This document shows, piece by piece, positions 1 through 64,000 of a stretch of DNA of 64,000 nucleotides. Numbering within the stretch: position 1 is the stretch's first letter; each line of letters begins with the position of its first letter. The stretch covers positions 174,684 to 238,683 of the forward strand of contig NZ_JABEKT010000005.1 of assembly GCF_013283195.1 (NCBI RefSeq), given 5' to 3'. The notes below the pieces were generated by a model, which was not told the origin of the DNA, did no database searches, and worked only from the letters and a program-made list of their open reading frames with translations. A program made the translations under genes and the position numbers. This DNA is from Ensifer adhaerens. Lineage in GTDB: Bacteria; Pseudomonadota; Alphaproteobacteria; Rhizobiales; Rhizobiaceae.

Positions 1-80
1 ACATAGCCGACGCCATGGACGTCGAGAACGACATGATCCTCGCCGATTTCGTCGATGGTACCCTTCAATTTGCCGATCAT
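1..80 (-). CDS. ruvA: RuvA, Holliday junction helicase subunit (5' end only)
   Basis: Only the first 26 codons are in the window; the gene continues past base 1. Read on the minus strand from the ATG at 80, the product begins [15 protein letters not shown] and goes on to a VLDVHGVGY segment, which is the typical N-terminal OB-fold start of RuvA. RuvA tetramers bind Holliday junctions and load the RuvB helicase. The gene lies 72 bp downstream of ruvC on the same strand, the usual ruvC-ruvA-ruvB order in alphaproteobacteria. Identification rests on a short stretch plus context. Confidence 0.85.
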
Positions 81-152
81 GTGGCGTCGTCTCTCATGGA
101 TGGATTGCGGGACGGTCGGACCGACCATCGGAAATTAATGGCAGAAGCGCAA

Positions 153-665
153 CTACCCCATCAGGGCCGCAAGCCGGCTGGTCACCGACAAGCGGTTGTG
201 CGCGTGGCAGATGGCGATCGCCAGCGCGTCGGCAGCGTCGTTGCCCTTGAACTCGGCCTTCGGCATCAGGACCTTCAGCATCATGTGGATCTGCTGCTTC
301 TCGCCATGACCGACACCGATCACGGCCTTCTTGACGGCGTTCGGCGCGTATTCAGCAACCCTCAGGCCCGCACGTGCCGGCACCAGCATGGCGATGCCGC
401 GGGCCTGGCCGAGCTTCAGCGTCGCCGTCGCGTCCTTGTTGACGAAGGTCTGCTCCACCGCCGCCTCGTGCGGCTGATAGCTGTGCACGACTTCGGCAAG
501 GCCGTCATGCAGCTGGCAGAGCCGCGAGGCGAGATCCATGTCTCCGTCCGACGTCACCGTGCCGGAAGCAACGAAGCGCAGCGAATTGCCGAGCGTCTCG
601 ATGATGCCCCAGCCGGTACGGCGAAGGCCCGGATCGATGCCGATGATGCGAATCGTGGTCTGCAT
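153..665 (-). CDS. ruvC: RuvC, crossover junction endodeoxyribonuclease
   Basis: This 170-residue protein has the usual RuvC length. It resolves Holliday junctions by symmetric cleavage in recombination repair, together with RuvAB. The RNase H-like catalytic acids are visible: D11 in GIDPG, E71 in AAVEQTF, and the D143/D146 pair in GNDAADALA. The frame stays open upstream to 812, but the extension (cysteine and proline rich) does not look like RuvC. The ATG at 665, giving [13 protein letters not shown], fits the family. ruvA follows on the same strand. Confidence 0.95.
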
Positions 666-836
666 GAATTTCACCCTATGCTGCGTGTCGGGACGCTGCC
701 AGCAAAAAGTGAACAAAACAAAAACATCCACATGAGGGGAGTGCCCCGGCGGGAAATCTCGACCAGCGCCCTTGGATTGAGGAATTTTGACCTTACATAG
801 GCATTCAATCAATTTTGCTCAACAAAGGCCTTGCTC

Positions 837-1838
837 ATGGCGTCGTTCTCCGTCCTCGATCTCTCCCCGATCACCGAAGGCGGCAGTGTCGCCCAATCGC
901 TGGAAAACTCCAGGCTCCTGGCGCAGGCGGCCGAAGAAAACGGCTACAAACGCTTCTGGCTCGCCGAACACCACGGCATGAAGGGCATCGCCAGCGCTGC
1001 GACCTCCATCGTCATTTCCCATGTGGCGGCCGGCACGAAGACGATCCGCGTCGGCTCCGGCGGCATCATGCTGCCGAACCATTCGCCGCTGGTGATTGCC
1101 GAGCAGTTCGGAACGCTCGCAGCGCTCTACCCCGGCCGCATCGATCTCGGCCTCGGGCGTGCACCCGGCACCGACATGCGCACCGCCCAGGCGCTCCGGC
1201 GCAACATGGAGGCGAGCGCCAACAATTTCCCCAACGACGTCGTCGAGCTGCAGGCACTGCTTGGGCCCGTCGGCGACAATCAGGCGATAATCGCGGTTCC
1301 GGGCGCCGACACCAATGTTCCGATCTGGCTGCTCGGTTCGAGCCACTACAGCGCGCACCTCGCCGGCATGCTCGGCCTGCCCTTCGCCTTTGCCTCGCAT
1401 TTCGCGCCCGACATGCTGCTGTCGGCGCTCGAGATCTACCGCGAACGCTTCACGCCGTCCGAAACGCTCAACAAGCCACACGTGATGGTCGGCGTCATGG
1501 GCGTGGCAGCGGAGACCGACGAGGAGGCGAACTACCTCTTCACCTCGATGCAGCAATCCTTCGTCGCCCTTCGACGCAACGCCCGCGGCCGGTTCCCCGC
1601 ACCCGTCGCGTCGATGGATGGCTTGTGGAGTTCGGATGAGAAGATCTTCGTTGACCACGCGATGTCCTATGCCATCGTCGGCGGCCCTGAAACCATCCGC
1701 CGGAAGATCGGGACATTCCTCGACCAGACGAAGGCGGACGAACTGATCATCTCCATGCCGATTTTCGACATGGCGGCGCGGCTCAAATCGCTGCGGCTCT
1801 TCGCCGAGGCGCAGCAGCAGCTTTCAAAAGCCGCGTAA
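837..1838 (+). CDS. LLM-class flavin-dependent oxidoreductase (luciferase-like)
   Basis: A 333-residue member of the bacterial luciferase-like monooxygenase superfamily, of the single-component YhbW type. These are cytoplasmic TIM-barrel enzymes using reduced FMN or F420; the substrate cannot be read from sequence. Seen directly: the N-terminal SVLDLSPI strand, the AEHHG motif near residue 47 and the GLGRAPGTD motif near residue 110, all typical of this subgroup. I chose the ATG at 837, with AAAGG about 9 bases upstream; an in-frame TTG at 831 is less likely. It is transcribed away from ruvC and converges with the HAD gene, with only 4 bp between the stops. Confidence 0.85.
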
Positions 1839-1842
1839 CCTT

Positions 1843-2478
1843 TCAGCCCTTCGCGGCCCGAAAGGCCGGCAGGATCTCGTCCATGCGATCGAAGAAACGA
1901 TCCGGTCCGAGCGATCTCAGAAACGCCGGGTCGGCATAGCCCCAGCCGACGGCGCCGGCGGAGATGCGTGCCTTGCGGGCGGCCTCGATGTCGCGGGCCT
2001 CGTCACCGATCGCAAGAACGTGCAGCGGGTCGATGCCGGCGAACCTGACGACCCGCTTGAAATGCTGCGCCTTGCCGAACAACGTCGCGCCGCACTCAAA
2101 AAGGTCTACGGCAGTAGCGGTCTCACCCAGCGCCGTGCGAATGGCCGCTTCGCCATTGGAGCTGACAACCGCGATACCGATGCCGGCCGCCTTCAATCCC
2201 GTCAACATGTCCGACACGCCGGGGAAAAGCCGGGTAGACGGCGCTTGGGCTGCCATCTCCTGACGCATGAACGTCGCGATCCGCGGCAGCTTCCACATTG
2301 GCACGCGCATATGGGCGATGATCTCGCGGCTGCTCATGGCGCGCAGCCCCTTGAACTCCTCCAGGGAGAGTTGGCGGAAGCCGAAGCGCGTGGCCGCGAT
2401 GTTGCTCGCCGCCATGAACCCCTCCGCGGTATCGGCGAGCGTGCCATCGAAATCGAAGATCGCGAATTCATACGTCAT
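1843..2478 (-). CDS. HAD-superfamily phosphatase (Gph/PGP-like)
   Basis: A 211-residue hydrolase with all four HAD motifs: DFDGTLAD at residues 9-16 (nucleophile D9, acid/base D11), VVSSNG (motif II), the lysine in LFGKAQHFKR (motif III) and IGDEARDIEAA (motif IV). The cap insertion after motif I suggests subclass I, as in phosphoglycolate phosphatases, but the substrate is unknown. The ATG at 2478 puts motif I at the usual place; an ATG at 2487 would add three residues. The longer open frame to 2607 is arginine-rich and probably untranslated. It ends 4 bp from the convergent LLM oxidoreductase gene. Confidence 0.85.
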   Translation of the reverse strand: MTYEFAIFDFDGTLADTAEGFMAASNIAATRFGFRQLSLEEFKGLRAMSSREIIAHMRVPMWKLPRIATFMRQEMAAQAPSTRLFPGVSDMLTGLKAAGIGIAVVSSNGEAAIRTALGETATAVDLFECGATLFGKAQHFKRVVRFAGIDPLHVLAIGDEARDIEAARKARISAGAVGWGYADPAFLRSLGPDRFFDRMDEILPAFRAAKG

Positions 2479-2665
2479 CGGTGACATCCCGTCGGCGATA
2501 TCCAAAGAAAAACCCGCGCCCAACAGGACACGGGTAGATCGCACCATCCACAGCGCCCGCGCCCTTCGGACGCGCAAAGGTCGCTGCGGCGGTCTGCATT
2601 GCCGCATGTTTTAGCCCTTGGACCGGATAGGATTTAAGGGAACATGCGGGACAGATAGAAGAGTA

Positions 2666-3412
2666 TCAGGCCGAAAGCTTCGCCATGACCTCGTCGGAGA
2701 CTTCGAAGTTCGAGTAGACGTTCTGGACGTCATCGTCGTCTTCGAGGATGTCGATGAGCTTCATCAGCGACTGCGCCTTTTCCTCGTCCACCGGCACGGT
2801 GTTCTGGGCCTTCCAGATCGCCTTGACGGTTTCGGCTTCGCCGAGCGTGTCTTCGAGCGCCTTGGAGACTTCACCGATCGCTTCGAAACCGCAGATGATC
2901 GTGTGGCCTTCCTCGTCGGTGGTCACGTCGTCGGCACCGGCTTCGATGGCCGCATCCATGACCTTGTCGGCTGTGCCGACCGAAAGCTTGTAGGTGATCT
3001 CGCCGACGCGGTCGAACGAGAAGGAAACCGAGCCGGTTTCACCGAGTGCGCCGCCGGCCTTGGTGAAGGTCGAGCGGACGTTGGAGGCGGTGCGGTTGCG
3101 GTTGTCGGTCAGCGCCTCGACGATAACGGCGACGCCGCCCGGGCCGTAACCTTCGTAACGCACTTCTTCGTAGTTTTCGGAATCGCCGCCGGAGGCCTTC
3201 TTGATGGCGCGCTCGATGTTGTCCTTCGGCATCGACTGCGCCTTGGCGTTCTGGATCGCCAGACGCAGGCGCGCGTTCATCGAAGCGTCGGGCATACCGG
3301 TCTTCGCCGCAACCGTGATTTCGCGCGCGAGCTTGGAAAACATTTTCGAGCGCACCGCATCCTGACGGCCCTTGCGGTGCATGATGTTCTTGAACTGTGA
3401 ATGGCCAGCCAT
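2666..3412 (-). CDS. YebC/TACO1-family regulatory protein
   Basis: A 248-residue protein of the YebC/PmpR/TACO1 family, full length, starting [10 protein letters not shown]. YebC proteins have been described both as DNA-binding regulators and, more recently, as factors that help ribosomes through difficult peptides; which applies here is not visible. Family signatures are the basic N-terminus with KNIMHRKG, the GYGPGGVA motif near residue 90 and an acidic C-terminal domain. The ATG at 3412 is the natural start although the frame is open far upstream. YebC is commonly found close to ruvC, as here, although two other genes intervene. Confidence 0.95.
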
Positions 3413-3498
3413 GGCACCCTCTGCATGCATGAATTTGAATGGAATGGGGCGCCTTATAGTTTTATTGCCGCTTTCCGTCCAGCAGGGGGCGTTTCTTT

Positions 3499-4008
3499 TC
3501 AGTTGGCGGAGATGCTGGCGCGGCTGAGAACGAAGGCATGGCCGTCGTCGCGACGGCAGGAAAGGCCCGTCCGTTCCGAGGTGCAGGAATAAGGTCCGCC
3601 CGACCACGTCGCGCCGTATTCGAGCACCGGCGCGGCGGAACAGCAGCTGGGATCGCCGACCTCGCGATTGATCGTTGCAGCACCCGACCGTCCAAGTGTT
3701 GCCCTGACGTAGCGCGGCGCGATGATATCGCAGGATAATTCCGGCCCGCCGTCGACAGGCTGATAGGTCGCCGTACCGCCGGCCGGCGTATAGATGCAGC
3801 CGATATTGCCGGATGGCATCACGAACTCTTCCTGCTCGGCGGCGGGTATTGCCGTTGCTTGTGGCGAAGATTGGGGCATGGCTTGGGGCTGTTGCGTGTC
3901 GGGCGGTGGCAAACGCGGCGGCGGCGCGCCGCCGGCGAGAGCCGTGGTTGCCTCGGCCACGATCGAAAGAAACACAAATGCAACGACGCCGACCACTGAC
4001 AACTTCAT
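3499..4008 (-). CDS. Exported protein, DUF6636-like
   Basis: A 169-residue protein with a signal peptide (residues 1-25, hydrophobic core [13 protein letters not shown], probable cleavage after ALA), then a proline/glutamine-rich linker (about 27-58) and a small cysteine-containing domain. The [10 protein letters not shown] motif near residue 64 is the hallmark of the DUF6636 group. Paired cysteines (GCIY, LSCD, SCC, SC, LSC) suggest disulfides in the periplasm. The function is unknown. It lies 86 bp upstream of yebC and 16 bp downstream of the exported beta-lactamase-fold gene, so the latter two may be cotranscribed. Confidence 0.7.
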
Positions 4009-4024
4009 TGGGCAATCCCGATGT

Positions 4025-4861
4025 TCAGACGCCCTGGAGAATATAAATCAGCGGTTTGCTTGGCAAGGAACGCAACGAGACTTTGACGCTCGCCCCTGTC
4101 GCAAAGCTCTTGTCGAAATCGTCGCCGAACATGTCGAGGAAGGCGTTGATCGGCGGACCGCGCCGATGCATCGGCAGGATCAGCGCTGCACGCAGCCGCG
4201 ACACGACGCGGCTCATGCTTTCGGCGCCCATGGTCAGCCCGCCGTCGACCGGCACCATCAGGACGTCGAGCCTGCCGATCTGCCGGTAATGGCTGTCATC
4301 AAGCTCGTGATGCAGATGACCGAGATGGCCGATGCACAGGCCCGCCACCTCGAAGATGAAAATGGAATTGCCATCGTGCTCCATCGTCATCGCGCCGGAG
4401 CGGATGTCCGTTGTGACGTTGCGGATATAGGCATCGCCGACGACGACATCGTGCCGCGCCGGCTCGCCGTCATCACCCCAGCCATGCAGCACTGTGCGGA
4501 TCGCCGGATCCGGTGTCAGCGTGTAGTGGCTGGAATGGGCCTTGTTCATCGTCGCCACCGTCGGCGGCGCTTCCGGGCGGAACCAGCCGTTGTAATCGGT
4601 GGCGATAGAGACACCGCCCGGTGTCTCGATCAGAAAGGTCGAGTGGCCGAGATAGCTGATCGTCACCTCGCCGGCGGCGGTCTGTCCCGTCGTGGCAGCG
4701 GCCGGCGTGAAACTGGCAAAGGTCGCCTTGGGCAAGGTCTCGGCGATCGCCTGGCATTGGCTCACCTGCGCGGGCGCGGCCTGCGCATGCGCGACCGAGG
4801 GCCAGAAGGCATGCAGAAGCCAGATGGCGGCAAAAGTGTAGGCAAGGTAGCGGAGCATCAT
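4025..4861 (-). CDS. Exported metallo-beta-lactamase-fold hydrolase
   Basis: A 278-residue protein with a signal peptide (cleavage likely after AHA near residue 26) followed by an MBL fold of the UlaG-like kind. ISYLGHSTFLIET is the first beta-hairpin, and the C-terminal strands include ILPMHRRG. The usual HxHxDH metal motif appears as KAHSSH, so two expected ligands are changed; GHLGHLHH near residue 180 may provide others. It may be a metal hydrolase with altered metal binding or a member of a distinct subgroup. The start is ATG 4861 or the next codon, ATG 4858. Substrate unknown. Confidence 0.75.
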   Translation of the reverse strand: MMLRYLAYTFAAIWLLHAFWPSVAHAQAAPAQVSQCQAIAETLPKATFASFTPAAATTGQTAAGEVTISYLGHSTFLIETPGGVSIATDYNGWFRPEAPPTVATMNKAHSSHYTLTPDPAIRTVLHGWGDDGEPARHDVVVGDAYIRNVTTDIRSGAMTMEHDGNSIFIFEVAGLCIGHLGHLHHELDDSHYRQIGRLDVLMVPVDGGLTMGAESMSRVVSRLRAALILPMHRRGPPINAFLDMFGDDFDKSFATGASVKVSLRSLPSKPLIYILQGV

Positions 4862-5106
4862 CCTTCACCTTTCACACCTCGCACGCATGACCTGAGCCCA
4901 AGAGCAATCCGACTTGAGTACAGATCGTGCGGCCGTTTGACGGTACCGGCAGCGAACGGTCCCCTTTCGAGAAACGCCGCCATCACGGGCGAGAGGAGGA
5001 TTGTTCAAGCACGCCGTTACGTCCAGCCGCAATGGGCGAGCGGGCGCTCACGTTTGCGTCATTGTGCTGGCATTGCGAACAGTACCGGCAGGCCCGTTCA
5101 CAACCA

Positions 5107-5134
5107 AACGCCCCGGCGCTTCCGCCGGGGCGTT
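5107..5134 (-). terminator. Hairpin at the end of the RND efflux operon
   Basis: A perfect 12-bp inverted repeat (AACGCCCCGGCG and its complement, 5107-5118 and 5123-5134) with a 4-base loop lies 27 bp beyond the stop of the efflux pump gene. The T-tract on the minus strand is short (GTTTGGTT), so it is a plausible but not ideal intrinsic terminator. The rest of 4862-5160 must hold the promoter of the MBL-fold gene; I see nothing else coding there. Confidence 0.65.
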
Positions 5135-5160
5135 AAATCACAGACAGCGATGCGTTCGTG

Positions 5161-8100
5161 TCACTCGGCGGGCGTCGTCAACGGCTCGCTCGCTGCAACA
5201 GGCTTGCGCCGGCGCAAAGAGCGAAGCGCAACGTAGAAGACCGGCGTCAGGAACAGGCCGAGGAAGGTTACGCCCAGCATGCCGGAGAACACCGCGGTTC
5301 CGAGCGACTGGCGCATTTCGGCACCGGGGCCGGTGGCGATCATCAGCGGCACGACGCCGAGGATGAAGGCGAAGGCGGTCATCAGGATCGGCCGCAGGCG
5401 CAACTGGCTGGCCTCGACCGCCGCCTCGATCGGCGTCTTGCCCTCATCTTCGCCCTGGCGGGCGAACTCGACGATCAGGATCGCGTTCTTCGCCGCAAGT
5501 CCGATCAACACGATCAGCCCGATCTGGGTCAGCACGTTGTTATCGAGCCCGCGGATAAACACCCCGACGAGCGCTGAGAGCACGCCGAGCGGCACGATCA
5601 GGATGATCGCCAGCGGCAGGACCCAGCTTTCATACTGCGCCGCCAGCGCCAGGAACACGAAGACGACCGACAGTGCGAAGATGAAGACCGCGGTGTTGCC
5701 GGTCTGGCGTTCCTGGAAGGCGAGCTCCGTCCACTCGAAAGTCGTTCCCTGCGGCAAGATCTGGGCAGCGAGCGCCTCCATCTTGTCGAGGGCCGTGCCG
5801 GTAGAAACGCCGGGCGCAGGGTTGCCCTGTATCGGCACCGATACGTACATGTTGTAGCGCTGCACGAGGGCGGGACCCGCCGTGTCGCGGATCTCCACCA
5901 GCGTGCCCATCGGCACCAGGGCGCCAGTGGCCGAGCGGACTTTCAGCGCCAGAATATCGTCCCGCTCCAGACGATATTGCTGGTCGGCCTGCGCCCTCAC
6001 CTGGTAGACACGGCCGAAGGCGTTGAAGTCGTTGACATAGGATGTGCCGAGGTTGATCGACAGTGCCTCGAAGATGTTCGGGATCGGCACGTTCAAGGTC
6101 CTCGCCTTGTCGCGGTCGATCGCCAGGAAGTATTGCGGGCTCGACGCCGAGAACGTGGTGAAGACCCCGGTCAGCCCCTCGGTCTGATTGGCGGCCCCCA
6201 TCATCTGGTAGGCAAGCCCCAACACCCGGCGCATGTCGGAACTCTGCCGATCCATGATCTGCATCTTGAAGCCGCCTGAGTTGCCTATGCCACGCACAGA
6301 CGGCGGCGGAACCGCGATGATGAAGGCCTCCTGGATGCTCTGCAGGCTGCCATAGAGCTGCCCGATGATCTGGTTGGCCCCCTGGCCGTGTTTCAAGCGC
6401 TCTTCGAAACTCTCGAAGGAGGCAAAGATCACGCCCGAATTGGAGGCGTTGGTGAAGGTCGCACCGTTGAAGCCGGCAAATGCGACGGCGTTCTTCACGC
6501 CGGGCACCTCCTGGATGATCTTCGAGGCGCGCCTGACCACCGCATCGGTACGATCGAGCGAAGCGCCATCCGGAAGCTGGATGACGACGATGGCATAGCC
6601 CTGGTCCATGGTCGGCACGAAGCCGCTCGGCACGATCTGCGCCATGTACCAGGTGGCCCCGAGCAGGCCGACGAAGACGATGAGCGCCGCAGCGAGCGCC
6701 GTTTTCGTCGAAACCAGCTTGCGCACGATCCAGGCATAGCCTTCGGCCATGCGGTCAAAACCATTGTTGAAGCCGTTGGCCAGCGAGCGGCCAAACCGGG
6801 TGAGCGGGTTGCGGCTTTCGTGGTGATTGTTTTCGTGCGGTTTCAACAGGATCGCTGCAAGCGCCGGCGAGAGCGTCAGCGAATTGAAAGCAGAGATCAC
6901 CGTCGCCACAGAAATCGTGACGGCGAACTGCAGATAGAACTGGCCGGCAATCCCGGGGATGAAGGCCGTTGGGATGAAGACGGCGGTCAACACCAGCGAT
7001 ATCGCGATGACCGCGGCTCCCACTTCATCCATGGTCACGTGCGACGCCTCGCGCGGGGTCATGCCGCGCGCCAGGTTTCGCTCGACGTTCTCGACCACGA
7101 CGATGGCGTCGTCGACGACGATGCCGATCGCCAGCACCAGGCCGAACAATGTCAGCATGTTGAGCGAGAAGCCGAAGGCATAGAGAAATGCGAAGGTACC
7201 AATCAACGACACGGGGATCGCAACGATCGGGATGATCGCCGTGCGCCAGGATTGCAGGAAGACGAGAACCACGAGCGCCACCAGAATGGCGGCTTCGCCG
7301 ATCGTCTTGTAGACCTCGTTGATCGACTCGGAGATGAACTCTGTCGGATTGTAGACGATCCGGTATTCGAGACCGTCTGGAAAGTCCTTCGAAACGTCCG
7401 TCATCACCTTCTGGATCGCGGCGGCCGCGTCCAGCGCGTTGGTGCCCGGCCGCGAGAAGATGCCGAGGGCCACGGCCGGGCTGCCGTCCAGATAGCTGTT
7501 GTTGACATATTCGCGGGCACCGAGCTCGATGCGCGCCACGTCCTGCAGCTGCACCAGACGCCCGCTTTCCGTCGCCTTGACGATGACATAGCGGAACTGC
7601 CGGGCATCGCTGAAACGGCCGTCGGTCGTGACGGTGTATTGAAATGCGCTGTCGCCCGGTGTCGGCGGCGCGCCGATCGATCCGCCCGAAACCTGGACGT
7701 TCTGCTCGCGCAACGCCTGCACGACGTCGCCGGCTGTCATCGAGTAGGCCGAGAGTTTTTCCGGATCGAGCCAGACGCGCAGCGCATATTCGCGCTCGCC
7801 GAACAGGATGACGTCGCCGACGCCGTCGAGACGAACCAGCAGATCGCGGATCCGGGTACGGGCATAGTTCGACACGTAAAGCTGGTCGTAGCGCTCATTC
7901 GGCGACAACAGATGCACGACCATCATCAGGTCGGGCGAGCTTTTCGCCGTGGTGATGCCGATGCGGCGGACTTCTTCCGGCAGCCGCGGTTCGGCAATGG
8001 AGACGCGGTTCTGCACCAGAACCTGGGCCTGATCGAGGTCAGTGCCGAGCTTGAAGGTGATCGTCAGCGCCATCGAGCCGTCGGCGGTCGAATAGGAGGA

Positions 8101-8340
8101 CATGTAGAGCATGTTCTCGACGCCGTTGACTTCCTGCTCCAACGGCGTTGCCACGGTGTTGGCGATGGTCTCGGCGTCAGCGCCCGGATAGGCGGCGCGA
8201 ACGACGATTGTCGGCGGGGCAATTTCCGGATACTGCGCCACCGGCAGCTGGACGTAGGCGATGCTGCCGACGATCAAGAGCACGATCGAAAGCACCGATG
8301 CAAAGATCGGCCGGTCGACGAAAAAGTGCGCAAATCTCAT
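5161..8340 (-). CDS. RND efflux pump, HAE1 family permease
   Basis: A 1059-residue inner-membrane proton/drug antiporter of the AcrB/MexF/BepG type, the normal length for the family. It starts MRFAHFFVDRPIFASVLS, the classic first helix. VQLPVAQYPEIAPP and NGVENMLYMSS are HAE1 signatures. The charged pair of transmembrane helix 4 is present in GIVVDDAIVVVENVER. It exports hydrophobic drugs from the periplasm or membrane via an adaptor and an outer-membrane channel. The adaptor gene is directly upstream with a 4-bp ATGA overlap. No outer-membrane factor is nearby, so a TolC encoded elsewhere is presumably used. The specific substrates cannot be told. Confidence 0.93.
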   Translation of the reverse strand: MRFAHFFVDRPIFASVLSIVLLIVGSIAYVQLPVAQYPEIAPPTIVVRAAYPGADAETIANTVATPLEQEVNGVENMLYMSSYSTADGSMALTITFKLGTDLDQAQVLVQNRVSIAEPRLPEEVRRIGITTAKSSPDLMMVVHLLSPNERYDQLYVSNYARTRIRDLLVRLDGVGDVILFGEREYALRVWLDPEKLSAYSMTAGDVVQALREQNVQVSGGSIGAPPTPGDSAFQYTVTTDGRFSDARQFRYVIVKATESGRLVQLQDVARIELGAREYVNNSYLDGSPAVALGIFSRPGTNALDAAAAIQKVMTDVSKDFPDGLEYRIVYNPTEFISESINEVYKTIGEAAILVALVVLVFLQSWRTAIIPIVAIPVSLIGTFAFLYAFGFSLNMLTLFGLVLAIGIVVDDAIVVVENVERNLARGMTPREASHVTMDEVGAAVIAISLVLTAVFIPTAFIPGIAGQFYLQFAVTISVATVISAFNSLTLSPALAAILLKPHENNHHESRNPLTRFGRSLANGFNNGFDRMAEGYAWIVRKLVSTKTALAAALIVFVGLLGATWYMAQIVPSGFVPTMDQGYAIVVIQLPDGASLDRTDAVVRRASKIIQEVPGVKNAVAFAGFNGATFTNASNSGVIFASFESFEERLKHGQGANQIIGQLYGSLQSIQEAFIIAVPPPSVRGIGNSGGFKMQIMDRQSSDMRRVLGLAYQMMGAANQTEGLTGVFTTFSASSPQYFLAIDRDKARTLNVPIPNIFEALSINLGTSYVNDFNAFGRVYQVRAQADQQYRLERDDILALKVRSATGALVPMGTLVEIRDTAGPALVQRYNMYVSVPIQGNPAPGVSTGTALDKMEALAAQILPQGTTFEWTELAFQERQTGNTAVFIFALSVVFVFLALAAQYESWVLPLAIILIVPLGVLSALVGVFIRGLDNNVLTQIGLIVLIGLAAKNAILIVEFARQGEDEGKTPIEAAVEASQLRLRPILMTAFAFILGVVPLMIATGPGAEMRQSLGTAVFSGMLGVTFLGLFLTPVFYVALRSLRRRKPVAASEPLTTPAE

Positions 8341-9491
8341 TGAGCCGTCCCCGCTGCTTGAGCTTCGGGAGGCAACTCGACGATCTCGGCCTTGACCTTG
8401 GTGCCGGGTCGAGCCCGCATCAGACCGTTGACGACGATGATTTCATCGCCGGTCATGCCGCTGCGGATGACGCGGTAGCCGTGCAGTTTCGGGCCGAGCC
8501 GCACCGGTTTGGTGACGACGGTGCCGTCTTCGCGCACCTCGTAGACGATGCGTTCGTTCTGGTCGGCGCCGATAGCTTCATCTGGAATGAGCACCGCCTT
8601 ATAGGAGTTTGAGCCCTCGAGCTCGGCACGGCCGAACAGGCCCGGCTGCAGCACGAACTTGGGATTGTCGAAGCGGGCGCGCACCCGCATCGTGCCGCTT
8701 GCCTGATCCAGCCGGTTTTCTGCGAAATCGAGCTTGCCCTTGAACGGCGCCTCATTGGCATCGGCGATCGTGACCATGACCTCGAGCGAACCACCGCCCT
8801 CCTGCAGCGCGCTGCCGCGTTCGCGCGCAACACGCGCGTAGGACAGGAGCCGCCGCTCGTCGACGTCGAAATAGAAGTCAATCGGATCGAGTGAAACGAT
8901 CGTTGTCAGCACGGTCTGGTCTGCTTGAACGAGATTGCCGGTCGAGATCAGCCGGCGGTCGACGCGGCCGGTGAGCGGTGCTGCGATCGTCGTATAATCG
9001 AGATCGAGCCTGGCACGCTCGACCGCGGCTTCCGCCCCGCGCACGCTGGCCTGGGCCGAGAGCAGTTCACGGCGGTGATCGTCAAGGGTGGAGACGGAGA
9101 GCGTGCCGGTCCCGGTCAGGGATTCCGTGCGCTTGAACTGGGTCTCGGCAAAGGCGAGAGACGAGCGCGCCGATTCGAGCGCGGCCTCGGCCTGCGACAG
9201 CGCGGTGCGGTAAGGGCGCTGGTCGATGACGAAGAGCTTGTCGCCCTTCTTCACCAGGGCGCCGTCGGTGAAGTTCACTTCGTCGAGATACCCCCCGACG
9301 CGGGCGCGGATGGCAACTTCGTCGACCGCTTCGAAGCGGCCGATGAACTCATCGCTATCGATCACATCGCGCACAACAGGCTTGGCGGCCGTGACTGTGG
9401 GAAGCTGCGCATCCTGCGCCGCCACGTTTGTCGCCGAGAAAAGGGAAATTGAAGCGCCGACAATCATCGGCAAATGCCACTTTGAAAACAT
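8337..9491 (-). CDS. RND periplasmic adaptor (membrane fusion protein)
   Basis: A 384-residue HlyD/AcrA-type adaptor linking the RND pump to an outer-membrane channel. It has a signal peptide (residues 1-25, ending NVAAQ), the barrel-sandwich strand IRARVGGYLDEVNF near 64-77, a coiled-coil hairpin rich in Q, A and E (about 95-160), then TAPLTGRVD-like returning strands (IAAPLTGRVDRR). There is no clear lipobox cysteine. It is the first gene of the two-gene operon, overlapping the pump gene by 4 bp. The 400-bp upstream gap has no divergent regulator gene. Confidence 0.92.
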   Translation of the reverse strand: MFSKWHLPMIVGASISLFSATNVAAQDAQLPTVTAAKPVVRDVIDSDEFIGRFEAVDEVAIRARVGGYLDEVNFTDGALVKKGDKLFVIDQRPYRTALSQAEAALESARSSLAFAETQFKRTESLTGTGTLSVSTLDDHRRELLSAQASVRGAEAAVERARLDLDYTTIAAPLTGRVDRRLISTGNLVQADQTVLTTIVSLDPIDFYFDVDERRLLSYARVARERGSALQEGGGSLEVMVTIADANEAPFKGKLDFAENRLDQASGTMRVRARFDNPKFVLQPGLFGRAELEGSNSYKAVLIPDEAIGADQNERIVYEVREDGTVVTKPVRLGPKLHGYRVIRSGMTGDEIIVVNGLMRARPGTKVKAEIVELPPEAQAAGTAQ

Positions 9492-9754
9492 GCACGCTCT
9501 CCAAATGCACCGACAGCGCCACGCTTCAAACAGAGCGCGGAAAGAACGCTGTCACGCTTGAAACTCGCTGCACAATTGTCTCCGATCGACGCCGATCCAG
9601 TCAATTTGCAGTAGAAATAGAGAACGCCCGGCATGGGACATTGGTCGTCCGTATACCTGCGGCGACATTTCGAACCCGCAATCCTGTGCTGCGGATGGTA
9701 CTTCAATGTGGAAGACTTGCGGACGTCGGCCGCGTCCAAAACGGTGCTGACGCG

Positions 9755-9783
9755 AGGTTAACCTGCCATCATTTTGCCAGGTT
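9755..9783. promoter_or_regulatory. AGGTT/AACCT repeat cluster upstream of efflux operon
   Basis: AGGTTAACCT (9755-9764) is a perfect 10-bp palindrome, and a third half-site CAGGTT follows at 9778-9783. It also forms AACCTG-N12-CAGGTT with the second half of the palindrome. The cluster is about 270 bp before the adaptor start codon. It may be an operator for the efflux operon, but no regulator gene lies beside it. Apart from this cluster and the hairpin at 9829-9853, I see no gene in 9492-9894. Confidence 0.4.
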
Positions 9784-9828
9784 GTCACCTTGAAAAAAAT
9801 CAATTCCGCGAAGGTGATACGCGTATAA

Positions 9829-9853
9829 TCCCGCGCCTTGATCAGGCGCGGGA
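9829..9853 (-). terminator. Candidate terminator hairpin after ymdB-like gene
   Basis: A 9-bp inverted repeat TCCCGCGCC (9829-9837) pairs with GGCGCGGGA (9845-9853) around a 7-base loop, 42 bp beyond the stop of the phosphoesterase gene. There is no U-run on the minus strand, so termination may be weak or Rho-assisted. Confidence 0.45.
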
Positions 9854-9894
9854 GAGAGGATCCGGCAGCGGGAAATCGTCAATCTGACGGTGGT

Positions 9895-10719
9895 TCAGGC
9901 CCAGAAATCCGGGATCGTCTCCGTCAGGCGCGGGCCGAGGCGGAGCGGCGCAATCTTATCGGCAAGGCCGGTGCGGTCGGAAATTTCCACCCCGAGACCG
10001 CAGATGGTTGCCGGCCCGGACGCCGCCTCGAAGCGCCCCTTCGGCATCTTCGAAATGAAGCGGTTGAGCGGCTCTTCCTTGTCCATGCCGAGCGAGGAAT
10101 CGTAGTCGCCGCACATTCCGGCATCACTCATATAGGCGGTGCCGCCATTGAGGATCTGGTGGTCGGCGGTCGGTACATGGGTGTGCGTGCCGACGACGAG
10201 GCTCGCCCGGCCATCGACGAAGTGGCCGAAGCACTGCTTCTCGCTGGTCGCTTCCGCATGGAAATCGAAAACGATGGCATCAGCCTGTTCGCCAAGCGGG
10301 CAAGCAGCGAGGATCGCCTCGGCCGACTTGAAGGGATCGTCGAGTTCGGGATGCATGAAGACCCGGCCCATCACATTGGCAACGAGCACGCGCGCGCCAT
10401 TGCGGGCAAAGAACAAGTTCGATCCGCGTCCGGGCGTGCCCGCGGGGTAATTCGCCGGCCTCAGGAACTGGTCGTGCCGCTCGCAGAAGACGACCGCTTC
10501 CTTCTGGTCCCAGACATGGTTGCCGGTGGTGACGACATCGGCACCTGCATTGATCGTCTCTAAAAAGATATCCTCGGTGATGCCGAAACCGCCGGCGGCG
10601 TTCTCGCCATTGACGATGACGAAATCGAGCTTCAGGTCGCTGACCAGTCCCGGAAGGCGCTCCCAGACCGCCGTGCGGCCTGTCTTGCCAACCATATCTC
10701 CCAGAAACAAAAGCCTCAT
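9895..10719 (-). CDS. YmdB-like metallophosphoesterase (TIGR00282 family)
   Basis: A 274-residue cytoplasmic phosphoesterase of the YmdB family. In Bacillus the family member hydrolyses 2',3'-cyclic nucleotides and affects gene expression; the alphaproteobacterial role is unclear. Metal-binding motifs are in order: FLGDMVG (residues 5-11), VNGENAAGG (near 38-45), TTGNHVWDQ (near 65-73), FDFHAEATSEK (about 151-161) and VGTHTHVPTAD (about 176-186). Length and motifs are complete. It sits downstream of fau on the same strand, a common alphaproteobacterial neighbourhood, with 109 bp between them. Confidence 0.9.
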   Translation of the reverse strand: MRLLFLGDMVGKTGRTAVWERLPGLVSDLKLDFVIVNGENAAGGFGITEDIFLETINAGADVVTTGNHVWDQKEAVVFCERHDQFLRPANYPAGTPGRGSNLFFARNGARVLVANVMGRVFMHPELDDPFKSAEAILAACPLGEQADAIVFDFHAEATSEKQCFGHFVDGRASLVVGTHTHVPTADHQILNGGTAYMSDAGMCGDYDSSLGMDKEEPLNRFISKMPKGRFEAASGPATICGLGVEISDRTGLADKIAPLRLGPRLTETIPDFWA

Positions 10720-10828
10720 GCCCGTTCAATCCTACCAAGCCAGTTCGAGCAAAAGCGCGTGGCTGTCGAACTTGCGTAAAACAAAGTGATAGTGCGTCGC
10801 TGGCAATCCGGGGACCGCCTGGCACACT

Positions 10829-11401
10829 CTAGAAATGTCGAAAGCCGCTTTCCGTGAGGACGGCGTCTAGCGCGACGTCGTGCGGTTCAGCGGGCACTGA
10901 TGCCACTTCCTGGCAGTCGAATGCAATCCCGATCAGCTTCGGCAGGTGGCCTTTGTTGCGCAGCTTGTCGATGGCGCGGTCGTAATAGCCGGCGCCGTAA
11001 CCGATGCGATGGCCGGTAGCATCGAAGGCCGACAGCGGCACCAGCATGATATCCGGGTCGAGCTCCGGCGCGTCCGGTCCGGGTCCCGTCGTTCCGAAAC
11101 CGGTCTCGATGACAGGCGCGCCGTTGAGCAGTTCGCGAAACACGATGGTCTTCTTGTCCATGATGACAGGCAGGCAAAGCCTTGCGCCGCGCTCCCGAAG
11201 ACGCGCCAATAGCGGCCTGATGTCCACTTCGGAACGGATCGGCCAGAAACCGGAAACGATATGACCGGGATCGAGCGCAATGACGTCGCCGGCGTGATCG
11301 GCCATGGTCAGGCTCGCCTCGATGCGGATCTCCGGCGCCATCGCGTCGCGAAGCGCCAGTCTCTCCCGACGCAGGGCAGCTTTCAGATCCTTTGGTGACA
11401 T
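10829..11401 (-). CDS. fau: 5-formyltetrahydrofolate cyclo-ligase
   Basis: A 190-residue enzyme that converts 5-formyl-THF to 5,10-methenyl-THF using ATP in one-carbon metabolism. Signatures: the GFWPIRSEVDIRPLL segment near 48-62 and the phosphate/Mg site GYGAGYYDRAI near 140-150. Two ATG codons overlap the start (11404 and 11401). The strong GGAGG is better spaced for the second. In many bacteria this gene (ygfA) follows the 6S RNA gene. Here the 6S gene is on the same strand but about 1.8 kb upstream, beyond an accessory patch. Confidence 0.92.
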   Translation of the reverse strand: MSPKDLKAALRRERLALRDAMAPEIRIEASLTMADHAGDVIALDPGHIVSGFWPIRSEVDIRPLLARLRERGARLCLPVIMDKKTIVFRELLNGAPVIETGFGTTGPGPDAPELDPDIMLVPLSAFDATGHRIGYGAGYYDRAIDKLRNKGHLPKLIGIAFDCQEVASVPAEPHDVALDAVLTESGFRHF

Positions 11402-11404
11402 CAT

Positions 11405-11717
11405 TCCCCTCCGACAGACTGCGCGCGAACACTGGACCGGCGCCACATTCTTTTTCCCGAAATGAAACAGGACGCCGTTTTCGGATCGATTCCCGCATCG
11501 GCGCCTGTGGCATAGCGCGCTGCGGCCCTTAGCTCGAACCACGTCACCGCCTGTTTTGCAACAGTTTGCGACAGTCGAACGCGACGTTCCCGCAACGGCA
11601 CAGAGTTAGGGTTCCGTTCATCATGGGCAACGGTTCCGCTTTCGCACATGCAAGGGCGCGTGCAAATACAAACATGATTTCAAATAATTAGCAGGAACTA
11701 ATGCCCGCGTTCGATGT
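11405..11717. other. Divergent intergenic region with possible folded leader
   Basis: No gene is seen in these 313 bases between fau (minus) and the broken HTH gene (plus). On the minus strand the sequence could fold as a rod: GGAACG/CGTTCG at 11576-11581 and 11585-11590, an outer TTGCG/CGCAA stem (11566-11570, 11591-11595), and GAACC/GGTTC (11536-11540, 11610-11614). This could be part of the fau leader. There is no clear terminator, and the resemblance to a 6S rod is weaker than at 13204-13365. Confidence 0.35.
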
Positions 11718-11959
11718 ATGGACGCGCTCCTGCAGGCAGCAGTGGAAAAGCCGACGTCCATGAAGGACCAGATGAACGAACTCGAACCGTTGGAATTGCG
11801 TTGCCTGACGCTGGCCGCACGCGTCAGGACATGATGCGCGAGACCGATATTCCCCTCGACCGTATCGACAGGGCCTTGCAGGACGCCATGCGCAAGCTGC
11901 ATGCGGGCAATCTCGCCGAAGCGATCTTTCGCGCCGCCCGGCTCGATATCATTTCATAG
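11718..11959 (+). pseudogene. Frameshifted small LuxR-type HTH gene
   Basis: Read from the ATG at 11718, the frame encodes an N-terminus with LEPLELRCLTLAAR, like the first helix of a LuxR/GerE DNA-binding domain, then hits TGA at 11832-11834. The rest of the domain (GRTRQDMMRETD, then ALQDAMRKLHAGNLAEAI) continues in another frame to the TAG at 11957-11959. Joining the two frames near 11815-11828 gives one plausible HTH protein of about 80 residues. The break can be explained by loss of one copy of a 10-bp tandem GGCCGCACGC. A sequencing error or an intended short product cannot be excluded. Confidence 0.55.
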
Positions 11960-12208
11960 CAGCCAGTGTGAGCGGTAGACCGCATCCCGGCCCGCGAGTT
12001 CACGCCAGCCGGCATCCGCCCGAACATCATCGATCCCGGCATCGTGAATAACGAGCCCGGCATCGCGAAGCAGGTGCGGCTTGCCACGCGGGATCGCCGG
12101 TTGCGGCTCGACGGAAGCGGCTGCCAACAGCAGTCGACCCGTTGTTAGCAGACGACCGCGCAGCGTGACCTGAAGATCAGAGAAGAAGGCAAGAGCAAGA
12201 ACGCTCAT
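11954..12208 (-). CDS. Hypothetical 84-residue protein
   Basis: An open frame starting MSVLALAFFSDLQV and ending VYRSHWLL. I do not recognise a family. The N-terminal half is hydrophobic and could be a weak signal or membrane-associated segment; the C-terminal half is charged (DAGIDDVRADAGW). It is divergent from the LysR gene, 96 bp away, the classic arrangement for a regulator and its target. It ends overlapping the tail of the HTH pseudogene. The Shine-Dalgarno is poor (AAGG, about 8 bases from the ATG), so the call is moderate. Confidence 0.5.
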   Translation of the reverse strand: MSVLALAFFSDLQVTLRGRLLTTGRLLLAAASVEPQPAIPRGKPHLLRDAGLVIHDAGIDDVRADAGWRELAGRDAVYRSHWLL

Positions 12209-12304
12209 CGGGACAACCTTGGTGTCTATCGGTTGCGCCTATTGTCCTCGGACCGTTGACATCTGACAAACGAATTGCAAGCATGACTGCCATCAGAAAC
12301 TCTG

Positions 12305-13180
12305 ATGGTGAAAACAATGTCCGCTCCGCTCGACAGCGATCTCCTGAGAACCTTTCTCGCCGTTGCCGACGCCGGCAACCTGACACGGGCCGCCGACAGC
12401 ATCGGCCGTACCCAATCCGCCGTCAGCATGCAGTTGAAGAAGCTCGAGGACATGCTCGGCGACCCCTTGTTCGAGCGTCACTCGCGCGGGGTGGTGCCGA
12501 CAGCGCAGGGCTTGCGTCTCGTAGACAACGCCCGCCGGATCGTGGCCATGCTCGACGACACCGCGGCATCCATGCGCCTGCCGGCCCTCGCCGGCACGGT
12601 CAGGATCGGGATTTCCGAGGAATACATCAATTCCACCCTTCCGAAAGCGCTGGGCGCCTTCGCCGCCGTTCACCCCGGCGTCGAGGTGACCGTGCAGCAG
12701 GGCGTGTCGATGTCAAACGTCAATGCGCTGGCCGCTGGTGAAATCGACATCGCCGTGGTGTTCGAACCCGGCGGCCCGACGCGCAACGAGGTCCTCATGG
12801 TCGATCCCACGGTCTGGGTGACGTCGGACCAGCACGAAGCCCATCAACGCCGCCCGCTGCCGATCGCCACCTATACCTACCTGGCAGGCGGCTGGTGTGA
12901 CGAGCTTGCGATGAAGGGCCTGAAGAAGCGCCGGATCGAGAGCCGGGTCGCCTATGCCAGCCGCACCAGCAATGGCCTGATCGCCGCCGTCGTCTCCGGC
13001 CTTGCCATCGCGCCGCTGTCGCGCAGCGCGATTCCCGCCGGCTGCCGCGAACTGACCGAAGACGACGGCTTCAGCGTCATCGACTTTTCCAACGTCGTGC
13101 TGCGCACCCGCCCCGGCCATCGCTCGCAGACGGTCGACGCCATGGCCGACGCCATCCGCAGCGCGTTTGCCACGGGGTGA
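12305..13180 (+). CDS. LysR-family transcriptional regulator
   Basis: A 291-residue regulator of normal LTTR length. The winged HTH is at residues 10-68 (LRTFLAVADAGNLTRAADSIGRTQSAVSMQLKKLE, here given as its span only in part: NLTRAADSIGRTQSAVS). The co-inducer-binding fold follows from about residue 95 (GTVRIGISEEY). The ligand is unknown. ATG 12305 or ATG 12317 may be the start. It is divergent from the 84-residue hypothetical gene, which it may control through 12209-12304. It lies between the 6S RNA gene and fau, suggesting a later insertion into a conserved block. Confidence 0.88.
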   Translation: MVKTMSAPLDSDLLRTFLAVADAGNLTRAADSIGRTQSAVSMQLKKLEDMLGDPLFERHSRGVVPTAQGLRLVDNARRIVAMLDDTAASMRLPALAGTVRIGISEEYINSTLPKALGAFAAVHPGVEVTVQQGVSMSNVNALAAGEIDIAVVFEPGGPTRNEVLMVDPTVWVTSDQHEAHQRRPLPIATYTYLAGGWCDELAMKGLKKRRIESRVAYASRTSNGLIAAVVSGLAIAPLSRSAIPAGCRELTEDDGFSVIDFSNVVLRTRPGHRSQTVDAMADAIRSAFATG

Positions 13181-13203
13181 GGCAGGCATGAAAGAGGGGA
13201 AGA

Positions 13204-13365
13204 GGTGCGATCCACACAACCGATGGATAGTTTACGATCCCGGGTGCCTACAAACGTAGGTGGGCGCCATATGTCCGGACCCACGAGCCCGGCCAGGGAC
13301 AGCTCCCTTGAGATCGAGTATGGCCCCGGGGATTGTGTGTCCTGTCGGGAAGCGCAGACCGCATC
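13204..13365 (-). ncRNA. ssrS: 6S RNA
   Basis: A 162-nt element directly downstream of zapA, where alphaproteobacterial 6S RNA usually lies. It can fold as a long rod. The closing stem pairs 13357-13365 with 13204-13212 (8 of 9 pairs). A second stem pairs CACACAA with TTGTGTG, and a perfect small hairpin CCTAC-N4-GTAGG is at 13247-13260. A GGGA/TCCC inner stem lies near the apex. On the minus strand CTATAT precedes the 5' end by about 6 bases, as a -10 box would. 6S RNA binds sigma-70 RNA polymerase by mimicking an open promoter. Ends are estimated from the fold. Confidence 0.85.
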
Positions 13366-13366
13366 C

Positions 13367-13375
13367 AATATATAG
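13367..13375 (-). promoter_or_regulatory. Probable -10 region of the 6S RNA promoter
   Basis: On the minus strand the bases just before the 6S closing stem read CTATATATTGG, matching the rhizobial -10 consensus CTATAT. The -35 region about 17 bases further up is a poor match (CTGGCG). This -10 box lies 44 bp downstream of the zapA stop codon, so the 6S gene probably has its own promoter as well as possible read-through from zapA. Confidence 0.6.
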
Positions 13376-13418
13376 AGGCGATCCCTGCGTCGCGCCAGAG
13401 GCAGCCCGACGAAAGCGC

Positions 13419-13796
13419 TCAGTTTGTCGAAGAGGTTGCCCGGCCATTGAGCTTGGCCGCGATGGTGTGGATCTGCGAGGTGACTTCGGACAGCGCCGAA
13501 GCCAACAGTTCCTCGCTTCTTGCCTGGTCGGAGAGCGCGCCGTCGCGCCCTTGCTTGAGGCTGTCCACTTCGGATTCGAGCGCCTTCAGCCGGCGGTTCA
13601 CTTCACTGAGTTCGTCCATGACCATAATGCCGGCCATCACGGTCAGCCTGAGATCGCCGATCTCGCCGAACTGGGTCTTCAAATGACCGACATACTGATC
13701 GAAGTTCGTGGCCAGTTCGATCAGATGATCTTCCTGTCCCTCTTCGCAGGCCATGCGATAGGCCTTGCCGTCGATCGATACTGTCACCTGCGCCAT
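13419..13796 (-). CDS. zapA: Cell division protein ZapA
   Basis: A 125-residue ZapA that bundles FtsZ filaments at the division ring. The N-terminal globular head MAQVTVSIDGKAYRMAC matches the family, followed by a helix (HLIELATNFDQYVGHLKTQFG), then a C-terminal coiled coil (about 65-118: DELSEVNRRLKALESEV). The length agrees with alphaproteobacterial ZapA. It starts 11 bp after the DUF4164 coiled-coil gene, so the two probably form an operon, with 6S RNA following. Confidence 0.92.
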   Translation of the reverse strand: MAQVTVSIDGKAYRMACEEGQEDHLIELATNFDQYVGHLKTQFGEIGDLRLTVMAGIMVMDELSEVNRRLKALESEVDSLKQGRDGALSDQARSEELLASALSEVTSQIHTIAAKLNGRATSSTN

Positions 13797-13807
13797 GTCG
13801 CTTAACC

Positions 13808-14077
13808 TCAGCGGTCGAGCACCGCTCGAATGGTTTCCATCGCCGTCACGAGGCGTCGGGAAACCTCGCGGTTGACCTCTTCAAGCCGGTTTGCCCGGAA
13901 TTGGGATTGGTCGAGTTCCTGTGCCAGTCGCGACCGGTCCGTATTGACCCGCCGGACCTCGCCCTCGAACTCGCCGAGATCGCGTTCCCTGTCAAAACGG
14001 CTATCGATCGCGTTTTCCAGGGACTGAACCGCGTTCTTCAGTTCGTCGATCGCCGCTTTGACCGTCTTTGCCGGCAT
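13808..14077 (-). CDS. DUF4164-type coiled-coil protein
   Basis: An 89-residue, almost entirely helical protein (AAIDELKNAVQSLENAID then heptad-like stretches to VSRRLVTAMETIRAVLDR). It matches the DUF4164 group found next to zapA in Rhizobiales. Function is unknown. Its position immediately upstream of zapA, with 11 bp between them, suggests a cell-division or envelope role by association, perhaps as a ZapB-like partner, but that is inference. Confidence 0.8.
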   Translation of the reverse strand: MPAKTVKAAIDELKNAVQSLENAIDSRFDRERDLGEFEGEVRRVNTDRSRLAQELDQSQFRANRLEEVNREVSRRLVTAMETIRAVLDR

Positions 14078-14312
14078 GTTTTTCGATACCTCGCCCGTGA
14101 GGCCGAATCGCCAGGATCCCGTCCGCCGCTTCGGCTCACTCCTTTTTAAACCTATTACGTAAATCTCAACAATGCCAACTACAGCAAAGCATTACGGAAG
14201 CTGTGGATGGATTGCATAGCCGGCTCATCCGGCCGCAGCGCAAAAACTGTGCTGCGACGCGATATCACCCCTTGAAAACCATGCTGCCAATGGCCGCGGA
14301 AGGCCTGTATTT

Positions 14313-14341
14313 GTTGACTCGCGCGGCGCAGATGCTATGTG
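14313..14341 (+). promoter_or_regulatory. Candidate tkt promoter
   Basis: TTGACT at 14314-14319 and CTATGT at 14335-14340 resemble the rhizobial -35 and -10 boxes with a 15-16 base spacer. The -35 overlaps GACTC (14316-14320), a CcrM methylation site of the GANTC type. The predicted transcript starts about 14347, giving a leader of roughly 65 bases before the transketolase ATG. The rest of 14078-14312 holds the divergent promoter for the DUF4164-zapA pair and a small GCCGG/CCGGC hairpin; no gene is seen. Confidence 0.45.
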
Positions 14342-14356
14342 TCTGCCGCTTCTTGC

Positions 14357-14381
14357 ACGGTCTTTGGAGGATAGAGACCGT
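14357..14381 (+). other. Hairpin in the tkt leader
   Basis: ACGGTCT (14357-14363) and AGACCGT (14375-14381) form a perfect 7-bp stem. The 11-base loop carries GGAGGA, an ideal Shine-Dalgarno sequence, yet no start codon follows it at a useful distance. The real tkt start at 14414 uses a weaker GGAAC. The element may affect mRNA stability or ribosome standby. Confidence 0.4.
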
Positions 14382-14413
14382 CCCCTGACCACCGAACTCA
14401 AAACGGAACAGTC

Positions 14414-16396
14414 ATGATCTCTCGCGAAAAACACGACCGGATGGCGAATGCGATCCGTTTCCTCTCCATGGACGCCGTCGAGAAGGCAAATTCAGGTCAC
14501 CCAGGCCTGCCCATGGGTGCGGCTGACATAGCGACAGTCCTCTTCACGCGCTTCCTCAGCTTCGACCCGAAGAACCCCGCCTGGCCGAACCGCGACCGCT
14601 TCGTGCTGTCGGCCGGCCACGGCTCGATGCTGCTTTATTCGCTGCTCTATTTGACGGGCTACGAAGACATCTCCATCGAAGAGATCAAGAATTTCCGCCA
14701 GCTCGGCGCCCGCACCGCCGGCCACCCGGAATACGGCCACGCGGCCGGTATCGAGACGACCACCGGTCCGCTCGGCCAGGGTATTGCCAATGCCGTCGGC
14801 ATGGCAATCGCCGAGCGCAAGCTGCGCGACGAGTTCGGTTCCGACCTGATGGAGCACTATACTTATGTGCTCGCCGGTGACGGCTGCCTCATGGAAGGCA
14901 TCAGCCAGGAAGCGATCTCGCTTGCCGGCCATCTCAAGCTCAACAAGCTGATCGTCTTCTGGGACGACAACAACATCTCGATCGACGGCCCGATCTCGAT
15001 CGCCGACTCGACCGACCAGCACGCCCGCTTCCGCGCCTCCAACTGGAACACCATTGCCGTCGACGGCCATGATCCGGAAGCAATTGCCGCTGCGATCGAG
15101 CAGGCGCAGAAGTCCGACAAGCCGACGATGATCGCGGCTAAGACGACGATCGGCTTCGGCGCACCGAACAAGGCCGGCACGCACAAGGTTCACGGCTCGC
15201 CGCTCGGCGCCGAGGAAATCGCCGCCACCCGCAAGGCCCTTGGCTGGGAAGCGGAAGCTTTCGTCGTTCCGTCCGACGTGCTCGACGCCTGGCGCCTCGC
15301 CGGCCTGCGTTCGACCAAGGCCCGCAAGGACTGGGACGAGCGCCTGGACAAGAGCGACGCCGAGAAGAAGGCGCAGTTCATTCGCCGCTTCTCCGGTGAA
15401 CTCGAAGGCCGCCTGTCGTCGGCAATCGACGACTACAAGAAGAAGCTCGCCGAGACCAAGCCGTCGCCGGCAACCCGCAAGGCTTCCGAGGACGCGCTTG
15501 AAGTCATCAACGGCGTTCTGGCCGAAACGATCGGCGGCTCGGCCGACCTGACCGGCTCGAACAACACCAAGACCAGCCAGACCAAGTCGATCACCCCGGA
15601 CGATTTCTCCGGCCGCTACATCCACTGGGGTGTGCGCGAGCACGGCATGGCGGCCGCGATGAACGGCATGGCGCTGCATGGCGGCGTCATCCCCTACTCC
15701 GGCGGCTTCCTGATCTTCTCGGACTATTGCCGTCCGTCGATCCGGCTTGCGGCCCTGATGGGCATCCGCGTCATCCACGTGCTGACGCATGATTCCATCG
15801 GCCTTGGCGAAGACGGCCCGACCCACCAGCCGGTCGAGCACATGGCGGCGCTGCGCGCCATCCCGAACCTGCTGATGTTCCGTCCGGCCGACGCCACGGA
15901 GACGGCCGAGTGCTGGCAGCTGGCGCTTGAAAGCCACAACCGCCCGTCCGGCATCGCGCTCACCCGCCAGAACCTGATGGCCGTGCGCACCGAGTATGAG
16001 GAAGAAAACCTCTGCGCCCGCGGCGCCTACGACCTGATCTCGTCAAGCGACGCCAAGGTGACGATCTTCGCCACCGGCTCGGAAGTCGAAATCGCCGTCA
16101 AGGCTTGCCAGGCACTGACCGCCAAGGGCATCTCGACCCGCGTCGTCTCGGTTCCCTGCTTCGAACTCTTTGCCGAACAGAGCGAAGACTACCAGCAGGC
16201 GATCATCGGCAACTCGCCGGTCAAGATCGCCGTCGAAGCCGGCATCCGCCAGGGCTGGGATCATTTCATCGGTTCGGACGGCACCTTCATCGGCATGTCG
16301 TCGTTCGGTGCCTCCGGTCCCTACAAGGAACTCTACAAGCACTTCGGCATCACGCCTGAGGCGGTCATCGCCGCTGCGGAAGCCAAGCTTTCCTGA
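14414..16396 (+). CDS. tkt: Transketolase
   Basis: A 660-residue thiamine-diphosphate enzyme that moves two-carbon units between ketoses and aldoses in the pentose phosphate pathway. Motifs in order: [12 protein letters not shown] near residue 25, the [12 protein letters not shown] segment near 70, the ThDP-binding GDGCLMEG...DDNNISIDG around 155-195, and the pyrimidine-domain segment [19 protein letters not shown] near 459-477. Full length for the family. Start ATG 14414 has GGAAC 7 bases upstream. It is followed by a strong terminator and then gap, so tkt is probably its own transcript at the head of a glycolytic cluster. Confidence 0.97.
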
Positions 16397-16403
16397 TCAA
16401 GCC

Positions 16404-16437
16404 GCGGGGCGCGCTCGAAAGCGCGCCCCGCTTTTTT
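16404..16437 (+). terminator. Intrinsic terminator after tkt
   Basis: A perfect 12-bp GC-rich stem (16404-16415 with 16420-16431), loop CGAA, followed by TTTTTT (16432-16437). This is a strong Rho-independent terminator. It separates tkt from gap, whose promoter must then lie in the tail of tkt or arise from read-through. Confidence 0.92.
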
Positions 16438-16471
16438 CCGACCATGCCATTCAGACAGGGAGAGACCCGAT

Positions 16472-17482
16472 ATGACAGTGAAAGTCGCCATTAACGGTTT
16501 TGGCCGCATCGGCCGCAACGTGCTGCGCGCCATCGTTGAATCCGGCCGCAAGGATATCGAAGTCGTTGCCATCAACGACCTCGGCCCGGTCGAGACCAAC
16601 GCGCACCTCCTGCGCTTCGATTCGATCCACGGCCGTTTCCCGGCTGACGTGAAGGTCGAGGGCGATGCGATCATCATCAACGGCGGCAAGCCGATCAAGG
16701 TCACCGCGATCCGCAACCCGGCCGAACTGCCGCACAAGGAACTCGGCGTCGACGTCGCGATGGAATGCACCGGCATCTTCACCGCCCGCGACAAGGCTGC
16801 CTTGCATCTCGAAGCCGGCGCCAAGCGCGTCATCGTCTCGGCTCCGGCCGAAGGCGCTGACCTCACCGTCGTCTACGGCGTCAACCACGACAAGCTGACG
16901 AAGGATCACCTCGTCATCTCCAACGCCTCGTGCACGACCAACTGCCTTGCACCGGTTGCCAAGGTGCTGAACGATGTCATCGGCATCGACCACGGCATGA
17001 TGACGACGATCCATTCCTACACCAACGACCAGCCGTCGCTCGACCAGATGCACAAGGATCTGTACCGCGCCCGCGCTGCTGCGCTCTCGATGATCCCGAC
17101 CTCGACCGGTGCCGCCAAGGCCGTTGGCCTCGTCCTGCCGGAACTGAAGGGCAAGCTCGACGGCTTCGCCATGCGCGTTCCGACCCCGAACGTCTCGGTC
17201 GTCGACCTCAAGTTCGTCGCCAAGCGCGAAACCACCAAGGAAGAGATCAACGCTGCGATCAAGGCAGCCGCTGACGGCCCGCTCAAGGGCATCCTCGGTT
17301 ACACGCTCGCTCCGAACGTCTCGATCGACTTCAACCACGACCCGCATTCCTCGGTCTTCCACATGGACCAGACCAAGGTGATGGAAGGCAAGTTCGTGTC
17401 GATTCTGACCTGGTACGACAACGAGTGGGGCTTCTCCAACCGCATGTCCGACACTGCGGTTGCGATCAGCAAGCTCATCTAA
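16472..17482 (+). CDS. gap: Glyceraldehyde-3-phosphate dehydrogenase, type I
   Basis: A 336-residue glycolytic GAPDH. NAD-binding motif [10 protein letters not shown] (residues 7-16) and the catalytic site [12 protein letters not shown] (about 149-160, nucleophile the first cysteine) are intact. The aspartate of AINDLG near residue 34 favours NAD over NADP. The start ATG 16472 follows AGGGAGAG. The next gene, a DUF1089 protein, begins 5 bp after the stop, then pgk overlaps that one, so gap, the DUF1089 gene and pgk form one operon. Confidence 0.97.
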
Positions 17483-17487
17483 CTCTG

Positions 17488-18078
17488 ATGTTTCGCGCCC
17501 TTTCCCAAACGACGGTCCGCTGGCGTCCGCTGGAGGGGGAAGGGCTCGAACATCTGACGCTCACGTCAACAGATACAACCGACGGCGCGGTCATCCGCGC
17601 CGTCGGCGTTCTGATCGGCAGCCGCGGTGGCACCCCCTATGGCGTGCGCTACCGGATCGATTGCGATGAGAGATGGCAGGTGCGAAAGCTCATGGTCGAC
17701 ACGACCGATGGCCGGAGCCTGCATCTGCGCTCGGATCGTCCGGGCGAGTGGATGACGGCCAGGGGCCTGGCGCTGCCCGAATTAGACGGCTGCATCGACA
17801 TCGATCTTGCCGGCACGCCCTTCACCAACACGCTGCCGATCCGCCGCCTCGGTCTTGATCGCAAGGCCGGCACCGTCAGGCTGAAAATGCTCTACGTGCC
17901 GTTCGACACGTTCGAGCCTCTTGTGGACGGCCAGCACTACACCTGCCTCGATGATTTCAGGCTCTATCGCTACGAGGCCGAGGACCGCAGCTTTGTCGCG
18001 GACCTGTCCGTGGACGAGGACGGCCTCGTCATCGACTACCCCACCCTTTTCCAGAGACTATCACCGGAGACGATCTGA
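17488..18078 (+). CDS. DUF1089-type putative glycolipid-binding protein
   Basis: A 196-residue protein resembling the DUF1089 (putative glycolipid-binding) family, a lipid-binding beta-barrel fold. Recognisable parts are the early RAVGVLIG and [12 protein letters not shown] segments, then [22 protein letters not shown] near residues 92-113, and the C-terminal [15 protein letters not shown]. No signal peptide. The biochemical role is unknown. It sits between gap (5 bp) and pgk (ATGA overlap), an odd place for a lipid-binding protein, so it is translated with glycolytic enzymes. Confidence 0.8.
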
Positions 18079-19277
18079 TGACTTTCAAGACCCTCGACGA
18101 CCTGACCGACATTGCCGGCAAGCGCGTGCTTGTCCGTGTCGACCTCAACGTGCCGGTCAAGGACGGCGTGGTCACCGACGCGACCCGCATCGAACGCGTC
18201 GCGCCGACGATCCGCGAGCTGTCGGAAAAGGGCGCCAAGGTTATCCTGCTGGCGCATTTCGGCCGCCCGAAGGGCGAGCCGGTCGCCGAGATGTCGCTGA
18301 AGACCATTGCACCTGCTGTCGAAGACATTCTCGACCAGCGCGTGCACTTTGCCGCCGACTGCATCGGCGACAAGGCGGCCAACGCCATTGCCGAGATGAA
18401 CGACGGCGACGTGCTGCTGCTTGAAAACACCCGCTTCCACAAGGGCGAAGAGAAGAACGAGCCCGAGTTCGTCAAGGCGCTTGCCGCCAATGGCGACATC
18501 TATGTCAACGACGCCTTCTCGGCCGCCCACCGCGCCCACGCCTCGACCGAGGGCCTCGCCCACCACTTGCCCGCCTATGCCGGCCGCACCATGCAGGCCG
18601 AGCTTGAGGCGCTGGAAAAGGGCCTCGGCCAGCCGAAGCGCCCCGTCGTTGCCATCGTCGGCGGCGCCAAGGTCTCGACCAAGATCGATCTGCTGCAGAA
18701 CCTCGTCAAGAAGGTCGACGCGCTCGTCATCGGCGGTGGCATGGCCAACACCTTCATCGCCGCAAAGGGCATCAATGTCGGCAAGTCGCTGTGCGAACAC
18801 GATCTTGCCGATACCGCCAAGGCGATCATCGCTGCCGCCGCTGAAGCCGGTTGCGCCATCGTCCTGCCGGAAGACGGCGTTGTCGCCCGCGAGTTCAAGG
18901 CCGGCGCTGACAACGAAGTGGTTGATGTGACGGCCATCCCGGCTGACGCGATGATGCTCGACGTCGGCCCGAAGTCGATCGCCGCGGTCAACGACTGGAT
19001 CTCCAAGGCGGAAACGCTGGTTTGGAACGGCCCGCTCGGCGCCTTCGAAATCGCCCCCTTCGACAAGGCGACGGTCGCCGTTGCCAAGCATGCGGCCGCC
19101 CGTACGCGCCAGGGCTCGCTGGTATCGGTCGCCGGCGGCGGCGATACGGTTGCCGCCCTCAACCATGCCGAAGTCACCGAAGATTTCAGCTATGTCTCGA
19201 CGGCCGGCGGCGCCTTCCTCGAGTGGATGGAAGGCAAGCCGCTGCCGGGCGTCGACATCCTCAAGCAGCAGAACTGA
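18078..19277 (+). CDS. pgk: Phosphoglycerate kinase
   Basis: A 399-residue glycolytic kinase making ATP from 1,3-bisphosphoglycerate. Substrate-binding [11 protein letters not shown] (about 19-29) and LAHFGRPKG (about 57-65) are in the N-domain. The nucleotide site includes GGAKVSTKI (about 194-202) and the C-terminal [11 protein letters not shown] (about 352-362). Full length. The ATG overlaps the stop of the DUF1089 gene (ATGA), so translation is likely coupled. Confidence 0.97.
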
Positions 19278-19286
19278 GCCAAGCAC

Positions 19287-19315
19287 TCAGGCGCGCGGTT
19301 CACCCGCGCGCCTGA
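19287..19315 (+). terminator. Hairpin after pgk
   Basis: TCAGGCGCGCGG (19287-19298) pairs with CCGCGCGCCTGA (19304-19315), a 12-bp stem with a 5-base loop, 9 bp past the pgk stop. It is followed by AAGCAGAAAAAA rather than T, so it may work more by pausing or as an mRNA-end stabiliser. The remaining bases to 19518 are the leader and promoter of the aldolase gene and contain the 11-bp palindrome GAAACTGTTTC (19460-19470). Confidence 0.6.
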
Positions 19316-19518
19316 AAGCAGAAAAAACCAAGATATTTCAACCGATTAAAATAATTTAAATCGTTTCAGTCGCTTTTCCTGCCTTTTTCCCGGACAATTT
19401 CTCCTGGTTACTCGCGCCCTCGCTTGGGGTGTGGCGGTCGCTTGTGCGCCGTCGGTCCCGAAACTGTTTCAGTGGTCGCCCGATCCGTTGACGATCGGCG
19501 CCGTCTAGGGAGAAAAAC

Positions 19519-20544
19519 ATGAGCGAAAGACTGGAAGACATTGCCGTTGCCATGGTCGCCAACGGTCGCGGCCTGCTTGCCGCAGACGAGTCCACGGCGA
19601 CAATCAAGAAGCGCTTCGATGGCATCGGGCTTGAATCGACCGAGACCTCGCGGCGAGACTATCGCGAGATGCTCGTTCGCGCCGACGAGGCGATGCGCAA
19701 GTATATTTCCGGCGTCATCCTCTACGAGGAAACCCTGTTCCAGAAGGCGGCTGACGGCACGCCGCTGGTCGACGTCATCCGCGCCGCTGGCTCTATTCCC
19801 GGCATCAAGGTCGATGCCGGCGCCAAGCCAATGACCAATTTTCCGGCCGAGACGATCACCGAGGGCCTCGACGGGCTGGCCCAGCGCCTAGCGAAATACC
19901 ACGAAGCCGGCGCGCGCTTTGCCAAATGGCGCGGCGTGATTGCCATCTCGGACACCTTGCCGAGCCAGGGCGCCATCAGGGCAAATGCCCATGCGCTCGC
20001 GCGCTACGCCGCCCTATGCCAGGATGCCGGCATCGTTCCGATCGTCGAGCCCGAAGTGCTGATGGACGGTGCGCCCGGCGACCACTCGATCGACCGGTCC
20101 GAGGCCGTGACTGAATGGACGCTGCGGCTCACCTTCGAGGCGCTCGCCGAGATGCGGGTGAAGCTCGAAGGCATGATCCTGAAGCCGAGCATGGTGATCG
20201 ACGGCAAAAAGGCACGCAAGGCGTCCGTCGCCGAGGTGGCCGAACGCACGATCAAGGTGCTCCGACGCACGGTGCCATCGGCGGTGCCCGGCATCGCATT
20301 CCTTTCCGGCGGCCAGACGACGGAAGAGGCAACGGCCCATCTCTCGGCCATAAACGCGACCCACGATCTGCCCTGGAAACTCACCTTCTCCTACGGCCGT
20401 GCCCTGCAGCAGGAAGCGCTGTCCGCCTGGAACGGCAAGGCGGAAAACGTCGCCGCCGGCCAGCGTGCCTTCTCGCATCGCGCCGAAATGTGCAGCCTCG
20501 CTGCCAAGGGCAGCTGGAAAAAGGACCTTGAGAAGGCCGCCTGA
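19519..20544 (+). CDS. Class I fructose-bisphosphate aldolase
   Basis: A 341-residue Schiff-base aldolase of the type I (eukaryote-like) family that interconverts fructose-1,6-bisphosphate with DHAP and GAP. Seen: GRGLLAADESTATIKKRF at 16-33, KWRGVIAI near 135-142, the Schiff-base lysine in LEGMILKPSMV (about 214-224), and SGGQTTEEAT near 258-267. No class II metal motif is present. It has its own start region (AGGGAG before ATG) 241 bp after pgk and its own terminator, so it is probably a single-gene unit beside the gap-pgk operon. Confidence 0.95.
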   Translation: MSERLEDIAVAMVANGRGLLAADESTATIKKRFDGIGLESTETSRRDYREMLVRADEAMRKYISGVILYEETLFQKAADGTPLVDVIRAAGSIPGIKVDAGAKPMTNFPAETITEGLDGLAQRLAKYHEAGARFAKWRGVIAISDTLPSQGAIRANAHALARYAALCQDAGIVPIVEPEVLMDGAPGDHSIDRSEAVTEWTLRLTFEALAEMRVKLEGMILKPSMVIDGKKARKASVAEVAERTIKVLRRTVPSAVPGIAFLSGGQTTEEATAHLSAINATHDLPWKLTFSYGRALQQEALSAWNGKAENVAAGQRAFSHRAEMCSLAAKGSWKKDLEKAA

Positions 20545-20575
20545 GCGCGCTCGGCAGTCCGTCCAGTTCGGGCAC

Positions 20576-20602
20576 AAGGGGGCCGCTCGTCGGCCCCTTT
20601 TT
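20576..20602 (+). terminator. Intrinsic terminator after aldolase gene
   Basis: GGGGCCG (20579-20585) pairs with CGGCCCC (20591-20597), loop CTCGT, followed by TTTTT (20598-20602). A good Rho-independent terminator 32 bp past the aldolase stop. Confidence 0.88.
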
Positions 20603-20628
20603 CATGCTGCCCTCGTGGTCCGGAACAG

Positions 20629-20649
20629 AACTTGTCACCAAGACAAGTT
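20629..20649. promoter_or_regulatory. Perfect inverted repeat upstream of phzF-like gene
   Basis: AACTTGTC (20629-20636) and GACAAGTT (20642-20649) form an 8-bp perfect dyad with a 5-base spacer. It lies 95 bp before the PhzF-like start and could be an operator for a dimeric repressor, overlapping a -35-like CTTGTC. No regulator gene of matching type is adjacent apart from the MarR gene further down. Confidence 0.45.
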
Positions 20650-20744
20650 GCCGTCTTTGCCGGCTTCGACACCTGCCTTAAGCCTTTCGCTCCAGGCCAT
20701 CGGGCGGCACGGATCGCCGCCGTATCAAGTGGAAGCGAGCGCTC

Positions 20745-21680
20745 ATGACGTCTTTTTCACCCGTGCACTCCGTCGACTATGTCACTGTCGACGTCTTCAC
20801 CGCGGAACGTTTCGCCGGCAACCAGCTCGCGGTCATTCCTGACGCACGAGGTTTGAGCGATCAGCAGATGCAGGCGATCGCCACCGAGTTCGGCTACTCC
20901 GAAGTTACCTTCGTGCTGCCGCCGGAAGATCCTGAAAACACCGCACGGGTGCGCATCTTTACGCCGACGATGGAGATCCCCTTCGCCGGGCACCCGAATG
21001 TCGGCACCGCCTTCGTGCTTGGCCGGCAGGCGGAGATTTTCGGGCGTGTGCCTGGTGAGCAGCTGCGGTTCGAAGAACGGGCCGGGCTGGTCGAGGTGGC
21101 CCTGTCGCGGGAAGACGGCGCGGTGACCGGCGCTCGCATCGTCGTGCCGCGGCCCTTGAGCATCGGACCAACGATCGATGTCGAGACGATCGCTGCCTGC
21201 GCCATGGTCCCGCCCGATGCCGTCAGGACGGACAATCACACGCCGGTGCGTGTTTCCGTCGGCTTGCCCTTCGCCGTTGCCGAACTGAAGGATGTCGCTG
21301 CCCTGTCGGCGGCACGTCCCAACGTCACCGCATTCGAAGCGGCCAACAAGCGCTACAAGCCGAACGAAGACAGCTTCAGCCTGTTCCTCTATGCCCGCCC
21401 GAGTGACAATCCCTGGCGTCTTCGTGCCCGCATGTTCGCGCCGCTCGACAATGTCATCGAAGACCCGGCGACCGGCAGCGCCTCGGCCGCGCTCAGCGCC
21501 TATCTCGTCTCGCTTCTGCCCGATGACGCCATCGACGTCGACCTGACGATCGAGCAGGGCGTCGAAATGGGGCGCCGAAGCATCATCGAAGTCAGCGTCA
21601 GAAAACGCGGCGGCACTGTCGGCAGGACCAGCATCGCTGGCGCCTGCGTGACAGCGATGCTTGGTTCCATCGCACTTTAG
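20745..21680 (+). CDS. PhzF-family isomerase/epimerase-like protein
   Basis: A 311-residue member of the PhzF/DapF-like fold family. In phenazine producers PhzF isomerises an anthranilate derivative; most homologues, like this one, are in genomes without the phenazine genes and have unknown substrates. Seen: YVTVDVFTAERFAGNQLAV (11-29), the catalytic glutamate in EFGYSEVTFV (residue 48 or so), TPTMEIPFAGHPNVGTA (near 77-93) and the C-terminal DPATGSASAALSAYL. Full length. It stands alone between the aldolase terminator and the MarR gene. Confidence 0.9.
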   Translation: MTSFSPVHSVDYVTVDVFTAERFAGNQLAVIPDARGLSDQQMQAIATEFGYSEVTFVLPPEDPENTARVRIFTPTMEIPFAGHPNVGTAFVLGRQAEIFGRVPGEQLRFEERAGLVEVALSREDGAVTGARIVVPRPLSIGPTIDVETIAACAMVPPDAVRTDNHTPVRVSVGLPFAVAELKDVAALSAARPNVTAFEAANKRYKPNEDSFSLFLYARPSDNPWRLRARMFAPLDNVIEDPATGSASAALSAYLVSLLPDDAIDVDLTIEQGVEMGRRSIIEVSVRKRGGTVGRTSIAGACVTAMLGSIAL

Positions 21681-21743
21681 CCAGCAGCAAGACTGGCGAT
21701 CAGCGGCGCGAGCCAACCCTCCCGCGCTGATCGCAGAATTCGA

Positions 21744-21773
21744 TTGACATATAATTAGTCGCCATACTATATG
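21744..21773 (+). promoter_or_regulatory. Near-consensus promoter and operator of marR-like gene
   Basis: TTGACA (21744-21749) and CTATAT (21767-21772) are separated by exactly 17 bases, an almost perfect match to the rhizobial housekeeping consensus. CATATA (21748-21753) and TATATG (21768-21773) make a dyad spanning both boxes, a likely MarR autorepression site. The predicted start is about 21779, only 1-2 bases before the ATG at 21781, implying a leaderless or nearly leaderless mRNA. Confidence 0.75.
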
Positions 21774-21780
21774 CCGCCTT

Positions 21781-22314
21781 ATGGAAATTCTTGAGCAAAA
21801 ACACATCGCCCTCCTCACCGAGGCCGATCGGCGCGGCGACGGCGCAACCGCCAATCTGCGTCTGTGCTTCGAAGTTATCGCCTTGGCAGCCGCGATCGAC
21901 CGCGACTGCGCCGCGCGACTGGCACCCCACAATCTGTCCGAGGGAAAGTTTGTCCTGCTGTTCCTCCTGCACCAGATGGCCGATGGTCTTTCGCCGCATG
22001 AGCTTGCCGACCGCGCCGGCGTCACCCGCGCCACCGTCACCGGGCTTCTCGACGGGCTGGAGCGAGACGTCTTTGTCACCCGGCAGCAGAGCAAGGACGA
22101 TCGGCGCAAGGTGCTGGTCCGGCTGTCGCCGAAGGGCCAGGATGCGGCGCGCGAACTGTTCGACACCCATACGCGCTGGATCGCATCGCTGTTTGCCGGT
22201 TTCGATGAGAGCGACCGGCAGGCCTTGAGCGCCCTCCTCCAGCGCGCATGGCGAAATACCGACGGCAGACGAAAGGCAATGCAGCCGAAAGCCGAAAGCG
22301 AGATCACGCAATGA
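21781..22314 (+). CDS. MarR-family transcriptional regulator
   Basis: A 177-residue winged-helix regulator. The HTH region runs from about residue 68 (LSPHELADRAGVTRATVTGLLDGLE, seen in part as ELADRAGVTRATVTGLL), then the wing RQQSKDDRRKVLVRLSPKG typical of MarR. No Shine-Dalgarno precedes the ATG; the promoter lies right against it. The next gene, AlkD-like, overlaps by 4 bp (ATGA), so the regulator and a DNA-repair-like protein are made together. The ligand is unknown. Confidence 0.9.
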   Translation: MEILEQKHIALLTEADRRGDGATANLRLCFEVIALAAAIDRDCAARLAPHNLSEGKFVLLFLLHQMADGLSPHELADRAGVTRATVTGLLDGLERDVFVTRQQSKDDRRKVLVRLSPKGQDAARELFDTHTRWIASLFAGFDESDRQALSALLQRAWRNTDGRRKAMQPKAESEITQ

Positions 22315-23072
22315 GCGCCGCCCCGCGGCGTATGGTGGACATCGACCCGCAGCGGCTCGCGCTGCTGAACGCGGGGTTGGTGGAAGCCTCGACGCTTGCC
22401 GAATGCCTCGCAGTCGATTTTGAAGCGTTGATGCGGGCGGCGGTTCCGGAGGTCGGCGACGGTGCTTTCGCCGCCATCGGCGCTGCGGTCGGAAGCGGCA
22501 TTTCCAAACGCATGGTGCTAGCCGCCGAACTGATCCGCGACCGGCTCGGCGCCGTGCCATGGCTGCGGCAGCATCGCTCAGACACCGTTAGAGGCTGGGC
22601 CTGCTTCATGGTCGGCGCAAATCCTGCGCTCACGCTTGAAGATCGCCTCGCCGCAATCCGCCCGTTTGCCGACGATCCGCATTTCGGCGTTCGCGAATGG
22701 TCATGGATCGCCGTACGCCCGCAACTTGCCCGAGACATCGCAACCGCGATCACCCTTCTTGCCGGGTGGACGGGCTCGCCCTCCGACCGTCTGCGCCGAT
22801 TCGCCAGCGAAGCAACGCGTCCGCGCGGGGTCTGGTGCAGCCACATCCCTTCGTTGAAACGAAATCCGGAAATGGCGCTTGCCATTCTTGAACCGTTGAA
22901 CGCGGATCCGTCGCGCTACGTGCAGGATTCGGTCGGAAACTGGCTGAATGACGCCGCCAAGGACCGCCCCGATTGGGTTCGTGACCTCTGTGCCTGCTGG
23001 CAACGGGAGCACGACAGCGTTGCGACTGCCCGAATCTGCAAGCGCGCCCTTCGATCGCTCGATAGACCCTGA
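22311..23072 (+). CDS. AlkD-like HEAT-repeat DNA alkylation repair protein
   Basis: A 253-residue all-helical protein resembling the DNA alkylation repair (AlkC/AlkD, COG4335-like) group. These HEAT-repeat glycosylases remove positively charged alkyl bases. Supporting segments: VRGWACFMVGANPALTLEDRL, DDPHFGVREWSWIAVRP, EATRPRGVWCSHIP and YVQDSVGNWLNDAAKDRPDWV, which are repeated helical pairs with conserved W, D and R. It overlaps the MarR gene by 4 bp. Activity is inferred from family resemblance only. Confidence 0.75.
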   Translation: MSAAPRRMVDIDPQRLALLNAGLVEASTLAECLAVDFEALMRAAVPEVGDGAFAAIGAAVGSGISKRMVLAAELIRDRLGAVPWLRQHRSDTVRGWACFMVGANPALTLEDRLAAIRPFADDPHFGVREWSWIAVRPQLARDIATAITLLAGWTGSPSDRLRRFASEATRPRGVWCSHIPSLKRNPEMALAILEPLNADPSRYVQDSVGNWLNDAAKDRPDWVRDLCACWQREHDSVATARICKRALRSLDRP

Positions 23073-23082
23073 AAGAAGACGC

Positions 23083-23427
23083 ATGCCTCATTATCTAAGC
23101 GAACTCTACACCCCGAAGCAGGCCTGGCTCGCCCTCGACCCAGCCGGCCGCCACAGGTTTTTCGAGGCCGTCGGCAGCGGTCTGGCTGACCTGTCGGACC
23201 TCGGGGTGGAGCCGATCGCCTTCGGCGAGGTTGATGCCGGTACGCTTCATGCCGCACCGCACGCCTATTTCGCCATCTGGCGGTTCTCGGATGAAGCCGC
23301 ACTTCACGCGCTTGTCTCGGGCATCGCGGCATCCGGCTGGCACGACTATTTCGAGACGATCAATGCCGCTGGACGCGGGATCGACCTGCCTGGCCATCTT
23401 GGCCAGTTGGCTGCAGCCACCATCTAA
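23083..23427 (+). CDS. Conserved hypothetical protein (DUF6616-like)
   Basis: A 114-residue protein starting MPHYLSELYTPKQAWLAL. The sequence resembles small DUF6616-type proteins with a ferredoxin-like dimeric barrel layout (ELYTPKQAW, then AYFAIWRFSDEAALHAL, then WHDYFETINAAG). No signal peptide or membrane segment. Function unknown. It starts 10 bp after the AlkD-like gene and is probably the last gene of that operon; it converges with the GrpB gene. Confidence 0.7.
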   Translation: MPHYLSELYTPKQAWLALDPAGRHRFFEAVGSGLADLSDLGVEPIAFGEVDAGTLHAAPHAYFAIWRFSDEAALHALVSGIAASGWHDYFETINAAGRGIDLPGHLGQLAAATI

Positions 23428-23439
23428 AAAGCGCGGCGA

Positions 23440-23943
23440 TCAACCCCGGTTGGCAAGCTCCACGACTTCGGCGATGAATTGCGTCTTGGCGGCGGTGTAG
23501 CTGTCTCCATCGAAGGGGAACTCGGCCGAAAGGCGTCGCTTCAACGCGGCGTAAGCAACCGCCATCTCACCGTCTTGACGCAACTGATCTCGAAAGATCA
23601 GGCGGCGGTGATGGGTATCGCTGAAAGGCGGGCAGAGATAGACGCGCTGCCCCGGTGAGCCCGTCTTGGCAAATGCCCAGACGCCATCGTCGTACCTGTT
23701 TCCCCGTGCGGCAAACCCGTCGGCAGCGAGGGCGGCGCGCCCGGCACCGATCGCTTCCGGACCGCACATCGTCACATCGATATCGATGACCGGCTTCGCG
23801 GCGAGCCCCGGAACCGCCGTGCTGCCGACATGGTCGATCGCGATGACCGCAAGGCCGAGCAGGCTCGCCAGATGCTTGGACATGGCGGCATAGGCTTGCG
23901 GCCACGCATCGTCATAGGCAACCACTTCGACCGGGGTCGGCAT
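23440..23943 (-). CDS. GrpB-family protein (UPF0157, nucleotidyltransferase-like)
   Basis: A 167-residue GrpB/UPF0157 protein of the nucleotidyltransferase superfamily. Signatures: VEVVAYDDAWPQAY at the start, DHVGSTAVPGLAAKPVIDIDV near 40-60 (the GSTAVPG loop and DID metal acids), and YLCPPFSDTHHRRLIFRDQLR. Some homologues are domains of coenzyme A biosynthesis or toxin-like proteins; the substrate here is unknown. The ATG at 23943 has GGGAGA upstream; a frame extension to 23964 is less likely. Confidence 0.88.
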   Translation of the reverse strand: MPTPVEVVAYDDAWPQAYAAMSKHLASLLGLAVIAIDHVGSTAVPGLAAKPVIDIDVTMCGPEAIGAGRAALAADGFAARGNRYDDGVWAFAKTGSPGQRVYLCPPFSDTHHRRLIFRDQLRQDGEMAVAYAALKRRLSAEFPFDGDSYTAAKTQFIAEVVELANRG

Positions 23944-24006
23944 GCAATTCTCCCTTGCTTGCATCCCTGCAGCCGGCCGGATCTCGCGCGGCGTCCAAAG
24001 GCCCCG

Positions 24007-24555
24007 TCAGTCGGGTTCCTTCGGCACCAGGGCAACGATATCGGCAAAGATGTCCTGCCATTCCGCATCGTCCATTTCGGCGAAGCCGAAACTGCGCAAC
24101 AAAAACGTACCTTCGGCGGCAAGAAACGCAAGGCGCGCCCGGCGCCCTGCGTCAGTCGACAGATCGAGGCTGTCGAGACGCCCGCGATACCACACGCGGT
24201 TCTGTTCCATATGATCTTCGCGCTGCAGAAGTGCCGCCATCATCCCGGATGTGCGGGCGTTCTCTGCCGTGTTCATGCGCGCCGTCACCTCCGCATGCGC
24301 GCGCATTGCCGTTACCGGATCGGTCGCGCCTCCGACTTCGTCCGCCACCGCGCTGTCGAATTCGTTGAACCGGCGCTCGATCATCGCATCGATCAGCCCA
24401 TCCTTGTTGCCGAAGCAATATTGCACGCCCCCCTTGGTGATGCCGGCCGCCTTGGCGACGGCGTCGATCGTCAGGCCGGCGGCACCGACGGCGCTCACCG
24501 TCGCCTCCGCCGCATCCAGCACCTTGTCGCGATCGATCGTCCGGCGTCGTCCCAT
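24007..24555 (-). CDS. TetR-family repressor, likely of the adjacent MFS pump
   Basis: A 182-residue TetR regulator. The HTH is at residues 9-55 (KVLDAAEATVSAVG, then LTIDAVAKAAGITKGGVQYCFGNK). The C-terminal ligand domain is unconserved as usual. It is divergent from a DHA2-type multidrug exporter, and the 105-bp gap holds a CATACGTATG palindrome, so it probably represses the exporter and itself. This layout resembles the smvR-smvA pair of other bacteria, which is inference from context. Confidence 0.9.
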   Translation of the reverse strand: MGRRRTIDRDKVLDAAEATVSAVGAAGLTIDAVAKAAGITKGGVQYCFGNKDGLIDAMIERRFNEFDSAVADEVGGATDPVTAMRAHAEVTARMNTAENARTSGMMAALLQREDHMEQNRVWYRGRLDSLDLSTDAGRRARLAFLAAEGTFLLRSFGFAEMDDAEWQDIFADIVALVPKEPD

Positions 24556-24577
24556 TTCAGATTTCCTCTTTCAATTC

Positions 24578-24587
24578 CATACGTATG
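24578..24587. promoter_or_regulatory. CATACGTATG operator between tetR-like and MFS genes
   Basis: A perfect 10-bp palindrome lies 23 bp upstream of the TetR start and just before a TATATAG sequence that could be the -10 of the MFS gene. This is the expected position for a TetR operator shared by both divergent promoters. Confidence 0.65.
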
Positions 24588-24660
24588 TATTTATATAGCG
24601 GCTCTGATGTCAACAAGGCCACAGGTACCGCAGGCAGCGGTTCGGCCACAGAGGTGTACC

Positions 24661-26169
24661 ATGTCCCCGCATAATCGCTGGCTCATTCTGGCCATCGTGT
24701 CGAGCGCGCTGTTCCTGATCGTCGTCGATATGACCGTGCTCTACACGGCACTGCCCCGGCTCACCCACGATCTTGGCGCCTCCGCCTCGGAAAAACTCTG
24801 GATCGTCAATGCCTATGCACTGGTCGTTGCCGGCCTGCTGCCGGGGCTCGGCACGCTCGGCGACAGGCTCGGCCACAAGCGACCGTTCATTGCCGGCCTC
24901 GCCGTATTCGGCCTCGCCTCCCTGATTGCTGCCTATGCGCCGAACCCGTCGGTCCTGATCGCCGGCCGTGTGCTTTTGGCCGTCGGCGCCGCGCTGATGA
25001 TGCCGGCGACGCTTTCGATCATCCGGTTGACCTTCACCGACGAGCGCGAGCGGGCGCTGGCGATCGGCATCTGGGCCGCGATCGCCTCGGGTGGTGCGGC
25101 AATCGGCCCGGTGCTCGGCGGCTTCCTGCTCGAATACTTCTGGTGGGGCTCGGTCTTTCTCATCAACGTGCCGATCGTCGCCGCGGCCCTGCTGCTCGGC
25201 GTGGTCGTGCTTCCCGATAGCAAGGGCAACAAGGACCACCCGTGGGACCCGCTCGGCTCCGTCCAGATCATGGTCGGCCTGGTCGGACTGGCCTATGCTA
25301 TCAAGGAGATGAGCAAGCGCGAGCCATCGGCGCAGGCGGGGCTCATCGCCGCTGTGATCGGCGCCGTCGCGCTCTCCTTCTTCGTGCGCCGGCAGAGGCG
25401 CAGCGCGCACCCGATGATCGACTTCCGCCTGTTCCGCAACGCCGCCTTTTCGTCAGGCGTCGCCGCAGCCTTGGTGACATCCGGAGCGCTCGTCGGCGTC
25501 GAGCTCGTGCTCAGCCAACGGCTGCAGCTCGTTGCCGACTATTCGCCGCTTGAGGCAGGCATCTTCATCCTGCCGATCCCGCTTGCCGCCTTCGTCGCCG
25601 GCCCGCTCACAGGCATGATGCTGCCGCGTCTCGGCCCCGAGATGGTGCTGCGCACCGGCCTGATCACTGCGGCTGCCGGCCTCGGTGCGTTTCTGGCGGT
25701 GCACGAAGCCGGCATCCTCGGCCAGATCGTCTGCCTGGTGGTGCTCGGCCTCGGCGTTGGCGCGACGATGACGGCCGCCTCCAGCGCCATCATGTCCAAC
25801 GCCCCACCGCAGCACGCCGGCATGGCCGCCTCCATCGAGGAGGTCTCCTTTGAACTCGGCGGCGCCATCGGGATTGCGGTGCTCGGCAGCGTCATGTCGG
25901 TGGTCTACACCGCCTTCGTCGTGCTTCCGGAAGGAGCGGGTATATCGGCGATCGCGCGCGACAGCCTGGATGAGGCTTTGATATTGGCGGAAAAACTATC
26001 GCCCGAGGCGGCTGAAAACCTCGTGGCGCTCGCCAGGGCGGCCTTCGAAAAGGCATTCGTCGCCGTTGTCCTGTTGGCAACCGGCCTGTTGGTCACGACC
26101 GGTGCCGGCATCTGGTGGTTCACGCGAGGCAAATCGCGGCAACCGGTTCAATCCTACCGCGGCCATTGA
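24661..26169 (+). CDS. MFS multidrug exporter, DHA2 (14-TM, SmvA/QacA-like)
   Basis: A 502-residue major facilitator with 14 predicted helices. DHA2 signatures: helix 1 with IVVDMTVLYTALP (residues 21-33; the aspartate is conserved in motif D1), the motif A loop GTLGDRLGHKRPF (about 62-74), and motif C-like GPVLGGFLLEYFWW near 150. It exports cationic biocides or dyes in related systems. ATG 24661 has AGAGGTG at good spacing; an in-frame ATG at 24607 would add 18 residues. Divergent TetR regulator upstream. Confidence 0.92.
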   Translation: MSPHNRWLILAIVSSALFLIVVDMTVLYTALPRLTHDLGASASEKLWIVNAYALVVAGLLPGLGTLGDRLGHKRPFIAGLAVFGLASLIAAYAPNPSVLIAGRVLLAVGAALMMPATLSIIRLTFTDERERALAIGIWAAIASGGAAIGPVLGGFLLEYFWWGSVFLINVPIVAAALLLGVVVLPDSKGNKDHPWDPLGSVQIMVGLVGLAYAIKEMSKREPSAQAGLIAAVIGAVALSFFVRRQRRSAHPMIDFRLFRNAAFSSGVAAALVTSGALVGVELVLSQRLQLVADYSPLEAGIFILPIPLAAFVAGPLTGMMLPRLGPEMVLRTGLITAAAGLGAFLAVHEAGILGQIVCLVVLGLGVGATMTAASSAIMSNAPPQHAGMAASIEEVSFELGGAIGIAVLGSVMSVVYTAFVVLPEGAGISAIARDSLDEALILAEKLSPEAAENLVALARAAFEKAFVAVVLLATGLLVTTGAGIWWFTRGKSRQPVQSYRGH

Positions 26170-26277
26170 TCCCTCCAGCGCCGCGCGTGAAAACTGACGC
26201 GCGACGCTGTGACACTCTCATTGCCCTGCATGATCTTACCTAGATCCATGCCGATTGAAGGCGTTAGGCAGCAGGGA

Positions 26278-28212
26278 TCAGTGCTTGACTGCCTCGCATT
26301 GGGCGATCGCCTCCACCATGGCCTGGAAGCGCACATGGTGGCGAACCGCATCCAGATCGGAATCCTGCTTGAACCACAGCAGCTGGTAGCAGGAACTCTG
26401 CGGCAACAGGCTCTCGAGCATGTCGAGCGCCGTATCGACATCGCCGAGGATCGAATAGACGCAGGCCGTGTTGTAGCGCGCGACGATATCCTCCGGATCG
26501 ATGGCGATCGCGCAGGCCGCCCATTCGCGCGCGCGGTCCGCCTCACCCATATGGGCAAGCGCCAGCGCGCCACGATGCGCAGGTCCGGAATTTTCCGGAT
26601 GCGACTCCAGCGCCCGTTCCGCCCTGCTGATGCCGATCTTCGCCCAATGTCCGCGCTCGGTCTCCTGGCCGAGCGATTTATAGGCGCTCATCAGGTGGAT
26701 CGGCGAAAGATAGTCGTCGGGCCGGATTTCCGCAGCCCGTTTGAAGAACTCGATGGCGGTCTCGAACTCGCCGCGCATGAAGAGAAAGCGGCCGTAGTGA
26801 AAGTTTGCCTCGTAGAGCTGCGGATCGAGCGCCAAAGCGCGTTCGAACTCGGCAACAGCCTCTTCGCTTTGCCCGTCCTGGTGCAGGACCAGGCCTCTAG
26901 AAGCGTGGGCCTCTGCGAGATCAGGATCGAGCTCCAGTGCGCGCGCGCTCGTGCTTAAGATGCTTTCGAGCGGAAACTCGTGCTCATGCCAGTCGCGAAG
27001 GGCGGATTCGCAATCGGCGATGCCGGCATAGGCACGGGCAAAATTCGGGTCGAGCTCGACGGCTTTCTGGAACATGCGTCGGGCAAGCAGCAGATAGGAG
27101 CGCGTCCAGGCATGCGAGAAACGCCGGCCGCGCAGATAATAGGTATAGGCCTCGACACTCGTCGTCGGGTCCCGCTCGATCGCCTTTTTCTCTTCCGGCA
27201 AAAGCTTGATGCGCAGCTGATTGACGATGGCGTGGGTGATCTCGTCCTGAATGGCGAAGATGTCGGTGAGATCGCGATCGTAGCGGTCGGCCCACAAATG
27301 CGTACCGGTCAGCGCATCGATCAGCTGCCCGGTGATGCGAACCCGCCCGCCGGCCTTGCGCACACTGCCCTCGAGGATGAAGCGAACGCCGAGTTCCTGC
27401 GCCGCCGTTTTGACCCGCACCGACCGCCCCTTGTAGGTAAAGACCGTGTTGCGGGCGACCACGTGGAGGCGCGAGATCTTCGACAGATCGGTGATGATGT
27501 CCTCGGTGATACCGTCGGAAAAATACTCCTGCTCCGGATCGTGGCTCATATTGGTGAAGGGTAAAACGGCGACGGACAGCCCATAACCGTCGTCGACGGT
27601 CACCGTATGGGTCCCGTTCACCACCTTGGCGATCTTGGTCGGCGCACCCAGCGCGACGGAATAGACGTGAACGCCGGCCGCGATATTCTTCAGTGCGTGC
27701 TGGCCCTTGTCGACAAAGCCGACATCCAGCCTGGAGCCGACATGGTCGCGCACCGAAGCAGACACGGCGATGCCGGAGGGTTCGGCCAGGCCCTCGAGCC
27801 GGGCTGCGACATTGACGCCGTCTCCGAAAATATCACCGTCTTCGACGATCACGTCGCCCAGGTGCACACCGATGCGCAGCTCGATGCGCTTCAGTTGCGG
27901 AACGTCTTCGTTGCGAATGAGCATGCCGCGCTGAATATCCACAGCGCAGGCCACCGCGTTCACGACGCTCGCGAACTCGACCAGAATGCCGTCGCCGGTC
28001 AGCTTTACGATCCGGCCTTTGTGCCGGCTGACCTTCGGGTCGACCAGCTCGTTTTTGTGCCGCTTCATGGCGGCCAGCGTACCGGTCTCGTCAGCACCTA
28101 TAAGACGGCTGTAACCAACGACATCGGCAGCGAGGATGGCAGCAAGGCGGCGTTCCAAGTAACCCCCGAATTCATCTCCGTGATGAAACCGACAATCTAG
28201 CGCGTTCTTCAT
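26278..28212 (-). CDS. Class III adenylate cyclase with TolB-like and TPR domains
   Basis: A 644-residue signalling protein. The cyclase homology domain is at about 22-185: metal aspartates in AADVVGYSRL and in TGDGILVEF, a lysine before the latter (RIVKLTGDG), and the catalytic N/R pair in GDGVNVAARLEG, so it should be active. A TolB-N-like module follows (LSVAVLPFTNMSHDPEQEYF near 213-232, VARNTVFTYKGR), then TPRs from about 390 to 600. No membrane segment is obvious. This architecture is abundant in rhizobia. The start may be ATG 28212 or a TTG further in. Confidence 0.88.
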   Translation of the reverse strand: MKNALDCRFHHGDEFGGYLERRLAAILAADVVGYSRLIGADETGTLAAMKRHKNELVDPKVSRHKGRIVKLTGDGILVEFASVVNAVACAVDIQRGMLIRNEDVPQLKRIELRIGVHLGDVIVEDGDIFGDGVNVAARLEGLAEPSGIAVSASVRDHVGSRLDVGFVDKGQHALKNIAAGVHVYSVALGAPTKIAKVVNGTHTVTVDDGYGLSVAVLPFTNMSHDPEQEYFSDGITEDIITDLSKISRLHVVARNTVFTYKGRSVRVKTAAQELGVRFILEGSVRKAGGRVRITGQLIDALTGTHLWADRYDRDLTDIFAIQDEITHAIVNQLRIKLLPEEKKAIERDPTTSVEAYTYYLRGRRFSHAWTRSYLLLARRMFQKAVELDPNFARAYAGIADCESALRDWHEHEFPLESILSTSARALELDPDLAEAHASRGLVLHQDGQSEEAVAEFERALALDPQLYEANFHYGRFLFMRGEFETAIEFFKRAAEIRPDDYLSPIHLMSAYKSLGQETERGHWAKIGISRAERALESHPENSGPAHRGALALAHMGEADRAREWAACAIAIDPEDIVARYNTACVYSILGDVDTALDMLESLLPQSSCYQLLWFKQDSDLDAVRHHVRFQAMVEAIAQCEAVKH

Positions 28213-28334
28213 GATCTGTCCTGCGCACTTTTCCAGCTACTACTATTGATCGAGTAACGGCATAGCAGAGTAGATCGACCGACACAGTTTCCAAGGGTAC
28301 AACCGTGGCATCGCAGCGCTGGCGATTGAACCCG

Positions 28335-28490
28335 TCAGGGTCGAATAAGAACGGTGACCATCATCATGGCGATCGCGAAGACGGCGATCTTCCAGAAATC
28401 GCGGCGCTGCCTCAGACCCGGCAGGCCGATCGGCCAGATCAGCTGGATGGCCATCGCCAGAAGCAGAATGATCGCCAGCGCCTTTGACAT
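28335..28490 (-). CDS. Two-helix membrane microprotein
   Basis: A 51-residue protein starting MSKALAIILLLAMAIQLIWP and ending VTVLIRP. Two hydrophobic helices (about 4-20 and 35-49) are joined by a basic loop GLRQRRDFWK. AGGATAGG lies 6 bases before the ATG, a good ribosome site. I do not recognise a named family; similar tiny membrane proteins occur in Rhizobiales. It is divergent from the MFS gene at 28747, with a GGGGAAGTTCCCC palindrome between them. Confidence 0.65.
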   Translation of the reverse strand: MSKALAIILLLAMAIQLIWPIGLPGLRQRRDFWKIAVFAIAMMMVTVLIRP

Positions 28491-28506
28491 ATTCAGCCTA
28501 TCCTCA

Positions 28507-28519
28507 GGGGAAGTTCCCC
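28507..28519. promoter_or_regulatory. 13-bp palindrome GGGGAAGTTCCCC
   Basis: A perfect palindrome (6-bp arms, one central base) 17 bp upstream of the microprotein start and 228 bp before the MFS gene. It may be an operator for the microprotein, or less likely for both genes. The remaining bases of 28520-28746 show no gene. Confidence 0.4.
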
Positions 28520-28746
28520 AACCCGGCGAAGCGTCACACCGCCGTCACCTTGTCGTCGCATCTAGCGCACGCTCGGTCGCGGCGCGCACCTGCTTTGATC
28601 CCGGAATTCGATACCGATTCTCGGGATGATGCATTAGAGGGCTATTGTTTCCGCCGCCGATTTGCAATGACCGGCGGGATAGAATCCGGCTGGCAATTCG
28701 GGGCACACCGCCCTAACTTGCTGACGGCAGAACGATTTTCGGATGG

Positions 28747-30054
28747 ATGATGAGAAATAACCTGCTCCCCGTCGCCTCTCTCCTGCTGGGCACACTGTTT
28801 CTCTTCCTGGGCAACGGCCTGCAGGGCCTGCTTTTGCCGGTCAGAGGCACGGCCGAGGGCTACCCCACCACCATCCTCGGCCTGATCGGTACGTCCTGGG
28901 CGGCCGGTTTCGTGCTTGGCTGCTTCTTCGCGCCTGCTGTCGTCAAACGCATCGGCCACGTGCGTGCCTTCAGCGTCTTTTCGTCGCTGATCGCCATTGT
29001 CGCGCTGATGACCGGTATCCTGATCGACCCCACCTGGTGGCTGATCCTGCGTGCGCTCACCGGCTTTGCCACCGCCGGCACCTCGATGATCATCGAAAGC
29101 TGGCTCAACGAACGCGCCACCAATGAGAGCCGCGGCGTCATCTTTTCCCTTTACATCGCCATCACGCTCTTCGGCGTCGTCGGCGGCCAGATGATGATCC
29201 CGTTCGGTGATACCTCCACCAGCACTCTCTTCATGATCTGCGGCATTCTCTATTGCGTCGCGATGCTGCCGACCCTTTTGTCGAAGGCCGCCACGCCGCA
29301 GCCGCTGAAGCAGGTGCAGCTCGACCTGCGAGGGCTCTACCGAAACTCCCCGGTCTCCTTCCTCGGCATCCTGCTCGTCGGCATCGCCAATGGCGCCTTC
29401 GGCACGCTCGGCGCCGTCTTCGGCCGCCAGGCGGGCCTCTCCGACAGTACGGTGGCGGCGATGATGAGCGTGGCAATCTTTGCGGGCGCGGTCATGCAGT
29501 TGCCGGCCGGACGCCTCTCCGACCGCATCGACCGGCGCTACGTGCTAGCCGCCCTTGCCGGCGTCGGCGCGCTTGCGGGTCTCCTGATCTTCCTGGTGGA
29601 ACCCACCCAGGTCTGGATCGTGCTGACACTGATCGCGATCTACGGCGCCGCCGCCAATGCGCTCTACCCAATCGCCGTTTCGCATGCCAACGACTTTGCG
29701 ACCGCCGAGGATTTCGTCAAGGTTTCCGGTGGTTTGCTGCTGCTTTACGGTATCGGCACCATCATCGGGCCGACCATCGGCGGCCCGGTCATGACCGCGA
29801 CCGGCCCCTACGGGCTGTTCATGATCACCGCCTGCGCCCACATCCTCATCACCGCCTATGCCATCATCCGCAGCCGCATGCGCGCGCCGGTGCCCGTCGC
29901 CGAGCGTGATGCCTTCTCGCCGATCAATACCGGCACGGCTGTGACGCCCGAGAGCCTGCAGCTGTCGCCACGCGCAGCGCCGTTTGATGAAACCCACGGC
30001 GACGATGGCGATATCGACCCCGAACAGGAGGAGAAGTCGAATGGGCCTGTTTGA
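28747..30054 (+). CDS. MFS transporter (YcaD-like, 12 TM)
   Basis: A 435-residue major facilitator with about 12 helices. Seen: the first helix with FLFLGNGLQGLLLPVRGTAEGYPTT (in part LGNGLQGLLLPVRG), TSWAAGFVLGCFFAPAVVKRIGHVRAF (the motif A equivalent), and in the second half GRLSDRIDRRYVLA. This resembles the YcaD/UMF1-type subfamily in which LNERA near residue 120 is conserved (SWLNERATNESRG). Substrate unknown. The hydrophilic C-terminal tail (about 385-435) is acidic. Its end overlaps the DUF1192 gene by 14 bp. Confidence 0.88.
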   Translation: MMRNNLLPVASLLLGTLFLFLGNGLQGLLLPVRGTAEGYPTTILGLIGTSWAAGFVLGCFFAPAVVKRIGHVRAFSVFSSLIAIVALMTGILIDPTWWLILRALTGFATAGTSMIIESWLNERATNESRGVIFSLYIAITLFGVVGGQMMIPFGDTSTSTLFMICGILYCVAMLPTLLSKAATPQPLKQVQLDLRGLYRNSPVSFLGILLVGIANGAFGTLGAVFGRQAGLSDSTVAAMMSVAIFAGAVMQLPAGRLSDRIDRRYVLAALAGVGALAGLLIFLVEPTQVWIVLTLIAIYGAAANALYPIAVSHANDFATAEDFVKVSGGLLLLYGIGTIIGPTIGGPVMTATGPYGLFMITACAHILITAYAIIRSRMRAPVPVAERDAFSPINTGTAVTPESLQLSPRAAPFDETHGDDGDIDPEQEEKSNGPV

Positions 30055-30229
30055 CGAAGACCTACCGAAAAAGAAACTGGCGCACGAGATCGGCAGCGAC
30101 CTGTCACTTTTGTCGGTCGACGAACTCACGCAACGCATCGCGCTGCTGAACGAGGAAATTGCCCGGCTCGAGGCCGAGCGCGAGCGCAAATCCGCAAGCC
30201 GATCAGCGGCCGAAGGCCTGTTTCGCTAA
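30041..30229 (+). CDS. DUF1192 small coiled-coil protein
   Basis: A 62-residue protein, MGLFDEDLPKKK followed by a helix SVDELTQRIALLNEEIARLEAE, which is the DUF1192 pattern. Function unknown. Strong AGGAGG 8 bases before the ATG lies inside the end of the MFS gene; the genes overlap by 14 bp in different frames. It is conserved beside rcdA-type genes in rhizobia by my recollection, not by search. Confidence 0.85.
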   Translation: MGLFDEDLPKKKLAHEIGSDLSLLSVDELTQRIALLNEEIARLEAERERKSASRSAAEGLFR

Positions 30230-30267
30230 CGGCCGCGCAAGGACAATTGGCCCGAAACGGCGCTCTT

Positions 30268-30282
30268 TTAACGGTATATTAA
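30268..30282 (+). promoter_or_regulatory. CtrA box upstream of candidate sRNA
   Basis: TTAACGGTATATTAA is an exact TTAA-N7-TTAA, the full consensus for the cell-cycle regulator CtrA. It sits about 25 bases before the estimated start of the candidate sRNA, where a CtrA activator site would overlap the -35 region. Confidence 0.7.
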
Positions 30283-30291
30283 GCATTCTCT

Positions 30292-30406
30292 GCGATTGTC
30301 TGATCATCCGGAGCTTTCCGGACTCAGACAATTTCTCCGACTGGCGAATGGGTCTGATTTTTCTCCCTGTTTTACCTTGAGAGCCGCTTTCCGCGGCTCT
30401 TTTTTT
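30292..30406 (+). ncRNA. Candidate CtrA-controlled small RNA
   Basis: A roughly 115-nt stretch without an open frame has both a regulated start and a strong end. Its 5' part folds as ATTGTCTGA (30295-30303) with TCAGACAAT (30324-30332), with an inner TCCGGA-GCTT-TCCGGA stem. The middle is single-stranded with two CTCC motifs (30335-30338 and 30363-30366), the kind of anti-Shine-Dalgarno patch used by rhizobial sRNAs. The 3' end is the terminator at 30380-30406. A CtrA box lies just upstream. I cannot assign it to a known family; it could alternatively be the 3' UTR of the upstream operon. Confidence 0.5.
30380..30406 (+). terminator. Intrinsic terminator before rcdA
   Basis: AGAGCCGC (30380-30387) pairs with GCGGCTCT (30393-30400), loop TTTCC, followed by seven T (30400-30406). 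A strong terminator for the MFS-DUF1192 transcript and/or the candidate sRNA. Confidence 0.9.
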
Positions 30407-30441
30407 GTTTTGTCATAGGTCGCTGCAAAGAATTGTGGAGA

Positions 30442-30456
30442 TTAACCCTTTCTTAA
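30442..30456 (+). promoter_or_regulatory. CtrA box upstream of rcdA
   Basis: TTAACCCTTTCTTAA is a second exact TTAA-N7-TTAA, 125 bp before the rcdA start codon. In Caulobacter, CtrA activates rcdA, whose product helps degrade CtrA; the same feedback is suggested here. Confidence 0.75.
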
Positions 30457-30580
30457 GAATGCTCTTGCGCGAAATGCGCTATGGCATCATTCTTCAGGCA
30501 TAGAGGCCGGCAAGGAAACTTTTCCCAAAGCCGCCCGTTACCCGACTGTCGTGATGCGTTTGAACCAGGGAAAACAGGTC

Positions 30581-31099
30581 ATGTCCGAAAGAGGATTGAA
30601 TACCGTCAGTTTCGCGGGGCACGCGGCGGCGTCGGCGCAGTTCAAGGCGCTCTATTCGGAAGGCATGGGTCTGGTCGAAGAAACCGCGAGCTATCTCGAC
30701 GGTCCCGGTCGCCTGGCATCCAAGGTCTTGCCGCGCATGGCATCGGTCCTCTATGCAGCAGAATCCATGCGCCTCACCACCCGCCTGATGCAGATGGCAT
30801 CGTGGCTCCTGCTTCAGCGCGCCGTCAACAATGGCGAGATGAGCCGTGACCAGGTGCTTTCGGAAAAGAGCAAGGTTCGCCTCGACAGCTTCAACGTCGA
30901 CCGCAGCGCGCCCGGCTGGAGCGAGCTTCCGGAATCGTTCCGTGATCTCATCGAGCGCTCTCTGCGCCTGCAGAACCGCGTCGCCCTGCTCGACCGCGAG
31001 ATCTACCGCCCGCAGGAAGCCTCGACCTTCGTTCCGGACAACCAGAACGGCGTCAAGGCGCAGATCAAGCTGCTCCAGACGGCCTTCGGCACCAATTGA
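30581..31099 (+). CDS. rcdA: RcdA (DUF1465), ClpXP adaptor for CtrA degradation
   Basis: A 172-residue DUF1465 protein, the family of Caulobacter RcdA, which forms a helical bundle and with CpdR and PopA delivers CtrA to ClpXP at the pole. Recognisable: FKALYSEGMGLVEETASYLDG, then the long helix around AESMRLTTRLMQMASWLLLQRAV, and LIERSLRLQNRVALLDREIY near the C-terminus. The tail TAFGTN is probably flexible. ATG 30581 with AAAACAGG upstream fits better than the earlier in-frame ATG at 30554. Two CtrA boxes lie upstream. It ends before a strong terminator, so it is a single-gene transcript. Confidence 0.9.
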   Translation: MSERGLNTVSFAGHAAASAQFKALYSEGMGLVEETASYLDGPGRLASKVLPRMASVLYAAESMRLTTRLMQMASWLLLQRAVNNGEMSRDQVLSEKSKVRLDSFNVDRSAPGWSELPESFRDLIERSLRLQNRVALLDREIYRPQEASTFVPDNQNGVKAQIKLLQTAFGTN

Positions 31100-31136
31100 T
31101 CTGAAGATTTTCGGCAGTCTGCTGCCAGTGAAACAG

Positions 31137-31161
31137 ACCCGGCCTTTGAGCCGGGTTTTTT
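31137..31161 (+). terminator. Intrinsic terminator after rcdA
   Basis: ACCCGGC (31137-31143) pairs with GCCGGGT (31150-31156), 6-base loop, followed by TTTTTT. Good Rho-independent terminator 38 bp after rcdA. Confidence 0.88.
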
Positions 31162-31236
31162 CGTGCGCCGATCAGGCACGCTCGTATGTGACTGCGATCG
31201 GAGATCTCATCCGGCATCGGAAACGGAAGTCAGAAC

Positions 31237-31263
31237 AACAAAAAGCCCGGCAGAGCCGGGCTT
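31237..31263 (-). terminator. Intrinsic terminator after rpmE
   Basis: AAGCCCGGC (31243-31251) pairs with GCCGGGCTT (31255-31263), loop of three; on the minus strand the stem is followed by TTTTTGTTG. Terminator for rpmE, 27 bp past its stop and back-to-back with the rcdA terminator. Confidence 0.88.
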
Positions 31264-31289
31264 CGAAAACGCGCCAAGAGAGCGTGCGA

Positions 31290-31511
31290 TTAGAGGCCGA
31301 GGCCTTCGAAACGCTTCTTGAACTTGGAGACGCGGCCGCCGCGGTCCATGAGCTGCTGGTTGCCGCCCGTCCAGGCCGGGTGCGACTTCGGGTCGATTTC
31401 CAGGTTCATGGTGGCGCCTTCAGAACCCCAGGTCGAGCGGGTTTCGTATTCGGTGCCGTCAGTCATGACCACCTTGATCAGGTGATAGTCGGGATGGATA
31501 TCTGCCTTCAT
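31290..31511 (-). CDS. rpmE: 50S ribosomal protein L31
   Basis: A 73-residue bacterial L31 of the cysteine-free form (no CxxC zinc motif). Matching parts: [29 protein letters not shown], abbreviated here to its start [10 protein letters not shown], and [26 protein letters not shown], of which PAWTGG and [10 protein letters not shown] are the diagnostic blocks. It lies between rcdA (convergent) and the ABC exporter (divergent). A 7-bp dyad (31543-31560) lies in its 5' leader and might take part in regulation. Confidence 0.95.
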
Positions 31512-31542
31512 AATGATCTTCCTAGAGTTCCAGGGTCCAATT

Positions 31543-31560
31543 GTCGCAAGGCATTGCGAC
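31543..31560 (-). other. Hairpin in the rpmE leader
   Basis: GTCGCAA (31543-31549) and TTGCGAC (31554-31560) pair perfectly around GGCA, 32 bases upstream of the rpmE start. Ribosomal-protein leaders are often autoregulatory; no such role is shown for L31 of this type by sequence alone. Confidence 0.35.
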
Positions 31561-31720
31561 TTCGAGACCGAACACGTAAATGAAGCCGCGGACCGCCTGA
31601 TGGGCCACGGCTTCCCAATTCGATGCCGTGCCTATACATCAAGGTCTGCGGGATAACAAGTGCCGCGCGGAAGACTCATGGGCAAACCCGCCCCCTCCGT
31701 GATTGGCGAACGGGGGTCAT

Positions 31721-33523
31721 GTGTCCGAACGAGAAAACCAGTCGCCAGCGCGCAAATCCATTCGCCCTCTCGCCACGCTGCTGCCCTACCTCAAGCGCTA
31801 CCGATATCTGGTTATCGGGGCCGGAATTTCGCTCGTGACCGCGGCGATAACGACCCTGACGCTGCCGCTCGCCGTCAGGCGCATGGTCGACAACGGCTTT
31901 TCCAATTCCGACAGCGGCTTCATCAATACCTACTTTGCGATGCTGATGATGCTCGCCATCATCCTCGCCTTGGCGAGCGCTGCGCGCTACTACTTCGTCA
32001 TCACCCTTGGCGAACGCATCGTCGCCGATCTCCGCCGCAACGTCTTTCAGCACGTCACCCGGCTTTCAGCGTCGTTCTTCGACGTCAACCAGTCGGGCGA
32101 GATCGTCTCGCGGCTGACGGCCGACACCACGCAGCTCAAGTCCGCCGTCGGTGCGACGGCATCGGTCGCCCTTCGCAACCTGATCCTGTGTCTCGGCGCC
32201 ATCGGCATGATGGTCTACACCAGCCCGAAGCTGTCGAGCCTGGTGCTGGCGGCAATTCCGGTGATCGTGTTTCCGCTGGTCGGCTTCGGCCGCTCCGTCC
32301 GCCGCCGCTCGCGCGAGGCGCAGGACACGCTGGCAACGGCATCGGCCTATGCCGGCGAGGCGATTGCCGCCTCGCGCACCGTTCAGGCCTTCAACAGCGA
32401 AGACATCGCCAACAACCGCTTCGGCACGGCGGTCGAGGATGCCTTCGGCGCCGCTCGCTCGGCGATCAAGGCGCGTTCGGTGCTGACGGCCTTTGCCATC
32501 ACCATGGTGTTCGGCAGCGTCGTCGCGGTCCTCTGGTTCGGGGCGCGCGACGTGCTCGCAGGCAATCTCTCGGCCGGCACGCTCAGCCAGTTCCTGCTCT
32601 ATTCGGTATTTGCCGCAGGCAGCCTCGGCTCGCTCTCTGAGGTCTGGGGCGAGCTTTCGCAGGCGGCCGGCGCCGCAGAGCGGCTGAACGAACTGCTAAC
32701 CGAAGTCCCTGATATCAAGGCGCAGGAAAATCCTGTCGCCCTTCCATCGCCCGCACTTGGCGCCATCAGCTTCGACGACGTCTATTTCGCCTATCCGGCA
32801 CGCCCCGATTACAAGAGCCTGAACGGCCTGAGCTTTGCGATCAAACCGGGCGAAACGGTCGCAATCGTCGGCCCATCCGGCGCCGGCAAAAGCACCGTCT
32901 TTTCGATGCTGTTGCGGTTCTATGATCCGGCAAAGGGCGCTGTCACCGTCGATGGCATCGATATCCGCACCGTCGACCCGAAGGAACTGCGCGCCCGCCT
33001 GGCGATCGTGCCGCAGGACGTCACCATCTTTGCGTCCTCCGTTCACGACAACATCGCCTTCGGCGTGCCGGGCGCAAGCCGCGAGGCCGTGCGCGCTGCA
33101 GCCGTCGCCGCCCAGGCCGACGAGTTCATCGGCCGGATGGAAAAGGGCTACGACACGCTGGTCGGCGAGCGCGGCATTACGCTCTCGGGCGGCCAGCGCC
33201 AGCGCATTGCCATTGCCCGCGCCATTTTGCGCAATGCCCCGATCCTTCTGCTCGACGAGGCGACCTCTGCGCTCGACGCCGAAAGCGAAACGCTGGTCCA
33301 GAAGGCACTTGAAGGTTTGCTGCATGAGCGCACGACCATCGTCATCGCCCATCGGCTCGCAACCGTCCTGAAGGCAGACCGTATCCTGGTGATGGAACAC
33401 GGCCGTGTGGTCGAAGAGGGAACCCATGCCTCGCTGATCCGCCAGGACGGGCTCTATGCGAAGTTGGCACGGTTGCAGTTCAACCACGGCGCCGAGGAGC
33501 TGTTCTTGAGCCCGAACAAGTAA
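31721..33523 (+). CDS. ABC exporter, fused permease and ATPase (ABCB/MsbA-like)
   Basis: A 600-residue half-transporter that works as a homodimer. Six transmembrane helices occupy about 20-310. The ATPase domain has Walker A GPSGAGKST (near 386-394), signature LSGGQRQRIAIARA (about 487-500), Walker B ILLLDEATSALD (about 508-519) and the switch histidine in IVIAHRLAT. It resembles lipid or drug exporters. GTG 31721 follows GGGGG at 5 bases; the TTG at 31703 is a weaker start. Divergent from rpmE. Substrate unknown. Confidence 0.92.
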   Translation: MSERENQSPARKSIRPLATLLPYLKRYRYLVIGAGISLVTAAITTLTLPLAVRRMVDNGFSNSDSGFINTYFAMLMMLAIILALASAARYYFVITLGERIVADLRRNVFQHVTRLSASFFDVNQSGEIVSRLTADTTQLKSAVGATASVALRNLILCLGAIGMMVYTSPKLSSLVLAAIPVIVFPLVGFGRSVRRRSREAQDTLATASAYAGEAIAASRTVQAFNSEDIANNRFGTAVEDAFGAARSAIKARSVLTAFAITMVFGSVVAVLWFGARDVLAGNLSAGTLSQFLLYSVFAAGSLGSLSEVWGELSQAAGAAERLNELLTEVPDIKAQENPVALPSPALGAISFDDVYFAYPARPDYKSLNGLSFAIKPGETVAIVGPSGAGKSTVFSMLLRFYDPAKGAVTVDGIDIRTVDPKELRARLAIVPQDVTIFASSVHDNIAFGVPGASREAVRAAAVAAQADEFIGRMEKGYDTLVGERGITLSGGQRQRIAIARAILRNAPILLLDEATSALDAESETLVQKALEGLLHERTTIVIAHRLATVLKADRILVMEHGRVVEEGTHASLIRQDGLYAKLARLQFNHGAEELFLSPNK

Positions 33524-33577
33524 TACAAACACGACGATAGTCTGATGCCGGCACGCCCGGCACGCCATTGCCGCTCG

Positions 33578-33614
33578 AAAGCCGGACCCTATTCTATAGG
33601 TGCCGGCTTTTTTT
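33578..33614 (+). terminator. Intrinsic terminator after ABC exporter
   Basis: A long imperfect stem (AAAGCCGG with CCGGCTTT, plus CCTAT/ATAGG inside) at 33578-33608, then a T-run to 33614. Strong terminator 54 bp after the ABC gene stop. Confidence 0.88.
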
Positions 33615-33655
33615 CGGCCGCCACGCCAGTTGTGGACTGTCCAGGGAGGACCCTA

Positions 33656-34648
33656 ATGACGTTTTCGAACTTGACCCGACGAGCGGCGCTTGCGCTCGGC
33701 TTCACTGCACTCACCGTTTTCGGAACTGGTACCCAGGCAAGCGCTCAAGGCTTTCCGGATCGCGCCGTCACCCTCGTCGTTCCCTTTGCCGCCGGCGGCT
33801 CGACCGACGTGGTGGCACGTATCGTCGCACAGAAGATGTCGGAAGATCTCGGACAGCAGGTCATCGTCCAGAACGTCGCCGGCGCCGGCGGCAACCTCGG
33901 TGCGGACAATGTCGCGCGCGCCGATCCGGACGGCTACACGATCCTCATGGGCACGGTCGCGACCCACGCCCTCAACCCGCTGATCCTCAAGACCAAACCC
34001 TATGACCCGGAAAAGGACTTCGCGCCGATCTCGCTTCTGGTCATCGTGCCGAACGTGCTGGTGGTCAATCCGGAGATGCCGGCCAAGACCGTCGCGGAAT
34101 TGCTGGCGCTCCTGAAGGCCAAGCCCGATGAATATGCCTACGCCTCTTCCGGCAACGGTACGCCGTTGCACCTCTCCGGCGAACTCTTCAAGACGATGGC
34201 CGGCGTCAGCATGCAGCACATCCCCTACAAGGGCGCGGGCCCGGCGCTGAACGATGTCATCGGCAACCAGGTGCCGATCATGTTCGACAACCTGCCGTCC
34301 TCCTCCGGGCACATCAAGGCCGGCACCTTGCGGGCGCTTGCGGTCACCACAGCCGAACGGGCGCCCTCTTTCCCCGACGTGCCGACGGTCGCTGAAGCCG
34401 GCATACCAGGCTACGAAACCTACACTTGGAACGCGCTGTTTGCGCCGGCCAACACGCCCGAACCCGTTGTCGCCCGCCTCAACGAAGCGGCCAACAAGGC
34501 GCTTGCCGATCCGGCCGTGGTCGAGCGCATGAAGGAGTTTAGCGCCACCATCGTCGGCTCGACGCCTGCGGAGCTCGGCGCCCACGTCAAGGCGGAGCTG
34601 GCAAAGTGGACGCCCATCGTTCGCGACGCCAACATCCAGATGGATTGA
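33656..34648 (+). CDS. Tripartite tricarboxylate transporter binding protein (Bug/TctC)
   Basis: A 330-residue periplasmic solute receptor of the Bug family. Signal peptide residues 1-31 (twin-arginine-like TRRAALALGF, cleavage after ASA). The mature start FPDRAVTLVVPFAAGGSTDVVAR (the FPDRAVTLVVPFAAGG segment) is the family hallmark, followed by NVAGAGGNLGADNVARADPDGYT, of which GAGGNLG is diagnostic, and later HIPYKGAGPALNDVIG. ATG 33656 follows AGGGAGGA. No TctA/TctB membrane genes are next to it, so it is an orphan receptor. Ligands are typically carboxylates. Confidence 0.92.
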   Translation: MTFSNLTRRAALALGFTALTVFGTGTQASAQGFPDRAVTLVVPFAAGGSTDVVARIVAQKMSEDLGQQVIVQNVAGAGGNLGADNVARADPDGYTILMGTVATHALNPLILKTKPYDPEKDFAPISLLVIVPNVLVVNPEMPAKTVAELLALLKAKPDEYAYASSGNGTPLHLSGELFKTMAGVSMQHIPYKGAGPALNDVIGNQVPIMFDNLPSSSGHIKAGTLRALAVTTAERAPSFPDVPTVAEAGIPGYETYTWNALFAPANTPEPVVARLNEAANKALADPAVVERMKEFSATIVGSTPAELGAHVKAELAKWTPIVRDANIQMD

Positions 34649-34680
34649 TCCCAAGCGATCGGTTTCCATCCGGCGGATCA

Positions 34681-34936
34681 GCCCCTCATCCGGCTGCCGC
34701 CACCTTCTCCCCGCTTAGCGGGGCGAAGGGACATTGCGGCACGCGCCGACTTAACCTTGCATGCTGCGCCTGGCGGCGACATGCCTCCCGCTGCCCACCC
34801 CCGAGGCGCCGAGCCCACCTCGAGCGAAATCGCTTCACGTTCGGGCCTGGAAAGGTTCTGCCACCACAATCTGTGTACCAACCGCGGCCAGCGTCCCCTC
34901 TCCCCGCTTGGCGGGGAGAGGGCTAGGGTGAGGGGC
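34681..34936. repeat. RIME-like palindromic mosaic element
   Basis: The 256-bp gap is bounded by GCCCCTCA (34681-34688) and its complement TGAGGGGC (34929-34936). Each end has an internal hairpin: CTTCTCCCCGC-TTA-GCGGGG-CGAAG (34704-34727) and CTCTCCCCGC-TTG-GCGGGGAGAG (34898-34920). This is the structure of the Rhizobium intergenic mosaic elements (RIME), repeated through rhizobial genomes. No gene lies inside. Confidence 0.8.
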
Positions 34937-34972
34937 AAGTTACGCCGAGCAAAGTTGGTCGGTTTGCTTTAC

Positions 34973-36622
34973 TCAAACCGTCCCGGCGGCACCCCGGCCG
35001 GCCACGCGCCCTGAGTAGATACAGCCACCAAGAAATGTGCCTTCAAGCGCGTTGTAGCCATGCATGCCGCCGCCGCCGAAGCCTGCCACTTCGCCGGCTG
35101 CATAAAGCCCCGGCACCGGCTCGCCCGACTGTTCGAGCACCTGGCCCGACAGATTGGTCTGCAGACCGCCGAGCGTCTTGCGCGTCAGGATATGCAGCCG
35201 GACGGCAATCAACGGTCCGGCCTTGGAGTCCAGCAGGCGGTGCGGTTTGGCGGTGCGCAACAGCCGGTCGCCGCGGTAGGAGCGTGCCCCGCGGATCGCC
35301 GTAACCTGCGCATCCTTGGAGAAAGGGTTGGTGATCTCGCGATCGCGCGCCTCGATCTGGTCGCGCAGGTGATCGACCGAGAGGCGGTTCTCGCCGGTCA
35401 GCGCATTCATCGCCGGCACGAGATCGTCGAGCCGGTCGCGCACGAGAAAATCTTCGCCCTTGTCCATGAAGGCCTGCACCGGTCCGGGCGGATTCTTGCC
35501 CAAACGCTTGAGAAGAAGCGAGATGCTCTTGCCGGTCAGATCGGGATTCTGCTCGGAACCCGAGAGCGCGAATTCCTTCTTGATAATCGCCCTTGTCAGG
35601 ACGAACCAGCTGTAATCATGACCGCTGTCGCGAATGGCCTTGAGCGTGCCAAGCGTATCGAAGCCGGGCATGGCGGGTGCCGGAAAGCGATTGCCGTCGG
35701 CATCGCACCAGAACGACGAGGGACCCGGCAGGATGCGGATGCCGTGATCCGGCCAGATCGGGTCGAAATTCCTAAGGCCTTCGGTATAGTGCCACATGCG
35801 ATCGGAATTGATTACCGAGCCGCGGGCGCGGGAAGCGATCTCCAGCATCCGGCCATCGACATGATGCGGTACGCCGCAGACCATCGTCGCCGGCGGCTGG
35901 CCGAGCCGCTTGCGCGGCCAGTTGCGCCGCACCAGTTCAGGGTTGCCGCCGATACCGCCCGATGTGACGATCACGGCGCCCGCCGATATCTCGAAGTCTC
36001 CGTAGACGTCACGCGAGCTGCGCGCTCCCCGGCCGACAGGATCAGCCTTGAGCACCGAACCGCGCGCACCGGTGACCGCCCCATCGGTCGTTACCAGCTC
36101 ATCGACGCGGTGGCGGAAACGAAAGCGCACGAGACCACGGCTTTCGGCCTCGCGCGTCAGCCGTACGAACGGCTCGAGCACAGCTGGACCCGTTCCCCAC
36201 GTGACGTGGAAGCGCGGCACCGAGTTGCCGTGGCCATGGGCAAGGCCACCGCCGCGTTCGGCCCAGCCGACGACGGGAAACCAGCGCATGCCGAGCTGAT
36301 ACAGCCAACTGCGCTTCTCACCGGCAGCGAAATCGAGATAGGCATCCGCCCATAGTCGTGGCCAGTGATCTTCCGGACGATCGAATTGCGACGAGCCCAT
36401 CCAGTCCTGGCGGGCAAGCTCTCTGCTGTCCCTGATGCCCATGCGGCGCTGCTCGGGACTGTCGACGAAAAACAGGCCGCCAAGCGACCAGAAGGCCTGG
36501 CCACCGAGGTTCTGCTCCCCCTCCTGGTCGAGAACGATGACCTTGCGGCCGAGTACTGCCGCCTCCGACGCCGCCACAAGACCGGCAAGGCCGGCACCGA
36601 CCACCAGTACATCACAATCCAT
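34973..36622 (-). CDS. FAD-binding dehydrogenase (KstD/FrdA-like)
   Basis: A 549-residue flavoprotein of the fumarate-reductase/3-ketosteroid-dehydrogenase fold. It starts MDCDVLVVGAGLAGLVAASEA with the GxGxxG dinucleotide site (residues 8-15), and ends with the FAD-binding GLYAAGEVAGFGGGGMHGYNALEGTFLGGCI, seen in part as AAGEVAGFGGGG. There is no signal peptide, so it is cytoplasmic. The actual substrate is unknown. The start at 36622 has GGGGAGG upstream. Its leader holds two copies of a GCATC-type hairpin. Confidence 0.88.
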   Translation of the reverse strand: MDCDVLVVGAGLAGLVAASEAAVLGRKVIVLDQEGEQNLGGQAFWSLGGLFFVDSPEQRRMGIRDSRELARQDWMGSSQFDRPEDHWPRLWADAYLDFAAGEKRSWLYQLGMRWFPVVGWAERGGGLAHGHGNSVPRFHVTWGTGPAVLEPFVRLTREAESRGLVRFRFRHRVDELVTTDGAVTGARGSVLKADPVGRGARSSRDVYGDFEISAGAVIVTSGGIGGNPELVRRNWPRKRLGQPPATMVCGVPHHVDGRMLEIASRARGSVINSDRMWHYTEGLRNFDPIWPDHGIRILPGPSSFWCDADGNRFPAPAMPGFDTLGTLKAIRDSGHDYSWFVLTRAIIKKEFALSGSEQNPDLTGKSISLLLKRLGKNPPGPVQAFMDKGEDFLVRDRLDDLVPAMNALTGENRLSVDHLRDQIEARDREITNPFSKDAQVTAIRGARSYRGDRLLRTAKPHRLLDSKAGPLIAVRLHILTRKTLGGLQTNLSGQVLEQSGEPVPGLYAAGEVAGFGGGGMHGYNALEGTFLGGCIYSGRVAGRGAAGTV

Positions 36623-36637
36623 CCAAGGCGCCTCCCC

Positions 36638-36709
36638 GCATCCCCCTCGGAGATGCAAGTTTCACTCGCCTTCAGGAAGGCCGGCTCTCTCCAGCATCCC
36701 CGAAGATGC
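36638..36709 (-). repeat. Repeated GCATC/GATGC hairpins in the leader
   Basis: Two short inverted repeats, GCATC-N9-GATGC (36638-36656) and GCATC-N6-GATGC (36694-36709), both followed by AAG, lie 16 to 87 bases upstream of the FAD dehydrogenase start. A partial third copy GCATCCCTCGG begins at 36719. They may be regulator sites or RNA hairpins in the leader. Confidence 0.5.
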
Positions 36710-36814
36710 AAGCGTCGTGCATCCCTCGGTCGAAAGTGTTACGCGCACGTCAAGGTCAATTCAAGGGCACGGGGGCCAGGAGGTCGACGCGAACTTCGTC
36801 TCGGTCAGCGCGAC

Positions 36815-37846
36815 CTATTTCTCGGTCAGCTTCAGCTCGATGCGACGGTTTTGCGACCGCGCCTCGACGCTGTCGCCCTCGGCGATCGGCTGATACTCGC
36901 CGAAACCGGCCGCAACCAGCCTGTCGGCCGGCACGCCCTTCGAGATCAGGAACTTGACGACGGATGTGGCACGGGCAGACGAAAGCTCCCAGTTGTCGGC
37001 ATAACGACCGGTGCCCGAAAGCTGGACATTGTCCGTGTGTCCGTCAACGCGTAGCACCCAGTTGATCTCGGCTGGAATTTCCTTGGCAAGGTCGAGCAGG
37101 GCCGAGGCGAGCTTGGCCATTTCGACCTGCCCCTCGGGATTGAGCTCGTTGCCGCCCGAAGGGAAAAGCACCTCCGACTGGAAGACGAAGCGGTCGCCGA
37201 CGATACGGATGTTTTCGCGATCGGACAGGATCTCACGCAGTCGACCGAAGAAATCCGAGCGATAGCGGTTCAGCTCCTGCACCCGCTGCGCCAGCGCGAC
37301 ATTCAGCCGGCGGCCGAGATCGGCGATCTTGGTCTGCGAGGACGCGTCCTTGGCTTCAGACGCCTGCAAGGCTTCCTCGATCGCCGCGATCTGGCTGCGC
37401 AGCGCCGCGATCTGCTGGTTCAGAAGCTCGATCTGGCTCATGGCGCGAGCGCTGGTCTGGCGCTCGGCGTCGAGCTCGGCGCCGACGCGTCCCAGCTTCT
37501 CATTGGCGGCATCCGCGCTGCCGGCGCCCTTGTCGAGCAGGGCCTGAAGGCGGGAGCGTTCGCCTTCCGACTGGGAGAGCGAAGCCTGCAGATTGGCAAG
37601 CGAATCTTCAAGATCCTGCTTGCCGCTCTTTTCAAGCGCCAGCAGCTGCGTCAGTTCGTTGATCTGGCTGTTCAGCCGCGTCAGAACCTCGTCCTTGCCG
37701 CTGATCTCGCGGCTGAGCAGGAACTGAGCCAGCACGAAGACGCTGAGCAGGAACATGATCGACAAGAGCAGCGTCGATAGGGCATCGACGAAGCCTGGCC
37801 AATAATCGATGGTGCGCTGTGTGCGGCCTTTGCGGGCAAGCGCCAT
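36815..37846 (-). CDS. MotB/OmpA-like peptidoglycan-anchored channel protein
   Basis: A 343-residue protein with one N-terminal transmembrane helix (about 17-45, GFVDALSTLLLSIMFLL), a long coiled coil (about 45-200) and a C-terminal OmpA domain (about 228-343). The aspartate D21 in GFVDAL corresponds to the proton-binding residue of MotB. The OmpA domain has VDGHTDNVQL and QNRRIELKL, the peptidoglycan-binding residues. It is translated from the gene next to the MotA-like channel, with 3 bp between stop and start. It should couple the proton-motive force to something in the envelope, but its role is unknown. Confidence 0.8.
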   Translation of the reverse strand: MALARKGRTQRTIDYWPGFVDALSTLLLSIMFLLSVFVLAQFLLSREISGKDEVLTRLNSQINELTQLLALEKSGKQDLEDSLANLQASLSQSEGERSRLQALLDKGAGSADAANEKLGRVGAELDAERQTSARAMSQIELLNQQIAALRSQIAAIEEALQASEAKDASSQTKIADLGRRLNVALAQRVQELNRYRSDFFGRLREILSDRENIRIVGDRFVFQSEVLFPSGGNELNPEGQVEMAKLASALLDLAKEIPAEINWVLRVDGHTDNVQLSGTGRYADNWELSSARATSVVKFLISKGVPADRLVAAGFGEYQPIAEGDSVEARSQNRRIELKLTEK

Positions 37847-37849
37847 GGA

Positions 37850-38953
37850 TCATTCCCCTCCGGTGTCGTCCGCATGGCTGTGTTTGGCCTGCGATCCGGA
37901 TTTCTCGCCGTTCACCGAAATGCGCTCGGAGTGGCCGATGCGTGTCGTCAGCTTGTCCAGCGTCTTGCGCATGGCCTTGGCTTCTTCCTGCTGCGCCTCG
38001 ATCCAGTCGCGCAGCATCTGCTGCTCGCCGCGCATGTTCTTGACCAGGCCCTGGATGCCCTCGGCAAGGCTCGCCATCGCCGCCGTCGTGCGCTGGTTGG
38101 ACCCGCCTTCATGGTTGAGGCGGACGAGCTGGTCGGTCAGCCGCTTCAGCTCTTCCACCGGCGCACCGGTCGGCAGGCCACCGTCGATCGACAGTTCCGA
38201 ACCGACGTCGGTGACGGAGGACAGCCAGTTTTCAAGCTCGGTATAGAAACGGTTCTGCGCCCGACCGGCCTGCAGATCGAGAAAGCCGAGGATCAGCGAG
38301 CCGGCAAGACCGAAGAGCGACGTCGAGAAGGCCGTGCCCATGCCGGTGAGCGGCGCCGAAAGGCCTGTTTTCAGGGCGCCAAGTACATCTTCGGTGCTGC
38401 CGGAACCGGCATCCAGCGACTGGATGACGGTATTGATCGAGCCGATGGTGCCGAGCAAGCCCCAGAAGGTGCCGAGCAGGCCGAGGAAAACGAGAAGGCC
38501 GGTCAGGTAGCGCGTGGTGTCGCGCGATTCATCCAGACGCGTCGCAATCGAATCCAGGATCGACCTGAGCGCCGTCGTCGAAATCGCCGTCTGGCGACCG
38601 CCGATCAGCGCGCGCATCGGCGCGAGCAACACCGGGTCACGCCCGACCTTGTCTGCGCTGCCGGCGGCGCGGAACGAATTGAACCAGCGCACTTCGGGGC
38701 GAAGGCCGAGCACGTGATTGAACGCCAGGAGGATGCCGATCAGCAGCACCCCGAGGATCAGCCCGTTGAGGCCCGGATTGGCGAGAAAGGCATTGTGTGC
38801 CTGCCGAAAGAGAATCGCGCCGACGAAACCGACGATGATCAGGAAGATCACCATGGTCCAGAAAAAGTGCATGGGGCTCGAAAGCTTATGCGGATTGTAA
38901 TCTGCTTCCACGCCTTCCCGACCGTCCCACCCGGACAGATGCAGTTTCGTCAT
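37850..38953 (-). CDS. MotA/TolQ/ExbB-like proton channel protein
   Basis: A 367-residue membrane protein. Hydrophobic segments: HFFWTMVIFLIIVGFVGAILF (about 28-48), GLILGVLLIGILLAFNHVL (about 62-82), LTGLLVFLGLLGTFWGLLGTI (about 143-164) and the fourth near FSTSLFGLAGSLILGFLDL (in part SLFGLAGSLILGFL). The last two are the MotA/TolQ/ExbB core; a coiled-coil tail follows (to HSHADDTGGE). The start is ATG 38953 (MTKLHLSGWDG). Partner is the MotB/OmpA-like gene. Not flagellar by context. Confidence 0.82.
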   Translation of the reverse strand: MTKLHLSGWDGREGVEADYNPHKLSSPMHFFWTMVIFLIIVGFVGAILFRQAHNAFLANPGLNGLILGVLLIGILLAFNHVLGLRPEVRWFNSFRAAGSADKVGRDPVLLAPMRALIGGRQTAISTTALRSILDSIATRLDESRDTTRYLTGLLVFLGLLGTFWGLLGTIGSINTVIQSLDAGSGSTEDVLGALKTGLSAPLTGMGTAFSTSLFGLAGSLILGFLDLQAGRAQNRFYTELENWLSSVTDVGSELSIDGGLPTGAPVEELKRLTDQLVRLNHEGGSNQRTTAAMASLAEGIQGLVKNMRGEQQMLRDWIEAQQEEAKAMRKTLDKLTTRIGHSERISVNGEKSGSQAKHSHADDTGGE

Positions 38954-39013
38954 GGGTATACCATTCTCCCGGTTGCATTTGGCGGAACGGTGCCGCGACG
39001 CGTCGGAGCCTAC

Positions 39014-39059
39014 TGCATAATTCCTCAAATCGGAATCGATTTAAGGAGAAAGTTATGCA
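39014..39059. repeat. 46-bp palindromic repetitive element
   Basis: TGCATAA (39014-39020) to TTATGCA (39053-39059) encloses matching TCCT/AGGA and AAATCG/CGATTT (39027-39032, 39037-39042) arms around GAAT. The whole unit can fold into a single stem with one small bulge. It lies 60 bp upstream of the MotA-like start. It looks like one copy of a short rhizobial repeat; the same sequence carries AAGGAG followed by a 15-codon open frame on the plus strand. Confidence 0.6.
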
Positions 39060-39139
39060 GCCTGTTTGGAGCGCGGCGGCGTCCATGGCGCGTGATGTTT
39101 GACGCGGAGCGCTGTAGGCAAACTTTGCGCCGAATTGAA

Positions 39140-39180
39140 GGAAAAACAAAAGCCTCCGACGCGTGGCGCACCGGAGGCTT
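39140..39180 (-). terminator. Intrinsic terminator after suhB
   Basis: AAGCCTCCG (39150-39158) pairs with CGGAGGCTT (39172-39180), followed on the minus strand by a TTTTGTTTTT run. Terminator 26 bp past the suhB stop. Confidence 0.9.
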
Positions 39181-39206
39181 GTCAGCCATGGAACGAATGG
39201 CGTTGA

Positions 39207-40007
39207 TTATTTCGTCGGGATCGGACGGTGAACGACGTCGCGCAGCGCCTTGGTGATGTACTCGTTGCCGCAGACGATCGAACCTTCGTCGACCGGCTTG
39301 GAGCCGCCGTCGATATCCGTCGACCAGCCACCGGCCTCGCGGATAAGAAGCACGCCGGCCGCGATGTCCCAGGCCGCCAGGTCGCGCTCCCAGTAGCCGT
39401 CGAAACGGCCGGCAGCGACATAGGCGAGATCGAGCGCAGCCGAGCCCATGCGACGGATGCCGGCGACTTCGCCCATCACGTGACGCAGTTCGATCAGGTA
39501 TTTGCCGTGATTGCCGCGACCGAGATGCGGCGTGCCGGTGGCGATCACCGCATCCGACAGGGCCTTGCGCGCTGCCACGCGCAGACGACGGTCATTGAGG
39601 AAGGCGCCGCCGCCGCGCTCGGCCGTATAGAGTTCGTCCGTCGCAGGGTTGAACACGACGGCACCGACAATCTCGCCCTGGCGCTCGAGCGCGATCGAGA
39701 CAGCGAAATGCGGAATGCCGTGCAGAAAATTGGTGGTGCCGTCGAGCGGATCGACGATCCAGCGATGGGCGCCATCCGTGCCGATGATCTCCTCGCCTTC
39801 TTCGCCGAGGAAGCCATAGGTCGGACGCGCCTTCAGCAGTTCTTCGCGGATGAGCTTTTCAGCCTTGCGGTCGGCCTGCGATACGTAGTCGCTCGGTCCC
39901 TTGAGCGAGACCTGCAGGTTCTGTACTTCACCGAAATCGCGCGCGAGCGACTTGCCGGCCTTGAAGGCGGCCTGGACCATGACATTGAGAAGAGCTGAAC
40001 GGGCCAT
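39207..40007 (-). CDS. suhB: Inositol-1-monophosphatase family protein SuhB
   Basis: A 266-residue Mg-dependent phosphatase of the inositol monophosphatase family. Metal motifs are intact: GEEGEE (near 66-71), WIVDPLDGTTNFLHG (about 82-96) and WDIAAGVLLIREAGG (about 212-226). In E. coli SuhB also helps rRNA transcription antitermination. It starts MARSALLNVMV at ATG 40007; a longer open frame upstream is not convincing. Ended by a strong terminator. Confidence 0.93.
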   Translation of the reverse strand: MARSALLNVMVQAAFKAGKSLARDFGEVQNLQVSLKGPSDYVSQADRKAEKLIREELLKARPTYGFLGEEGEEIIGTDGAHRWIVDPLDGTTNFLHGIPHFAVSIALERQGEIVGAVVFNPATDELYTAERGGGAFLNDRRLRVAARKALSDAVIATGTPHLGRGNHGKYLIELRHVMGEVAGIRRMGSAALDLAYVAAGRFDGYWERDLAAWDIAAGVLLIREAGGWSTDIDGGSKPVDEGSIVCGNEYITKALRDVVHRPIPTK

Positions 40008-40190
40008 CTGGCGATCCTTGTGAAGCGAAGGCCGATCGAGCCTTCTCGATCGGACATTGAACCTGTGTGACGAAATGCGAAGCGCCTGCCGTTCGGGCAA
40101 GGCTTGTCATCGAGTTCCGTCGTCAAAAAACCGAGTGAAGATCACTCCGCCCCGGGGCGTGCCGGAAGCAATGGCGCCAAGGGCTAAAAT

Positions 40191-40217
40191 CGGGGCTTCA
40201 AGACCACAAAAGCCCCG
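40191..40217 (-). terminator. Terminator after Sel1-repeat gene
   Basis: CGGGGCTT (40191-40198) pairs with AAGCCCCG (40210-40217); on the minus strand the stem is followed by ATTTTAG. It sits 66 bp past the stop of the Sel1-repeat gene and upstream of suhB. A further GCCCCGGGGC palindrome is at 40149-40158. No gene is seen in 40008-40282. Confidence 0.75.
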
Positions 40218-40282
40218 AAAGTTCAAGAGAAATAGCGCCTGGCCCCACCGAACGGTCGAGATTCAGGCGCCAGAAATGCTGG

Positions 40283-41509
40283 TCAGGTCGAGCGAAACTT
40301 GTTGGCCGCGCTGAGTGCCGCCTTCTGCTGCTGCTCATTGAGACCAAGGTAAAAGTCTTCCAGCGCATCATCCTTGAGGCCGGCGCGGCGCGACAGCACA
40401 TACCACTTTGCGGCTTCGACCGGATTGGGCCGGGTGCCGATGGCATTGACATAGAGATGCGACAGCCGGTTCTGCGCCACGACATTGCCGCCTTCCGCCG
40501 CCCGCTTCATCCAGCCGAAACCGTCCTCCAGGTTGCGATCGCCGGCGATGCCTTCGATCATCCAGATAGCGATGTCGAGCTGCGCCGTATCGTAACCGGC
40601 ATGGGCGGCGCGAAGCAGCCACCCTCTCGCCCTTGCCCGCTTGCTCTCGTCGATGCCATCGACGTTGAGGTAGATCTGCGACAGCGCATATTGCGCGTCG
40701 GCGATCCCCTGCTCGGCCGATTTTTCGTAGTAGGGCATCGCCGCCTTCAGACCCTTCGGGCCCGGGCTGTCGGCCACCAGCGTCTGGCCGTAGTTGAACT
40801 GGGCCGATGCATTGCCGAGATCAGCCGCCTTCTTCATCAGTTCTTCGGATTTCTTCCGGTCGCGCTTGACGTAGCGCCCCTCCATCAGGATCAGCGCGTA
40901 TTTGAACATCGCCGCCGGGTTGCCGTTCTCTGCCGCCTGTCCGTACCAGAACGCCGCCTGCTTGGCATTGCGTACGACACCGAGGCCCTGTTGCAGGATC
41001 TCGGCAACAAGCGTCTGGGCCGCCGGATCGCCAAGCTGGGCCCGCGGAAGTGCCAGATCCATCGCCGTCAGATAGTAACCGCGCTGGAAAGCGCCGTAGG
41101 CTTCGTCAACCTTGCCGGCAAACGGCTTTTCCGCCGGCAAGGCCGGCAACTCCGCGCCCATGCGGTCGAAGACGTTGACGCCTTGTGACGGCACCGTGCC
41201 GTCTCCGGCCTTCTTCTTCGCTACCGGATCACCCGGCTTGCCCACAGGCTTGCCGGCGGCAGTGCCGTCTTCCGGCATCGCTGCGCCATTGAAGGGCGTG
41301 ATGCGGCCGCGTTTGGCAGCGCCGCTGTCATCGCCATTGACGCCTTCACCCGGCACATCGGCCGGCTTTTCCGGCACGGGCACCGATTGCTCCTGCGCAG
41401 GAACTGGCTGTTCCTGCGCACGCACCGGCGTCGTCGCGACGGTAGCGGCGGCGGCAAGGAGGGCAACGCCCCAGCTGAGCTTTGACGACTGTCGGTACAA
41501 CATCGACAC
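40283..41509 (-). CDS. Exported Sel1/TPR-like repeat protein
   Basis: A 408-residue protein with a signal peptide (about 1-31, VALLAAAATVATTPVRAQEQ), a low-complexity proline/glutamate linker (32-110) and Sel1-type helical repeats from about 135 to 385. Repeat cores include ALPRAQLGDPAAQTLVAEIL, AAENGNPAAMFKYALIL, AADLGNASAQFNYG and AAEGGNVVAQNRLSHLY. Such proteins bind partners in the periplasm; ExoR of Sinorhizobium is a Sel1 protein but this is longer and different in sequence. It follows the ThiE-like gene with 3 bp between them, so they are cotranscribed. Confidence 0.82.
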   Translation of the reverse strand: MSMLYRQSSKLSWGVALLAAAATVATTPVRAQEQPVPAQEQSVPVPEKPADVPGEGVNGDDSGAAKRGRITPFNGAAMPEDGTAAGKPVGKPGDPVAKKKAGDGTVPSQGVNVFDRMGAELPALPAEKPFAGKVDEAYGAFQRGYYLTAMDLALPRAQLGDPAAQTLVAEILQQGLGVVRNAKQAAFWYGQAAENGNPAAMFKYALILMEGRYVKRDRKKSEELMKKAADLGNASAQFNYGQTLVADSPGPKGLKAAMPYYEKSAEQGIADAQYALSQIYLNVDGIDESKRARARGWLLRAAHAGYDTAQLDIAIWMIEGIAGDRNLEDGFGWMKRAAEGGNVVAQNRLSHLYVNAIGTRPNPVEAAKWYVLSRRAGLKDDALEDFYLGLNEQQQKAALSAANKFRST

Positions 41510-41512
41510 GTC

Positions 41513-42166
41513 TTAATCTTCAAACCGTGGCGCTTTTTCGTCAAGAAGCGCGTTGACGGCGGCAACGATCGAGGGCGCCTGCTCAGGCTCGCCGAAGACG
41601 GCCAGACGAAGGGCAACGAACTCGGCCCCGGTTTCGGCAGCCGCCAGCGCCGATTGCGGATCCGTGCCGCCCATGACGATGCAGGGGATCTCGATCATCG
41701 AGGCCCACCATTCGGCCAGCGCCAGGTTTTTCGGATGCGCATCCGGCTTGATGTCGCCGTCGGTCTTGCCGAAGAACACATAATCCGGGCGCACTTCGCC
41801 GACTTCCAGCGCATGATGACGGTCGGCCGCGTTGCCACCGCCGACGATGAGTTTCGGCGTATGCTTCTCGATCGCCTCGCCGAGCACTTCGGCATTGCCG
41901 GAAATGTGCAGGCCGTCGGCCTTGACGCGCCCGGCCACGCGGCTGTCGCCGTCGATCAGCGCAGCAGCGCCTGCCTCCTGGATGATCGGCACGAGAAGCT
42001 CGGCATGTTTCTGGAACTCGCTATCGTCGAGGCCGTATTGCGGCACGATCACCGAAGCGACGTCGCCGCCCTTCAGGGCGTCGGCAAGCACCTTGGCGCG
42101 TTCCGCCGGATCGGCGATATCGGGTGCGATCAGCACCAGGCGGCAGCGTTCACTTGTCTTGCTCAT
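41513..42166 (-). CDS. ThiE-like protein (thiamine phosphate synthase fold)
   Basis: A 217-residue TIM-barrel protein most like ThiE, which joins the pyrimidine and thiazole moieties of thiamine. Corresponding strands: AALIDGDSRVAGRVKADGLHIS (in part KADGLHISG near 80-88), VRPDYVFFGKT for the GADYVGVGP strand, and IPCIVMGGTDPQSALAAAETGAEF for the phosphate-binding end. Some usual motifs look altered (no clear GxSxH). It may be a functional paralogue rather than the main ThiE. Start ATG 42166; ATG 42175 is also possible. Only 3 bp from the Sel1 gene. Confidence 0.72.
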   Translation of the reverse strand: MSKTSERCRLVLIAPDIADPAERAKVLADALKGGDVASVIVPQYGLDDSEFQKHAELLVPIIQEAGAAALIDGDSRVAGRVKADGLHISGNAEVLGEAIEKHTPKLIVGGGNAADRHHALEVGEVRPDYVFFGKTDGDIKPDAHPKNLALAEWWASMIEIPCIVMGGTDPQSALAAAETGAEFVALRLAVFGEPEQAPSIVAAVNALLDEKAPRFED

Positions 42167-42268
42167 GACATCCATTTCCGGCTGTGCCCGCTTGTCGGCG
42201 GAAACCAGCGCTCGATTTCGTTTGGGAAAACCGATAGACGGAGACGTCAAAAGGATCAACCGCCACCG

Positions 42269-43048
42269 ATGCTTCCCGACCTCGACTTCTATCTCGTCGC
42301 CATACCGGCGGTTCTTCTCGTTGGCCTCAGCAAGGGCGGCATGGGCGAAGCCCTTTCGCTGATGGGCGTGCCGATCCTGTCCATGGCCGTCTCACCGGTT
42401 CAGGCGGCAGCGCTGCTTTTGCCGATCCTGATTGCGATGGATCTCGTCTCGCTCTGGATGTGGCGCAAGCATGGCGATCGCAAGACCCTGATCATGCTTT
42501 TGCCCGGCGCCATCGCCGGCATTCTCATCGGTTGGGCGACATCGGCCTATGTCTCGCGCGACTATCTGCGGCTGATCATCGGCCTTATCACCGTGCTGTT
42601 CGTGCTGCGCTATGTCTACAATGTCTGGCGCATGCGCAATGGAATTACAATCAAGCCCAAGCAGCAACGGGCCGGGCCGGCGACGCTCTGGGGCTCGTTC
42701 GCCGGCTACGGCAGCTTCGTCGCCCATGCCGGTGGTCCGCCGTTTCAGATCTACGCGCTGCCGCTGCAGCTCGATCCGCGCGAATATACCGGCACGATCG
42801 TTCGCTTCTTCGCCATCCTCAATGCCGTCAAGCTCATTCCTTATTTTGCACTGGGCCAGCTCGACATGAGCAATCTGAAAATCTCCGCGACGTTGTTTCC
42901 GCTGGCGATCGTCGCCACCGTCTGCGGCGCCTTTATCGTTCGCCGCATGAAGCCGCAGATCTTCTATCCGTTCATGTATAGCATGGCCTTCATTGCCGGG
43001 CTCAAGCTCTTGTGGGATGGCCTCAACAGCCTGCTGGTCGGGGCCTGA
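42269..43048 (+). CDS. TSUP/TauE-SafE family permease
   Basis: A 259-residue membrane protein with about 8 hydrophobic segments. TauE/SafE (TSUP) proteins export sulfite, sulfonates or related organosulfur anions. The family start GLSKGGMGEALSLMGVPILS (near 19-38) is clear; the second half has AGYGSFVAHAGGPPFQIYALPL (in part AHAGGPPFQIYAL), the repeat of the same motif. No organosulfur genes are adjacent. Divergent from the ThiE-like gene with 102 bp between. Confidence 0.88.
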   Translation: MLPDLDFYLVAIPAVLLVGLSKGGMGEALSLMGVPILSMAVSPVQAAALLLPILIAMDLVSLWMWRKHGDRKTLIMLLPGAIAGILIGWATSAYVSRDYLRLIIGLITVLFVLRYVYNVWRMRNGITIKPKQQRAGPATLWGSFAGYGSFVAHAGGPPFQIYALPLQLDPREYTGTIVRFFAILNAVKLIPYFALGQLDMSNLKISATLFPLAIVATVCGAFIVRRMKPQIFYPFMYSMAFIAGLKLLWDGLNSLLVGA

Positions 43049-43145
43049 GCGTATCAAAGCAAGCCATCATATTGCATAGCAAAATGAGGATGCCGCAATG
43101 CACAATTTTCTTGCCGCCCCACCAGAATTCGCTTAACGTCGGCTC

Positions 43146-43406
43146 ATGACCATTGCGGACCCTTTCGATGCTATCGCGGATCCCAACCGGCGTTACCTGC
43201 TGGAGGAATTGCGGCGTGCGCCGAAAACGGTCAACGAACTGGCCGTGGGATTGCCGATCAGCCGCCCTGCGGTATCGCAGCACCTGAAGGCTCTCCTGGA
43301 CTGCAATCTGGTTTCGGTCGAAGCCAATGGCACCCGGCGAATTTACGCGATCAACCGCCCCGGCTTCGACAGGCTCAACCTTTGGTTGGATCAGTTCTGG
43401 GCGTGA
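43146..43406 (+). CDS. ArsR-family winged-helix regulator
   Basis: An 86-residue single-domain regulator: IADPNRRYLLEELRRAPKTVNELA then ISRPAVSQHLKALLDCNLVSVEANG. It has the usual HTH (about 27-57). No clear metal-sensing CxC motif is present, so it is of the non-metal type (SMTB/ArsR with DUF). These often pair with an AHSA1/START-domain gene; none follows here, so it is an orphan. Start ATG 43146. Confidence 0.85.
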   Translation: MTIADPFDAIADPNRRYLLEELRRAPKTVNELAVGLPISRPAVSQHLKALLDCNLVSVEANGTRRIYAINRPGFDRLNLWLDQFWA

Positions 43407-43443
43407 TGCTCCGGTGGAAGCGTAACCGCCGCCTGACACAAAA

Positions 43444-43466
43444 CGACCGGGCATCAAACCCGGTCG
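43444..43466 (-). terminator. Bidirectional terminator between arsR-like and DUF465 genes
   Basis: CGACCGGG (43444-43451) pairs with CCCGGTCG (43459-43466), loop CATCAAA. On the minus strand the stem is followed by TTTTGTGT, so it ends the DUF465 transcript; it may also stop the ArsR transcript arriving from the left. Confidence 0.75.
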
Positions 43467-43567
43467 AGCGATCTGTATCTTCCGTTGAGGGGATTGGTTG
43501 TGAACCTTGTCGCGTCGTCTCCTTGGAGAGGACACCTCCCGTTGTTACTGGGAATTACCGTTCATAA

Positions 43568-43741
43568 TCAGTGAGTCGAGGAGCGAAGCCTTTCGATTTC
43601 GTCCTTGATGCGCAGCTTCCTTCGCTTGATGTCGCTGATCATTTCGTCCTCGGTGGAGGGCTGGTTCATTGCTGCATGAAGCTCCTGCTCCAATGCGCCA
43701 TGTTTTTTCTCAAGCGTTGCAAGATGAGCCTCAATGGTCAT
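43568..43741 (-). CDS. DUF465 (YdcH-like) small protein
   Basis: A 57-residue protein: MTIEAHLATLEKKHGALEQE then MISDIKRRKLRIKDEIERL, the DUF465 pattern of two short helices. Function is unknown; such proteins are widespread in alphaproteobacteria. GGAAGGGA lies 7 bases before the ATG. It is divergent from a second DUF465 gene at 43954. A 9-bp perfect hairpin (43765-43788) is in its leader. Confidence 0.82.
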   Translation of the reverse strand: MTIEAHLATLEKKHGALEQELHAAMNQPSTEDEMISDIKRRKLRIKDEIERLRSSTH

Positions 43742-43764
43742 TGGCAGTCCCTTCCTTTTGCTTG

Positions 43765-43788
43765 CATCCGGCAGGTAAATGCCGGATG
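43765..43788 (-). other. Hairpin in the DUF465 leader
   Basis: CATCCGGCA (43765-43773) pairs with TGCCGGATG (43780-43788), loop GGTAAA, 24 bases upstream of the start codon of the minus-strand DUF465 gene. It is not a terminator because no T-run follows; it may stabilise the mRNA or be an operator. Confidence 0.45.
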
Positions 43789-43953
43789 TTCCATGGTTGT
43801 AACCTTACTACTGTGCCACGCCATTTTTCATTTGTCGAAGGCGAAATGATGACGACGGATAACTTCCCGTTACCGCCCAAGATGTGATAGAGCGGCGCAT
43901 GAAATTCCGGTTCGAGGAGGACTTCGCAACCGGGCTGATGGGGATCGCTTTGC

Positions 43954-44157
43954 ATGCCGGACCAGGACCAGGCCGAACTCAGATTGACCGCCGCGCGGCT
44001 GAGGCAGGAACATGAAGACTATGATGCTGCCATCAACGCCATGATCCAGACCGGCTGCGATGCGCTGAGAGTTCAGCGCATGAAGAAGAAGAAGCTGGTC
44101 ATCAAGGACAAGATCACCAAGATCGAAGACCAGATCATTCCCGACATCATCGCCTGA
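43954..44157 (+). CDS. DUF465 (YdcH-like) small protein, second copy
   Basis: A 67-residue protein: [20 protein letters not shown] then [20 protein letters not shown]. Same two-helix DUF465 pattern as the divergent gene at 43568-43741, from which it differs enough to be an old duplication. The lysine-rich middle (KKKK) is basic. It lies 17 bp upstream of purE and may share its transcript. Confidence 0.82.
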
Positions 44158-44174
44158 AGCGGAACCTTAAAGAC

Positions 44175-44675
44175 GTGCTCGACACCACGACCCCACCCGT
44201 CGCCATCATCATGGGAAGCCAGTCCGACTGGGAGACGATGAAGAACGCCGCCGATACGCTCGACGCGCTCGACATTGCCTATGAAGCCCGCATCGTCTCG
44301 GCACACCGTACGCCTGACCGGCTCGTCAGCTTCGCCAAAGGCGCGCGCGACGAAGGCTTCAAGGTCATCATCGCCGGCGCCGGCGGCGCCGCCCATCTTC
44401 CGGGCATGTGCGCATCGATGACGCCGCTGCCGGTCTTCGGCGTGCCCGTGCAGTCGAAAGCGCTCTCCGGGCAGGACAGCCTTCTCTCCATCGTGCAGAT
44501 GCCGGCCGGCATCCCTGTCGGAACGCTGGCGATCGGCCGTGCTGGCGCCGTCAACGCCGCACTGCTGGCCGCAGCCGTGCTGGCGCTCAGCGACAACGAC
44601 CTGGCCGACCGTCTCGACGACTGGCGCGAGCAGCAGACCGTTGCCGTCGCGGAATATCCGGTAGACGACGCATGA
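44175..44675 (+). CDS. purE: N5-carboxyaminoimidazole ribonucleotide mutase
   Basis: A 166-residue class I PurE of purine biosynthesis, converting N5-CAIR to CAIR. Family motifs: [19 protein letters not shown] (about 9-27), [17 protein letters not shown] (about 39-55), [12 protein letters not shown] and [27 protein letters not shown] (in part [17 protein letters not shown]). GTG start at 44175. It overlaps purK by 4 bp. Confidence 0.95.
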
Positions 44676-45721
44676 CCACCATCGGCATCATTGGCGGCGG
44701 CCAACTCGGCCGCATGCTGGCCATGTCTGCTGCACGGCTGAACTTTCGCACCATCATCCTCGAGCCGCAGCCCGACTGTCCGGCAGCGCAGGTGGCAAAC
44801 AAGCAGATCGTCGCCGCCTATGACGATGACGAAGCGCTCGATGCCCTGGCGGCCGCCTGCGACATCATCACCTACGAATTCGAAAACGTGCCGGTCGCGG
44901 CTGCCGCGAGACTTGCGCGCGCCCGGCCGGTGTTTCCGCCGCCGAAGGCACTGGAAGCCGCCCAGGATCGTCTGGTGGAAAAGCGCTTCCTCAACGACAG
45001 CGGCATCGTCACCGCCCGGTTTCACGCCGTCGACAGCCAGGGCGATCTCGAGGCCGCACTTGCCGACTTTGGCGGTTCCGGCGTCCTGAAGACCTGCCGC
45101 CTCGGCTACGACGGCAAGGGTCAGCGCGTGTTCCGCTCAGAACAGGACAGCCCGCAGGGCGCTTTCGCAGCACTCGGCTCCGTGCCCTTGATCCTCGAGA
45201 GTTTCGTGCCGTTCGAACGGGAAATCTCCATCATCGCCGCCCGCTCGGTCGATGGCGCTGTCGCCTGTTACGATCCGGCAGAAAACGTTCACCGCAACGG
45301 CATTCTTCATACTTCTACCGTGCCCGCCGCCATCAGCGCGGCGACCGCGGAAGCTGCGCGCGCTGCGGCCAAGGCGATCCTCGATGCGCTCGGTTACGTC
45401 GGTGTCATCGGCGTTGAGTTCTTCGTGCTTGCCGACGGCAGCCTCGTTGCCAATGAAATGGCGCCGCGCGTGCACAATTCCGGCCATTGGACGGAAGCGG
45501 CCTGCATCGTCTCGCAATTCGAGCAGCACATTCGCGCCGTGACCGGCCTGCCTCTCGGCAATCCTGTCCGCCACTCCGACTGCGTGATGCAGAACCTGAT
45601 CGGCGACGACATCGACGACGTGCCGGCCTGGCTTGCCAAGGACAACGTCTTCGTCCATCTCTACGGCAAGACAGAAGCGCGGCCGGGCCGCAAGATGGGT
45701 CACATCACCCGCCTGACGTGA
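44672..45721 (+). CDS. purK: N5-carboxyaminoimidazole ribonucleotide synthase
   Basis: A 349-residue ATP-grasp enzyme forming N5-CAIR from AIR, ATP and bicarbonate. Begins [19 protein letters not shown] (nucleotide/AIR site), then [10 protein letters not shown], the ATP-grasp loop [13 protein letters not shown] (near 131-143), and [17 protein letters not shown] near 262-278. Four-base overlap ATGA with purE. Usual length. Confidence 0.95.
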
Positions 45722-45774
45722 GCCTCAAAGCCACAGAAATGCGGGGCAAGGCGCCGAAATCCGGCCTCTTGCGG

Positions 45775-45803
45775 TTGACACAACTGGGGTGACACGGTAT
45801 TTG
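45775..45803 (+). promoter_or_regulatory. Candidate promoter of rpmJ
   Basis: TTGACA (45775-45780), spacer of 17 (45781-45797), TATTTG (45798-45803). Predicted start near 45810, giving an 88-base leader that begins with a hairpin at 45820-45842. Confidence 0.6.
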
Positions 45804-45819
45804 CCATCCCACCTTACGG

Positions 45820-45842
45820 AGCGCGCTGCATGGCGCGCTTTT
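45820..45842 (+). terminator. Hairpin between purK and rpmJ
   Basis: AGCGCGC (45820-45826) pairs with GCGCGCT (45833-45839), loop TGCATG, followed by TTT then TTGATTG. It could end purEK transcription or act as a leader structure of rpmJ, since the rpmJ promoter lies upstream of it. Confidence 0.6.
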
Positions 45843-45897
45843 GATTGTTAGAAATACCGGGCGAATTTTGTTTCCCCGAAACCTGCGGATCAGGAAA

Positions 45898-46023
45898 ATG
45901 AAGATCAAGAATTCGCTCAAGTCGCTGAAGACCCGCCACCGCGAAAACCGTCTGGTTCGTCGCAAGGGCCGTATGTATATCATCAACAAGCAGAACCCGC
46001 GCTTCAAGGCACGTCAGGGCTGA
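45898..46023 (+). CDS. rpmJ: 50S ribosomal protein L36
   Basis: A 41-residue cysteine-free L36: [20 protein letters not shown] then [17 protein letters not shown]. This is the ykgO-type paralogue common in alphaproteobacteria, lacking the zinc-binding cysteines. GGAAAA precedes the ATG. Preceded by its own promoter-like sequence. Confidence 0.95.
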
Positions 46024-46103
46024 AGCCCAGACTGGTTTCTGTTGGCACCTCGCTTCGGCGATGTCCCAGAATTGATTTTGAAACTATTCCGTGGCGAGCT
46101 AAC

Positions 46104-46718
46104 ATGCTCGCCATGCGAGTTTTTGTACCCTTGATTCTGGCGTGTACCGCCCTCCTCTCCGCCTCAGTTGGAGTCGGCACCCTGGCTTTCGCCGCAGAGA
46201 CGGCGCCGGAAACCGAGGCCGCCAGCCTCACCACTCCCAAGCAACGCGTGGACGCCCTGTTCTCCGACCTCAAGAAGGAACGAGACGCCGACAAGGCGCG
46301 CGAGCTCGCCAACCAGATCCGCATGGAATGGCAGGATTCCGGCAGCGCCACGGTCAACCTGCTGATGCAATGGGCCGACAAGGCGATCGCCGACAACAAG
46401 CAGCCGGCAGCGCTCGATATTCTCGACCAAGTCATTACGCTGGCCCCCAGCTACGTCGAAGGCTGGAACCGCCGGGCCACGCTTCATTACATGATGGGCA
46501 ACTATCGCAAGTCGATGTCCGATATCAATCACGTCCTGTCGCTGGAGCCACGCCACTTCGGCGCGCTCACCGGCATGGCCGAAATCCTCGGCTCGGCCGG
46601 CAAGGACGAGCTGGCGCTGAGGGCGTGGGAGCAGCTCCTGGCGATCTATCCCGCCGACCGAAAGGCACAGGAGCAATTGGGTGAGCTGACCGAAAAGCTA
46701 GCGGGCAGCAAGACGTAA
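46104..46718 (+). CDS. Exported TPR-like protein
   Basis: A 204-residue protein with a signal peptide (about 1-30, LILACTALLSASVGVGTLAFAAET) and TPR repeats from about 75 to 195 (VNLLMQWADKAIADNKQPAALDILDQV; YVEGWNRRATLHYMMGNYRKSMSDINHVL; ALTGMAEILGSAGKDELALRAWEQLL, each given only by start here: AADNK-type; WNRRATLHYMMGN; MAEILGSAGKDELA). Probably a periplasmic scaffold. Function unknown. ATG 46104 or 46113 may be used. Confidence 0.78.
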   Translation: MLAMRVFVPLILACTALLSASVGVGTLAFAAETAPETEAASLTTPKQRVDALFSDLKKERDADKARELANQIRMEWQDSGSATVNLLMQWADKAIADNKQPAALDILDQVITLAPSYVEGWNRRATLHYMMGNYRKSMSDINHVLSLEPRHFGALTGMAEILGSAGKDELALRAWEQLLAIYPADRKAQEQLGELTEKLAGSKT

Positions 46719-46918
46719 GCCCGCCGGATGTCCTCCGTCGGAGCAGCGATACACCGCAGCCCTTCGCAATGGGCATGCGGACAAAAGCGCCTGTTCCTGT
46801 CGCGTGACCCGAAGGCGAAAGACTTCGAGGCATCATGAGTGAGCGGTACGCCGCGCCTGTCTCCTGACGGCCCTGAACTCAGCCCGTTCTTCTTTTGCAC
46901 CAACACCGGCTGGCAAAG

Positions 46919-47110
46919 CTAAGCCTGGGTCACGGCGACATCGTCATCGACATCTCAGCCGATCAATTCGCCGCATCTCCCGTATTGACCACCGATCGGT
47001 AGGATCGTCGGTACAGCAAAGGCGCCGCTGATACGGCGTTGCCTGAATTATTCTCACCCGTCAGCGTGCCGCCGACGAAATCTGGCCACGATGGCTGTGC
47101 ATGAGCCGAG
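46919..47110 (+). pseudogene. Degenerate coding remnant
   Basis: In one frame the sequence reads LSLGHGDIVIDISADQF followed by AASPVLTTDR, a TAG, then in the same frame DRRYSKGAADTALPELFSPV up to a TGA. The HGDIVIDISADQF phrase resembles a conserved end motif of some hypothetical rhizobial proteins, but there is no intact start or full gene. It is probably the tail of a decayed gene. The remaining bases of 46719-47171 contain no convincing intact gene. Confidence 0.4.
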
Positions 47111-47171
47111 TGGCATCGCCATCCGTCCCCTGAAGGTTTGACACTGCCGAACGAGAGGATCCACCGAGACA

Positions 47172-48188
47172 ATGGTTCTAGCCGCCCTGTTCATCGTTGC
47201 CCTCACGCTTGTCGGTATTGCCTACAGCCTGCGCAGCGCGCAGTCCATCAGCGCGCGCTTCCCGAACTCAGGCGAGCTGATCAACGTCGGCGGCTTCCGC
47301 ATGAACAGCGTCCATCGGCCGGCGACGGCAACAGCCGACTTGCTGCCGCTCGTCTTCATCCACGGTGCCAGCGGTAATCTGCTCGATCAGATGCATGCCT
47401 TTGCTCCCGCCTTCGAGGGCCGCGCGGAAATGCTGTTCGTCGATCGGCCTGGCCACGGTTACTCCGAACGCGGCGGACGGGAGAATGACCGCCCCGACGG
47501 CCAGGCGGACGCGATTGCAAAGCTGATGGAAAGAAGAGGCATGGCCCGGGCGATCATCGTCGGCCACTCCTTCGGCGGGGCGATTGCCGCAAGCTTCGCC
47601 CTTCACCATCCGGAAAAGACGGCTGGCCTCGTCTTGCTGGCGCCGGCGACCCATCCCTGGCCAGGCGGCGTCGACTGGTACTATCGGCTGACGGCCCTGC
47701 CCTATGTCGGCTGGCTGTTCGCGCACACACTCGCCGCGCCGATCGGCCTGAGAAGGATCGACAGCGGCACGCGTTCCGTCTTCTATCCCAATCCCCGGCC
47801 CGCCGACTACATCGACAAGACGGCGCCCCAGCTCGTGCTACGGCCGCTGGCCTTTCGCAACAACGCCGTCGATGTCACCAATCTTCATGCCTATGTCAGC
47901 GAGATCGCGCCGCGATATCAGGAGATAGCCGCACCGACGATCATCGTCAGCGGCGATAGTGACGATATCGTTCTCGCCGACATCCATTCGCGCGGCCTGG
48001 CGCGCGACATTGTCGGATCGGAACTGCTGTGGATCGGCAATCTCGGCCACAAGCCCGACTACGTCGTCACCGACGTCGTCATTGCCGCCGTGGAAAAACT
48101 CTCCGGAAGATCGATCGACCTCGACAAAATAACAAGGCGGGCCGAAGCCCGCCTTATCATGCAACCCAAGGAAGAGAGCGGCCGTTAG
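47172..48188 (+). CDS. Alpha/beta hydrolase, membrane-anchored or exported
   Basis: A 338-residue hydrolase. A hydrophobic N-terminal segment (about 3-18) is likely a signal anchor. The fold is shown by LVFIHGASGNLLDQ (oxyanion HG near 64-66), VDRPGHGYS and the nucleophile elbow GHSFGG (serine about 137); IIVSGDSDDIV carries the acid and LGHKPDY a possible catalytic histidine. Substrate unknown. Its last codons overlap the convergent pyk gene by 4 bp and contain the pyk terminator hairpin. Confidence 0.85.
   Translation: MVLAALFIVALTLVGIAYSLRSAQSISARFPNSGELINVGGFRMNSVHRPATATADLLPLVFIHGASGNLLDQMHAFAPAFEGRAEMLFVDRPGHGYSERGGRENDRPDGQADAIAKLMERRGMARAIIVGHSFGGAIAASFALHHPEKTAGLVLLAPATHPWPGGVDWYYRLTALPYVGWLFAHTLAAPIGLRRIDSGTRSVFYPNPRPADYIDKTAPQLVLRPLAFRNNAVDVTNLHAYVSEIAPRYQEIAAPTIIVSGDSDDIVLADIHSRGLARDIVGSELLWIGNLGHKPDYVVTDVVIAAVEKLSGRSIDLDKITRRAEARLIMQPKEESGR
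48134..48155 (-). terminator. pyk terminator inside the opposite coding sequence
   Basis: AAGGCGGGC (48134-48142) pairs with GCCCGCCTT (48147-48155), loop CGAA. On the minus strand the stem is followed by GTTATTTTG, so it works for pyk. It lies inside the last 55 bp of the alpha/beta hydrolase gene on the plus strand. Confidence 0.75.
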
Positions 48189-49624
48189 ATGCCGCTCATG
48201 CCGTCCGAGCCGATATAGGCGATGCGCAGCATATTGGTGGCGCCGGGCGTGCCGAGCGGCACACCGGCCGAGATGATGACGCGTTCGCCGGGCTTGCCGA
48301 AACCCTCGTGAGCCACGATGCGGCAGGCGCGGTTGACCATGTCGTCCAGATCGGTCGCATCCTCGGTGACGACGCAATGCAGGCCCCAGACGACCGAAAG
48401 ACGGCGGGCGGTCTGCACGATCGGCGAGAGCGCGATGATCGGCACCTGCGGGCGCTCGCGCGCGGCGCGAAGGCCCGTCGTGCCGGACGAGGTGTAGCAG
48501 ACGATCGCCGACAGCCGGAGCGTCTCGGCGATCTGGTGGGCCGCCAGCGAAATCGCGTCGGCACCAGTTGCCTCAGGGGGCGTGCGCTGCGCGTAGATGA
48601 TGCTGGAATAGTGCGGGTCGCGCTCGACGTTGCTGGCGATCGAGGCCATGGTCGAGACAGCTTCCACCGGATATTCGCCAGAAGCGGACTCTGCCGACAG
48701 CATGATGGCGTCTGCGCCTTCGAAAACAGCGGTCGCAACGTCGGAGACTTCGGCGCGCGTCGGAACCGGCGCGGAGATCATCGATTCCAGCATCTGCGTG
48801 GCGACGACCACCGGCTTGCCGGCGCGGCGACATGCGCGCGTCAGCTGCTTTTGCAGGCCCGGAACGGATTCGAGCGGCATTTCGACACCGAGATCGCCAC
48901 GCGCCACCATCAGCGCGTCGGAGAGCTCGATGATTTCGTCGATGCGCTCGAGCGCCTGCGGCTTTTCAATCTTGGACATCAGGCCGACGCGGCCGCGGGC
49001 GATCTTGCGCACTTCGGCCAGGTCCTCGGGACGCTGGACGAAGGACAGCGCCACCCAGTCGAACTCGCCGGTTGCCAGCACCGCATCAAGGTCGGAGCGA
49101 TCCTTGTCGGTCAGAACGCCGACGGCCAGCAGCGTGTCGGGCAGGCTGACGCCCTTGCGGTCGGAAATCTTGGTGCCGGCAACAACCGTCGTGACGATGC
49201 TCTTGCCGTCGGTCTTTTCAGCGCGCAGATGCAGCTTGCCGTCGTCGATCAGCAGGCGATGGCCCGGCTTGACCGCTTCGAGGATCTCCGGATGCGGCAG
49301 GAAAACGCGGGTGCTGTCGCCGGGCTCGTCCTTGTTGTCGAGGGTAAAGGTCTGGCCTACCTTGAGCTCGACCTTGCCTTCGGCAAACTTGCCGACCCGC
49401 AGCTTCGGGCCCTGCAGGTCGCCGAGAATGCCGATCGGGCGACCACAGCGCGCTTCGACGGCGCGGATGCGCTGCACCAGCGTGCGCATCACGTCGTGGC
49501 TTGCATGGCTCATGTTGATGCGGAACAGATCAGCCCCTGCCTCGTGCAGCTTCTGGATCATCTGCTCGTCGGAAGACGCCGGTCCGAGCGTGGCGAGGAT
49601 TTTGACTTTTCTGTTCCGCTTCAT
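48185..49624 (-). CDS. pyk: Pyruvate kinase
   Basis: A 479-residue glycolytic enzyme making ATP and pyruvate from PEP. Motifs: RKVKILATLGPASS (4-17), GADLFRINMSHASH (about 32-45), ILGDLQGPKLR (about 67-77), the active-site SKIEKPQALERIDEII (lysine near 219), ARGDLGVEMP and VATQMLESMI. Full length. The real start is ATG 49624, not the TTG codon before it. Its ATG overlaps the stop of the upstream DUF1036 gene (TGATG), so translation is coupled. Confidence 0.96.
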   Translation of the reverse strand: MKRNRKVKILATLGPASSDEQMIQKLHEAGADLFRINMSHASHDVMRTLVQRIRAVEARCGRPIGILGDLQGPKLRVGKFAEGKVELKVGQTFTLDNKDEPGDSTRVFLPHPEILEAVKPGHRLLIDDGKLHLRAEKTDGKSIVTTVVAGTKISDRKGVSLPDTLLAVGVLTDKDRSDLDAVLATGEFDWVALSFVQRPEDLAEVRKIARGRVGLMSKIEKPQALERIDEIIELSDALMVARGDLGVEMPLESVPGLQKQLTRACRRAGKPVVVATQMLESMISAPVPTRAEVSDVATAVFEGADAIMLSAESASGEYPVEAVSTMASIASNVERDPHYSSIIYAQRTPPEATGADAISLAAHQIAETLRLSAIVCYTSSGTTGLRAARERPQVPIIALSPIVQTARRLSVVWGLHCVVTEDATDLDDMVNRACRIVAHEGFGKPGERVIISAGVPLGTPGATNMLRIAYIGSDGMSGI

Positions 49625-50109
49625 CAATTCTGGCTTTCCTGCGTGCCGGGCGTATCGGAGAGCTGAACCATCCAGCTCCCTTGCCGCCCCGTGTCGTATT
49701 CCTTGAATCCCATCCGCTGGAAGCCGCGGGCAAAGCAGTCCTGCACGCCCGAGATCTTGAATTCGTTTTCAGCGACGCACATGTTGACGTCGCCGGTCCA
49801 GCGACCACCACGGGCCGCGTCTTCCGCGTAGAGATAATAGTATCGCGATTGAAGTTCGCCCTCGATCAGGGTCGCACAGGTGGTCGCAGGAACCTGCCAC
49901 CACCCCTCGGTCACCCAGCCTTCCTTGGCGCGGTAACCGATCGCCACGCCAACAAGATTTTGCGTGCCATTGCAGACGCGAAAATCGGCGCGGGCCTCGC
50001 CGGCAAATAGGAATGAGCCTGAAATCGCCAGGGAAAACAGGAGCATCGCCCCCAATGTCGACAGCCCCGACTTCGCTTTGGAAAATGGATATCTGGACAC
50101 GGTTTCCAA
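49624..50109 (-). CDS. Exported DUF1036 protein
   Basis: A 161-residue protein with a signal peptide (hydrophobic LGAMLLFSLAISGSFLFAGEARA, cleavage after ARA) and a DUF1036 domain: FRVCNGTQNLVGVAIGYRAKEGW, then GWWQVPATTCATLIEG, RYYYLYAEDA and GFKEYDTG. Function unknown. Start codon is uncertain; TTG 50109 has GGAG at good distance, GTG 50100 is an alternative, and the frame is open to 50166. Its stop overlaps the pyk start, an unusual pairing of an exported protein with a glycolytic enzyme. Confidence 0.82.
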   Translation of the reverse strand: METVSRYPFSKAKSGLSTLGAMLLFSLAISGSFLFAGEARADFRVCNGTQNLVGVAIGYRAKEGWVTEGWWQVPATTCATLIEGELQSRYYYLYAEDAARGGRWTGDVNMCVAENEFKISGVQDCFARGFQRMGFKEYDTGRQGSWMVQLSDTPGTQESQN

Positions 50110-50292
50110 TGGAACTCCGTTTTGATTTGCGTGGCCTTTCTTGCGACGACCAGCCCGGAAAGTCAACGTAACTCTAATCGATTACATCGGGCTAATTGGG
50201 TGTCGATTGCGCAAAACAGTTGCGTTTTTCTTGTGAATGTCGCCGACGCATGCAATCAAAAAGCACAACCCCCGAAAGCAGACTGGAACGGC

Positions 50293-51087
50293 ATGCAGTC
50301 CTATTCGCCCTATGAGATTATCGAAGCCAAGCCCACAACCGGCCTCGTGCTTCTCGCCGATCACGCCATGAACCGCCTGCCGGACGAATATGGCAGCCTC
50401 GGCCTGCCGGAAGCGGCATATCAGCGACATATCGCCTACGATATCGGCGTCGAGCACCTGGTCCGCCGGCTTTCGGCCATGCTTGACGCTCCGGCGGTTC
50501 TCGGGTGTTTTTCGCGGCTTCTGATCGACCCCAATCGCGGCGAAGACGACCCGACGCTGATCATGAAGATTTCCGACGGCGCGATCGTGCCGGGAAACCA
50601 TCCGATGACAGACGAGGAATGGAACAGACGGCTCAATCGTTTTCATCGCCCCTATCATCGCGCGGTGGCCGAGACGCTGGAGCGAAGTGCGGCAGCGTCG
50701 GGTGGTGCGCCGCTGGTCATCTCCATCCATTCCTTCACGCCCGCCTGGAAAGGCGTTGCCCGCCCCTGGCATGCCGCCGTGCTCTGGGACAACGACCCGC
50801 GTGCCGTGCGACCGCTGATCGAGAAGCTCGAGGCGCCGGGTGACATCGTCGTCGGCAATAACGAACCCTATGACGGCGCGCTGCGCGGGGATACGATGTT
50901 CCGCCACTGCATGGCGCCGGGCATTCCCCACGCGCTGATCGAGGTCCGGCAGGACCTGATCTCCGACGAGGCCGGCATTGCCGCATGGGCCGATCGGCTT
51001 GCTCCTGTTCTTGCCGACCTCAACGCCCGCCCGGACCTGCATCGCTACGAGCGGCACCCGTCACGCACCGGCGCCTACGATACCTAA
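50293..51087 (+). CDS. N-formylglutamate amidohydrolase-family protein
   Basis: A 264-residue hydrolase of the HutG/N-formylglutamate amidohydrolase family. Zinc-binding motif in LADHAMNRLPDEYG (near 24-37), DIGVEHLVRRLS (near 54-65), FSRLLIDPNRGEDDPTL (near 76-92), VISIHSFTPAW (near 143-153) and the C-terminal EVRQDLI. It probably hydrolyses N-formyl or N-acyl amino acids. ATG 50293 fits; the earlier open frame from 50122 has no family sequence. It may be cotranscribed with the DUF1244 gene. Confidence 0.88.
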   Translation: MQSYSPYEIIEAKPTTGLVLLADHAMNRLPDEYGSLGLPEAAYQRHIAYDIGVEHLVRRLSAMLDAPAVLGCFSRLLIDPNRGEDDPTLIMKISDGAIVPGNHPMTDEEWNRRLNRFHRPYHRAVAETLERSAAASGGAPLVISIHSFTPAWKGVARPWHAAVLWDNDPRAVRPLIEKLEAPGDIVVGNNEPYDGALRGDTMFRHCMAPGIPHALIEVRQDLISDEAGIAAWADRLAPVLADLNARPDLHRYERHPSRTGAYDT

Positions 51088-51106
51088 GACGAGGAAAGAT
51101 TGGATC

Positions 51107-51412
51107 ATGACCGAGCTCACCCCTAACCAGCAGACCGCCTTCGAGGCCGCCGCCTTCCGGCGGCTCGTTGCCCACCTGCGCGAACGCAGCGACGTGCAGA
51201 ATATCGACCTGATGAACCTGGCCGGGTTCTGCCGCAACTGTCTGTCCAATTGGTATCGGGACGCCGCCAACGAGGCAGGCGTCGCACTCGACAAGGAGCA
51301 ATCCCGCGAAATCGTCTACGGCATGCCCTATGAGGAGTGGCGGGCGCTGAACCAAAGGGAAGCATCGAGCGAACAGAAAGCCGCCTTCGAAGCCAGCCGC
51401 CCCAAGGAATAA
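51107..51412 (+). CDS. DUF1244 protein
   Basis: A 101-residue protein of the DUF1244 family: FRRLVAHLRERSDVQNIDLMNLAGFCRNCLSNWYRDA, of which GFCRNCLSNWY with two cysteines is diagnostic (near 41-51). The cysteines may bind metal. Function unknown. It starts 19 bp after the amidohydrolase gene, suggesting one transcript. Start ATG 51107 has GAGGAAAG upstream. Confidence 0.85.
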   Translation: MTELTPNQQTAFEAAAFRRLVAHLRERSDVQNIDLMNLAGFCRNCLSNWYRDAANEAGVALDKEQSREIVYGMPYEEWRALNQREASSEQKAAFEASRPKE

Positions 51413-51536
51413 GCTCCTGCGGCAGGCGGTCGCCACGGAAATGCCGGCGTTGTTGCGCAATGGCCCTTGACCTTGGCCGCCGTTCGCGGCACGTCACGGC
51501 ACCCAAGAATTTCATTCCCCGCAAAAGGAGAAGACC

Positions 51537-51803
51537 ATGTCAGATGCACACGGCGTCGCACGCGACCAGCTCCGCGCTTTCATCGAACGGATTGAGCGCC
51601 TGGAAGAAGAAAAGAAGACCATCGCCGACGACATCAAGGACGTCTACGGCGAAGCCAAGTCCACCGGCTTCGATGCCAAGATCTTGCGCAAGGTCATCTC
51701 CATCCGCAAGCAGGACGCCGACGAGCGCATGGAGCAGGAAGCGATCCTCGACACCTACCTGCAGGCGCTCGGCATGATCCCGGCCGCTGCCGAAGAAGAA
51801 TAA
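51537..51803 (+). CDS. gapR: GapR (DUF2312), nucleoid-associated protein
   Basis: An 88-residue DUF2312 protein, the family of Caulobacter GapR, which clamps overtwisted AT-rich DNA ahead of forks and helps topoisomerases. Seen: [21 protein letters not shown], then [24 protein letters not shown] (in part [16 protein letters not shown]), and an acidic end PAAAEEE. Start ATG with AAGGAGAAG at good spacing. Followed by a bidirectional terminator. Confidence 0.9.
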
Positions 51804-51823
51804 TTTCTTCTGCAATCTTCAAC

Positions 51824-51857
51824 AAAAAACCCGCCGGTTCTCGCCGGCGGGTTTTTT
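51824..51857. terminator. Bidirectional terminator between gapR and DUF882 gene
   Basis: A perfect 14-bp stem AAAAAACCCGCCGG (51824-51837) with CCGGCGGGTTTTTT (51844-51857), loop TTCTCG. T-runs are on both strands, so it ends both gapR and the convergent DUF882 gene. Confidence 0.93.
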
Positions 51858-51880
51858 GTTGGGTCTCGGTTGCGTGAAGC

Positions 51881-53749
51881 TCAGTTGGTGCTGAACTTCT
51901 TCACTTCCATGAAGTTGACCGCGTTGCCGCTGAAGCGGGCCGTATCGACCGTTGTTCCGGCTGTGCTGTTGAAACCAGCTGCATAAACTGTCGTCGGGGC
52001 GGTCCGCAGCGTCTTTGAGACGAAGCGCGGTGCCTTCACGGGCTTGGAAAGCGTGGCGACACGGCCGGCCGAAAGCGCCCATTCGGAGATGATCTTCTTC
52101 GTCAGCTTCGGCTCGGTGCGAACCGACGAACGGGTCGCCGCCTCAGCATCGTGCTTCTTCGGACGGCCACTCTTTACCGGGGCTTCCGCCTGGGTATCGA
52201 AGGCGCCGTCAAAGGCATTGGCACGACCATTCGTCGAGGCCTGCGGCGCATAGGCGGCCATTTCCACCGGTTGCCGCACCGGCTCGCGCTCGGCCGGTGT
52301 CGGGGCTGCAAGTGCGACACGTGTCGATGCCTGGGCCGCGGTATCACGCGGCGGCTCGGCAGAGGCCAGAACCGGACGCTCTGCAAAGGCAGGGACCGCA
52401 ACCTTGGCGTCCGCGACAGCGGCAAGGGCCGCATCGCCAGCCGGGCGCATGGCCGGCACAGGCACGAAGCCGAGCGCCTGCATGTCGGTTGCCAGCGGAT
52501 CGACCGAGGCGACAAGCGTTTCGCCGGCAGCAGCGTTCACACCACCACGATCGAGCATCTGCGGAACCGGCACCTTGACCGAAGCCAGGTCGGCAAATTC
52601 GCTCGGCATTTCAGGCGTCTGCGGCAGGGCAGCAGCCAGCGCGTCCTGCGCGGCGTTCTTCTGCGGCGCCACCAGTGCCACCGCTACGCCACCATCCGAA
52701 GGATCCTTGAAGGCCGGACGAACGGCTGGAACCGGCGCATTGATGTTCTGATCGGCAGCAACCGTCGGCTGCTGCTCGGCGGCAACAGAACCGGCGACGC
52801 CGGGCAGCGCTTCCTGAGCGGCGGGGGCCAAAGCCGTCTGCACCTTGGCCGGCGCTTCACCGCCTTCGTCGTCGGAGCCCGGACCGGCTGCGATTGCCGT
52901 GGGTTCTTCATCCTCGTCGCCGCCACCGCCAAAGAGCATGGCAAACAGGTTGCCGCGGCGCTTGCCGCTCTCGGCATCGCCCGCCTTGGCGCCGCCACCG
53001 GCAACTTCGATCGCCGAAGCGCCGACACGACGCTTGTAGTCGGCAACGGCCTGGTTATAGCCCGGCAGCGGTTTGCCGTCGGAAGGAACATGCATGGTCT
53101 TGCCGTCGGGGAAGAGACGGGCGAGTTCGTTGCGGGTCATGCGCGGCCAGGCGCGAACGCCGCCGACATCCATGTGCACGAACGGAGAACCCGACGTCGG
53201 ATAGTAGCCAACGCCACCAACCTGGAACTTCATGCCGATTTCACGCACCGTCTTCAGCTTCACGTCGGGGATGTAAAAGTCCATCGCCTTGCCGAGCATG
53301 TGCTGGCTTTTCTTGGCAACGCCCTTGGAGCGCGAGCGCAGCATGCCGTTGGTGGCCGGCGAACGATAGGCTGACACAACGTGGATGTAATCGCGCGAGC
53401 CGCTCTTGGTATAGACTTCCCACACGAGGTCGAGCAGGCGCGGATCCATCTTTGTCGGCTCGTTGCGACGCCAGTCGCGCAGGAACCTGTTGATCTGCTG
53501 CAGGCCCTTCGGGTCGTAGCGACCGTTGCGCTTGAAGGTGATCTGCGCCTTTTCCTGCGTATGGATGAAATAGAGCTTGAGCGTGCGCGTCTGGCCGGCA
53601 GCCTCGACGGGAGGCGCCATGCCAGGGGTAACCAGCGATACCGCGAGGGCGATGGATGTCAGAACCTGCGGCACCTTACGGGTCATCGCCGAGCAGAGTC
53701 TGCTAGCTAAGGAGCCGAGAGGCTTCTTAAAACCGAACAAATTTGGCAT
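51881..53749 (-). CDS. Exported DUF882/M15-like peptidase with long disordered tail
   Basis: A 622-residue protein with an N-terminal signal segment (about 20-50, cleavage after VEA). The catalytic-like domain (about 55-230) is DUF882 (YcbK/M15 type): YDPKGLQQINRFLRDWR, VVSAYRSPATN, SQHMLGKAMDFY and FVHMDVGGVR, which carry the zinc ligands H, D and H. The remaining two thirds is low-complexity (A, P, V, E) and probably disordered, ending with a more ordered piece (RVATLSKPVKAPRF to FMEVKKFSTN). It may trim or bind peptidoglycan. Confidence 0.85.
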   Translation of the reverse strand: MPNLFGFKKPLGSLASRLCSAMTRKVPQVLTSIALAVSLVTPGMAPPVEAAGQTRTLKLYFIHTQEKAQITFKRNGRYDPKGLQQINRFLRDWRRNEPTKMDPRLLDLVWEVYTKSGSRDYIHVVSAYRSPATNGMLRSRSKGVAKKSQHMLGKAMDFYIPDVKLKTVREIGMKFQVGGVGYYPTSGSPFVHMDVGGVRAWPRMTRNELARLFPDGKTMHVPSDGKPLPGYNQAVADYKRRVGASAIEVAGGGAKAGDAESGKRRGNLFAMLFGGGGDEDEEPTAIAAGPGSDDEGGEAPAKVQTALAPAAQEALPGVAGSVAAEQQPTVAADQNINAPVPAVRPAFKDPSDGGVAVALVAPQKNAAQDALAAALPQTPEMPSEFADLASVKVPVPQMLDRGGVNAAAGETLVASVDPLATDMQALGFVPVPAMRPAGDAALAAVADAKVAVPAFAERPVLASAEPPRDTAAQASTRVALAAPTPAEREPVRQPVEMAAYAPQASTNGRANAFDGAFDTQAEAPVKSGRPKKHDAEAATRSSVRTEPKLTKKIISEWALSAGRVATLSKPVKAPRFVSKTLRTAPTTVYAAGFNSTAGTTVDTARFSGNAVNFMEVKKFSTN

Positions 53750-53805
53750 TCAATCCCCGTCCGACGGACAACCGTGCTTCGCTGTCTCAGATGACTGTCA
53801 AATAA

Positions 53806-53840
53806 GGTGACAGCATGGCATATATGCCACAGTCGTCACC
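53806..53840. promoter_or_regulatory. Nested palindrome around TGGCATATATGCCA
   Basis: TGGCATATATGCCA (53816-53829) is a perfect 14-bp palindrome. It is flanked by GGTGAC (53806-53811) and GTCACC (53835-53840), giving a near-symmetric 35-bp block between the sigma-54 regulator gene and the DUF882 gene, 57 bp upstream of the latter. It looks like an operator. A related site occurs at 55532-55545. Confidence 0.6.
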
Positions 53841-53853
53841 GCCCCTTATAATA

Positions 53854-53870
53854 TAGTGAATACTTCACTA
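53854..53870. promoter_or_regulatory. 17-bp palindrome TAGTGAA-N3-TTCACTA
   Basis: TAGTGAA (53854-53860) and TTCACTA (53864-53870) are perfect arms. It lies 105 bp upstream of the DUF882 start and may be a second operator or part of its promoter. I see no gene in 53750-53929. Confidence 0.5.
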
Positions 53871-53929
53871 ACAAGGTCTAAACGGCAGTGATCGAATTGC
53901 ACGGCTAATGAATCGTGAATGCGTCGATT

Positions 53930-55471
<1,542 letters not shown>

Positions 55472-55531
55472 GGAAGCCTCCTGCTTTGGACACGCGGTAC
55501 TTTTGGCCAACGTCATGTGCCAAATCACGTC

Positions 55532-55545
55532 AGGCATCTGTGCCA
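55532..55545. promoter_or_regulatory. TGGCA-N4-TGCC site upstream of the sigma-54 regulator
   Basis: On the minus strand TGGCACAGATGCCT, sharing TGGCA-N4-TGCC with the palindrome at 53816-53829. It lies 60 bp upstream of the regulator gene's GTG and may be an autoregulatory site. A second TGGCACA lies nearby at 55517-55523 on the minus strand. Confidence 0.5.
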
Positions 55546-55658
55546 TAAAGGGCTGAACATCATCTTTTGAGAAATGCTTGCATTTTATCCATTGCCGGCG
55601 ATAGCAATGGGACCCGTATCGCTTGCCTCTTCCTGCCACGAACGAGAGAAATCCGACG

Positions 55659-57518
55659 ATGACCTTCCGCACCTTCGCCCTCGAGAAAACCGTCGTGCAT
55701 GCCGCCGCCGGCCCTGCCCAGGGCGCTGCGGCCGGGCTCGGCGATCTGCCCTCCTGGCGGCTGGAGGATCTCTATCCGTCCGCAACCTCGGACGCCTTCC
55801 GCTCGGACATGAAGAAGGCCGAAGCGGATTCCATCGCGTTCGAGGCCAAGTGGAAAGGCAAGCTCGCTGCCGCCGCGGAGAAGGCAGGCAACGACGGCAT
55901 CGGCGCCGCCGTCAAGGAATTCGAGGCACTGGAAGACATTATGGGACGCATCGCGTCCTTTGCCGGCCTCACCTATTTCTCCGACACCTCCAAGCCGGAA
56001 AACGGCAAGCTCTATGGCGACGTGCAGTCGAAGCTGACCGACATGTCGGCGCATCTCCTGTTCTTCTCGCTGGAACTCAACCGCATCGACGATGCCGTGA
56101 TCGACGCAGCACTTACCAACGACAGCCTGGCTGCGCACTACAAGCCCTGGCTTCTCGACCTGCGCAAGGACAAGCCCTACCAGCTCGACGACAAGCTCGA
56201 GCAGCTTTTCCTCGAGAAGTCGATGACCGGACCGGCCGCCTTCAATCGCCTGTTCGACGAGACCATGGCGTCTCTGACCTTCACCATCGACGGCGAGACG
56301 ATGCCGCTCGAAGTGGCGTTGAACCTGCTGCAGGATCCGTCGACCGAAGTGCGCAAGAAGGCTGCGATGGCGCTTGCCGAAACCTTCAGGGCCAACATCC
56401 GCACCTTCACGCTGATCACCAACACGCTCGCCAAGGACAAGGAAATCTCGGATCGCTGGCGCGGCTTCGAAGATATCGCCGACAGCCGGCATCTGGCCAA
56501 TCGGGTCGAACGCGAAGTCGTCGATGCGCTCGCAGAAGCGGTGAAGACAGCCTATCCGCGCCTTTCGCATCGCTACTACGCCATGAAGGCCAAGTGGCTC
56601 GGCATGGAACAGATGGATTTCTGGGACCGCAACGCACCGCTGCCGGAAACGCCGAACGCGCTGATTTCCTGGAACGAGGCAAAGGACACGGTGCTTTCTG
56701 CCTATCACGCCTTCGATCCCGAAATGGCCGCGATCGCCCGCCGCTTCTTCGACGACAGCTGGATCGATGCGCCGGTTCGCCCCGGCAAGGCGCCCGGCGC
56801 CTTCGCCCACCCGACCGTTCCGTCGGCGCACCCCTACGTGCTCGTCAACTACATGGGCAAGCCGCGCGACGTGATGACGCTCGCCCACGAGCTTGGCCAC
56901 GGCGTGCACCAGGTGCTCGCCGGCGAACAGGGCGCATTGATGGCTTCGACGCCCCTGACCCTTGCCGAGACCGCGTCAGTCTTTGGCGAAATGCTGACCT
57001 TCCGCGCGCTTCTCGACCAGACCAAGGACAAGCGCGAGCGCAAGGCCATGCTCGCCCAGAAGGTCGAGGACATGATCAATACGGTCGTGCGCCAGATCGC
57101 CTTCTACGAATTCGAGCGCAAGCTGCATACGGCGCGCAAGGAAGGCGAACTGACCGCCGAGGATATCGGCAATCTGTGGATTTCGGTGCAGGCGGAAAGC
57201 CTCGGGCCGGCGATCCGGATTTCCGAGGGCTACGAGACCTATTGGGCCTATATCCCGCATTTCATCCACTCGCCCTTCTATGTTTATGCCTATGCCTTCG
57301 GCGATTGCCTGGTGAACTCGCTCTATGCCGTCTACCAGAACGCCGAAAAGGGCTTCCAGGCGAAGTACTTCGAGCTTCTGAAGGCCGGCGGCACCAAGCA
57401 CCATTCGGAGTTGCTGGCTCCCTTTGGCCTCGACGCCACCGATCCGTCGTTCTGGGCACAGGGTCTGTCGATGATCGAAGGGCTGATCGACGAACTCGAG
57501 GCGCTTGATAAGGCGTGA
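55659..57518 (+). CDS. M3-family oligoendopeptidase (PepF-like)
   Basis: A 619-residue zinc metallopeptidase of the M3B/PepF type. The zinc motif HELGHG (about 410-415, within MTLAHELGHGVHQVL) is intact, with the third ligand glutamate near LAETASVFGE. It degrades small peptides, cytoplasmic. No signal peptide: the N-terminus MTFRTFALEKTV is not one. ATG 55659 follows GAGAGAAA; the open frame starts earlier at a TTG. It stands alone; the next gene, pabB, begins 54 bp later. Confidence 0.92.
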   Translation: MTFRTFALEKTVVHAAAGPAQGAAAGLGDLPSWRLEDLYPSATSDAFRSDMKKAEADSIAFEAKWKGKLAAAAEKAGNDGIGAAVKEFEALEDIMGRIASFAGLTYFSDTSKPENGKLYGDVQSKLTDMSAHLLFFSLELNRIDDAVIDAALTNDSLAAHYKPWLLDLRKDKPYQLDDKLEQLFLEKSMTGPAAFNRLFDETMASLTFTIDGETMPLEVALNLLQDPSTEVRKKAAMALAETFRANIRTFTLITNTLAKDKEISDRWRGFEDIADSRHLANRVEREVVDALAEAVKTAYPRLSHRYYAMKAKWLGMEQMDFWDRNAPLPETPNALISWNEAKDTVLSAYHAFDPEMAAIARRFFDDSWIDAPVRPGKAPGAFAHPTVPSAHPYVLVNYMGKPRDVMTLAHELGHGVHQVLAGEQGALMASTPLTLAETASVFGEMLTFRALLDQTKDKRERKAMLAQKVEDMINTVVRQIAFYEFERKLHTARKEGELTAEDIGNLWISVQAESLGPAIRISEGYETYWAYIPHFIHSPFYVYAYAFGDCLVNSLYAVYQNAEKGFQAKYFELLKAGGTKHHSELLAPFGLDATDPSFWAQGLSMIEGLIDELEALDKA

Positions 57519-57572
57519 TCCGCGGCGAACCCGTGGTCGACCACTGAATAGGCTGTCAGCAAAGCGGCATCG

Positions 57573-58730
57573 ATGAACGAAAATGCACCCTATGTGCTTT
57601 TCCGGGACGACAGTGAAAACCGGACCACGGTTTTCACTGATCCGGAGCGCATCGTCACGGCGCGGACCAAGGCCGAATTCCACCGTGGCCTTGCCGAGCT
57701 CGAACGTGCCCACGCGGCCGGCAAATGGATTGCCGGCTTCATGGCATACGAGGCCGGCCATCTGTTCGAGGAGAAGCTCACCCCCTTCGCCGAGGAGGGT
57801 CGCGAAACGCCGTTGATGTCCTTCGGCATCTTCGACGCACCGAGCGACGACCATCCGCTCGCCGAACCGCAACGCCGGATCGAGAACGAGCCTTTTCTTG
57901 CCGAACCGCGTGCCGCCTGGGATTTTCCCACCTATCGCGAGCGGTTCGGGCGCCTGCATCAGCACCTGCGCCAGGGCGATTGCTATCAGGCGAACCTGAC
58001 CATGCCGATCCGCGCCCGCTGGTCCGGCGACCCGCGGGCCGCCTTCTGGTCGCTCATCGAGCGTCAGCCGGTCAAGTACGGAGCCCTCGTGGCGCTGGAT
58101 GGCCCGATCCTCGTCTCGCGCTCACCCGAGCTTTTCTTCCGCGTTGATGCTGAGCGATGGATCGAAACGCATCCGATGAAGGGCACGGCGAAACGTGGTG
58201 CTTCGGCAGAGGAAGATGCCGAAATCATCGCCGCGATGCGCGCCGACGAGAAGACGCAGGCCGAGAACCGCATGATCGTCGACCTACTGCGCAATGACAT
58301 CTCGCGCATCACCGAGGTCGGAACGCTCGACGTGCCGAAACTCTTCGACATCGAGACCTATCCGACCGTTCATCAGATGGTCAGCCATGTCAGGGCGAAA
58401 CTGCGACCTGATGTCGGCATCACCGATATCTTCACGGCGCTCTTTCCCTGCGGCTCGATCACCGGCGCGCCGAAGATGCGGGCAATGGAAATCCTGCACG
58501 ATCTCGAAGACGGCCCGCGCGACGCCTATTGCGGTGCGATAGGTTTCATCGCGCCGAACGGCGTCATGCGCTTCGGCGTCGCCATCCGCACCATCTCGTT
58601 GTTTGCCGATGGCGAGGCGGTGTTCAATGTCGGCGGCGGCATCGTCTTTGATTCCAGCGCCCAGTCCGAATATGACGAATGCCTGCTCAAGGCGCGCTTC
58701 GCCATCGGCGATGCCGAGATCGCCCGATGA
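57573..58730 (+). CDS. pabB: Aminodeoxychorismate synthase component I
   Basis: A 385-residue chorismate-binding enzyme for p-aminobenzoate (folate) synthesis. Typical parts: YRERFGRLHQHLRQGDCYQANLTMP (in part GDCYQANLTMP), SPELFFRVDAERWIETHPMKGTAKRG (MKGTAKRG), ENRMIVDLLRNDISRI, and the C-terminal GSITGAPKMRAME then GGGIVFDSSAQSEYDE. Shorter than the fused forms; no glutamine amidotransferase domain, so an unlinked PabA is needed. Overlaps pabC by 4 bp. Confidence 0.93.
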   Translation: MNENAPYVLFRDDSENRTTVFTDPERIVTARTKAEFHRGLAELERAHAAGKWIAGFMAYEAGHLFEEKLTPFAEEGRETPLMSFGIFDAPSDDHPLAEPQRRIENEPFLAEPRAAWDFPTYRERFGRLHQHLRQGDCYQANLTMPIRARWSGDPRAAFWSLIERQPVKYGALVALDGPILVSRSPELFFRVDAERWIETHPMKGTAKRGASAEEDAEIIAAMRADEKTQAENRMIVDLLRNDISRITEVGTLDVPKLFDIETYPTVHQMVSHVRAKLRPDVGITDIFTALFPCGSITGAPKMRAMEILHDLEDGPRDAYCGAIGFIAPNGVMRFGVAIRTISLFADGEAVFNVGGGIVFDSSAQSEYDECLLKARFAIGDAEIAR

Positions 58731-59353
58731 CGGAGTTCTCGCTGATCGAGACGTTGCGCTACGAGCCCGATGACGGCTTCGTCCGGTTGAGATTGCATCT
58801 CGCCCGACTGAAGCGGTCGGCGCGCAGACTGGGTTTTTCCGGCGCCGACCGGGCGCAGGCAGAGCTGCAGAAGGCCGTCGAGGGGGCGACTGTTCCCCTG
58901 CGCATAAGGTTGACGCTCGACCGCCACGGCGCAATCGCCGTGACCACGGCAGCTTTCACGCCTCTTGCTGCAGACACAGTCTGGCGCGTGCGTCTTGCTG
59001 AGACGCGGCTCTCGTCCGAAGACAAGCTCCTGCGGGTCAAGACCACGCGGCGCGATGTCTATGAGGCGGCACGCGCCGAGTATCCGGCATCGGAGGTCGA
59101 CGAAGTTCTCCTTCTCAACGAGAAGGGCGAGGTGTGCGAGGGGACGATCACCTCGATCTTCCTCGACGACGGCAGCGGCACGCTGAAAACGCCGCCGATC
59201 GCCTGCGGGCTCCTGGCCGGCGTGCTCAGGACCGAACTCATCTGCCAGCGGCAGGCGCGCGTCGCCCGCCTGTCACCAGACGATCTGGCACGGGGCCAAC
59301 TCTATGTCGGCAATTCGCTACGGGGCCTGATCCGGGCGAAGCTCGGGGTCTGA
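58727..59353 (+). CDS. Aminodeoxychorismate lyase-like, class IV aminotransferase fold
   Basis: A 208-residue PLP enzyme of fold type IV, probably the lyase (PabC) that releases pyruvate from ADC to give p-aminobenzoate. Supporting: RLRLHLARLKRSARRLGF at the start, the PLP lysine likely in LLRVKTTRRDVYEAARAE (near 101-118), DEVLLLNEKGEVCEGTITSIF near 125-145, and CGLLAGVLRTELI. ATGA overlap with pabB supports one pathway. It overlaps the convergent GGDEF gene by 36 bp. Confidence 0.88.
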   Translation: MTEFSLIETLRYEPDDGFVRLRLHLARLKRSARRLGFSGADRAQAELQKAVEGATVPLRIRLTLDRHGAIAVTTAAFTPLAADTVWRVRLAETRLSSEDKLLRVKTTRRDVYEAARAEYPASEVDEVLLLNEKGEVCEGTITSIFLDDGSGTLKTPPIACGLLAGVLRTELICQRQARVARLSPDDLARGQLYVGNSLRGLIRAKLGV

Positions 59354-60268
59354 GCCCGGCAGGGTATAGCGCTTCACCCGGTCGCGACCGTCGCGCTTGG
59401 CGAGGTAAAGCGCCTCGTCGGCGCGCGCATAGATATCCTTGACGCCGTCGCCTTCCCGATACTCGGCCAGCCCCACCGAACAGGTGTAGTAGAACTCCGG
59501 AATGCTCGCGAGCGGCCTGGCGCTGCGCACCTTGTCGAGCAGGCGGTCGAGGATCATGTTGCCTTCGCTGATCGTGGTGTCGGGCAGGATCAGCATGAAC
59601 TCTTCGCCGCCGATGCGGCCGAAGCAATCGGAGCGGCGCACGAATTCCTGCATCTGGCGGGCAAAATCGAGCAGCACCTCGTCACCCTGATGGTGGCCGT
59701 AGCGGTCGTTGATCGCCTTGAAATAGTCGATGTCGATGATGGCGACGCAGCCCCACATATGCGGGTTCTGGGCGCAATTGGCGATGAACTCGCCGAGCCG
59801 CCCCATGGTGTGGCGCCGGTTGGGAACATTGGTCAGTTCGTCGACCTGCGAGGCCCTGAGCGCGAAATCGCGGTCCTGGCGCAAGGCACGCTCCTCGACG
59901 CGGACGGTCGTGATGTCGACGGCAACGCACAGCATGTGTCCCTTGGCATCGACGGTTTCCGTCATCCACAGCCAGCGGCCGTCATGCAGGTCGGTCTCCA
60001 TCGCCCTAAACGGAACCTTGCCGCGCCGATGCATTGTCGATGCTATCCAGCCTTCGATGTCGTTGGTCGAAAGAACCGTGCCGCGACTGGCCGCGTGGTT
60101 GCGCCGCATGATGTCGGCCCAGGTCGGCGTCTCCTCCGCGTCGACGAAATAGGCGGCGCGAAAAGCCTCGTTGGCAAATTGCAGCCTGTCGTGCTGATCG
60201 TAGAGAGCCATCAGCACGGGCGTTTGGGCCTGCAGGCCCATGAGAGTCTTGATGTGGTCGCCGGTCAC
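59318..60268 (-). CDS. PAS-GGDEF diguanylate cyclase
   Basis: A 316-residue signalling enzyme making cyclic di-GMP. N-terminal PAS-like domain (about 5-130: ALYDQHDRLQFANEAFRAAYF then WLWMTETVDAKG). GGDEF domain from about 145: DELTNVPNRRHTMGRLGEF, IDIDYFKAINDRYGHHQGDEVL and the active-site GGEEF (near 230). No RxxD inhibitory site is obvious (RQMQEFVRRSDCFGRIGGEE has R but the I-site is unclear). GTG 60268 is the chosen start; ATG 60241 is an alternative. No membrane segment. 3' end overlaps pabC-like gene. Confidence 0.88.
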   Translation of the reverse strand: MTGDHIKTLMGLQAQTPVLMALYDQHDRLQFANEAFRAAYFVDAEETPTWADIMRRNHAASRGTVLSTNDIEGWIASTMHRRGKVPFRAMETDLHDGRWLWMTETVDAKGHMLCVAVDITTVRVEERALRQDRDFALRASQVDELTNVPNRRHTMGRLGEFIANCAQNPHMWGCVAIIDIDYFKAINDRYGHHQGDEVLLDFARQMQEFVRRSDCFGRIGGEEFMLILPDTTISEGNMILDRLLDKVRSARPLASIPEFYYTCSVGLAEYREGDGVKDIYARADEALYLAKRDGRDRVKRYTLPGSDPELRPDQAP

Positions 60269-60412
60269 GTTCAGTCTGCAACGCCTCCAGGTCGGGCAAG
60301 GAAACAACAATCATGGCGCGTAGCGGATGATTGTATGAAAGCTATAGCACGAAGTGCTTGTGACAAGCTTCGGCCCATGCGAAACGAAAGGGAATATGGT
60401 TAAATCGCGAGA

Positions 60413-61309
60413 ATGATCCGGTCATCGCGCATGAAGCACACGCCCTACGACGGTTCCTCAAAGCCCTTTACCATCGGCCTCACCCAACTTGATCCCGATC
60501 GCTGGATCGAGCCGGACGACCAGCTACAGCACTATCTCGACCAGAAAGCCCAGCTGCTCGCGCAGTCGCGCGATGCCGTTTTCGTTGCCGATAACGGGAC
60601 GCAGGAAGCGCAGGAGGAGTTGCTGCAAACCCTTTCCGACTATCTGCCGCCGCGATATCCCGGCCTCTACCGTCAAGATGGCGATGCCATGATGGTCGGC
60701 GGGCGACGGGTGGCGCTGTCGGGCGACGACCCGCTTGTGATTGCGGGCTCGCTCATTCAGGACGATCTGGCGATCATGCAGCGCGGCGATCGCGGCTGGC
60801 GCCTGGGCGCTGCCTATATCGCTTTCCCCTCATCCTGGTCGCTCGCGGAAAAGTTCGGGCGCACGATGGATGAGATCCACGCCCCGGTTCCCGGTTTCGA
60901 GCACGGCACGCGCAATGCCGAACTCATTGCCCGTATGTTCGACAACCTGCCGCCCGGCCGTTTCGTCGAGCGCTTCAACTGGGCTGTCAATGTCGATGGT
61001 TCCCTGCATCTGCCCAAGTCGAAATCCGAAAGCCACTCGGCAACCGCCATCGACCTGACCGAAGAAAGCGCGTTCATCCGCATCGAGCGCCAGACGCTCA
61101 GAAAACTGCCCCAGACCGGCGCAATCGTCTTCACCATCCGCATCTATTCCGACCCTCTGGCTCTTTTGCGACAGAGGGATGATGCCGCCACGCTGGCCCT
61201 TTCCTTCGTCGAACAATTGCGCGCGCTCGACCTGCCGCAGGCGGCCTACAAGGGCCTCGTCAGCAAGCGCGATGCCCTGATTTCGGCCCTACTGTCCATC
61301 GCTGGTTAA
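60413..61309 (+). CDS. Heme-dependent oxidative N-demethylase-like (DUF3445)
   Basis: A 298-residue protein of the DUF3445 family, whose characterised members are heme-dependent oxidative N-demethylases (HODM). Recognisable: FTIGLTQLDPDRWIEPDD, VAGNG-type YLPPRYPGLYRQDGD, QDDLAIMQRGDRGWRLGAAYIAFPSSWSLAEKFGRTMDEIHAPVPGF (key part PSSWSLAEKFGRTMDEIHAPVP), FNWAVNVDGSLHLP and IRIERQTLRKLPQTGAIVFTIR (ERQTLRKLP). The histidines in HAPVP and others may bind heme. ATG 60413 or 60431. Confidence 0.85.
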   Translation: MIRSSRMKHTPYDGSSKPFTIGLTQLDPDRWIEPDDQLQHYLDQKAQLLAQSRDAVFVADNGTQEAQEELLQTLSDYLPPRYPGLYRQDGDAMMVGGRRVALSGDDPLVIAGSLIQDDLAIMQRGDRGWRLGAAYIAFPSSWSLAEKFGRTMDEIHAPVPGFEHGTRNAELIARMFDNLPPGRFVERFNWAVNVDGSLHLPKSKSESHSATAIDLTEESAFIRIERQTLRKLPQTGAIVFTIRIYSDPLALLRQRDDAATLALSFVEQLRALDLPQAAYKGLVSKRDALISALLSIAG

Positions 61310-61452
61310 ACAATATCGCAGATCAGCGTTGACCCGCCGGCCCTTTATTGTGACAGCAAACTGTGCTCTAGGGCCTATCACACGGCGCGAGCCTCATTTT
61401 CAGACACTTTCAACACCGTCTCAGGGAAAGTTTCCTCAGGAGTAAGACCAAA

Positions 61453-62904
61453 ATGGCAGACACCACCTATCCGGTTTACGGCGAGATCACCGGCCCGATC
61501 GTCATGATCGGCTTCGGTTCGATCGGCCGCGGCACCTTGCCGTTGATCGAGCGCCACTTCAAATACGACAAGAACCGGTTGATCGTGATCGAGCCCCGTG
61601 AGGATGCTGCCGACAACGAGATCTTCGAGCGCCACGGCGTGCGCCACGTTCGCGCGCATGTGACGAAGGACAACTACAAGGAACTCCTGAAGCCGCTTCT
61701 GACCGAAGGCGAAGGCCAGGGCTTCTGCGTCAATCTGTCGGTGGACACCGGTTCGGTCGACCTGATCAAGATGTGCCGCAAGCTCGACGTTCTCTACATC
61801 GACACGGTCGTCGAGCCGTGGCTCGGCTTCTACTTCGATGCCGAAATGGACAATGCCTCGCGCACCAACTACGCCCTGCGCGAAACGCTGCGCAAGGAAA
61901 AAGAAAAGAACCCGGGCGGCACCACGGCCGTTTCGACCTGCGGCGCCAACCCGGGCATGGTCTCGTGGTTCGTCAAACAGGGCCTCTTGAACCTCGCCAA
62001 CGATCTCGGCGTGAAGTTCGACGAGCCGCATCAGGATGACCGCGAAGGCTGGGCCAAGCTGATGAAGAAGGTCGGCGTCAAGGGCATTCACATCGCCGAG
62101 CGCGACACCCAGCTGACCAAGAAGCCGAAGCCGCTCAACGTCTTCTGGAACACCTGGTCGGTCGAAGGCTTCATCTCCGAAGGTCTGCAGCCGGCCGAAC
62201 TCGGCTGGGGCACCCACGAGAACTGGATGCCGAAGAACGCCAAGAAGCACAAGAAGGGCTGCAAGGCCGCCATCTATCTGGAGCAGCCGGGCGCCAACAC
62301 CCGCGTGCGCAGCTGGTGCCCGACGCCGGGCCCGCAGTATGGCTTCCTCGTCACTCACAACGAGTCGATCTCGATCGCCGACTTCTTCACCGTGCGCGAC
62401 AAGGACGGCGAAGTCACCTACCGCCCGACCTGCCACTATGCCTACCACCCGGCCAACGATGCCGTGCTGTCGCTGCACGAAATGTTCGGCAATGGCGGCA
62501 ATGCGCAGCCGGTCCATCACGTTCTCGACGAGAAGGAACTCGTTGAAGGCGTCGACGAACTGGGCGTGCTGCTCTACGGCCACGACAAGAATGCCTACTG
62601 GTTCGGCTCGCGCCTGTCTCTGGAAGAGACCCGCCGCATCGCCCCCTACCAGAACGCCACCGGTCTGCAGGTCACCTCTGCGGTTCTGGCCGGCATGGTC
62701 TGGGCGATCGAGAACCCGAAGGCCGGCATCGTTGAAGCCGACGAGGTGGACTACAAGCGCTGCCTCGAAGTGCAGCTGCCCTATCTCGGCCCGGTCGAAG
62801 GCCACTACACCGACTGGACCCCGCTCGACGGTCGCCCGGGCCTGTTCCCGGAAGACATCGACACCAAGGATCCCTGGCAGTTCAAGAACATCCTCGTTCG
62901 CTAA
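61453..62904 (+). CDS. hss: Homospermidine synthase
   Basis: A 483-residue NAD-dependent enzyme forming sym-homospermidine from putrescine, the main rhizobial polyamine. GPIVMIGFGSIGRGTLPLIERHF gives the Rossmann GxGxxG (about 20-26), then SVDTGSVDLIK, EPWLGFYFD, STCGANPGMVSWFVKQGL, EGFISEGLQPAELGWGTHE and the C-terminal end PWQFKNILVR. Full length. Followed by a strong terminator. The upstream region 61310-61452 carries its promoter. Confidence 0.95.
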   Translation: MADTTYPVYGEITGPIVMIGFGSIGRGTLPLIERHFKYDKNRLIVIEPREDAADNEIFERHGVRHVRAHVTKDNYKELLKPLLTEGEGQGFCVNLSVDTGSVDLIKMCRKLDVLYIDTVVEPWLGFYFDAEMDNASRTNYALRETLRKEKEKNPGGTTAVSTCGANPGMVSWFVKQGLLNLANDLGVKFDEPHQDDREGWAKLMKKVGVKGIHIAERDTQLTKKPKPLNVFWNTWSVEGFISEGLQPAELGWGTHENWMPKNAKKHKKGCKAAIYLEQPGANTRVRSWCPTPGPQYGFLVTHNESISIADFFTVRDKDGEVTYRPTCHYAYHPANDAVLSLHEMFGNGGNAQPVHHVLDEKELVEGVDELGVLLYGHDKNAYWFGSRLSLEETRRIAPYQNATGLQVTSAVLAGMVWAIENPKAGIVEADEVDYKRCLEVQLPYLGPVEGHYTDWTPLDGRPGLFPEDIDTKDPWQFKNILVR

Positions 62905-62928
62905 ACCGCTGACATTACGAAGCATACG

Positions 62929-62959
62929 GCCCGGGGCATTTTCGCCCCGGGCTTTTTTT
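62929..62959 (+). terminator. Intrinsic terminator after hss
   Basis: GCCCGGGGC (62929-62937) pairs with GCCCCGGGC (62944-62952), loop ATTTTC, followed by seven T. Strong Rho-independent terminator. Confidence 0.92.
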
Positions 62960-63075
62960 GTCCATATGGGAAAAGCCCGGCACGCCGGCCCGACCGCTCT
63001 TGCTTTCAACTCTTGATCGCGGCATGGTTCGGCGAAATGAAACGGACGCTCGGCACCAAGCGAGGGAAATCGCCA

Positions 63076-63444
63076 ATGAAGCCATTCGCAATTCTGACCC
63101 TTCTCGCGACCGCCGCGGCCCTGGCATCCTGCCAGTCGTCGCCCCGGGAAGTTGGAGGGGCACCGCCCGCTCGCCAGGCATCGGGTGTCGAAGGCTCATG
63201 GACGGATCCGAATGGCATCGTGTCGACCTTTGCAGGCGGCACCTTCTCGACCCGCACGACCGACAGCAACCAGTTGCTGGCTTCCGGCAACTACGTCAAG
63301 CTGAGCCCGACACTCGTCGAGATCAACATGACCTCGCTGGTGCGCAACACCCAATCCAAGGTCAATTGCGCGCTGGTCACCCAGAGCCAGCTCAACTGCA
63401 CCACCGATGCCGGCGCCCAGTTCTCGCTGGCGCGACGCGGCTGA
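63076..63444 (+). CDS. Omp10-like outer-membrane lipoprotein
   Basis: A 122-residue lipoprotein precursor: [19 protein letters not shown], a signal peptide with lipobox LASC (cysteine 19), then a small domain [21 protein letters not shown] and, near the end, two cysteines ([16 protein letters not shown]). This resembles Brucella Omp10-type lipoproteins. Start ATG 63076 chosen because it gives the lipobox at the right place. It lies 171 bp after hss. Confidence 0.8.
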
Positions 63445-63467
63445 GACTGTCTTCGGTACACAAATCA

Positions 63468-63492
63468 AAGCCTCCGCAAGGGGGCTTTTTTT
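63468..63492 (+). terminator. Intrinsic terminator after lipoprotein gene
   Basis: AAGCCTCC (63468-63475) pairs (one G-U) with GGGGGCTT, loop GCAA, followed by seven T. Good terminator 24 bp past the stop. The gap 63493-63676 before the nucleotidase holds its promoter and no gene. Confidence 0.85.
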
Positions 63493-63676
63493 GTTGCTAT
63501 TGTATGACTTAACCCTAGTTGCAGATCCGGCAACCGGAGGATGGCTTTAACGCTTGAACTCGCCCCGAAGTGATGAAAACATCCGCCCCGGCAAAGCCAC
63601 CCCGGCTGTGGGGACCAGATCCGTAACCCGGATCCGCGATCGGCCGGAAGACAACAGGCAAAACAGGAGAACATCA

Positions 63677-64000
63677 TGATCAGACACATGCGGACCGGCC
63701 TGATGACCGCGTCCATTTTTGCCCTCTCCTCGGGCGCAGCCTTCGCCGATTATGAACTGAACATCCTGCACATCAACGATCTCCACTCCCGCATCGAATC
63801 GATCAACAAGTTCGATTCGACCTGCTCGGCTGAGGAGGAAGGCAAGAGCGAGTGCTTCGGCGGTGTTGCGCGCCTGAAGTCCCTGATCGATCAGAAGCGC
63901 CAGGACCTGTCGGGCAAGAACGTCTTGCTCCTGAACGCCGGCGACAACTTCCAGGGTTCGCTGTTCTTCACCACCTACAAGGGGCTGGCAGAAGCCGAAT
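63677..64000 (+). CDS. 5'-nucleotidase/UDP-sugar hydrolase family (5' part)
   Basis: Only the first 108 codons are inside the window. A signal peptide MIRHMRTGLMTASIFALSSGAAFA is followed by LNILHINDLHSRIESI, the first metal motif of the UshA/CpdB/NT5 calcineurin-like phosphoesterases (DLHSR), and NVLLLNAGDNFQGSLFF (GDNFQG, second motif). It is a periplasmic nucleotidase that scavenges phosphate or nucleosides. ACAGGAG precedes the ATG. The gene runs off the right edge. Confidence 0.9.

Follow-up and report, generated by a model that had tools for sequence, protein, structure and literature searches.

The intergenic DNA ahead of rcdA in the window, as we call the whole 64-kb stretch of Ensifer DNA analysed here, raises the question of whether a short folded RNA encoded beneath a CtrA box is a gene in its own right, which RNA it is, and whether CtrA controls it. 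A sequence-only reading of this DNA had claimed an exact CtrA box at 30268-30282, followed by a structured non-coding stretch and a perfect terminator with seven T. All three were confirmed (z -4.9 for 30293-30409; 9-pair stem), and we observed a second exact box at 30442-30456, which that reading does not mention. These are the only two exact copies of TTAA-N7-TTAA in the 64-kb window; shuffled versions of the window (n = 100) contained 0.01 exact boxes on average, and none contained two. The features of the locus, together with the more distant 6S RNA, are as follows.

13205-13363, minus strand: 6S RNA (83.5 bits)
30041..30229, plus strand: DUF1192 gene, upstream (E 1.6e-23)
30268..30282, plus strand: CtrA box TTAACGGTATATTAA of the sRNA promoter, -38 to -24 from the probable 5' end; predicted site
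30294..30299, plus strand: candidate -10 element GATTGT, proposed by inspection
30306..30406, plus strand: sRNA, SmelC671/Sm84 ortholog, 101 nt, probable 5' end A30306 (model R1)
30307..30322, plus strand: stem-loop 1 (SL1), 6 bp (fold; compensatory changes)
30324..30357, plus strand: stem-loop 2 (SL2), TCAGAC/GTCTGA (fold; pairs kept in relatives)
30363..30370, plus strand: single-stranded CUCCCUGU, likely mRNA-pairing seed (invariance; PMC3927594)
30379..30406, plus strand: stem-loop 3 and U-tract, intrinsic terminator (terminator call, fold, covariation)
30442..30456, plus strand: second exact CtrA box (the rcdA-proximal box), 174 bp downstream of the first, past the terminator and ahead of rcdA; predicted site
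30581..31099, plus strand: rcdA (DUF1465; E 6.9e-59)

The terminator is composed of a 9-pair stem at 30379-30401 leading into T7 at 30400-30406, and the DUF1192 gene ends 38 nt before the CtrA box on the same strand. RcdA of the window is 100% identical to the proteins of Ensifer oleiphilus and Sinorhizobium sp. A49, and 99% identical to that of E. adhaerens SD006. GATTGT, the -10 candidate in the window's genus, is weak; by inspection, the equivalent place in many relatives reads TATTAC or TATTAA. A coding reading of the element, based on a 10-codon frame (MGLIFLPVLP), was rejected, as indels break the frame in relatives.

Family membership and the S. meliloti ortholog

The Rfam model RF02356 (BjrC1505) matched 30261-30406 over its full length; searched against 601 bases, the match has an E of 0.0011, and its 29.6 bits do not reach the model's gathering cut-off of 50 bits. 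L088, from S. meliloti, was also missed at this cut-off, and genome searches with this model gave no match in G000. A covariance model built from 22 sequences of the type found in other families, with both the promoter and the window excluded (R1), matched 30304-30406 with 42.5 bits (E 8.5e-07 over 59 sources: the window plus 58 loci, among which neither L001-L021 nor the 80 named loci, L061-L140, were counted and from which some near-duplicates had been removed). Across the whole genome, R1 gave a single match at E<=0.001 (E 2.5e-5), the next best having an E of 0.17. The R1 match places the element in the BjrC1505 family by common descent, despite its missing Rfam's curated cut-off. When the search was extended to related genomes, a DNA search matched 31 of 61, the window's own counted, and in G048 and G051 its match overlaps the RF02356 match at the loci homologous to the window's. 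R1 detected the RNA in 244 of 297 genomes of the window's order, again with its own counted, and a model that includes the window (R2) detected it in 156 of 199 genomes of the window's family. Class-wide, 39 of 385 genomes matched RF02356 and 37 of 385 matched R1, including a few genomes of the order to which the window belongs; RF02356 had no match in 14 control genomes, presumably including Caulobacter vibrioides.

The window element carries the traits of the family: an unpaired CUCCCUGU flanked by hairpins, a terminator at the 3' end, and microsynteny with DUF1192 and rcdA. It resembles BjrC1505 in the full-length match, in CUCCCUGU and in the terminator, but the SL2 register differs and the Rfam model starts about 45 nt before the probable 5' end. 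These first ~45 positions of RF02356 align to window 30261-30305, which is promoter and CtrA box, not probable transcript, and the model thus seems to include promoter sequence. BjrC1505 itself has reportedly been seen on Northern blots and is said to be less abundant in nodules. Two genomes of one genus carry the sRNA in tandem, the copies lying about 200 nt from each other (L163:1301-1382 and 1501-1582; L164:46-128 and 246-327).

The sequence-only reading had seen here a possible new feedback element. The sRNA itself is not new: it is the Ensifer ortholog of SmelC671/Sm84, a diverged member of the RF02356 family that was previously detected in S. meliloti and is functionally uncharacterised. 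Valverde et al. (2008, PMC2573895) located sm84 between SMc03988 and SMc03989, all on the plus strand, with a predicted sigma-70 promoter and an expected size of about 110 nt, and reported a Northern band of about 80 nt and microarray signals in six stress conditions. Judging from gene order, SMc03988 and SMc03989 would correspond to the DUF1192 gene and rcdA. RNA-seq gave the same RNA as SmelC671 (2986421-2986520, plus strand, 100 nt), catalogued as a trans-sRNA, and placed the 6S RNA on the minus strand (SmelC667, 2972090-2972252; Schluter et al. 2010, PMC2873474); the 6S RNA and the sRNA have the same order and orientation, and similar spacing, in the window and in S. meliloti. In the RFM_SmelC671 family, a single-stranded CUCCCUGU between hairpins and a 3' terminator were described, with relatives in Rhizobiaceae, Brucellaceae, Phyllobacteriaceae, Bradyrhizobiaceae and Methylobacteriaceae, including R. 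etli ReC71 (Reinkensmeier et al. 2011, PMC3927594). SmelC671/Sm84, RFM_SmelC671 and ReC71 are like the window element in locus, orientation, distance to the 6S RNA and length of 100 nt, and the SmelC671 family shares with it the CUCCCUGU between hairpins and the terminator (PMC2873474, PMC3927594).

The L088 locus of S. meliloti 4H41 measures exactly 100 nt between the A of ATCCGG and the last base of the T-run (1226-1325), as does SmelC671, from which we infer that the 5' end in the window lies at A30306. The Sm84 Northern band at ~80 nt, rather than 100, makes processing likely. The published accounts examined give SmelC671/Sm84 a sigma-70 prediction and describe no CtrA promoter for it, whereas the window has a predicted CtrA box. 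No link of CtrA to SmelC671 or BjrC1505 was found in the literature examined, which was mostly open-access main text; a 2020 review gives no promoter motif for SmelC671, the promoter entry of its Table 1 being empty, and reports expression in nodule zone II (PMC7143759, section 19). EcpR1 (SmelC291), which the sequence-only reading had offered for comparison, and GspR (SmelC775) are S. meliloti sRNAs acting on cell-cycle mRNAs, but they lie at divK-pleD/rpmG and at SMc03844/SMc03845, respectively, and their loci and loop motifs are unlike those of the window sRNA (PMC4414408, PMC5928217). By these literature positions, both were ruled out as its identity.

The RNA fold and its support

Folded from A30306, the RNA forms SL1, SL2, an open stretch with CUCCCUGU and the terminator at -37.6 kcal/mol (z -4.1; none of 200 shuffles did as well), a structure that accounts for 46% of the ensemble. 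Folding of 30293-30409 yields -43.7 kcal/mol (z -4.9) and a 10-pair outer stem closed over a 6-pair inner stem. The sequence-only reading had described a 5' hairpin of 9 bp plus 6 bp; the hairpin and its inner six pairs are present, while the outer part has ten pairs, not nine. This outer stem requires 30294-30303, which is 5' of the probable RNA start and covers the candidate -10. Of its 10 pairs, 15 of 16 close relatives retain at least 9. Among 79 of the 80 named loci (one could not be parsed, here and for SL2), L061-L090 (n = 30, mostly Ensifer and Sinorhizobium) keep 8.1 pairs on average, and the other 49 (L091-L140) keep 5.6 of 10, against 5.3 for random arms. Overlapping the candidate -10 and at the level of random arms in these 49 loci, the outer hairpin is not supported as a feature of the RNA. 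SL2, in contrast to it, keeps 6 of 6 pairs in 76 of the 79 loci, in a register that differs between the Rhizobiaceae type and the type of other families.

Covariation in relatives, proposed as a check in the sequence-only reading, was found. In A3, an alignment of 22 sequences of the other type made without structure, 10 pairs are double-changed, in 17 cells, against 3.0 and 3.6 in shuffled alignments. Among 17 Rhizobiaceae-type sequences (A2), the pairs hold in 95.1% of cells, with 10 double-changed cells against 4.2 shuffled; double changes affect 3 A2 pairs, which does not exceed the 2.2 of shuffled alignments. For 61 model-aligned matches, 21 of 21 pairs are double-changed, in 118 cells, against 9.8 and 21.3 shuffled, this alignment being fitted to the structure model.

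All 17 rows of A2 have CUCCCUGU unchanged, and one of its bases varies in A1 and A3. Two unpaired CTCC motifs had been noted earlier. CUCC is indeed present at 30335-30338 and 30363-30366, but only the second is unpaired and invariant in the 17 Rhizobiaceae-type sequences, the first lying outside the unpaired invariant stretch. The CcrM site GACTC is likewise present at 30321-30325 but is not fixed, GANTC occurring there in 7 of 16 close relatives and in 61 of 80 wider loci. Taken together, these comparisons support a fold composed of SL1, SL2, single-stranded CUCCCUGU and the terminator.

The CtrA box and the probable independence of the gene

The position of the box was followed in locus sets selected in different ways. 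Loci found by the RcdA protein alone, of which we used the best 80 of 553, are assigned by title to Ensifer, Sinorhizobium, Rhizobium, Pararhizobium and Shinella, among others, and part of the genomes are shared with L001-L016. In this best 80 of 553, the sRNA core lies 215-324 nt before rcdA in every locus, and the sRNA box is exact in 52, matches at least 7 of 8 bases in 72, and 6 of 8 in 8. A box of at least 7/8 occurred in 0 of 4500 same-width windows of other upstream DNA, mostly coding, and in 33 of 4000 shuffled intergenic stretches. The order set consists of 80 places picked by the promoter-free R1, all from the stronger, listed matches among the 244 of 297 genomes; one locus was cut by a contig end, leaving 79, and three of its genomes (G123, G243 and G299) correspond to L058, L054 and L060, of which L058 had trained R1. 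Here a box 36-43 nt before the match is exact in 34 of 79, matches 7/8 in 41 and only 6/8 in 4; at least 7/8 is thus reached in 75 of 79, compared with 24 of 6472 control windows. A further order set had a box of at least 7/8 in 33 of 33 loci, 22 of which trained R1 (without promoters), and its members L031-L060 were selected with RF02356, a model that itself includes the box. Outside the order, 27 matches picked by RF02356 had at least 7/8 in 19 and 5 or 6 in 8 over the range tested, the tandem copies of L163 and L164 counting twice. A frequent variant in many families, TTTAC-N6-TTAA, is one mismatch from the consensus.

The consensus TTAA-N7-TTAA is conserved in the sRNA promoter at a near-fixed distance. 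That it is usually carried across genomes suggests that CtrA controls the sRNA. Activating CtrA sites usually overlap the -35 region; the box at -38 to -24 does so, and CtrA most likely activates the sRNA gene. The CtrA-driven sRNA beside rcdA that the sequence-only reading had put forward as a candidate is supported as a separate gene with its own conserved CtrA-box promoter. We consider it probable that this member of the SmelC671/BjrC1505 family is an independent gene for a trans-acting sRNA, transcribed from a CtrA-dependent promoter.

It is rather unlikely that the sRNA is real but its box mainly a plain sigma-70 -35 region, or the site of another AT-binding regulator, with CtrA not the controller. 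Conservation running beyond the box (TTAAGCTTTC in many loci), the overlap of the second half-site with the expected -35 place, and the sigma-70 promoter predicted for sm84 by Valverde et al. (PMC2573895) would fit such a promoter, but the first half-site is kept too, at the exact 7-nt spacing and even outside the order, and a -35 element does not need TTAA-N7-TTAA. We find it very unlikely that CtrA drives rcdA from this promoter and that the RNA is an aborted product, a 5' leader or attenuator of rcdA. The strong and conserved terminator argues against such a leader, as does the exact box that rcdA has of its own in 80 of 80 rcdA-selected loci (the best 80 of 553), although, with the other sRNA type, no more than 10 of 30 loci have an rcdA-proximal box of 7/8 or better. 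Its appeal lies in the arrangement of the locus, where rcdA follows the RNA at no more than 600 nt and on the same strand in 77 of 79 order loci (30 of 30 RF02356 loci also have rcdA), and in agrobacterial rcdA, which has several start sites in all three lineages and a possible CtrA site (PMC10469942, section 10); one of these start sites could be that of the sRNA. Outside the order, however, 12 of 27 loci (L141-L169 less L148 and L158) have the RNA but no rcdA match within the available stretch, some of these stretches being short and divergence beyond tblastn being possible in some, and some of the loci lie beside Cys/Met-metabolism enzymes. L026, from the window's own family, also has the RNA and box with no rcdA match.

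The RNA without an rcdA match in these 12 of 27 loci favours an independent gene over an rcdA leader. INDEPENDENCE FROM rcdA, the RNA with its box is, on comparative grounds, most likely a gene of its own, and this status counts against both the rcdA leader and a 3' UTR. The latter, read-through from the preceding DUF1192 operon, had been kept as an alternative in the sequence-only reading and is extremely improbable: the DUF1192 gene does end on the same strand 38 nt before the box, but the RNA has a promoter box of its own at a near-fixed position, occurs with no nearby DUF1192 match in several lineages, and is catalogued as a 100-nt trans-sRNA in S. meliloti (PMC2873474). As to the downstream neighbours outside the order, the next long gene is a Cys/Met-metabolism enzyme in L145 and L149 and a 3-hydroxyisobutyrate dehydrogenase-like gene in L153; in L145, L149 and, by inspection, L159, the sRNA lies upstream of a Cys/Met-metabolism PLP enzyme gene, not of rcdA.

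For the favoured reading of an independent CtrA-dependent sRNA gene, we propose that phosphorylated CtrA would bind TTAA-N7-TTAA at -38 to -24 and activate transcription from about A30306, and that RNA polymerase would halt at the 30379-30406 terminator. The resulting ~100-nt RNA would fold into SL1, SL2 and the terminator, leaving CUCCCUGU exposed. This stretch resembles seeds that pair with Shine-Dalgarno sequences, and it would most likely pair with Shine-Dalgarno-like regions of mRNAs, so that less protein would be made from these mRNAs while CtrA is high. The parts of this scheme that we infer are the binding of CtrA and activation by it, the timing in the cell cycle and the function of the seed. 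In S. meliloti, the rcdA promoter region has a CtrA ChIP-seq signal, while rcdA is unchanged on CtrA depletion (PMC4433202). An sRNA promoter in that region would fit the signal; the rcdA-proximal box could equally be its source.

Candidate targets and possible place in the CtrA regulon

No target conserved across families was found in the rcdA, ctrA and sciP start regions or in a genome scan. The start regions of ctrA and rcdA bear on the feedback element that the sequence-only reading had suggested for an sRNA beside rcdA. The duplex of the sRNA with the ctrA start region has -14.6 kcal/mol, with 38% of shuffles as good, and pairing with the sciP start region is no better than shuffles. CcnA of Caulobacter is like the window sRNA in its predicted CtrA site and C-rich pairing loop (PMC8959179), but it has another locus and no homology was detected; CcnA raises CtrA, acting on ctrA and gcrA (PMC8959179), whereas ctrA pairing of the window sRNA does not exceed shuffles.

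The rcdA start region of the window forms a duplex of -15.7 kcal/mol with the sRNA, with 2% of shuffles as good, and among the named loci the rcdA duplex falls under 5% of shuffles in 33 of 80 (median 5.8%). CAGGGA, a 6-base complement of the seed, precedes the rcdA start in 70 of 80 rcdA-selected loci (the best 80 of 553), in the window within 30560-30580. In a 76-locus test, in which many distant rcdA start codons are uncertain, CAGGGA was present in 18: 16 of 16 loci of the window's genus and 2 of 60 elsewhere (L020 and L058). With 2 of 60 beyond the genus, rcdA was rejected as a family-wide target. CAGGGA before rcdA may simply be the ribosome site, or it may mark a lineage-limited sRNA target, and complementarity makes rcdA a possible target within Rhizobiaceae. 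The genome scan for the 10-mer complement AACAGGGAGA gave 9 places, the sRNA gene itself among them. Another of the 9 is at the ribosome site of a 402-codon gene (L239:1500), where the seed complement is perfect over 11 bases; this gene was rejected as a conserved target, the match being kept in 3 of 13 genomes, with the window's own counted.

The Rfam model RF02356, as these results show, misses Rhizobiaceae members of the family. With the predicted CtrA box, SmelC671 would have a specific promoter, in keeping with its being expressed in the invasion zone of nodules, and the sRNA promoter is a possible explanation for a CtrA signal at rcdA with no effect on rcdA. Tentatively, and with somewhat less than even confidence, we suggest that the family is the dedicated sRNA of the CtrA regulon, activated by CtrA, retained throughout Hyphomicrobiales and still to be recognised in other orders of Alphaproteobacteria. 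It may add a post-transcriptional repressive arm to CtrA via CUCCCUGU, fill the place of CcnA in rhizobia, and perhaps damp rcdA translation in Rhizobiaceae. If this is true, some or all of the CtrA signal reported for the rcdA promoter would come from the sRNA promoter.
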